Origin: a virus
IMG/VR virus record: IMGVR_UViG_3300017758_000199
Coordinates: 1-20,399 of that record
DNA length: 20,399 bases
Direction: 5' to 3' (one strand)
In this document: one piece after another, positions 1-20,399 of the stretch
How the letters are laid out: every line of letters starts with the position of its first letter
Numbering within the stretch: position 1 is the stretch's first letter
The notes under the pieces: generated by a model
The model's input: only the letters and a program-made list of their open reading frames with translations
Told to the model about the DNA's origin: nothing
Database searches by the model: none
Translations under genes and position numbers: made by a program

Positions 1-34
1 AAATTAAATCAGACAACCCTAAGCCTAGCTAGTA

Positions 35-232
35 ATGAAGATGTCGATGCAACCGGAATTAAAGGTTCAAATGGAACTAGATGCACATGAAAAAGAGTGC
101 GCTGTCCGTTATGAAATGGTTCACAACAAACTTGAGCATCTCGACAAAAGAATGTGGCGTTTAGAGGCTATGATAATGGCTTCTACGCTAACTCTTGTTG
201 GCGCAGCTGCAGCTATACTTACGAGGATGTAA
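35..232 (+). CDS. XhlA-like small coiled-coil membrane protein
   Basis: A 65-residue protein with a charged, helical N-terminal half (about residues 8-42, rich in Glu, Lys, His and Leu) and one hydrophobic C-terminal segment (about 45-63, Ala/Leu/Thr-rich) ending in Arg-Met. This layout matches the haemolysin XhlA-type phage proteins, which lie beside holins and lysozymes and help permeabilise the membrane at lysis. That role is inferred from architecture and from the lysis genes 1.1 kb downstream. The start at 35 has no clear Shine-Dalgarno; Met codons at 44 and 50 are in-frame alternatives. Its stop overlaps the next start (ATGTAATGG), so the two genes are probably translationally coupled. 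Confidence 0.6.
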   Translation: MKMSMQPELKVQMELDAHEKECAVRYEMVHNKLEHLDKRMWRLEAMIMASTLTLVGAAAAILTRM

Positions 233-639
233 TGGCTAACACAATTAAATTAAAAAGATCTACGTCAGCAGGTTCTGTACCATCTACAAGCGATATAACT
301 TTAGGCGAAACAGCACATAACCTTACTGACCGTAAAGTGTATGGTTCAACTGGTTCAGCAATTGTTAGGTTGGATGGTGCATACGTATCTGCATCAGCAC
401 CAAGTAATCCTGTTGAAGGTGATCTATGGTACGACACAGTAAACAATCAGTTAAAAGCCCACAGTGGCAGTGCGTTTGTTCAAGTCGGTATTAACACCGT
501 TGCTATGACAAACTGGACGATAACTGAAACATCAGGCAACCTTTACTTTGCAACAGGTGGCGTTAACAAAATGAAGCTGGACACGTCTGGTAATTTAACA
601 ACTACTGGCACGCACACTGCTTTAGGCACGATTACCTAA
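232..639 (+). CDS. Tail-fibre-like / virion-associated protein
   Basis: A 135-residue protein. The N-terminus (MANTIKLKRSTSAGSVPSTS) followed by an ITLGE-type segment is a pattern I know from short modules of marine phage tail and fibre proteins. The middle segment with PVEGDLWYDT and NNQLKAHSG is the small beta-rich repeat common in such fibres, and the C-terminal part (TETSGNLYF, MKLDTSGNLTT) resembles fibre-tip repeats. Receptor binding or fibre attachment is inferred. I chose the ATG at 232 and not the in-frame ATG at 154, because 154 lies deep in the upstream gene, 232 has a GAGG-type site just upstream, and the conserved pattern begins there. It is short for a fibre, so it may be an accessory piece. 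Confidence 0.6.
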   Translation: MANTIKLKRSTSAGSVPSTSDITLGETAHNLTDRKVYGSTGSAIVRLDGAYVSASAPSNPVEGDLWYDTVNNQLKAHSGSAFVQVGINTVAMTNWTITETSGNLYFATGGVNKMKLDTSGNLTTTGTHTALGTIT

Positions 640-640
640 T

Positions 641-868
641 ATGCAACACGTCTTTTTACTCGTTGTCTATATTGGGACAGGCGAGTACAGGACGCTCACA
701 AGCGCAGACATGTACTTCGCTAATATAGAGCGCTGCAACTTCTTTGCATCTCAAGTTTCAAAAAGATACGGCAATTACAGTTATTCTGATTTTGTTGACT
801 CAAAAGACAGAGCAACTGCCTATTGCATTCCCAAATACATTAATACTGACAACGTGGAGGTTTACTAA
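641..868 (+). CDS. Small hypothetical protein in the lysis/tail region
   Basis: A 75-residue protein I do not recognise. It has a short hydrophobic N-terminus (FLLVVYIG), an aromatic- and polar-rich body and two Cys residues, near positions 31 and 62. It starts one base after the stop of the fibre-like gene, and its stop overlaps the next start (TAATG at 866-870), so it belongs to the same transcript. The hydrophobic stretch is too short for a confident signal peptide or membrane anchor and there is no lipobox, so a spanin role is not supported. Confidence 0.55.
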   Translation: MQHVFLLVVYIGTGEYRTLTSADMYFANIERCNFFASQVSKRYGNYSYSDFVDSKDRATAYCIPKYINTDNVEVY

Positions 869-1320
869 TGATCGATCCTATTTCGGCCTTTGCTGCGGTG
901 TCTGCAGGTCACGGCGCTATTATGAAAGCCGTGCAAATGGGTAAAGACCTCTCGTCACTAAGCAGTTCTATTTCTAGGTATGCACAAGGCGAAGCTGAAT
1001 TACAATTTGGTGCTGCACAAAAGAAAAACGCAAGGTTTTCACTTGCTGAAGACTCAGCCATTGAAAAACATTTTCGTAAAGAAAAACTAGACGACATGCG
1101 CAGTGAGCTTAGGCAGCTTTTTCTTTATTGTGGCAAGCCAGGTCAATGGGAGAGGTTACAAGCAGAAATAGCTGCTGAACGCGCGCGCATACAAAAAGAA
1201 CTTAATTTACGAGCACATAAAAAAGAGCAGCTAATAATCTGGAGCACAGTCACGTTTTTTGTCGTGGCTTCTGTAGGTGGGTTTGCTTGGTACATTATGT
1301 GGCTAAAGGAAATTTTATAA
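868..1320 (+). CDS. Hypothetical tail-anchored membrane protein
   Basis: A 150-residue protein without a recognised domain. The N-terminal 40 residues are Ala/Ser-rich, residues about 45-125 are highly charged and helical with coiled-coil character, and residues about 122-145 form one hydrophobic transmembrane segment (IIWSTVTFFVVASVGGFAWY), leaving a very short C-terminal tail. It overlaps its upstream neighbour, and its stop TAA overlaps the holin start. Position among lysis genes and the single anchor fit an accessory lysis factor, but the topology is opposite to a classic i-spanin, which is anchored at the N-terminus. Function is unknown. Confidence 0.6.
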   Translation: MIDPISAFAAVSAGHGAIMKAVQMGKDLSSLSSSISRYAQGEAELQFGAAQKKNARFSLAEDSAIEKHFRKEKLDDMRSELRQLFLYCGKPGQWERLQAEIAAERARIQKELNLRAHKKEQLIIWSTVTFFVVASVGGFAWYIMWLKEIL

Positions 1321-1676
1321 TGATACCTATTCTGATGAAACTGCTTGGCAGTGGTGATGTTGTCGAAAAAGGCATGAAGCTAATTGATGACATGCACACC
1401 TCAACCGAAGAAGAAGTTAAGGCAGTTAGCAAAGCCAAGACTGATTTGTTATCTGCATATGCGCCATTCAAACTGGCACAACGCTATCTGGCGTTGATGT
1501 TTGCGTTCACATTCTTGCTTTGCTTTTCCATCACGCTAGGCATGACGCTTGCGGGGAAAGGCGACATCGAAGGCGTCAAAGCAATACTCGGTGATTTTTG
1601 GATAGGCGAGATCATGCTTATCATTGTTGGCTTCTACTTTGGTGGTGGCCTAGCTGAGAGCGTAAGGAAAAAATAA
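1320..1676 (+). CDS. Holin, 3-TM GTA-type family
   Basis: A 118-residue membrane protein. After an N-terminal helical region with an acidic stretch (TEEEVK) come two strong hydrophobic segments, about residues 57-82 (LALMFAFTFLLCFSITLG) and 98-114 (FWIGEIMLIIVGFYFGGGL), and a basic C-terminus. The FYFGGG motif and layout match the holin family first described from gene transfer agents (GTA_holin_3TM). Holins form membrane lesions that time lysis and release the endolysin. The lysozyme gene follows with a TAATG overlap, which fits a lysis pair. The start at 1320 overlaps the stop of the previous gene; an in-frame ATG at 1287 lies inside that gene and is unlikely. Confidence 0.75.
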   Translation: MIPILMKLLGSGDVVEKGMKLIDDMHTSTEEEVKAVSKAKTDLLSAYAPFKLAQRYLALMFAFTFLLCFSITLGMTLAGKGDIEGVKAILGDFWIGEIMLIIVGFYFGGGLAESVRKK

Positions 1677-2140
1677 TGTGGAACATCAGCGGTCGCACAA
1701 CAGAAGAGCAAGCAAGAAAAAATCGTATGAAAAAATTAATTGAACAAATCATAAGACATGAAGGCATGGAGCTTAAGCCATATCATTGTACCTCAAACAA
1801 GCTGACCATAGGCGTCGGCAGAAACTTGGAAGATGTAGGTATCACCGAAGCAGAAGCAAAGAATTTGCTAATGAACGATCTTGCTCGAGTAGATGCACAA
1901 ATAGAAAAACTAATGCCATGGGCAACCAGCCTGGATCCTGTGCGCTACGAAGCGTTAATGAACTTTGTGTTCAATGTAGGAATAGGGACGGCGCTAAAAT
2001 TCGAAAACGCAATGGCAGCGCTAAAGGCATCAGATTTCGACACTGCGGCAGCAGAGTTGCTAGACAGCCGTTGGAGCACCCAAGTCGGCAAGCGAGCAGA
2101 AGAGCTGGCCTTACAAATTAAGACAGGTTTTTACCAATAA
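1676..2140 (+). CDS. Endolysin, T4-type lysozyme (GH24)
   Basis: A 154-residue N-acetylmuramidase that degrades host peptidoglycan. The GH24 catalytic pattern E-x8-(D/C)-x5-T is intact: Glu29 in RHEG, Cys38 in PYHC and Thr44 in LTIGVGRN. Many phage lysozymes carry Cys at the T4 Asp20 position, so the Cys is not a defect. The later ALMNFVFNVG segment is the conserved helix of the C-terminal lobe. No signal peptide or signal-anchor is visible, so export should depend on the holin encoded just upstream. The start at 1676 overlaps the holin stop; Met18 is an alternative start without loss of catalytic residues. Confidence 0.9.
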   Translation: MWNISGRTTEEQARKNRMKKLIEQIIRHEGMELKPYHCTSNKLTIGVGRNLEDVGITEAEAKNLLMNDLARVDAQIEKLMPWATSLDPVRYEALMNFVFNVGIGTALKFENAMAALKASDFDTAAAELLDSRWSTQVGKRAEELALQIKTGFYQ

Positions 2141-2141
2141 T

Positions 2142-2178
2142 TTTCAGACGCCTTTTTTGTCATTCAATGCACTGGTCC
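2142..2178 (+). promoter_or_regulatory. Plus-strand copy of the TTTCAGACGCC element
   Basis: TTTCAGACGCCTTTTTT lies just after the lysozyme stop. The same core is repeated ahead of every cassette in the minus-strand block at the right end of the window. The second half found there (TGGACAACTA after 16 nt) is only weakly matched here: TGCACTGGTC begins at the expected spacing. Function unknown; a promoter is one possibility. Confidence 0.35.
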
Positions 2179-2199
2179 AATCACGGACCGGTGTTTTTT
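2170..2199 (+). terminator. Rho-independent terminator after lysis genes
   Basis: CACTGGTCC pairs with GGACCGGTG (9 bp, one G-T pair) around a 6-nt loop and is followed by six T. It separates the late/lysis transcript from the integrase. Confidence 0.85.
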
Positions 2200-2215
2200 C
2201 AAAATGGAGGTTAAG

Positions 2216-3040
2216 ATGAAGCTAAGTGAACTATTAGCTGAGGCAGGTATGAAGATATGGAAAGATAAGGAAGGCTGTCAGACTTTTCACGCGCAAGCAA
2301 AGCGCTGTATCAGACTTCTAAACGATCCAAACATAAATGACATCGACACAAAGATGGTCGATAAATATATTGAAGAACTAGAAAAAGTAGTCACAGTGCG
2401 TGGCACAACATTATCAGGTTCTTCTATCAACCATAATATAAGTGTTCTTTGCACTCTTTTAAGATATGCAAAGCAACGCGACATGGTTGACAAGTTACCT
2501 TATTTTTCACGCAAGGCACCTGCGCCTCACCGTATTAGGTGGTTGCAGCAGACTGAAGAGCCAAAAGTATTTGCGGCTATAGAAAATGCAGAATATCTCA
2601 TAGCAAGAAAACATAGGGACGAAATGCTAGCACTGACGCGTATCTTAATTGATACAGGCATGCGCAGAGGTGAAGTGTTAGGTCTTACTCAAGAAAACCT
2701 AGATGGTCAGTGGGTAAGGCTGTGGAAGACAAAGACAGGCAAAGCACGCTCTGTTCCTCTAACTCCAGAGGCACGCAGATTGTTGGCACTGCACGTACCG
2801 TTTCAAATTAAGTCTCACCAAGTCCATAGGTTTTGGGCAAAGGTGCGTGATGATCTTGGATTGTCGAACGATACGCAGTTTGTTCTTCATACTCTTCGGC
2901 ACACTACGGCAACCCGCATGTTGAAAAAGACTAAAAATATTGCAATGGTGCAAAAGATGCTTGGTCACTCAAACATAACCACAACGTTGCGATATGCTCA
3001 TATTGATGATCAGGATTTATTGGATGCCGTCAATATCTAA
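2216..3040 (+). CDS. int: Tyrosine recombinase / phage integrase
   Basis: A 274-residue site-specific recombinase that would integrate the phage into, and perhaps excise it from, the host chromosome. The N-terminal ~100 residues are a SAM-like core-binding domain. The catalytic domain follows, with Arg150 in DTGMRRGEVLGL, a Lys in KTKTGKARSVPL, His225-x-x-Arg228 in HTLRHTTATRM, His251 in LGHSN and the nucleophile Tyr260 in LRYAH, so the set is complete. The start at 2216 has GGAGG six bases upstream. An in-frame ATG at 2204 contains that ribosome binding site and is rejected. The tRNA-Arg-derived att core lies directly downstream, as expected for an integrase gene. Confidence 0.92.
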   Translation: MKLSELLAEAGMKIWKDKEGCQTFHAQAKRCIRLLNDPNINDIDTKMVDKYIEELEKVVTVRGTTLSGSSINHNISVLCTLLRYAKQRDMVDKLPYFSRKAPAPHRIRWLQQTEEPKVFAAIENAEYLIARKHRDEMLALTRILIDTGMRRGEVLGLTQENLDGQWVRLWKTKTGKARSVPLTPEARRLLALHVPFQIKSHQVHRFWAKVRDDLGLSNDTQFVLHTLRHTTATRMLKKTKNIAMVQKMLGHSNITTTLRYAHIDDQDLLDAVNI

Positions 3041-3048
3041 CAACTAAA

Positions 3049-3146
3049 CTCGTGATTTCAGCTGATGAAAATGGCGCGCTCGGGAAGATTCGAACTCCCG
3101 ACCCCTAGATTCGTAGTCTAGTGCTCTATCCAGCTGCAATCACGAG
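3049..3146. repeat. 16-bp imperfect inverted repeat bracketing the att core
   Basis: CTCGTGATTTCAGCTG (3049-3064) and CAGCTGCAATCACGAG (3131-3146) are inverted copies with one mismatch. The right arm overlaps the D-loop end of the tRNA-like core, and the left arm lies 7 nt beyond its CCA end. These may be integrase binding arms, or a stem closing the tRNA-like sequence in a minus-strand RNA. Confidence 0.7.
3072..3136 (-). other. Probable attP core: 3' part of a tRNA-Arg(ACG) gene
   Basis: Read on the minus strand, this runs from the D-loop (CAGCTGGATAGAGC) through an anticodon stem-loop (CTAGA-CTACGAA-TCTAG, anticodon ACG at 3112-3114), a T-arm with TTCGAAT, and a 3' acceptor strand ending in CCA. 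The 5' acceptor strand and the 5' half of the D-stem are missing, so it is not a complete tRNA gene. Integrases of this family commonly use the 3' part of a tRNA gene as att core, restoring the host tRNA after integration. The adjacent integrase supports attP. If the window came from a prophage, this would be one att junction. Confidence 0.8.
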
Positions 3147-3150
3147 AATT

Positions 3151-3180
3151 AACCGAAGTGTTCATATCGGTTTCTTTTTT
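3151..3180 (+). terminator. Terminator downstream of integrase and att
   Basis: AACCGA (3151-3156) pairs with TCGGTT (3168-3173) and is followed by TTCTTTTTT. It should end integrase transcription. The rest of the 3041-3351 gap (3181-3351) contains no gene that I can support, only A+T-rich sequence likely to hold the promoter or operator of the next gene. Confidence 0.6.
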
Positions 3181-3351
3181 GTCTTCGGCTAAATCTACGT
3201 AACACCGCATGTTTTCGTTAAAGGCAACAGGTAGCAGTATCAAATTCATTACCGTCAGTTGCTAACAGTACGTCCGATTTGGTCACTTTAGGGTCTTGAA
3301 ATCTAATTTCATTAATCTAAAAACAATAAACATTAAAAAGTATAAAAGACA

Positions 3352-3777
3352 ATGCCAGATAATTTTGAACGCGTAGACTCCATTAAATACACAAAATTAA
3401 GAAAAATTAGGCTAAAGCTATTGCTTGAAGAACGCCTTATTTTTGGCAACTTAAATTCTGTAGTAATTTTTCAAATTTTAGGTGTTGAGTACTGGAGCCG
3501 ACAAATAGAAAACGCCGAAAATCTGGGACTTAGCGTACCAGATATGCAGGATGGTCACCCAAAATATACTCATCATTTAGGCCTATCAGCACAGTCAATT
3601 ACAGACATTTCACAAATGCCAAGGACTACTGTGCTGCGTGCACTTACACACCTCATGACACTAGATTTTGTGGTTAAGACCAGTGTTGGATACTACATCA
3701 ATCCAACCAAGACCAGAACGGACTGCTACCATGTGTACGCAGATTGGTATCTGGCTACACTAAAACTCCTAAAATAA
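3352..3777 (+). CDS. Winged-helix DNA-binding protein, candidate lysogeny regulator
   Basis: A 141-residue protein. Residues about 80-122 (LSAQSITDISQMPRTTVLRALTHLMTLDFVVKTSVGYYINP, quoted in pieces: ITDISQMPRTTVLRALTHL, then FVVKTSVGYYINP) read as a helix-turn-helix recognition unit and a short beta wing, as in MarR/GntR-like winged helices. The N-terminal ~75 residues are charged and not recognised. It stands alone between integrase and RNA polymerase, where temperate T7-like phages could place a lysis-lysogeny switch. The T7-like promoter overlaps its stop codon. No good Shine-Dalgarno precedes the start (AAAAGACA). Repressor function is inferred; an early activator is also possible. Confidence 0.65.
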   Translation: MPDNFERVDSIKYTKLRKIRLKLLLEERLIFGNLNSVVIFQILGVEYWSRQIENAENLGLSVPDMQDGHPKYTHHLGLSAQSITDISQMPRTTVLRALTHLMTLDFVVKTSVGYYINPTKTRTDCYHVYADWYLATLKLLK

Positions 3778-3792
3778 TAAGCCGCACTATAG
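3775..3792 (+). promoter_or_regulatory. T7-like promoter for the phage RNA polymerase
   Basis: TAATAAGCCGCACTATAG matches the T7 class III consensus TAATACGACTCACTATAG at 15 of 18 positions, differing at -12, -10 and -8. The predicted start is G3792. It overlaps the stop codon of the preceding regulator and lies 23 bp before the RNA polymerase start, so the polymerase could amplify its own operon. A closely related copy is at 14145-14162. Confidence 0.8.
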
Positions 3793-3814
3793 CCCAACAG
3801 CCATAGGAGAATGC

Positions 3815-6328
3815 ATGGAAGCTCTTCAAGAGTTATCTATGATCTCTGACGGTGAAGCTAGGTGGGACAAGCAAGAAGAACAACTAAGTAAAAACGGTAT
3901 CTTAGGATCTATAGATACTAAAATTACTAAGGGTGTTCTACCTCTTGTCGCCAATGCTTTGTCTGTCGAGATTGAAGCTACTTCAACACAAAGAGGTGTT
4001 AAACCTTTTTGGCTATTAGCTCTGCAAAATATAGACATAGATGTTGTCGCCTACATTGGCCTTAACTACTCTTTTATCGGAGTAGGACAGCAAACAGATG
4101 TTACAAACATTTGCATAAACATCGGTAAAGCAGTTTGTATCGAGCTATGGTCTAAAGACTTTGAGAATACTAATAAACAGCTATTTGACCGATTATTTAA
4201 GATGGCTGTCAAAAACCACAACAGCCCCAGACACAGACTTAAGGCAGTGTCAGCTGTTGCACAACGAGAAGGCTACGGCCTAAACAGATGGTCAGCAGAA
4301 GAAAACTTATCTGTTGGGCAAGCTGTTCTAAATGGCGTTTTGCAAGGCTCTATGCTCTTTGAGTTATTTGAGCTGCCACGCAAAAACGGCAAAACTTTAC
4401 CAAAACAATTAGGCCTTACGGATCTTGGTTCACAGATAGTCAATGAGCTAACTGATGCAGTGCGATGGATGTCGCCCATCTTCAAGCCAATGCTACAAAA
4501 GCCAAAACCGTGGTCTGATTTCAGCACAGGTGCATACCACGACCCTAAGCTAGCTAGCCTAGTTCCTCTGGTCCGTATGGCGCCTCAAGAGCAAAAGCAG
4601 CGCATTGATATTAAGTCCAAGTCAGGGCAGATGGAGCGCGTCTATAAAGCTCTTAACGCTATGCAGAACACGCCACTAGCTATTAATAAAATAGTTCTGC
4701 AGCAGGTAAAAAGAGCGTGGCAACGAGGCGACACATTAAAGAAGTTTCCTCGGTCAATAAAGCTACAAGTACCAGGTAAAGTTAACAACTGGTCAGAGCT
4801 TGACGCATCACAGCGTAAAGGTGTTAAGAAACACAAAGAAGCTGTAGTGCTGCGCAACCGTGCAATTGACGCTGATCTTGTAAACTTTGCTTCTGACATT
4901 CAGACAGCTGAAGATCTAGCAGAACACCCACGGTTCTACCAACCGCATAACCTCGATAAAAGAGGCCGTGTGTACCCAGTGCCAACTTTCAATCATCAAC
5001 GTTCTGACCACATACGAGCTATGTTTCAGTTTGCTGATGGAAAGCCACTTGGTTCAGAAGGCGCTTATTGGCTTGCCATTGCACTTGCTAACGCAGGTGA
5101 CTTTGACAAGGTTAGCAAGAAGAGCCTAGACGACCGCATAGCATGGGTTAACGATCATCAACGCGTTATCTATGCCATAGGCCGTAAACCTAGCCTGACA
5201 CGCTCAATATGGAATAAAGCAGATAAGCCGTTTAGCTTTCTTGCTTTATGTGTTGAGTTTGCTGGCTACATGGAACAGGGAGAAGACTTCATAAGTCATC
5301 TACCTAGTCCGCTAGACGGCACAAATTCTGGTGTCCAGCATTATTGCGCCGCACTAAGAGATGCTGAGGGTGGTTCTACTGTAAACCTAGTACCATTAGT
5401 TAAACCAGCAGATGTCTACCAAATTGTTGCTGACAACGTTCTTGATCAAATCAGGAATGACACAGGTAACGAGGAGTTAGCAAAAATGTGGCTTGATTAC
5501 GGAGTGTCACGCTCTGTTGTTAAGCGCAATGTTATGACCTTTGCATACGCATCAGAAAAGTATGGGTTTAAGCAACAGCAAATGGAAGACCTCATGAAGC
5601 CGCTGGCTGACGAGGTACTCGAAGGGCTGCGCGATAAACATCCATTTGGTGATGATGGCGGTCATAAAGCTGCTAGTTATATGGCAGAAAAAGTATGGGT
5701 AGCAGTAAACCAGATTGTCAATAAAGCGGCAGTCGGTATGAAATTCATACAAAAATGTGCCAGTCTTTTGGCACACGAAACTAAACCACTAACGTGGGTA
5801 ACACCTATCGGCTTGCCTGTTGTTCACGCATATAAGCAATGGGAAATAAACCGTGTTCGCATATTCTTGTACGACAAGGAAATGACGGTTGCTGATAAAG
5901 CTGTAAAAAGTAAAATCGCGGCAAATGGCAATGATGTCTACAATTGCATCATGTGCAATATCCGCACAAAGCCAAAAGGAACTATTGATAAAACTAAACA
6001 GCGCAATGCCGCTGCACCAAACTTTATCCATAGTCTTGATGCTTCTCACCTGATGTTTACGGTCTTGGCCGTAGCTGAAGAAGGAATATCAGATTTCCTT
6101 TTAATTCATGACTCATTCGCAACTCACATGGCAGATACTAGCCGTCTCTTCTACTTAGTTAGAGAGCAATTTGTAGCCATGTATGAGCAGAACGATGTCA
6201 TGCAAGATCTGCACGACACGACCTTTGAGTCATTAAGTCCTGCAGGCCGACTAAATCTTACTTCACCCCCTGATAAAGGCGACCTTGAAATACGAGGCGT
6301 GTTGGAGAGCGACTATGCGTTTGCATAA
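3815..6328 (+). CDS. T7-type single-subunit DNA-directed RNA polymerase
   Basis: An 837-residue polymerase, slightly shorter than the 883 of T7. It should transcribe phage middle and late genes from its own promoters. Catalytic residues align with T7: Asp501 in PLDGTNSGVQHY (T7 Asp537), Lys570 in SRSVVKRNVMTFAYASE (T7 Lys631), Tyr578 at the same +8 spacing (T7 Tyr639) and Asp766 in LIHDSF (T7 Asp812). The NFIHSLDASH motif is intact and the C-terminus ends in YAFA, like the T7 FAFA foot. The start at 3815 has AGGAG five bases upstream; ATG at 3811 is out of frame. It lies downstream of the regulator and the T7-like promoter, and the next gene overlaps its 3' end. Confidence 0.97.
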   Translation: MEALQELSMISDGEARWDKQEEQLSKNGILGSIDTKITKGVLPLVANALSVEIEATSTQRGVKPFWLLALQNIDIDVVAYIGLNYSFIGVGQQTDVTNICINIGKAVCIELWSKDFENTNKQLFDRLFKMAVKNHNSPRHRLKAVSAVAQREGYGLNRWSAEENLSVGQAVLNGVLQGSMLFELFELPRKNGKTLPKQLGLTDLGSQIVNELTDAVRWMSPIFKPMLQKPKPWSDFSTGAYHDPKLASLVPLVRMAPQEQKQRIDIKSKSGQMERVYKALNAMQNTPLAINKIVLQQVKRAWQRGDTLKKFPRSIKLQVPGKVNNWSELDASQRKGVKKHKEAVVLRNRAIDADLVNFASDIQTAEDLAEHPRFYQPHNLDKRGRVYPVPTFNHQRSDHIRAMFQFADGKPLGSEGAYWLAIALANAGDFDKVSKKSLDDRIAWVNDHQRVIYAIGRKPSLTRSIWNKADKPFSFLALCVEFAGYMEQGEDFISHLPSPLDGTNSGVQHYCAALRDAEGGSTVNLVPLVKPADVYQIVADNVLDQIRNDTGNEELAKMWLDYGVSRSVVKRNVMTFAYASEKYGFKQQQMEDLMKPLADEVLEGLRDKHPFGDDGGHKAASYMAEKVWVAVNQIVNKAAVGMKFIQKCASLLAHETKPLTWVTPIGLPVVHAYKQWEINRVRIFLYDKEMTVADKAVKSKIAANGNDVYNCIMCNIRTKPKGTIDKTKQRNAAAPNFIHSLDASHLMFTVLAVAEEGISDFLLIHDSFATHMADTSRLFYLVREQFVAMYEQNDVMQDLHDTTFESLSPAGRLNLTSPPDKGDLEIRGVLESDYAFA

Positions 6329-6524
6329 AAAAGACTTTAGTTCACTTGATGACGAGCGTGATCACTACATTGCAGAAGGTGTTGCCCACATTTTAGAGCG
6401 CAAACCAATGCCAGTGGATCTTATGGCAACACTTGACGAGCTTGGCGTGAACTTAAATTGGCTTTTCACTGAAGCCGCATCACTCATGGAAGCGCATGAC
6501 GAAATATATCCTAAGGAGGATTAA
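6315..6524 (+). CDS. Small hypothetical protein between RNAP and SSB
   Basis: A 69-residue acidic protein I do not recognise. It is mostly helical with a LDELGVNLNWLF segment and an acidic end (EIYPKED). The start at 6315 has GGAG seven bases upstream and overlaps the end of the RNA polymerase gene by 14 bp; an in-frame ATG at 6285 lies deeper in the polymerase and lacks such a site. Its last base overlaps the SSB start. T7 keeps small host-takeover proteins near this position, but nothing in the sequence ties it to one. Confidence 0.65.
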   Translation: MRLHKKDFSSLDDERDHYIAEGVAHILERKPMPVDLMATLDELGVNLNWLFTEAASLMEAHDEIYPKED

Positions 6525-7036
6525 TGTCTAAAGAGAAATTTACTAGCCCGAAAGGGACAGCGCAGTGGCCTTGGTTGTCTAAACCAGACACTCGCTACGA
6601 CGCAGAAGGAAAGTTCAAAACTGATCTTCTGGTGTCGACTGAAGAAGCTGCACCAATAATGGAAACGGCTAAAAAACTGTTTGTTGAAGAGTTTGGCGAG
6701 AAAGCACTTAAAAATGCTAAATGGCCATACATGGTTGACGATGTAACTGGCGGCGTAAAAATACGCGCAAAGTCCGGTAAGAAACCAGGCATGTTTGATG
6801 CCAAAGGTAACGTCATCACAAAGGATCTTGCAGTAGGTAACGGCAGCGTTATTAAAATTGCTGGTCTTCTCCAAACATACGATGCAGGCGGAAATAAAGG
6901 TGTAACAGCTTATCTTAACGCCGTTCAGCTAATTGAACTTGTTGAATTTGGTGGGTCTGCTTCATTTGAAGAAGAGGACGGATATGTATTCACGGCTGAG
7001 GAAACCGCAAACGACAATGACGAACCGGACTTTTAG
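6524..7036 (+). CDS. Single-stranded DNA-binding protein, T7 gp2.5-like
   Basis: A 170-residue protein that should coat ssDNA and coordinate polymerase and primase-helicase. The N-terminal part (FTSPKGTAQWPWLSKPDTRY, GKFKTDLLV) and the VKIRAKSGKKPGMFDAKGN segment are typical of gp2.5-like OB-fold SSBs of T7-like phages. The strongly acidic C-terminal tail ends in NDNDEPDF with a terminal Phe, the hallmark used by gp2.5 to contact polymerase and helicase. AAGGAGG stands nine bases before the start. The endonuclease I gene begins inside its last codons in another frame, as in a packed T7-like class II region. Confidence 0.9.
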   Translation: MSKEKFTSPKGTAQWPWLSKPDTRYDAEGKFKTDLLVSTEEAAPIMETAKKLFVEEFGEKALKNAKWPYMVDDVTGGVKIRAKSGKKPGMFDAKGNVITKDLAVGNGSVIKIAGLLQTYDAGGNKGVTAYLNAVQLIELVEFGGSASFEEEDGYVFTAEETANDNDEPDF

Positions 7037-7403
7037 AAATATAAAGTTCGTCAATAGTTATAGAAGCGGATTAGAAGCCAACGTCGCAAACCAGTTAGAT
7101 GAAGCAGGTATTACATTTGAGTACGAGACAACACGGTTGCCGTACAAGCTAGATGCTAAATACATACCTGACTTCATAGTTGGCGATATGATTATCGAGT
7201 GCAAGGGGCGCTTTACAAGCGAAGACCGTAGAAAAATGCGGTTGGTTAAAGAGCAGCATCCTCACTTGGATATACGTTTTGTATTTTCACGTTCATCTTC
7301 AAAGATCAACAAAGGTAGCAAAACTACATATGCCAACTGGTGCGACAAAAATGGTTTTCCCTACGCAGACAAATTAATTCCAACATCATGGTTAGGACAT
7401 TAA
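7017..7403 (+). CDS. Endonuclease I, T7 gp3-like Holliday-junction resolvase
   Basis: A 128-residue nuclease that would cut branched DNA and help degrade host DNA. The catalytic set of the T7 endonuclease I family is visible: Glu in SGLEANV, a second Glu in FEYE, Asp in YIPDF, and the E-x-K pair in IIECKGRF. The length is close to the 149 residues of T7 gp3. I chose the ATG at 7017, which overlaps the SSB tail by 20 bp, because longer versions read out of frame through the SSB gene and lose family resemblance. Its position directly after SSB is the T7 gene order. Confidence 0.88.
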   Translation: MTNRTFRNIKFVNSYRSGLEANVANQLDEAGITFEYETTRLPYKLDAKYIPDFIVGDMIIECKGRFTSEDRRKMRLVKEQHPHLDIRFVFSRSSSKINKGSKTTYANWCDKNGFPYADKLIPTSWLGH

Positions 7404-7622
7404 ATGAGCCAGAACGAACTATTATTGAACCACATGAAGCGCGGCAAGCGCATCACTCGCCTGATTGCTATGTACGAATACAAAGTACAAAACATCACAG
7501 CGCGGATCACAGACCTTAGGTCATTTGGTTGGAACGTCAAAACTTCCAAAAAGAGAGATGCTAACAACGCAATGTACGCTGAGTATTACCTAGGTAAACC
7601 TCATCGCGTAGCGCAGTCATAA
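7404..7622 (+). CDS. Small helix-turn-helix protein (HTH_39-like)
   Basis: A 72-residue protein. The opening MSQNELLLNHMKRGKRITRL, followed by a helix, then ARITDLRSFGWNVKT and a final AEYYL strand, matches the short winged-helix family seen in many phages (HTH_39-like). It begins directly after the endonuclease stop and its own stop overlaps a tiny downstream ORF. The basic character fits DNA binding; target and role are unknown. Confidence 0.7.
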   Translation: MSQNELLLNHMKRGKRITRLIAMYEYKVQNITARITDLRSFGWNVKTSKKRDANNAMYAEYYLGKPHRVAQS

Positions 7623-7705
7623 TGGGCGTCATGGGAGGCTTTCCGGTCTCAGTGCCAGATGCCATCATCATTATTATGCTGACGATCATACTGATCAAGC
7701 GTTGA
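7622..7705 (+). CDS. 27-residue membrane micro-protein
   Basis: An ATG overlapping the upstream TAA (TAATGG) opens a 27-codon frame. The product has a short Gly/Pro/Ser-rich start and a hydrophobic helix (AIIIIMLTIILI) ending in Lys-Arg. The overlap and the single-TM design, also seen in two minus-strand micro-ORFs, support translation, but the frame is short enough to arise by chance. Confidence 0.4.
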   Translation: MGVMGGFPVSVPDAIIIIMLTIILIKR

Positions 7706-7712
7706 TAGTAAC

Positions 7713-7730
7713 CAATTGACCGCACTAGGG
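7713..7730 (+). promoter_or_regulatory. Weak T7-like promoter
   Basis: CAATTGACCGCACTAGGG shares the CCGCACTA core with the sites at 3775 and 14145 and has G at the expected +1, but matches the 3775 site at only about 12 of 18 positions. It lies directly before a terminator hairpin and the thymidylate-synthase-like gene. Confidence 0.45.
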
Positions 7731-7753
7731 CGCCCTTATGGGCGTCCTTTTTA
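7726..7753 (+). terminator. Terminator/attenuator hairpin before the pyrimidine cassette
   Basis: AGGGCGCCC (7727-7735) pairs with GGGCGTCCT (7740-7748) around TTAT and is followed by TTTTT. It separates the SSB-endonuclease genes from the next genes, or attenuates transcription into them. Confidence 0.75.
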
Positions 7754-7765
7754 TTTGGAGGTTAT

Positions 7766-8530
7766 ATGAGAGCAAATCAAACATGGGTTGAAGCAGTAGA
7801 TCACGTGTTTCACCAGTACGAAAATATTGTGTCACCACGTGGCCAAGAAGTACGTGAAGTAAATCAAGCTATTTATACCGTCGACTGGAACTATCCAGTT
7901 GTTACAAACAAATCAAGAAATCTAAACTACAAATTTATGTTTGGCGAAGCCGCTTGGATACTTAGCGGCAGTAACGATGTAGAGACTATCTCAAGCTACA
8001 TGAAATCTTACGCAAAGTTTAGTGACGATAATGTAACATTGAACGGTGCCTACGGCCCTAAAATAATAGACCAGATGTCATGGGCAGCCAAAGAGCTTGC
8101 TAAGGACAATGACACACGCCGTTGCTACATCAACATATGGCGTGAACGGCCAGGCGAGTCAAAAGACATACCATGCACAGTTGGCATGCAGTTTATGATA
8201 CGTGATGGCAAACTAAACTTGTTTGTCAACATGCGATCACAAGATGTCGTGCTTGGCATGCCTTATGATATTTTCAGCTTTTCTATGATTGCAAAAGCTA
8301 TGCAGCTGATGCTGTACAAAACTCACGACATAGCAGTCGTGCCTGGCGAACTAAAAGTAACCGTAAATTCACTTCATATTTATGAGCAGCATTACGCTGA
8401 CGTTGCTGACTGGTTGACATGTGACTGTCACCGCTTTGCAGTAGACACAAATCTTAGTGAAAAAATAAGCAACTGCCTTACACCAAGCGAGCTTATACAA
8501 GGTCTGCGTGAGTTAGCAGAACTATGGTAA
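7766..8530 (+). CDS. Thymidylate-synthase-fold dCMP (hydroxy)methylase candidate
   Basis: A 254-residue ThyA-family enzyme. Visible motifs are Glu61 in FGEAAW, GAYGP, the nucleophile Cys137 in DIPCTVGMQF, Arg157-Ser-x-Asp160 in MRSQDVVLG, Asp168 in GMPYDIF and His204-x-Tyr206. Spacing Cys-20-Arg-11-Asp is identical to E. coli ThyA Cys146/Arg166/Asn177, so Asp168 replaces the Asn that recognises dUMP. In T4 gp42 (dCMP hydroxymethylase) this position is Asp, and Asn-to-Asp in ThyA is known to shift preference to dCMP. I infer dCMP hydroxymethylation or methylation for modified phage DNA; methylation of dUMP is less likely. A GGAGG site lies upstream. The next gene starts within its last codons and is a dNMP kinase, which would phosphorylate the product. 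Confidence 0.82.
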   Translation: MRANQTWVEAVDHVFHQYENIVSPRGQEVREVNQAIYTVDWNYPVVTNKSRNLNYKFMFGEAAWILSGSNDVETISSYMKSYAKFSDDNVTLNGAYGPKIIDQMSWAAKELAKDNDTRRCYINIWRERPGESKDIPCTVGMQFMIRDGKLNLFVNMRSQDVVLGMPYDIFSFSMIAKAMQLMLYKTHDIAVVPGELKVTVNSLHIYEQHYADVADWLTCDCHRFAVDTNLSEKISNCLTPSELIQGLRELAELW

Positions 8531-9030
8531 TTATTGAAGGCGCTGACGGAACAGGCAAAACCACTTTAGCACACGGAATAGCAAAGTGGCTCGACGCGCA
8601 ATACATACATTGCTCATATCATCCATCATGGGATATTGAAACTTATCACAGACACGTCTTGCATTTTGCAGGCAAGCTAGAAGAGCAGTCTAGCGTTGAG
8701 GTTGTGATTGACAGGTGGGCTATAAGCGAAGCTGCTTACGGCAATGCTTACAGATCAAAACCTGCTTACGATACTAAAGCGCTGCATGATGAAGCTATGC
8801 GTGCTTACAACCCAACACTCATTTACTGCCATAATAATCAAGCAATTGAAAATCACAAAACACGACTGTTTGAACGCGACGAGATGTTTGAAGACATTTC
8901 GCCTGTAGTTGAGCAGTACGAAAACATCATGGCTAGCGGTGACTACGCTTCATACATTCCATACGACTACACCAACATGGATATGTCGAAGTTCATCGTA
9001 TTACATTTTTATCATTGGGGGATCGCATGA
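8524..9030 (+). CDS. Deoxynucleoside monophosphate kinase (thymidylate-kinase-like)
   Basis: A 168-residue P-loop kinase. Walker A is IEGADGTGKTT (Gly6-Thr14), the form of thymidylate kinases. VVIDRWAISEAAYG is the DRx segment that binds the nucleotide, and a lid-like Arg-rich stretch (KTRLFERDEMFED) follows. It would phosphorylate dTMP or the modified dNMP made by the enzyme encoded just upstream, with which it overlaps by 7 bp. T4 uses gene 1 kinase for hydroxymethyl-dCMP, which makes that pairing plausible; the substrate is inferred. The next gene overlaps its stop (ATGA). Confidence 0.85.
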   Translation: MVIIEGADGTGKTTLAHGIAKWLDAQYIHCSYHPSWDIETYHRHVLHFAGKLEEQSSVEVVIDRWAISEAAYGNAYRSKPAYDTKALHDEAMRAYNPTLIYCHNNQAIENHKTRLFERDEMFEDISPVVEQYENIMASGDYASYIPYDYTNMDMSKFIVLHFYHWGIA

Positions 9031-9425
9031 GCATCACAGCTGACATATACGCGCTGCAGGCAAAGTATGGCTTTAACCACGAACCTTTAAACGCCGACAA
9101 ACTTACTTTGCGAGTAGATCAGATAGAAGAAGAATTTAATGAACTGCTAAATGCGTTCTTGCACAAAGATGCAGAAGAATTTGTTGATGCTTGCATTGAC
9201 ATATCTGTATTTGCGTTAGGCACGCTTGCACTACTTGGCGTTGATATTGATGAAGCATGGGCGGAAGTCCACGCAGCAAACATGTCAAAAGTAAGAGGCG
9301 TAAAAGAAGGCCGCGAGCATTCAGGCGGTTGGGACTTAATCAAACCAAAAGGCTGGGAGGCACCCGATCATGCAGGAAACACAGGCTTCTTTTCAGACGC
9401 ACTCAGCTTGCGAACAATGCGGTAG
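9027..9425 (+). CDS. MazG-like all-alpha NTP pyrophosphatase
   Basis: A 132-residue protein with the metal-binding pattern of the MazG/dUTPase-like all-alpha family: E35-E-x-x-E39 (IEEEFNELLNAF) and E51-x-x-D54 (EEFVDACID), followed by the WAEVHAANMSKV motif common in phage members. It would hydrolyse an NTP or dNTP to the monophosphate and pyrophosphate. Following the ThyA-like enzyme and kinase, a dCTPase-like role supplying dCMP and removing unmodified dCTP (as T4 gp56) is possible but not shown. I chose the ATG at 9027 over the in-frame TTG at 9015 because GGGGGA upstream then serves as ribosome binding site. The primase gene starts inside its 3' end. Confidence 0.8.
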   Translation: MSITADIYALQAKYGFNHEPLNADKLTLRVDQIEEEFNELLNAFLHKDAEEFVDACIDISVFALGTLALLGVDIDEAWAEVHAANMSKVRGVKEGREHSGGWDLIKPKGWEAPDHAGNTGFFSDALSLRTMR

Positions 9426-10965
9426 TAGCGACGCCAAAGGTATCTACGAAGACGGACATGCTTATTGCTTTGCATGTGAAACGTACTTTGGAGGTAACGA
9501 TGAAGAATCCATTAGCGAAGGAAATCCGTTCGCCAAAATACAGGCAACGGATAATAAAGAAGCGCAAGCTCTATACGCGCAAGGAAAAGCACAAGCACTC
9601 AAGACCCGAGGCATTACGCAGGAAACCTGCAAGCACTTCGGCTATCGAGTTGGCAACGGCAAACACCTTGCGCCGTACAGAGTTAATGGCAAAATCGTTG
9701 CACTCAAAACACGTGACGCCGACAAAAACTTTAGCGTTGTCGGTGACGGAAAGAAGCTACCGTTATTTGGTCAGCATCTTCAAAGCAAAGGCAAAAAACT
9801 GTTTGTGACAGAGGGAGAGCTAGATGCTCTTTCTCTCTCACAGGCGCTTGGTAACCGCTGGCCTGTAGTATCTGTACCTAATGGTGCAAAGAGTGCGCCA
9901 GAGGCCATCAGAAGAGAGCTAGAGTATGTAATGAACTTTGAGTCTGTGGTCTTTATGTTTGACCAAGACGCGCCAGGCTTAGAAGCAGCAAAAGCATGTG
10001 CTGATCTTATAGAGCCTGGCAAAGCTCACGTAGCTACACTACCTCTCAAAGATGCAAACCAAATGCTTCAAGAAGGCCAGCTAAAAGAGCTAGTCAAGGC
10101 AGCATGGGATGCACCTGTTTATAGACCTGACGGTATTGTTGCAGCCAAAGATTTATATGAGCTTGTGGCGTCTGAAGATCGAGTAGACTCTACAGCTTAT
10201 CCTTACGACTTTATGAACGAAAAGACTAAGGGTATGCGCAAAGGCGAGCTTGTTACAATCACCGCAGGTAGCGGTATGGGCAAGTCGGCATTTGTACGTG
10301 AACTTGCACATCACCTTGTTAAGGAGGATGAACGTGTTGGTCTTCTCTTTCTTGAAGAAAATATCAAACGCACTCTCACAGGTCTTGTATCAATTGAGCT
10401 TAACAAGCCTCTTCATATTGACCGCGAAGGTGTTAAGCAAAGTGATATTCGTACTGCGTTTAACTCTGTATTCGGCAATGGCAACGTATTTGTCTACGAT
10501 CATTTCGGTAGCGTTTCTTTGGAACACATCATTGCGAAGCTACGTTACTTGGCACACGGAGAACAGTGTTCTTGGATTATCATTGATCATCTTTCCATTA
10601 TGGTTTCTGGCCTTGATGTACCGGATGAGAGAAAAGCTATTGACGTAATTATGACACGTCTACGCACCTTTGTTGAAGAAACAGGTGTTGGCATGCTTTT
10701 GGTATCACACTTACGCAGACCAATGGGCGACAAAGGTTTTGAAGAAGGTGCACAAGTATCTTTGAACAGCCTGCGTGGCTCACACTCTATAGGTCAGCTT
10801 TCAGACATGGTTATTGGTCTAGAACGCGACCAACAATCAGACTCAAATGAAACAATTGTACGTGTTGTAAAGAATAGATTTACAGGCGCGACAGGCAGAG
10901 CTGGCAGCCTAATGTATAACGAGGCAACTGGCAGATTGGAGACAATGGATGCGGTTGGTTTTTGA
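9370..10965 (+). CDS. Bifunctional primase-helicase, T7 gp4-like
   Basis: A 531-residue replication protein. An N-terminal Cys4 zinc-binding domain (Cys14-x2-Cys17 and Cys33-x2-Cys36) should read the primer initiation site. The TOPRIM primase domain shows FVTEGELDALSLSQ and FMFDQDAPG. The C-terminal RecA-like helicase has Walker A AGSGMGKS (Lys305), a LFLEEN segment, Walker B WIIIDHLS, and a VSHLRRP motif. The size is close to the T7 gp4 566. GGGAGG precedes the start, which overlaps the pyrophosphatase gene by 56 bp in another frame. The DNA polymerase begins inside its last 17 bases, matching their joint action at the fork. Confidence 0.95.
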   Translation: MQETQASFQTHSACEQCGSSDAKGIYEDGHAYCFACETYFGGNDEESISEGNPFAKIQATDNKEAQALYAQGKAQALKTRGITQETCKHFGYRVGNGKHLAPYRVNGKIVALKTRDADKNFSVVGDGKKLPLFGQHLQSKGKKLFVTEGELDALSLSQALGNRWPVVSVPNGAKSAPEAIRRELEYVMNFESVVFMFDQDAPGLEAAKACADLIEPGKAHVATLPLKDANQMLQEGQLKELVKAAWDAPVYRPDGIVAAKDLYELVASEDRVDSTAYPYDFMNEKTKGMRKGELVTITAGSGMGKSAFVRELAHHLVKEDERVGLLFLEENIKRTLTGLVSIELNKPLHIDREGVKQSDIRTAFNSVFGNGNVFVYDHFGSVSLEHIIAKLRYLAHGEQCSWIIIDHLSIMVSGLDVPDERKAIDVIMTRLRTFVEETGVGMLLVSHLRRPMGDKGFEEGAQVSLNSLRGSHSIGQLSDMVIGLERDQQSDSNETIVRVVKNRFTGATGRAGSLMYNEATGRLETMDAVGF

Positions 10966-12667
10966 CATTGAAGCAAACCACCTTTTAGACGAAGTAACTA
11001 CCATCCACTGCATATGCACACACAATTATGAAACAGGCGAAGCACGTAGTTTTAGACCTGATCAGATTAGCGAAGGCCTAGATTATCTGCAGCAAGCAGA
11101 CGAACTAATTGGCCACAACATTATAGGTTACGACATACCTGTAATACAAAAGCTACATAGCAAATTCAAAGCACCTAAACTGACAGACACGTTGTCTATG
11201 TCACGTCTTATGTTTCCAAATATTAAAGACAAAGACTTTCTGAAAAAGCCTAAAGACATGCCTACAAAAATGTATGGCAGACAAGGCTTGGCAGCATGGG
11301 GTTTTCGTCTTGGTGAATATAAAGACAATTACGAATTAGGCTTTGAAGAGTTCAACGACGAGATGTTGTCGTACTGTGAACAAGACGTACAAGTAAACGT
11401 TAAGCTATATAAATTGTGTCTGGATACGAACACTGATGAAAGGGCTATTAATCTTGAGCATGAGATCAATATGGTTACAGTACAAATGGAGAATACTGGC
11501 TTTCATTTTGACGTGGCTAATGCTGCTACACTATACGGTGAACTAGCAAACAAGCGCGACATTATTAAACGCTCGATGGAAGAGAATTTTGAAGGCACAT
11601 TAAAAACCTACAAAACAAAACCATCGGTAGTTATTCCATTTAACCCATCAAGCAGACAGCAAATTGCTGCACAGTTGATTAACAAGTACGGTTGGAAACC
11701 ATCAGAATGGACACCAGCTGGTCAACCTAAAATTGACGAAGATACTTTATCAAATCTCAAGTACCCAGAAGCACAACAACTCGCTGAATACTTTATGTTA
11801 GAGAAGCGCATTGGCATGATAGCGGAGGGTAATAATGGCTATCTTAAACTCGTGGACAGATCATCTAAACTCCGTGGCAGATATATCACCAACGGAGCAA
11901 TTACCGGACGAGCAACCCACTTTGCCCCCAACTTGGCTCAAGTGCCCTCATTGCGGGTGCCTTACGGCAAAGACATACGCGAGCTCTTTACAGTGCCCGA
12001 TGGGTGGACCATGGTCGGTTGTGACTTGTCAGGAATCGAGCTTAGATGCCTTGCACACTACTTATGCCCTTGGGATGATGGAGCTTACGCAAAACTAATT
12101 CTTGAAGCAGATATACACACTGCAAATCAAGAGGCAGCAGGCTTGCCTGACCGTGACGCAGCAAAGAAGTTTATTTATACGCTTGTCTATGGCGGCGGCG
12201 ACCAAAAGCTAGGTGAAATCATTGGCAAAGGTCGAGACGCAGGTCGGCAAATGAAGAACAAATTCTTCAATGCTATGCCAGCGTTTAAGCGACTTAGAAC
12301 AACAGTAGAGTCAACACTAGAGTCACGTGGGCACTTGATTGGTCTTGATGGCCGCAAGCTATATCCACGCAGCCAACACAGCGCACTTAACACACTATTG
12401 CAATCTGCAGGTGCGTTGGTTGCAAAGCAGTGGCTGATCTACGCGTTTGACGACATTAGCAATACTTATAAGCATGGCTGGAACGAGCAGTTTGTCTTTA
12501 GTGGATGGATCCACGATGAGGTGCAGGCTTCCTGTGCGGAGGAGATCTCTGAAGATGTCGGTAATAGACTTAGAAGAGCAGCGGAAAAAGCTGGAGAAAA
12601 GTTCAACTTCAAATGCAGAGTTGACGCCGAGTATGGTCGAGGATCTAGCTGGGCATCAACCCACTGA
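10949..12667 (+). CDS. Family A DNA polymerase, T7 gp5-like
   Basis: A 572-residue replicative polymerase, shorter than the 704 of T7. The N-terminal 3'-5' exonuclease shows FDIEANHL (Asp6, Glu8), IGHNIIGYD and YCEQDVQVN. Polymerase motifs follow: motif A GCDLSGIELRCLAHYL, motif B RDAAKKFIYTLVYGGGDQKL and motif C GWIHDEVQASC, all with catalytic Asp residues present. The shorter length suggests a reduced thumb or missing thioredoxin-binding insert, so dependence on host thioredoxin is doubtful. A GGAG site and overlap with the primase-helicase indicate coupling. Confidence 0.95.
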   Translation: MRLVFDIEANHLLDEVTTIHCICTHNYETGEARSFRPDQISEGLDYLQQADELIGHNIIGYDIPVIQKLHSKFKAPKLTDTLSMSRLMFPNIKDKDFLKKPKDMPTKMYGRQGLAAWGFRLGEYKDNYELGFEEFNDEMLSYCEQDVQVNVKLYKLCLDTNTDERAINLEHEINMVTVQMENTGFHFDVANAATLYGELANKRDIIKRSMEENFEGTLKTYKTKPSVVIPFNPSSRQQIAAQLINKYGWKPSEWTPAGQPKIDEDTLSNLKYPEAQQLAEYFMLEKRIGMIAEGNNGYLKLVDRSSKLRGRYITNGAITGRATHFAPNLAQVPSLRVPYGKDIRELFTVPDGWTMVGCDLSGIELRCLAHYLCPWDDGAYAKLILEADIHTANQEAAGLPDRDAAKKFIYTLVYGGGDQKLGEIIGKGRDAGRQMKNKFFNAMPAFKRLRTTVESTLESRGHLIGLDGRKLYPRSQHSALNTLLQSAGALVAKQWLIYAFDDISNTYKHGWNEQFVFSGWIHDEVQASCAEEISEDVGNRLRRAAEKAGEKFNFKCRVDAEYGRGSSWASTH

Positions 12668-12908
12668 TAATGATGCAGAAGCAGTAGAAGTACTCGCTAA
12701 ATCTCATTTTGAAGGTTTTACAACTAGAAGTAATTTTGCACGAAAGCACGCAGACGTTGTGGCTATGCTTGGTTGCTGCGGTCTAATAACGACCTCAGTA
12801 GCTGGCAACCAATGGACAAACCTTTGGAAAGTTTCGCCTGAGGGTCTGCAGTTTTTGCAAGATATTATGGAAGAATTATATGAGCAAGAAGAACCATTTA
12901 CTGATTGA
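12555..12908 (+). CDS. Hypothetical protein between polymerase and exonuclease
   Basis: A 117-residue protein I do not recognise. The N-terminus (MSVIDLEEQRKKLEKS) looks like an amphipathic helix. Residues about 50-105 alternate helices and short strands (FARKHADVVAMLGCCGLITT, LWKVSPEGLQFLQDI), possibly a winged-helix fold. The start is uncertain: ATG at 12555 has a GGAG about ten bases upstream but overlaps the polymerase by 113 bp; ATG at 12630 would overlap less but has no ribosome binding site. Its acidic C-terminus (EELYEQEEPFTD) overlaps the exonuclease start. Confidence 0.6.
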   Translation: MSVIDLEEQRKKLEKSSTSNAELTPSMVEDLAGHQPTDNDAEAVEVLAKSHFEGFTTRSNFARKHADVVAMLGCCGLITTSVAGNQWTNLWKVSPEGLQFLQDIMEELYEQEEPFTD

Positions 12909-13629
12909 TGGTGATGGTGTCGTCTTTACAATTTGCGTAGGCTTAGAACACGAGGTGCGTTGGGATGAGAACATTCACACAATCCACTCTAACCTAGAAG
13001 AAGCAATCGATTCCTTTGAAAAATACACAAAGCAAATCAAGCATGAACTAAAAGCTAACGAAGTTACGTTTGTGTTTAGCAGCAAGACTAACTTTCGCAA
13101 AACTGTAGATCCGACATACAAAGGTCACCGCAAGAAAGCCAGAAAGCCATTGGCTTATGGCAGCATGCTAGAATACGTATGGAAACAAAACCACGTAAGA
13201 TGGACATGTGTAGAATACGACCATCTCGAAGCCGACGATGTCTTAGGCATCATGGCTACAAACGGTAGAAACCCAGACAACATCATTGTGTCTGACGACA
13301 AAGACTTACTCACAATACCTACACGCGTTTATCGCCTAGGCGAGCTGCACTATGTGTCACAAGAAAAAGCCGACTACAATTGGCTTAAGCAGACACTGAC
13401 AGGCGACGTTGCTGACGGCTACAAAGGCTGCCCTGGTATAGGCGATAAGTCTGCAGCTAAACTCCTTGAAACTCCAACATGGGAAACCGTGGTTAAAGCC
13501 TTCAAAAAGGCAGGCCTCGGAGAAGCAGAAGCACTTGTGCAAGCACGCTTAGCAAGGATCTTAAGAGCTGAAGATTATGTCGATGGTGAAGTAGTTTTAT
13601 GGAGACCAGATGACACAGTTACGACATGA
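12880..13629 (+). CDS. 5'-3' exonuclease, T7 gp6-like FEN family
   Basis: A 249-residue nuclease that would remove RNA primers and degrade DNA for recombination. Visible are LLIDGDGVVF near the N-terminus, an FRKTVDPTYKGHRKKARKP helical-arch segment, EYDHLEADDVLG with clustered acidic metal ligands, IIVSDDKDLLT, and the helix-hairpin-helix region GDVADGYKGCPGIGDKSAAK. These are the ordered motifs of phage FEN-type exonucleases. The start at 12880 overlaps the preceding gene by 29 bp and has a GGAAGA site. T7-like order (polymerase then exonuclease) supports the call. Confidence 0.92.
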   Translation: MSKKNHLLIDGDGVVFTICVGLEHEVRWDENIHTIHSNLEEAIDSFEKYTKQIKHELKANEVTFVFSSKTNFRKTVDPTYKGHRKKARKPLAYGSMLEYVWKQNHVRWTCVEYDHLEADDVLGIMATNGRNPDNIIVSDDKDLLTIPTRVYRLGELHYVSQEKADYNWLKQTLTGDVADGYKGCPGIGDKSAAKLLETPTWETVVKAFKKAGLGEAEALVQARLARILRAEDYVDGEVVLWRPDDTVTT

Positions 13630-13894
13630 AGAGTTTATGAAACAGATGGCACAAAAAGAACTAAGTGACTACGATGTTATTACACACCCTAGTCACTACA
13701 ATATTGATGGTATCGAGCCAGCAGAATTCATGGAAAGCCTCGGCATTGCCGAAGACTACTACGCTGGCAACATAATTAAGTATATCTCCCGATATAAGCA
13801 TAAAAATGGCATTGAGGATGTCCAAAAGGCAAAACAGTACACAAAAATGCTCCTAGAATTACTTGAGAGCATGCCTGACAAAAGGCTGCTGTAG
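13610..13894 (+). CDS. DUF3310 protein, gp1.7-related domain
   Basis: A 94-residue protein whose core (HPSHYN, DGIEPAEFMESLG, AGNIIKYISRYKHKNG, DVQKAKQYTKMLLELL) is the DUF3310 signature found in many phages. The domain also forms part of T7 gp1.7, a nucleotide kinase, but a 94-residue version lacks enough sequence to assume that activity. GGAG stands eight bases before the start, which overlaps the exonuclease 3' end by 20 bp. It is the last gene before the tRNA/terminator spacer. Confidence 0.8.
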   Translation: MTQLRHEEFMKQMAQKELSDYDVITHPSHYNIDGIEPAEFMESLGIAEDYYAGNIIKYISRYKHKNGIEDVQKAKQYTKMLLELLESMPDKRLL

Positions 13895-13912
13895 GCTTAC
13901 ATCCCTAAACAG

Positions 13913-13976
13913 CTGAAACTGACTGGTGGTGATCCTAGCTATGCTAGTGGTCATCCTCAGTTTCAGACGCCTTTTT
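13913..13976 (+). terminator. Long hairpin ending the replication operon
   Basis: CTGAAACTGA (13913-13922) pairs perfectly with TCAGTTTCAG (13957-13966), with an inner CTAGC/GCTAG stem, followed by ACGCC and five T. The 3' arm doubles as a TTTCAGACGCC element (13961-13971) like those of the minus-strand block. Confidence 0.75.
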
Positions 13977-13991
13977 GCACCCTATGTGATT

Positions 13992-14065
13992 AGAGGCAAA
14001 GTGTTACGGCAGCACATCAGGTTCCAACCCTGACAGAGTGGGTTCAATTCCTACTGCCTCTGCCA
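13992..14065 (+). tRNA. trnW: tRNA-Trp (anticodon CCA), CCA end encoded
   Basis: A full cloverleaf can be drawn. Acceptor AGAGGCA pairs with TGCCTCT (7 of 7), the D-stem is GTGT/GCAC, the anticodon stem is TCAGG/CCTGA with loop TTCCAAC (CCA at 14024-14026), and the T-stem is GTGGG/CCTAC with loop TTCAATT. Discriminator G and templated CCA follow. It reads UGG. It lies between two terminators, alone among phage genes, so it is likely phage-owned and expressed with the flanking region. The D-loop is short and slightly unusual (TACGGCA). Confidence 0.88.
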
Positions 14066-14106
14066 CTTATTTTTTAGTGATACTGCTCTCCGAGTAGTTG
14101 TCCAGG

Positions 14107-14140
14107 TCCCTCAGGCACTCCGTGTCTGGGGGATTTTTTT
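14107..14140 (+). terminator. Strong terminator after tRNA-Trp
   Basis: TCCCTCAGGCAC (14107-14118) pairs with GTGTCTGGGGGA (14122-14133) over 12 bp including two G-T pairs, loop TCC, then seven T. It isolates the RNR operon from upstream transcription. Confidence 0.9.
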
Positions 14141-14144
14141 CGTT

Positions 14145-14162
14145 TAATTAGCCGCACTTAAG
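14145..14162 (+). promoter_or_regulatory. T7-like promoter ahead of nrdJ
   Basis: TAATTAGCCGCACTTAAG matches the site at 3775 at 15 of 18 positions and shares the TAAT-AGCCGCACT frame. The predicted start is G14162. It sits directly after a strong terminator and 80 bp before nrdJ, as expected for a promoter of the phage polymerase. The 14163-14241 leader has repeated CCTA/TAGG-type short motifs (e.g. CCTAGTTTCCTAGAG, TTTCCTTAGG) that may fold. Confidence 0.72.
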
Positions 14163-14241
14163 AGAGCCCTAGTTTCCTAGAGAGCTAAGGATTTCCTTAG
14201 GTGTAGAAGTAGAAGTACCTATAAAGGAACCTATAGACCCT

Positions 14242-16128
14242 ATGACAGTAGAAGAACTCTACGGAGACTTTATCCATAAGTCCCGATACGCAAGATATTT
14301 AGAAAACCAAAAGAGACGAGAGACATGGCAAGAGACTGTAGATCGATACATCGATTTTATGTCGACCAAGGCTCCGGCTATAACCCAAGAAACTTGGCAA
14401 GAAATAAGGCACGCTATCATTACTAAGCAAGTAATGCCTAGCATGAGAGCCTTAATGACTGCAGGTCCTGCATTGGACCGAGACAATACCTGTGGCTATA
14501 ACTGTTCTTATTTGGTCGCTGATGACCCCAAGGCCTTCGACGAGGCTATGTTCATACTTATGTGTGGTACAGGTGTGGGCTTCAGTGTTGAGAGACAATA
14601 TATTAATCAGCTTCCTGAAGTCCCTGAGCGCCTCTTTGCATCTGATACTGTAATTAAGGTATCTGACAGCAAAGAAGGATGGTCCAAGGCCTTTAGAATG
14701 CTGATAGCGCTGCTATATGCAGGTGAAAAACCAAACTGGGATGTCACCAAGGTACGTGCAGCAGGTGAACGGCTAAAGCAGTTCGGAGGCAGAGCCTCAG
14801 GACCTGAGCCGCTGGTAGACTTGTTTGAGTTTACTGTGAACCTGTTCAGCAATGCCAAAGGACGTAGACTCTCTTCGATTGAATGCCATGATCTGTTTTG
14901 TAAGATAGGTGAGATTGTAGTCGTTGGGGGAGTTAGACGCTCAGCGATGATTAGCCTGTCCAACTTGACTGATGACCGTATGCGTCATGCTAAGTCAGGC
15001 GAGTGGTGGAACCAGAATAAACAGCGAGCACTCGCTAACAACTCAGTGTCGTTTACTGAGAAGCCTGATGTAGGTGCATTCTTACGTGAATGGACTTCAC
15101 TCTATGAGAGTAAATCAGGTGAGCGAGGTATCTTCAACCGCGTTGCAAGTCAAAAGCAAGCGGAGAAGTATGGCAGGAGAGATCCTAACCATGAGTTCGG
15201 CACAAATCCGTGCAGCGAAATAATTTTACGACCATACCAGTTCTGTAATCTGACCGAGGTCGTCATAAGACCCGAAGATGACAAAGATAGCCTCTGTAAG
15301 AAAGTGAGACTCGCAAGCATCTTGGGCACTATTCAAGCGACGCTAGTCAACTTTCCGTACTTGCGTCGAGTGTGGGAAAAGAACACTGCTGAAGAACGAC
15401 TACTAGGTGTATCGCTTACAGGTATCATGGATAACAAACTGATGAACTCGGTTACTGAAACAGCCAAAGATACGTTAGAAGCTATGCGTGTTGCAGCAGT
15501 ATCAGCAAATGCCGAGCATGCAGATATGTTAGGTATTCCGCGATCAACAGCCATCACTTGCGTTAAGCCAAGTGGTACTGTTAGTCAGCTGGTCGATGCA
15601 GCCTCAGGTATTCATACGAGGCATAGTGACTTTTACTTCCGCACAGTGCGTGGAGACAATAAAGATCCTTTGACACAGTTCATGGTCGATCAAGGTATCC
15701 ACGCTGAACCTGATGTAATGAACCCTGAAACAACTACGGTGCTAACGTTTCCAATAATGTCACCACAGGATGCAATTACGCGTGAGAACCTTACGGCTAT
15801 TGAACATCTGGAACTATGGAAGATGTATCAAGAGTTTTGGTGCGAACACAAACCATCGATAACCATTAGCGTACATGAACACGAGTGGCCTGAAGTTGGC
15901 GCTTGGGTGTTTAACAACTTTGACGATATTTCAGGTATTTCGTTTCTGCCACACGACGGCGGCAGCTACAGACAAGCACCATATCAAGAAGTTGAATACG
16001 AGGACTACTTAGAGATGGCAAACCTGTTTCCAAAGAAAATAGAGTGGAACGACATGGTCGAAGAAGAAGACACAACAACAGGCTCACAAGAGTTAGCGTG
16101 CAGCTCAGGCAGCTGCGAAATTATGTAG
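14242..16128 (+). CDS. nrdJ: Class II (adenosylcobalamin-dependent) ribonucleotide reductase
   Basis: A 628-residue reductase that makes deoxynucleotides for phage replication. Cys84 and Cys88 stand in NTCGYNCSY. The active-site loop has Cys324-Ser-Glu326 in GTNPCSEI and Cys335 in FCNLTEV, the same Cys-x-Glu and 11-residue spacing as Lactobacillus leichmannii NrdJ Cys408/Glu410/Cys419. ITCVKPSGTVSQL is the phosphate-binding loop. The C-terminus ends ELACSSGSCEIM, a shuttling Cys pair. Absence of NrdB-like or activase genes supports the B12-dependent class, so host or environmental cobalamin is needed. A T7-like promoter lies upstream. I see no ideal Shine-Dalgarno at 14242. Confidence 0.93.
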   Translation: MTVEELYGDFIHKSRYARYLENQKRRETWQETVDRYIDFMSTKAPAITQETWQEIRHAIITKQVMPSMRALMTAGPALDRDNTCGYNCSYLVADDPKAFDEAMFILMCGTGVGFSVERQYINQLPEVPERLFASDTVIKVSDSKEGWSKAFRMLIALLYAGEKPNWDVTKVRAAGERLKQFGGRASGPEPLVDLFEFTVNLFSNAKGRRLSSIECHDLFCKIGEIVVVGGVRRSAMISLSNLTDDRMRHAKSGEWWNQNKQRALANNSVSFTEKPDVGAFLREWTSLYESKSGERGIFNRVASQKQAEKYGRRDPNHEFGTNPCSEIILRPYQFCNLTEVVIRPEDDKDSLCKKVRLASILGTIQATLVNFPYLRRVWEKNTAEERLLGVSLTGIMDNKLMNSVTETAKDTLEAMRVAAVSANAEHADMLGIPRSTAITCVKPSGTVSQLVDAASGIHTRHSDFYFRTVRGDNKDPLTQFMVDQGIHAEPDVMNPETTTVLTFPIMSPQDAITRENLTAIEHLELWKMYQEFWCEHKPSITISVHEHEWPEVGAWVFNNFDDISGISFLPHDGGSYRQAPYQEVEYEDYLEMANLFPKKIEWNDMVEEEDTTTGSQELACSSGSCEIM

Positions 16129-16137
16129 GAGGTTTTC

Positions 16138-16158
16138 ATGAAACCGTGCAAACGATAA
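16138..16158 (+). CDS. Six-codon leader ORF (MKPCKR)
   Basis: AGGAGG, the best Shine-Dalgarno in this area, precedes ATG at 16138 and opens a frame of six codons that stops at TAAATG, where the oxygenase ATG at 16159 begins. It could be a coupling or leader peptide, or the remnant of a lost gene start. Confidence 0.45.
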   Translation: MKPCKR

Positions 16159-17241
16159 ATGCCACCACGCAATCACAAAGCGTGGCTTAAAACACCTAAA
16201 ATAGAACACATCAGTTCGCTTATATATTCTGACTATGATTTGTATGAGCAAGAGATCGAAAAGATCTTCAGCAAAGTGTGGGTTCCTGTGTGTCACGAAA
16301 GTGAGCTACCTGAGGTAGGTCGTTTCCGTACATCACAAATTGCACACAAAACAATACTTATCGTTAATGAACAGGATGGAATACAGTCGTATCTGTATCA
16401 CAATCCAGGTGTCGTTAAAGTAGCAGGGTATGTTAGCGAACTTGATTACGCAGGCTGGGACAAGCTGCACACCGAAGTAAATTATGGCGGTATGGTATGG
16501 ACTACGTTAGATCGTAATCCAAGCCAAAGTCTCGAGCAGTGGTTAGATGGTGCCTTTGATTGTATCGATAGTGCCATCAACACTGAACCGCTTGAGGTAT
16601 TTCATTATCACAAAGCGATCATCGGTACTAATTACAAGCTATGGCACGACACAAACAGTGAATTTTATCACGACTTCATGCACTACCATAACCGTGTAAC
16701 TGGCTTTAACGATGCTTACTTTGCGCGCAAAAATATACCGTTCAGTAATGGACACGTGAACGTTAGCAGCTTCACCGTTAACTACGAAGAGTATGAAGGC
16801 TTTGAAGATAGAGGCGAGTTGTCGTTTCCTTCGCTGCCTCCTAACCAATGGTATATGGTCGATCTGTTCCCAGGCTTTAATTTTAACTTACGTGGCAGCG
16901 CGTATCGCTCAGATAGCGTTACACCGCTTGGCCCTGACAAGGTACTCATTGAATTTCGTGGGTATGGGTTGAAGAGCGACACACCAGAAGAACGAGCTAC
17001 TCGTATTGAACATCACAACTCTATTTGGGGACCATTCGGTAGAAACCTACACGAAGACCTAATTGGTGTTGCTGGTCAAGGTACGACGATGCGACCTGGT
17101 ACTGAACCTCGCAACATCTTACATGGGCGTCACGAAAATCAAACAATCCACGACGAAGTTGGTATGCGTCATTATTACGCTGAATGGAGTAAGTGGATGG
17201 GAGTAACAGCCGATGGGCAACAAGCGCGGCTTGTGGGATAA
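16159..17241 (+). CDS. Rieske-type oxygenase alpha subunit lacking the Rieske domain core
   Basis: A 360-residue member of the Rieske non-haem iron oxygenase family. The N-terminus matches (EIEKIFSKVWVPVCHESELP, VGRFRTSQI, TILIVNEQDG). The C-terminal catalytic domain is also present: NYKLWHD, then EFYHDFMHYHN with Glu168 and His171, and NLHEDLIGVAGQG with Asp300 as likely third iron ligand, ending RHENQTIHDE. Between Gly74 and Gly84 the usual ~45-50 residues with the CxH...CxxH cluster ligands are gone; only YHNPGVVKVAG, like the end of a CPYHxW...G segment, remains. The second His is also shifted: the family has H-x4-H, here His175 (+4) and His177 (+6). No [2Fe-2S] centre can be bound. Substrate unknown. 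It follows nrdJ by 30 bp and is read through a leader ORF. Confidence 0.82.
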   Translation: MPPRNHKAWLKTPKIEHISSLIYSDYDLYEQEIEKIFSKVWVPVCHESELPEVGRFRTSQIAHKTILIVNEQDGIQSYLYHNPGVVKVAGYVSELDYAGWDKLHTEVNYGGMVWTTLDRNPSQSLEQWLDGAFDCIDSAINTEPLEVFHYHKAIIGTNYKLWHDTNSEFYHDFMHYHNRVTGFNDAYFARKNIPFSNGHVNVSSFTVNYEEYEGFEDRGELSFPSLPPNQWYMVDLFPGFNFNLRGSAYRSDSVTPLGPDKVLIEFRGYGLKSDTPEERATRIEHHNSIWGPFGRNLHEDLIGVAGQGTTMRPGTEPRNILHGRHENQTIHDEVGMRHYYAEWSKWMGVTADGQQARLVG

Positions 17242-17365
17242 TATCCACGCAAAACGTAAACGTATAAAAGCAGGTAGCGGCGAGACTATGCGAAAGCCTG
17301 GTAGTAAAGGTGCACCGACAAAAACTGCACTTAAAAAATCGCAAACGAAGAAAAAAATAGGCTGA
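17213..17365 (+). CDS. Small basic phage protein (DUF5872-like)
   Basis: A 50-residue, Lys/Arg-rich protein. MGNKRGLWDNIHAKRKRIKA followed by GSGETMRKPGSKGAPT is a pattern I recall from a widespread family of uncharacterised marine-virus proteins (possibly DUF5872). It overlaps the oxygenase 3' end by 29 bp in another frame and ends inside the terminator stem. The charge suggests nucleic-acid binding; no function is known to me. Confidence 0.7.
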   Translation: MGNKRGLWDNIHAKRKRIKAGSGETMRKPGSKGAPTKTALKKSQTKKKIG

Positions 17366-17388
17366 GGGCTAACGCCCTCAACCTTGTT
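17363..17388. terminator. Bidirectional terminator between convergent blocks
   Basis: TGAGGGC (17363-17369) pairs with GCCCTCA (17374-17380) around TAAC. On the plus strand CCTTGTTTT follows; on the minus strand CCTATTTTTTT follows, so it can end both transcripts. Stop codons of both flanking genes lie in the stem. Confidence 0.82.
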
Positions 17389-17581
17389 TTAGCAATTCTT
17401 TCAGATCTTCGTTATACGCATCGTATGCCTCTTTCGCATCCCAGTAAGCATTCATAAATACTGCTTTGCGAAACGCACGATTGTCTTCAAGAAAGAAGTC
17501 GCACATCTCATTAATACGATGTTCGCTCAGATTAGACTCAGCAGCAAACTTGGCAAAGAAACGATAATGTTTACGTGTCAT
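17378..17581 (-). CDS. Small hypothetical protein
   Basis: A 67-residue, mostly helical protein rich in aromatic and charged residues (YRFFAKFAAESNLSEHRINE, AYWDAKEAYDAYNEDL). Not recognised. GAGGA precedes the start, and the upstream micro-ORF ends two bases before its ATG. Last gene of the first minus-strand cassette. Confidence 0.65.
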   Translation of the reverse strand: MTRKHYRFFAKFAAESNLSEHRINEMCDFFLEDNRAFRKAVFMNAYWDAKEAYDAYNEDLKELLKQG

Positions 17582-17582
17582 G

Positions 17583-17675
17583 TTATTGTCCTCGATTTGG
17601 ATTAAATAAAAGAAACATAATGGCCGCCGTGATTAACACGACGACCACTATAAGAAGTCGCTTTAGCCACTTCAT
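17583..17675 (-). CDS. 30-residue membrane micro-protein
   Basis: The ATG overlaps the stop of the upstream gene (ATGA). The product is a basic start (MKWLKRLL), a hydrophobic helix (IVVVVLITAAIMFLLF) and a short polar tail. The overlap and tight spacing to the next gene support translation. It looks like a single-TM peptide; function unknown, possibly membrane-directed host takeover. Confidence 0.55.
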   Translation of the reverse strand: MKWLKRLLIVVVVLITAAIMFLLFNPNRGQ

Positions 17676-18076
17676 GCTTCTTCACACTCTTCAATATCGA
17701 TGTCATAGTTGTGCACGCAGTAATCATCACACTCGAAGTCACCAGTAATTATGTCATGGCCATCTAAGCCTTCGACAATATTTCTAGCTGTCTCTTCATC
17801 GGGTGCAGACACTTTGATTTGTGCTTGGAACGTCACAGATACTTCTAACTCGAACATCTTAATGAGTAAGATTTCTTCGACTGCAGATACTGCATCGCTG
17901 ACGTCACAACCATCTTCGGTGTTGCCCATAATTTCGAGCATATCGATGATGCATTGACGCTTGTCCTCACCGTCTAACTTTTCAAACAATGAGACAACCG
18001 TTATAGGCTGTTGCTCGGAGTTAAGTTCGTTATGGGCAAGGCTAATATTTTCATTTAGAAAACATGATAAAGACAT
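17672..18076 (-). CDS. Hypothetical acidic protein
   Basis: A 134-residue protein I do not recognise. The C-terminal part from about residue 74 (MFELEVSVTFQAQIKVSAPD, then EETARNIVEGL) looks like a compact alpha/beta domain and ends in a strongly acidic tail with several Cys (DFECDDYCVHNYDIDIEECE). The start has AAGGAG eight bases upstream. It opens the first minus-strand cassette, behind a bipartite element at 18092-18129. Confidence 0.7.
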   Translation of the reverse strand: MSLSCFLNENISLAHNELNSEQQPITVVSLFEKLDGEDKRQCIIDMLEIMGNTEDGCDVSDAVSAVEEILLIKMFELEVSVTFQAQIKVSAPDEETARNIVEGLDGHDIITGDFECDDYCVHNYDIDIEECEEA

Positions 18077-18091
18077 TTTATTCTCCTTGGT

Positions 18092-18129
18092 TAGTTGTCC
18101 ATGGAGGCCTAAAAAAGGCGTCTGAAATT
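18092..18129 (-). promoter_or_regulatory. Bipartite repeat element, copy 1
   Basis: Read on the minus strand: AATTTCAGACGC, exactly 16 nt, then TGGACAACTAA, then the ribosome binding site of the 18076 gene. The AGACG core can also pair with CGTCT just upstream. It lies directly after a terminator T-run. Proposed promoter; function not shown. Confidence 0.6.
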
Positions 18130-18135
18130 AAGACG

Positions 18136-18162
18136 AAAAAAAACCTCTCCGAAGAGAGGCAG
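18136..18162 (-). terminator. Terminator with TTCG loop
   Basis: On the minus strand, GCCTCTC-TTCG-GAGAGGT is followed by eight T. It ends the cassette of the 18600 gene. Confidence 0.88.
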
Positions 18163-18174
18163 TTTTGCGTAAGG

Positions 18175-18600
18175 TTATGCGTAGACTTTTTGTTTTGCTT
18201 GCAATTCGATCACGTTTGCTTGATATCGAAGATTGTCAATTTTCTTCTGCATCGTTGGTGTGATGCCAGTTTCAATTTCGTGAATAAGATTATTTTCGGC
18301 ATCTGTATCTACGCTGCAATAAACATCAAAATAAACACCGTATTCGTGACGTAAATTTGTGAATGCGTTTGGATGAAGAAGTTTGCCGTTAACTTTACGT
18401 GGACCTCTTGCCATTATAGTAATCTTACGAAGTGCAAACCTATCACAGTACGTCCCAAGTTTACGGGCCATTTTACGTGTCGCTTTATTTTGAGCGCGTA
18501 CACGCTTTTTCAAACCTAATAATACAGGATCGTCTTTTACGTATACCGAAAACTTATAATTAAATGTTTTACGGTTACTCATGGAAGTTAAAAAAGCCAT
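18175..18600 (-). CDS. Hypothetical basic protein
   Basis: A 141-residue, Lys/Arg-rich protein. The middle (KKRVRAQNKATRKMARKLG, ALRKITIMARGPRKVNGKLL) is strongly basic, the C-terminal half more mixed (EYGVYFDVYCSVDTDAENNL, ITPTMQKKIDNLRYQANVIE). Not recognised; nucleic-acid binding is plausible from charge alone. GGAG lies seven bases before the ATG at 18600; Met7 is an alternative start without such a site. A single-gene cassette with bipartite element upstream and TTCG terminator downstream. Confidence 0.7.
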   Translation of the reverse strand: MAFLTSMSNRKTFNYKFSVYVKDDPVLLGLKKRVRAQNKATRKMARKLGTYCDRFALRKITIMARGPRKVNGKLLHPNAFTNLRHEYGVYFDVYCSVDTDAENNLIHEIETGITPTMQKKIDNLRYQANVIELQAKQKVYA

Positions 18601-18615
18601 TCGACACTCCTTGGT

Positions 18616-18653
18616 TAGTTGTCCATTAAGGTGTCAAATGTGCGTCTGAAAAT
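18616..18653 (-). promoter_or_regulatory. Bipartite repeat element, copy 2
   Basis: Minus strand: ATTTTCAGACGC, 16 nt, TGGACAACTAA, then CCAAGGAG. From TGGACAAC through AAGGAG it is identical to copy 1. Confidence 0.6.
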
Positions 18654-18671
18654 GTTCGACGAAGTTAATCG

Positions 18672-18695
18672 AAAAAAAAGAGCGCCGAAGCGCTC
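18672..18695 (-). terminator. Terminator with TTCG loop
   Basis: On the minus strand, GAGCGC-TTCG-GCGCTC is followed by eight T. It overlaps the stop region of the 18694 gene. Confidence 0.88.
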
Positions 18696-18849
18696 AATCT
18701 TGTTCTTCGTCTTCAAAATATATAGCAAAAACGTGTGCTAATTTATCGAGTGTTTCTCTGCCGCTCGAACTTACACGATCGTATTCCCATTCGCACAAAT
18801 CTCTAATATAACCGCGAAGTTGTTCGGTCTCTTTTTCATTTAGCTGCAT
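18694..18849 (-). CDS. Small hypothetical protein
   Basis: A 51-residue acidic protein (MQLNEKETEQLRGYIRDLCE, ending FEDEEQD), helical, not recognised. I chose the ATG at 18849 because GGAGG lies seven bases upstream; the in-frame ATG at 18894 lies within the previous gene without a site. It overlaps the upstream gene by 14 bp. Confidence 0.6.
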   Translation of the reverse strand: MQLNEKETEQLRGYIRDLCEWEYDRVSSSGRETLDKLAHVFAIYFEDEEQD

Positions 18850-19090
18850 TTCGTGCCTCCAATAATTCATTAATTTTATTAATCGCAAAAGCAATAGACG
18901 TATATTCGCCGTGATCTATAAATGTCGAACCGTCTCGTTCATTAACAATATAAGAGTCAATGTGATACGGACCGCTTTCAGAACTACACACTTGAATATT
19001 AAAATTCTCATGATTGCGAATTTCAAAATGATCGTCTTCAACTGATGGATCATCGCTATGAATTAATTTTAATGAGTCAATATCGATCAT
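18836..19090 (-). CDS. Hypothetical protein
   Basis: An 84-residue acidic protein, not recognised. It appears to be a small beta-then-helix domain: strands around FEIRNHENFNIQVCS, YHIDSYIVNERDGSTFIDHG, then helix SIAFAINKINELLEA. GGAGA precedes the start, which overlaps the stop of the upstream micro-ORF (ATGA). Middle gene of a three-gene cassette. Confidence 0.65.
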   Translation of the reverse strand: MIDIDSLKLIHSDDPSVEDDHFEIRNHENFNIQVCSSESGPYHIDSYIVNERDGSTFIDHGEYTSIAFAINKINELLEARNAAK

Positions 19091-19188
19091 GACATGTCTC
19101 CAAATATCATTAACAAAAATAATACTTGAGCGAGTACGCCACCGATCAAAATCAATTCAAAAAGACCGATTAATAGTTGCTTAATCAT
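19087..19188 (-). CDS. 33-residue membrane micro-protein
   Basis: GAGGAGAT directly precedes this ATG, so a real start is likely. The product (MIKQLLIGLFELILIGG, then VLAQVLFLLMIFGD) is almost entirely one hydrophobic helix. It opens the third cassette, directly behind a bipartite element. Same size class and topology as the 17583 micro-protein. Confidence 0.6.
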   Translation of the reverse strand: MIKQLLIGLFELILIGGVLAQVLFLLMIFGDMS

Positions 19189-19203
19189 AGGTATCTCCTC
19201 ACA

Positions 19204-19240
19204 TAGTTATCCATTATGTGTTAAAAAAGGCGTTTGAATT
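19204..19240 (-). promoter_or_regulatory. Bipartite repeat element, copy 3
   Basis: Minus strand: AATTCAAACGC, 16 nt, TGGATAACTATG, then GAGGAG. Two substitutions from the consensus, same spacing. Confidence 0.55.
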
Positions 19241-19246
19241 TGAGCG

Positions 19247-19284
19247 AAAAAAAAGACACAAAACGACTAATGTCATTTCGTGTC
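19247..19284 (-). terminator. Terminator of the 19545 gene cassette
   Basis: On the minus strand, GACACGAAATGA pairs with TCGTTTTGTGTC around a short loop, followed by eight T. Confidence 0.82.
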
Positions 19285-19290
19285 ATATTT

Positions 19291-19545
19291 TTATACTTCG
19301 ATTTCTACATCAAAATCTTCAATGTGTTCATTGATTAAAATTTCGTAGAAATTATAAAGAATATCATTATATCGATCTGCATATTTATTATCTTCTTCGT
19401 CAGTCGAATTTTCGTCGACAGTCATTTCTTTATTTAATTTTATTGTAACAAAATTGACAACATCGTCATTATTACAAAAATCTGAATAATCGTTATTAGC
19501 TGCAATTGAATAGAAATATTTATAATCTTTAATATTGATAAGCAT
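19291..19545 (-). CDS. Hypothetical acidic protein
   Basis: An 84-residue, very acidic, Asn- and Tyr-rich protein (NNDYSDFCNNDDVVNFVTI, ENSTDEEDNKYADRYNDILY). No domain recognised. Such small acidic early phage proteins can be inhibitors or DNA mimics, but nothing here proves it. GGAGAATTAA precedes the start. A single-gene cassette with element copy 4 upstream. Confidence 0.65.
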   Translation of the reverse strand: MLINIKDYKYFYSIAANNDYSDFCNNDDVVNFVTIKLNKEMTVDENSTDEEDNKYADRYNDILYNFYEILINEHIEDFDVEIEV

Positions 19546-19563
19546 TTAATTCTCCAATTTTAT

Positions 19564-19601
19564 AAGTTGTCCAATAAGGCTTAAAATTGGCGTATGAAAT
19601 T
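19564..19601 (-). promoter_or_regulatory. Bipartite repeat element, copy 4
   Basis: Minus strand: ATAATTTCATACGC, 16 nt, TGGACAACTTATAA, then TTGGAG. Confidence 0.55.
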
Positions 19602-19605
19602 ATGC

Positions 19606-19644
19606 GAAAAAAAAGAGCGAAATGACTTTCGTCATCTCACTCTC
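19606..19644 (-). terminator. Terminator of the metallopeptidase cassette
   Basis: On the minus strand, GAGTGAGATGAC-GAAA-GTCATTTCGCTC (one mismatch, G-T pairs) is followed by eight T. Confidence 0.82.
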
Positions 19645-19650
19645 ATTTCA

Positions 19651-20124
19651 TTACGAAATCGCTTTCATAACTTTATCAATATACTTTTCTTGCATTTTTC
19701 TCGCTTCGATTTCCCATGGCAAATTACGATAACCTTCGTAATCTTTATTCGCATCAATATCATTATAATTCTTACCGTCAAACGTAACTGTCTTCTTCGA
19801 CTTTTGAATTAATTTCTTTGTCGCGTATTGTTGTGCATGAGTCATTTCGTGAATGATTGTCGAAACGATTTCTTTCAAATCATAACGACGAATATCGATC
19901 GCAATTTCTTTTGTCGAATTTTGATAATAACCGACACGAGATGCTTTACGAATATTTCTAACGAATAAATTTACGTTATCAACTTTGAAAATCTTTTTGC
20001 ATTCATCGAATGCTTTTACAAGATCATCAATATTCGCACGATAAAACTCACGAATTTCTTTAACGTCACATGCTACTGAACCAGTTGCAAATACGTCATC
20101 ACGAACTTCAATAAATTTTGGCAT
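19651..20124 (-). CDS. Zincin-type metallopeptidase-like protein
   Basis: A 157-residue protein with a HExxH zinc motif (IIHEMTHAQQYATKK) and, about 45 residues later, LPWEIEARKMQ, where a Glu could be the third zinc ligand. This pairing occurs in small phage and bacterial zincin-like proteins. It may cleave or merely bind a host protein; the substrate is unknown and there is no signal peptide, so it should act in the cytoplasm. The ATG at 20124 has CGGAGAATTAAA in front, the same site type as the 19545 gene, so the in-frame ATG at 20190 is rejected. Two tandem bipartite elements lie upstream, which is unique in the window. Confidence 0.72.
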   Translation of the reverse strand: MPKFIEVRDDVFATGSVACDVKEIREFYRANIDDLVKAFDECKKIFKVDNVNLFVRNIRKASRVGYYQNSTKEIAIDIRRYDLKEIVSTIIHEMTHAQQYATKKLIQKSKKTVTFDGKNYNDIDANKDYEGYRNLPWEIEARKMQEKYIDKVMKAIS

Positions 20125-20141
20125 TTTAATTCTCCGTTTTT

Positions 20142-20217
20142 TAGTTGTCCATGAAGAGCAATAATTTGCGTATGAAATTATCGTCTTCATTAAGTACTAA
20201 AATTTGCGTATGAAAAT
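20142..20217 (-). promoter_or_regulatory. Tandem bipartite repeat elements, copies 5 and 6
   Basis: Two ATTTCATACGC-type cores on the minus strand (about 20168-20178 and 20206-20216) stand exactly 38 bp apart. The proximal copy has the full TGGACAACTAA after 16 nt; the distal copy has a degraded version (TGAAGACGAT) at the same spacing. Confidence 0.55.
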
Positions 20218-20219
20218 TT

Positions 20220-20247
20220 CGAAAAAAAAAGAGATCCGAAGATCTCT
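20220..20247 (-). terminator. Terminator with TTCG loop
   Basis: On the minus strand, AGAGATC-TTCG-GATCTCT is followed by nine T. It ends the partial gene at the right edge. Confidence 0.88.
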
Positions 20248-20399
20248 AAAACTGCTTTTCGAGCATATCACTCAATTGATAATCAATTACGAATTCGCTT
20301 AAGTTTGTGAATTTTCCTATTATATTGAAACAGTCAATATCACTTTCTTCAATTCGTAATTCATAATTTTTAATATCTTCAATCGCATCTTTTTCTAAA
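20246..20399 (-). CDS. Hypothetical protein, 5' end outside window
   Basis: The last 50 residues of a minus-strand gene whose start lies beyond the right edge. The visible part is acidic (LEKDAIEDIKNYELRIEESD, ending LSDMLEKQF) and not recognised. It is followed by a TTCG terminator, so it belongs to a sixth cassette of the same design. Confidence 0.6.
   Translation of the reverse strand, partial: LEKDAIEDIKNYELRIEESDIDCFNIIGKFTNLSEFVIDYQLSDMLEKQF

Follow-up and report, generated by a model that had tools for sequence, protein, structure and literature searches.

A three-gene cassette in the T7-like replication module of a viral genome fragment probably replaces some or all of the cytosine in the phage DNA with 5-hydroxymethylcytosine (5hmC) made before replication. 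The window, meaning the whole stretch of DNA that was analysed, covers positions 1 to 20,399 (20,399 bases) of IMG/VR virus record IMGVR_UViG_3300017758_000199. The cassette lies between endonuclease I and primase and encodes a ThyA-like enzyme, a thymidylate-kinase-like protein and an all-alpha NTP pyrophosphatase (NTP-PPase), whose coordinates, frames and overlaps, re-checked on the sequence, are as the initial annotation gave them (Table 1). The activity of each cassette enzyme and the modified base itself are what we infer from gene identities, residues, gene linkage and a relaxed avoidance of restriction palindromes, all of which were observed here.

Table 1. Positions of the cassette genes and associated features in the window
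Feature	Position	Strand	Evidence and boundaries
Terminator-like hairpin (intrinsic type, with T run) immediately before the cassette	7727..7748	+	9-pair stem, then TTTTTATTT
Predicted dCMP 5-hydroxymethylase (ThyA superfamily, Asp134/Asp168 type)	7766..8530	+	PF00303 E=2.5e-25; ATG 7766 to TAA 8530
Predicted hydroxymethyl-dCMP (dNMP) kinase, thymidylate-kinase-like	8524..9030	+	PF02223 E=7.2e-8; phrog_761 thymidylate kinase; ATG 8524 to TGA 9030; 7-base overlap (ATGGTAA) with the ThyA-like gene
Predicted dCTP pyrophosphatase (all-alpha NTP-PPase, MazG/PRA-PH type)	9027..9425	+	PF01503 E=2.4e-12; phrog_671; best start ATG 9027, ATGA overlap with the kinase stop; ends TAG 9425
Primase-helicase and family A DNA polymerase	9370..12667	+	Pfam DnaB_C/Helic-prim_T7_N, DNA_pol_A; primase-helicase start at 9370 overlapped by the NTP-PPase 3' end
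B12-dependent ribonucleoside-triphosphate reductase	14242..16128	+	TIGR02505 E=2.3e-90, under the curated cut-off; phrog_367

The PF00303, PF02223 and PF01503 matches of the three cassette genes all lie above the curated cut-offs. The upstream hairpin folds with z = -3.3, the remaining terminator-like sites of the region being near shuffle expectation. Around the cassette, the replication module has an ssDNA-binding protein and an integrase together with five Autographiviridae-like parts that Pfam recognises: a single-subunit RNA polymerase, endonuclease I, a primase-helicase of T7 type, a family A polymerase and an exonuclease. A class II ribonucleotide reductase is also encoded. The initial annotation had described a T7-like podovirus; 'T7-like' fits the replication module, but the 39.8-kb relative G007 (L021/L022), a chimeric phage type, joins such a module to SU10-like genes for portal (PF23899) and major capsid (PF17236).

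The order ThyA-like gene, kinase, NTP-PPase is conserved in all nine of the nearest contigs that reach far enough. No ThyA-like gene was found at the cassette position in the cassette-free T7-like relatives HTVC019P, CRP-804 and LUZ100, so that the cassette looks as if it had been inserted into a standard genome layout. Within the clade, the ThyA-like and kinase genes have been replaced as a pair between near-identical phages: proteins flanking the cassette are mostly 85-97% identical between the window and contig L003, whereas the ThyA-like enzyme is 67% and the kinase 62% identical, and DNA identity falls over about 7.8-9.0 kb (window 7766-9030 versus L003:6643-7880).

Alignment with MG1655 ThyA bore out the initial reading that the spacing Cys137-20-Arg157-11-Asp168 equals that of Cys146/Arg166/Asn177 in E. 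coli ThyA, with Asp at the Asn177 place. Asp168 is kept in 10/10 of the nearest viral contigs and 76/76 wider ones, and is thus not a chance feature. Asp at the ThyA 177 position shifts the substrate from dUMP to dCMP, the change from Asn to Asp by itself makes ThyA a dCMP methylase, and positions 177 and 147 are the leading residues separating cytosine-modified from unmodified environmental contigs (PMC8670742); the equivalent of E. coli His147 is Thr138 in the window enzyme. More telling for the chemistry than the 177 position, the sole one used by the initial annotation, is Asp134, which lies three residues before the catalytic Cys137 (Cys-3), where E. coli ThyA has Leu (Leu143). In T4 gp42, Asp145 at Cys-3 activates the water that gives hydroxymethyl rather than methyl (PMC6400193), and alignments show Asp at this position in the ThyA-like enzyme, T4 gp42, the SPO1-type dUMP hydroxymethylase and MilA. 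Both Asp134 and Asp168 are present in 76/76 viral relatives and in 20/20 relatives from bacterial genome assemblies, which were searched for with two patterns, one containing Asp168 and neither containing Asp134.

Other residues narrow the assignment further. Invariant E61, Y96, R118, C137, R157, H204 and Y206 match the ThyA-fold catalytic Cys, Glu58/60, Tyr94/96, Arg126, Arg166, His207 and Tyr209. Relative to canonical ThyA, the enzyme has Asp, Thr and Asp for Asn177, His147 and Leu143, it misses all NCBIfam ThyA equivalog cut-offs by far, and it lacks the ThyA-type C-terminal tail motif, which occurs in 13/13 of the ThyA-type set and 0/76 relatives. MilA has Lys133 and Ala176 at the ribose-reading positions in place of Arg/Ser (PMC5175136); the window enzyme has the deoxynucleotide-type residues Arg118 and Ser158 there, and does not fit the MilA/BcmA CMP hydroxymethylases. 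The folate-site Asp160 (E. coli Asp169 position) is retained, the corresponding residue being Asn in the protein of phage Acj9, and with only weak similarity to 9iqc/9iqu the enzyme does not fit the AfhB type either. Finally, Ser94 of the T4 S-x-Y signature (Ser94-x-Tyr96) is Gly94 in the window and in 76/76 relatives, and Ala in the SPO1-type dUMP hydroxymethylase; with Gly instead of Ser/Thr, the enzyme is not placed in the T4 gp42 subfamily (criterion of PMC6400193).

A quick maximum-likelihood tree including gp42 and ThyA, a check suggested in the initial annotation, groups the enzyme with gp42 and apart from ThyA: T4 gp42, SPO1-type and actinobacterial sequences share one branch (96% SH-aLRT) with the window family, which is distinct from gp42, and canonical ThyA and the DLP4 group lie outside it. 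In the AlphaFold model (pLDDT 96), the closest solved relative by both sequence and fold is the CMP hydroxymethylase MilA (Z 27.9, 29% identity); the ThyA-fold dCMP hydroxylases 9iqc/9iqu also match by sequence and fold, less closely. Given Asp134, the missing ThyA tail, the retained Asp160 and MilA as the nearest structure, 5-hydroxymethyl-dCMP is the best-supported product, in preference to dTMP, 5-methyl-dCMP or 5-hydroxy-dCMP.

Gene neighbourhoods point in the same direction. At distances of up to about 3 kb from the ThyA-like gene, 66/76 relatives have NTP-PPase, 56/76 kinase and 0/76 DHFR, compared with 0/12, 0/12 and 9/12 beside canonical Asn/Leu phage ThyA, rates whose absolute values lean upward, the neighbour HMMs having been built partly from the family, so that the contrast with the controls is the point. 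Loci of the DLP4 group (Asp177, Asn at Cys-3) have NTP-PPase in 8/8 and DHFR in 6/8, and the neighbour contrasts give Fisher p of 1e-6 to 4e-10 with relatedness ignored. These contrasts indicate that NTP-PPase accompanies enzymes specific for cytosine, and DHFR those that methylate reductively, which yields dihydrofolate. No DHFR Pfam family was found in the 20-kb window, and together with Asp134 and the missing tail this favours hydroxymethyl over methyl, a choice that the initial annotation had left open. Co-occurrence of PF00303 and PF01503 is also typical of cytosine-modified contigs in bulk metagenomes (PMC8670742).

The kinase (168 aa) has a P-loop GADGTGKTT and a DR...SE motif, its core residues are invariant in 21 relatives, and its model (pLDDT 92) matches YorR and thymidylate kinases. 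The NTP-PPase has the EExxE...ExxD metal-site motif and is similar to the MazG-like enzyme DR2231. The thymidylate-kinase and MazG-like folds are thus supported, and the three genes are of the right general classes for a T4-type pathway; the substrate specificities of kinase and pyrophosphatase, which sequence does not reveal, are predictions. The earlier statement that they encode the same three activities that T4 uses holds as a statement of function, but only the hydroxymethylase shares its Pfam family with T4, as gp1 belongs to PF21448 (DNMK) and gp56 to PF08761 (dUTPase_2). A glucosyltransferase-like gene, reported absent initially, is likewise missing from the Pfam and PHROG families listed for the window, a fragment, and no sugar, carbamoyl or other hmC-decorating gene is among those listed for the window or, in lists of up to 25 families, for the 39.8-kb G007.

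If cytosine is modified, selection against G/C-containing restriction palindromes should relax. Avoidance was measured as the observed/expected ratio of G/C-containing palindromes under a maximal-order Markov model. For 6-base palindromes, the ratio was 0.87 in the window clade and 0.88 in the cassette carriers HTVC119P/HTVC200P, compared with 0.59 in T7-like phages without the cassette (n=35) and 0.58 in other marine phages; canonical-ThyA phages gave 0.82 (n=11), non-T7 loci of the window family 0.97, and T4-like loci, the positive control, 0.99. Four-base palindromes agree (0.92 and 0.96 with the cassette versus 0.79 without), and cassette-bearing and cassette-free phages showed no difference in A/T-only palindromes or in matched non-palindromic 6-mers. 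Without the cassette, avoidance deepens as the G/C count rises through 0, 2, 4 and 6 (0.96, 0.73, 0.36 and 0.26), whereas with it there is hardly any deepening (0.91, 0.87, 0.88 and 0.70), and the pattern is spread across 43/52 motifs. Temperate life was rejected as the cause of weak avoidance, since phages that have an integrase but lack the cassette show equally strong avoidance (median 0.55). GC content was also rejected, as the difference persists when GC is limited to at most 0.43 (p=0.004 for 6-mers, p=0.0002 for 4-mers), p-values that overstate independence because just two T7-like clades carry the cassette. The contigs in this comparison have no assigned hosts. Two cassette-free T7-like contigs, L331 and L370, are exceptions with little 6-mer avoidance (0.91 and 0.99); a Pfam scan of these contigs lists ThyX and a methyltransferase, and no ThyA family is among those listed.

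Among cultured phages, Stenotrophomonas phage AXL3 encodes a ThyA-like protein with 43% identity and the same key residues, with kinase and NTP-PPase genes adjacent. Its DNA resists 35/37 restriction enzymes; the two that cut it, TasI and Tru1I, recognise sites made up of A/T alone. Its authors suspected modified G/C, yet assigned the genes to dTMP synthesis (PMC7504290). The combination of Asp177 and the Cys-3 residue would explain both findings, although AXL3 also has a methyltransferase, a dCMP deaminase and a longer kinase, and the cassette by itself may not be enough for its resistance. Like the window, the cluster formed by AXL3 and Pseudoxanthomonas phage PW916 has an Asp/Asp ThyA-like enzyme, thymidylate kinase and NTP-PPase encoded side by side; unlike it, the cluster has a different gene order and those additional genes, and its members are siphophages. 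Two Votkovvirus phages of Pelagibacter (Autographiviridae), HTVC119P and HTVC200P, are T7-like with an integrase and have an Asp/Asp ThyA-like gene and kinase at the same place as in the window, between endonuclease I and primase. In these two phages, unlike in the window, the kinase precedes the ThyA-like gene, which is annotated thymidylate synthase, and no NTP-PPase match was found. The modified cytosine predicted by the initial annotation is thus supported by residues, neighbourhood, the AXL3 phenotype and the genome footprint, and for the window phage itself it is a prediction from sequence.

In the pathway that we propose, the B12-dependent ribonucleoside-triphosphate reductase, outside the cassette, would act as the upstream supplier and make dCTP; because the reductase looks like an enzyme acting on triphosphates (TIGR02505, below cut-off), phage-made deoxycytidine would appear in that form. 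The NTP-PPase would split dCTP to dCMP, both starving the pool of ordinary cytosine and supplying the hydroxymethylase with its substrate. The ThyA-like enzyme would then hydroxymethylate dCMP using methylene-tetrahydrofolate and water, with Cys137 attacking C6, Asp168 selecting cytosine and Asp134 activating the water. The kinase would convert hm-dCMP to hm-dCDP and the host NDP kinase would complete hm-dCTP for insertion by the phage polymerase, so that the primase-helicase and family A polymerase would have to use a modified dNTP. The expected outcome is DNA left uncut by type II restriction enzymes having G/C in their sites.

An ordinary thymidylate cassette, boosting dTTP during infection through thymidylate synthase and thymidylate kinase together with a MazG-type enzyme that does housekeeping or lowers (p)ppGpp, is unlikely. 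It agrees with the thymidylate synthase annotation of the relatives HTVC119P, HTVC200P and AXL3, with the reading of the AXL3 authors themselves (PMC7504290) and with the (p)ppGpp control that the LUZ100 authors proposed for a MazG-like gene. However, Asp168, Asp134, Thr138 and Met156 replace Asn, Leu, His and Gln, the C-terminal tail is missing, DHFR neighbours none of the 76 relatives, NTP-PPase is absent beside canonical ThyA, and palindrome avoidance is largely gone. About as improbable is a dCMP methylase giving DNA with 5-methylcytosine, as in Xp12. The window enzyme has Asp at Cys-3 as in proven hydroxymethylases and no tail, no DHFR family occurs in the 20-kb window or the 76 loci, and the 96% branch joins it with T4 gp42, SPO1 and actinobacterial enzymes to the exclusion of DLP4 and ThyA, all of which argues against a methylase even though the Asn to Asp change at 177 alone produces one (PMC8670742). 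Methylase-like Asp-type ThyA enzymes do exist, in VAP7 (Leu at Cys-3, with tail) and the DLP4 group (Asn at Cys-3), with DHFR beside those of VAP7, DLP4 and 6/8 DLP4-type loci.

Phages with 5-hydroxycytosine are known (PMC13390438), and the hits to 9iqc/9iqu by sequence and fold would suit a flavin-dependent dCMP hydroxylase of the AfhB type with this product, but that reading is very unlikely given that Asp160 is retained where the AfhB-like protein of Acj9 has Asn, that Cys-3 is Asp, not Glu, and that MilA is nearer than AfhB in sequence and fold. More improbable still is that 5-hydroxymethyl-dCMP is made and that the kinase takes the base within DNA as its substrate, yielding a hypermodified cytosine. 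In hypermodification phages, P-loop kinases do act on the polymer, and among the relatives some kinases are longer or, as in phage G gp315, fused to UDG; on the other side, the 168-aa window kinase is thymidylate-kinase-like with the DR...SE motif, and pyrophosphorylase, amidotransferase and glycosyltransferase are absent among the families listed for the window and G007.

Conversion of dCMP to 5-hydroxymethyl-dCMP before replication, the preferred reading, has its closest functional precedent in T4, where gp42 (dCMP hydroxymethylase), gp1 (dNMP kinase) and gp56 (dCTPase) provide the three activities predicted here. T4 gp42 shares Asp at Cys-3 and 177, Thr after Cys and the Arg/Ser phosphate-sugar residues with the window enzyme. 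The systems differ in that the T4 genes are scattered and those of the window adjacent, in Ser94 versus Gly, in the Pfam families of the kinase and pyrophosphatase, in the T7-like replication module of the window and in the glucosyltransferase, which is not among the families listed for the window. MilA, from the mildiomycin pathway, also has Asp at Cys-3 and 177 and is the closest solved structure, with ribose-type Lys133/Ala176 where the window has deoxyribose-type Arg118/Ser158. The MetaGPA thymidylate-synthase-domain proteins share Asp at 177, an altered 147 and co-occurrence with PF01503, but come from experimentally selected contigs, many with a carbamoyltransferase or deaminase, which the window lacks (PMC8670742).

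Marine phage 'thymidylate synthase' genes are usually read as auxiliary metabolism; if the present reading is right, those of the Asp134/Asp168 family may be DNA-modification genes that serve as a disguise. The residue key of 177 and Cys-3, together with neighbours (NTP-PPase for cytosine, DHFR for methylation), would offer an inexpensive way to sort ThyA homologues into makers of dTMP, 5mC and 5hmC, and the palindrome footprint provides an independent test that needs only sequence. The present reading would also account for the unexplained enzyme resistance of AXL3, and the cultured relatives allow direct testing. More tentatively, in the T7-like clade and separately in HTVC119P/HTVC200P, cytosine may be wholly or largely unglycosylated 5hmC, made by a compact pathway with parts non-homologous to those of T4 and allowing escape from restriction-site counter-selection. 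The link of Asp-type ThyA and PF01503 to modified cytosine in bulk metagenomes is already known (PMC8670742). Apparently new relative to the literature consulted are the setting in T7-like phages, cultured SAR11 ones among them, the argument for hydroxymethyl from Cys-3, tail and DHFR, the paired exchange of ThyA-like and kinase genes, and the palindrome footprint.

Several observations concern other phage enzymes. The Acinetobacter phage Acj9 protein annotated as gp42 dCMP hydroxymethylase (L018:2941-3645) matches AfhB with E=5e-93 (9iqu/9iqc) and, being of this dCMP hydroxylase type, probably makes 5-hydroxycytosine. Vibrio phage VAP7 (L110:1341-2243) has an Asp177-type ThyA with Leu at Cys-3, a ThyA-like tail and a DHFR neighbour, and the DLP4 group (L307-L314, L111) an Asp177-type ThyA with Asn at Cys-3; these enzymes, annotated thymidylate synthase, are candidate dCMP methylases producing 5mC. 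In phage G, close to an Asp/Asp ThyA-like gene, gp315 (L020:1408-2403) joins a thymidylate-kinase-like domain with one of the uracil-DNA-glycosylase superfamily, which hints at a further step in larger phages. LUZ100 was considered as a T7-like parallel with thymidylate synthase and MazG and set aside, its enzyme being ThyX, of a different family.

Downstream of the reductase, window 16159-17241 encodes a Rieske-oxygenase homologue with the PF00848 catalytic domain and no PHROG match, rejected as a cassette member since the examined stretches of its viral relatives contain no ThyA-like gene. The conserved Cys-x-His/Cys-x-x-His [2Fe-2S] ligands are missing in the window protein, whose only cysteines are C45 and C135, and likewise in the 80 closest of at least 594 IMG/VR relatives, among which Glu168, His171 and His175 of the mononuclear iron site are invariant; from sequence, the family appears to be a widespread cluster-less oxygenase of marine phages. 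Positions 17381-20190 on the minus strand hold a run of small genes without assigned function, closed by a metallopeptidase-like gene (DUF6782/SprT-like, a weak match) that is conserved in HTVC119P and G007.

Follow-up and report, generated by a model that had tools for sequence, protein, structure and literature searches.

A phage-encoded methanesulfonate monooxygenase alpha subunit without its Rieske segment as the probable catalytic half of a split enzyme

The window, that is, the whole stretch of DNA analysed here, is a virus record of 20,399 bases, and its gene content is that of a podovirus-like phage. It encodes a single-subunit RNA polymerase, an integrase, a T7-like primase-helicase, a family A DNA polymerase and a 5'-3' exonuclease, together with a thymidylate synthase, a thymidylate-kinase-like protein, a MazG-like protein and a ribonucleotide reductase of class II type. 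Positions 19001-20000 have a GC content of 0.30 (about 0.44 in most of the window) and carry short minus-strand open reading frames; a metallopeptidase-like protein (19651-20190) lies in this low-GC region, its match to PF20573 being weak and below the cut-off. The gene under study is on the plus strand, next to the ribonucleotide reductase gene. The features are as follows:

14242..16128, + strand: ribonucleotide reductase, class II type, neighbour of the gene under study; not kept beside the gene in other phages
16159..17241, + strand: Rieske-less methanesulfonate monooxygenase alpha subunit (MsmA), predicted catalytic half, 360 aa
16159..16380, + strand: residues 1-74, in which the N-terminal helix and the strands at the base of the former Rieske domain can still be made out (partial PF00355 match at 41-74, PDB sequence matches at 18-82, strands in the model)
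16381..16476, + strand: residues 75-106, deletion junction, hypervariable (pN/pS 0.63)
16558..17202, + strand: residues 134-348, catalytic domain (pN/pS 0.087, synonymous sites near saturation)
16660..16683, + strand: E168-F-Y-H171-D-F-M-H175, the MsmA motif with a putative bridging carboxylate and two iron-binding His, in 159/159 viral homologues
17056..17058, + strand: Asp300, third iron ligand, found throughout the alignment in full-length relatives (47/47) and Rieske-less copies (19/19)

The frame is uninterrupted over its 360 codons, as the earlier note on this DNA had stated. Its product scores 28.0 bits against PF00848, the catalytic domain, above the cut-off of 24.9. Against PF00355, the Rieske domain, it reaches 12.6 bits (cut-off 20.3) over residues 41-74 only, and the cluster motif is absent. 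The protein thus belongs to the Rieske oxygenase family and lacks both Cys-His pairs, in agreement with that first reading. A structure model built on 51 homologues (pLDDT 84, pTM 0.86) is predicted to have the fold of a Rieske-oxygenase alpha subunit; an earlier model from a shallow alignment (A1) had a pLDDT of 47 and was discarded. Comparison of a predicted structure with Rieske oxygenases had been proposed as a test of the fold, and the protein passes it, since residues 12-349 of the model align structurally with Rieske-oxygenase alpha subunits at a Z of about 32 over 315-325 residues.

Kinship is nearer to MsmA than to other oxygenases. The protein is 51-62% identical to full-length MsmA of the X26 type (about 415 aa with C-x-H-X26-C-x2-H, from Filomicrobium, Methylobacterium, Methylocella and others) and about 30% identical to X17-type proteins. 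Judged by sequence, it is the catalytic half of MsmA without the Rieske part. The earlier note had regarded the iron site as altered, with His171, His175 and His177 as ligands beside Asp300. That reading does not hold. E168-x2-H171-x3-H175 and D300 are identical in full-length bacterial MsmA: among 47 full-length relatives (43 MsmA of X26 type and 4 more distant proteins), E168 is conserved in 43, H171 in 46, and H175 and D300 in all 47. H-x3-H is therefore the normal MsmA motif, and the site was not altered in the lineage of the window protein. His177 is not conserved, being Phe in 17 of the 19 Rieske-less copies of the alignment and in many phages. Asp300 is retained, as the note had said. 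The window protein thus shares the E-x2-H-x3-H and Asp ligands with MsmA of Filomicrobium, Methylobacterium and the others, but differs from them in having no cluster motif.

Relative to full-length MsmA, some 50-55 residues that carry C-x-H-X26-C-x2-H are missing. The deletion junction maps to residues 75-106, close to the place given in the earlier note. Relatives of the protein are found in at least several hundred stretches of viral DNA. The suggested search for viral homologues with the same deletion was run on 158 extracted sequences, and none of the 159 proteins examined, window included, has the Rieske motif; with the MsmA-type Rieske segment as query, no match was obtained in viral contigs. 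EFYHDFMH is kept in all 158 homologues besides the window. Residues 75-106 vary in length and sequence among phages, whereas the catalytic domain is nearly invariant, averaging 92% identity with the first 80 viral relatives over residues 134-342. The hypervariable stretch may be either a remnant or a loop for host-specific docking. Among the viral homologues, pN/pS is 0.63 at residues 75-106 and 0.087 in the catalytic domain, a value for which synonymous sites are near saturation and which compares with 0.04-0.06 in three closer pairs. The gene is under strong purifying selection. The deletion was seen as evolved and not as decay, and its fixation in 159 viral homologues under such selection bears this out; because it is present in all of them, it is not an assembly error. 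A selected oxygenase homologue without a cluster must take its electrons from elsewhere, as had been proposed.

Among named relatives the closest is phage1322_61 of Puniceispirillum phage HMO-2011 (GU557055), which is 90% identical over 351 residues and is annotated as methanesulfonate monooxygenase alpha subunit. HMO-2011 is the only isolated phage with the gene, and its host is a SAR116 bacterium. Its MsmA lacks the same Rieske segment as the window protein, but its gene lies among structural and lysis genes and not beside a ribonucleotide reductase. Phages of the HMO-2011 type are described as dominant, broadly distributed marine viruses (PMC9038755). The absence of the Rieske motif from HMO-2011 MsmA and from many GOS and virome sequences was reported in 2015, in the sections of PMC4433239 used here, as was the finding that the host, IMCC1322, has two MsmA, of which only one has the motif. 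The corresponding sections of PMC4928673 (2016) repeat the proposed role of HMO-2011 MsmA in methanesulfonate oxidation and give no mechanism beyond it. In these sections of the two papers, a fusion with the complementary loss, co-occurrence and a split enzyme are not described. The missing motif was thus already known, and what is new here is a SAR116 fusion partner with the complementary loss, the co-occurrence of the two genes and their reading as a split enzyme.

Neither msmB, msmC nor a reductase gene was found alongside the Rieske-less gene in the window and the viral loci, and the fusion described below, msmB and msmC were likewise not found in viral contigs. Two viral matches to the fusion as query cover the reductase half only. 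A Rieske half elsewhere in the phages was considered and was not found in viral loci or contigs. The genes that flank viral Rieske-less msmA vary from phage to phage, so the nucleotide-linked role that had been suggested from the neighbouring genes is unsupported. An indirect link, in which formaldehyde as product would feed one-carbon metabolism and through it nucleotide synthesis, is speculation and only conceivable.

The Rieske-less protein also occurs in SAR116 bacterial genomes, in copies about 72-77% identical to that of the window. The locus there reads: a divergent transporter operon, a fusion gene of about 796 aa, msmB, msmC (Rieske ferredoxin), a gene for a 279-aa protein, and Rieske-less msmA. 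Some SAR116 genomes have the Rieske-less msmA beyond the transporter genes instead, and the msm locus of one complete genome (G025; 2,753,527 bases) has three additional genes in between. We take these three for the dmsABC cluster, which has been placed beside SAR116 msmA (PMC8547437). The 279-aa protein (L084:6953-7792 and equivalents, alignment A3) is conserved after msmC in the SAR116 split operons. Neither Pfam nor the PDB gave a sequence match for it, and the canonical msm operons that were inspected lack it; it could help to assemble the split enzyme.

The fusion is a second MsmA paralogue, in which a Rieske domain is joined to Pyr_redox_2 and Reductase_C domains (FAD reductase). It has an intact CxH-X26-CxxH and a degenerate catalytic part without equivalents of E168, H171, H175 and D300. 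The losses in the two proteins are complementary, the Rieske-less paralogue retaining the putative bridging Glu168 along with the iron ligands. All iron ligands are kept and the Rieske motif is absent in 19 of 19 Rieske-less MsmA (the window, 16 bacterial copies and two phage-like contigs in metagenome-assembled genomes (MAGs)), and the Rieske motif is kept and equivalents of H171, H175 and D300 are absent in 15 of 15 distinct fusions. The latter number is 15 and not 18 because three of the 18 rows (L162-L164) come from genomes already counted. Most fusions have gaps at 168-171 and 300 in the alignment; the two least degenerate have K at 168 and Q at 171. A stop or frameshift breaks the fusion gene of one SAR116 genome between the degenerate catalytic part and the reductase part (L167, near 15178), and this break could be a sequencing error or a fission. 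Two phage-like contigs binned into Rickettsiales and Hellea MAGs (L097 and L098) carry Rieske-less MsmA, and in one of them a large open reading frame resembles, by eye, a class I ribonucleotide reductase.

Among 61 SAR116-family genomes, the Rieske-less gene and the fusion occur in exactly the same 12, and neither occurs in the other 49, in which the matches are at most free-standing reductases; the 12 all belong to one bacterial family and are thus not independent. In two of them the fusion is incomplete, being fragmented over contig ends (G035) or interrupted in frame (G004). Outside the 12, one MAG (G011) has the Rieske-less gene and no fusion was seen; its contig stops inside msmB. The SAR116 genome MED-G04 encodes a canonical full-length MsmA with separate, unfused MsmB, MsmC and MsmD (msmABCD), and no Rieske-less copy was found there in the scan. 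A plasmid search with the fusion gave no match over 80% of its length; the matches listed cover the reductase half.

How two such paralogues could work together is suggested by the geometry of the family. Across the Rieske oxygenases, each cluster delivers electrons via a conserved carboxylate to the iron of the neighbouring alpha subunit, about 12 Å away. Cluster and iron of the same subunit are about 45 Å apart, which is why electrons pass between subunits (PMC12445004). Given transfer of this kind and complementary losses, two paralogues can form one working interface. Complementary halves on separate chains are present in the SAR116 relatives; the phage carries the catalytic half only. We therefore favour, at a probability of roughly 0.74, the reading that the product of the window gene is one half, the catalytic one, of a split methanesulfonate monooxygenase, in which the phage would supply the catalytic subunit and the host the other components. 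Under this model the catalytic half, the fusion and host MsmB would co-assemble, with the Rieske cluster of the fusion about 12 Å from the iron of the catalytic half, as in the normal inter-subunit arrangement. Electrons would run from NAD(P)H to FAD, possibly through the MsmC ferredoxin, to the Rieske cluster and on to the iron, and methanesulfonate, to judge from kinship and context, would be oxidised to formaldehyde and sulfite. During infection the phage would provide an extra or replacement catalytic subunit and draw the Rieske domain, MsmB, ferredoxin and reductase from the host, and would benefit by keeping up the flow of C1 units and energy from methanesulfonate. Of the earlier interpretation, the loss of the cluster and an outside source of electrons stand and the altered iron site falls; the identity as MsmA and a host-encoded partner had been missed.

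Two known systems resemble the proposed enzyme and show that a Rieske oxygenase can function when divided. In the chlorophyllide a oxygenase of Micromonas each chain has lost the opposite site. It is similar in that one Rieske oxygenase is divided over two polypeptides, and different in being a eukaryotic pigment enzyme, unfused to a reductase; we know of no virus that carries half of it. Its two chains are described as acting together (PMC9615114, citing Kunugi 2013). In caffeine demethylation, NdmC has no Rieske cluster, and the cluster sits on the reductase NdmD (PMC4408171). As proposed here, a catalytic subunit without a Rieske domain is paired with a reductase polypeptide that carries the cluster, but the substrate and the branch of the family are others, and the SAR116 fusion also retains a degenerate catalytic domain. 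NdmCDE has a GST-like third subunit, NdmE; the SAR116 operon has the 279-aa gene, without a Pfam match.

Other readings of the gene are less probable. The phage protein might enter mixed oligomers with a full-length host MsmA and use its Rieske cluster, no split host enzyme being involved. The same inter-subunit geometry would serve (PMC12445004), and the catalytic domain closely resembles its counterpart in full MsmA. However, no scanned genome with full-length MsmA also has a Rieske-less copy, and the only isolated phage with the gene infects SAR116, a host with two MsmA, one with the motif, according to the sections of PMC4433239 cited above. We consider this reading unlikely. Still less probable is an oxygenase that works without any cluster, taking electrons directly from a ferredoxin or flavoprotein and possibly acting on another substrate such as a nucleotide. 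Phage loci in which no Rieske protein was found and the adjoining nucleotide genes in the window would fit it, but those neighbours change between phages, the catalytic domain has hardly departed from that of MsmA, and the relatives in genomes sit at an msm locus with a Rieske-bearing paralogue. We give slightly less credence again to a non-catalytic protein, either one that binds a ligand or a decoy or inhibitor that disrupts the assembly of host MsmA; the lost redox cluster and the variable loops would suit such a role, yet all 159 viral copies conserve the entire catalytic domain with Glu168 and the iron ligands (pN/pS 0.087, with synonymous sites near saturation), and a bacterial copy stands at the msm locus. 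An assembly artefact or decaying pseudogene, for which nothing speaks but the missing segment itself, is rejected as next to impossible, the same deletion being fixed, in open frames, in 159 viral contigs, one isolated phage and many bacterial genomes.

The split-enzyme reading could explain why marine-virus MsmA has no Rieske motif, an anomaly on record since 2015: the enzyme would be split, with the virus carrying one half. It describes a two-polypeptide oxygenase with complementary losses that is directly testable, and a metabolic phage gene that should work only with a host-encoded partner. For ocean surveys it advises caution, as a viral msmA would not be a complete methanesulfonate-oxidation gene.

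In the phylogeny the Rieske-less proteins form one group with full support, within or beside whose phage copies the bacterial copies form one clade. In quick trees the bacterial copies fall inside the phage copies, but a topology that puts every phage on one side is not rejected either (p-AU 0.535), and either virus or host may have lost the Rieske segment first. The fusion, on a long branch, is closest to the full-length MsmA of SAR116 MED-G04 and does not group with the Rieske-less copies, although a single clade of the two is not rejected (p-AU 0.187); a simple duplication in place is thus not demonstrated, as the tree does not show them as sisters. We offer only tentatively, as doubtful on balance, a history in which the Rieske-less subunit arose in phages, SAR116 took a viral copy into its msm locus, and the host MsmA then lost its iron site and was fused to a reductase. 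If this were true, bacteria would depend on a virus-derived subunit for an enzyme of the ocean sulfur cycle. In a Magnetovibrio MAG (L101:11714-12958, minus strand), a full-length MsmA operon has nearby an unfused reductase that is 52% identical to the reductase half of the fusion, an arrangement that is possibly a picture of the pre-fusion state.
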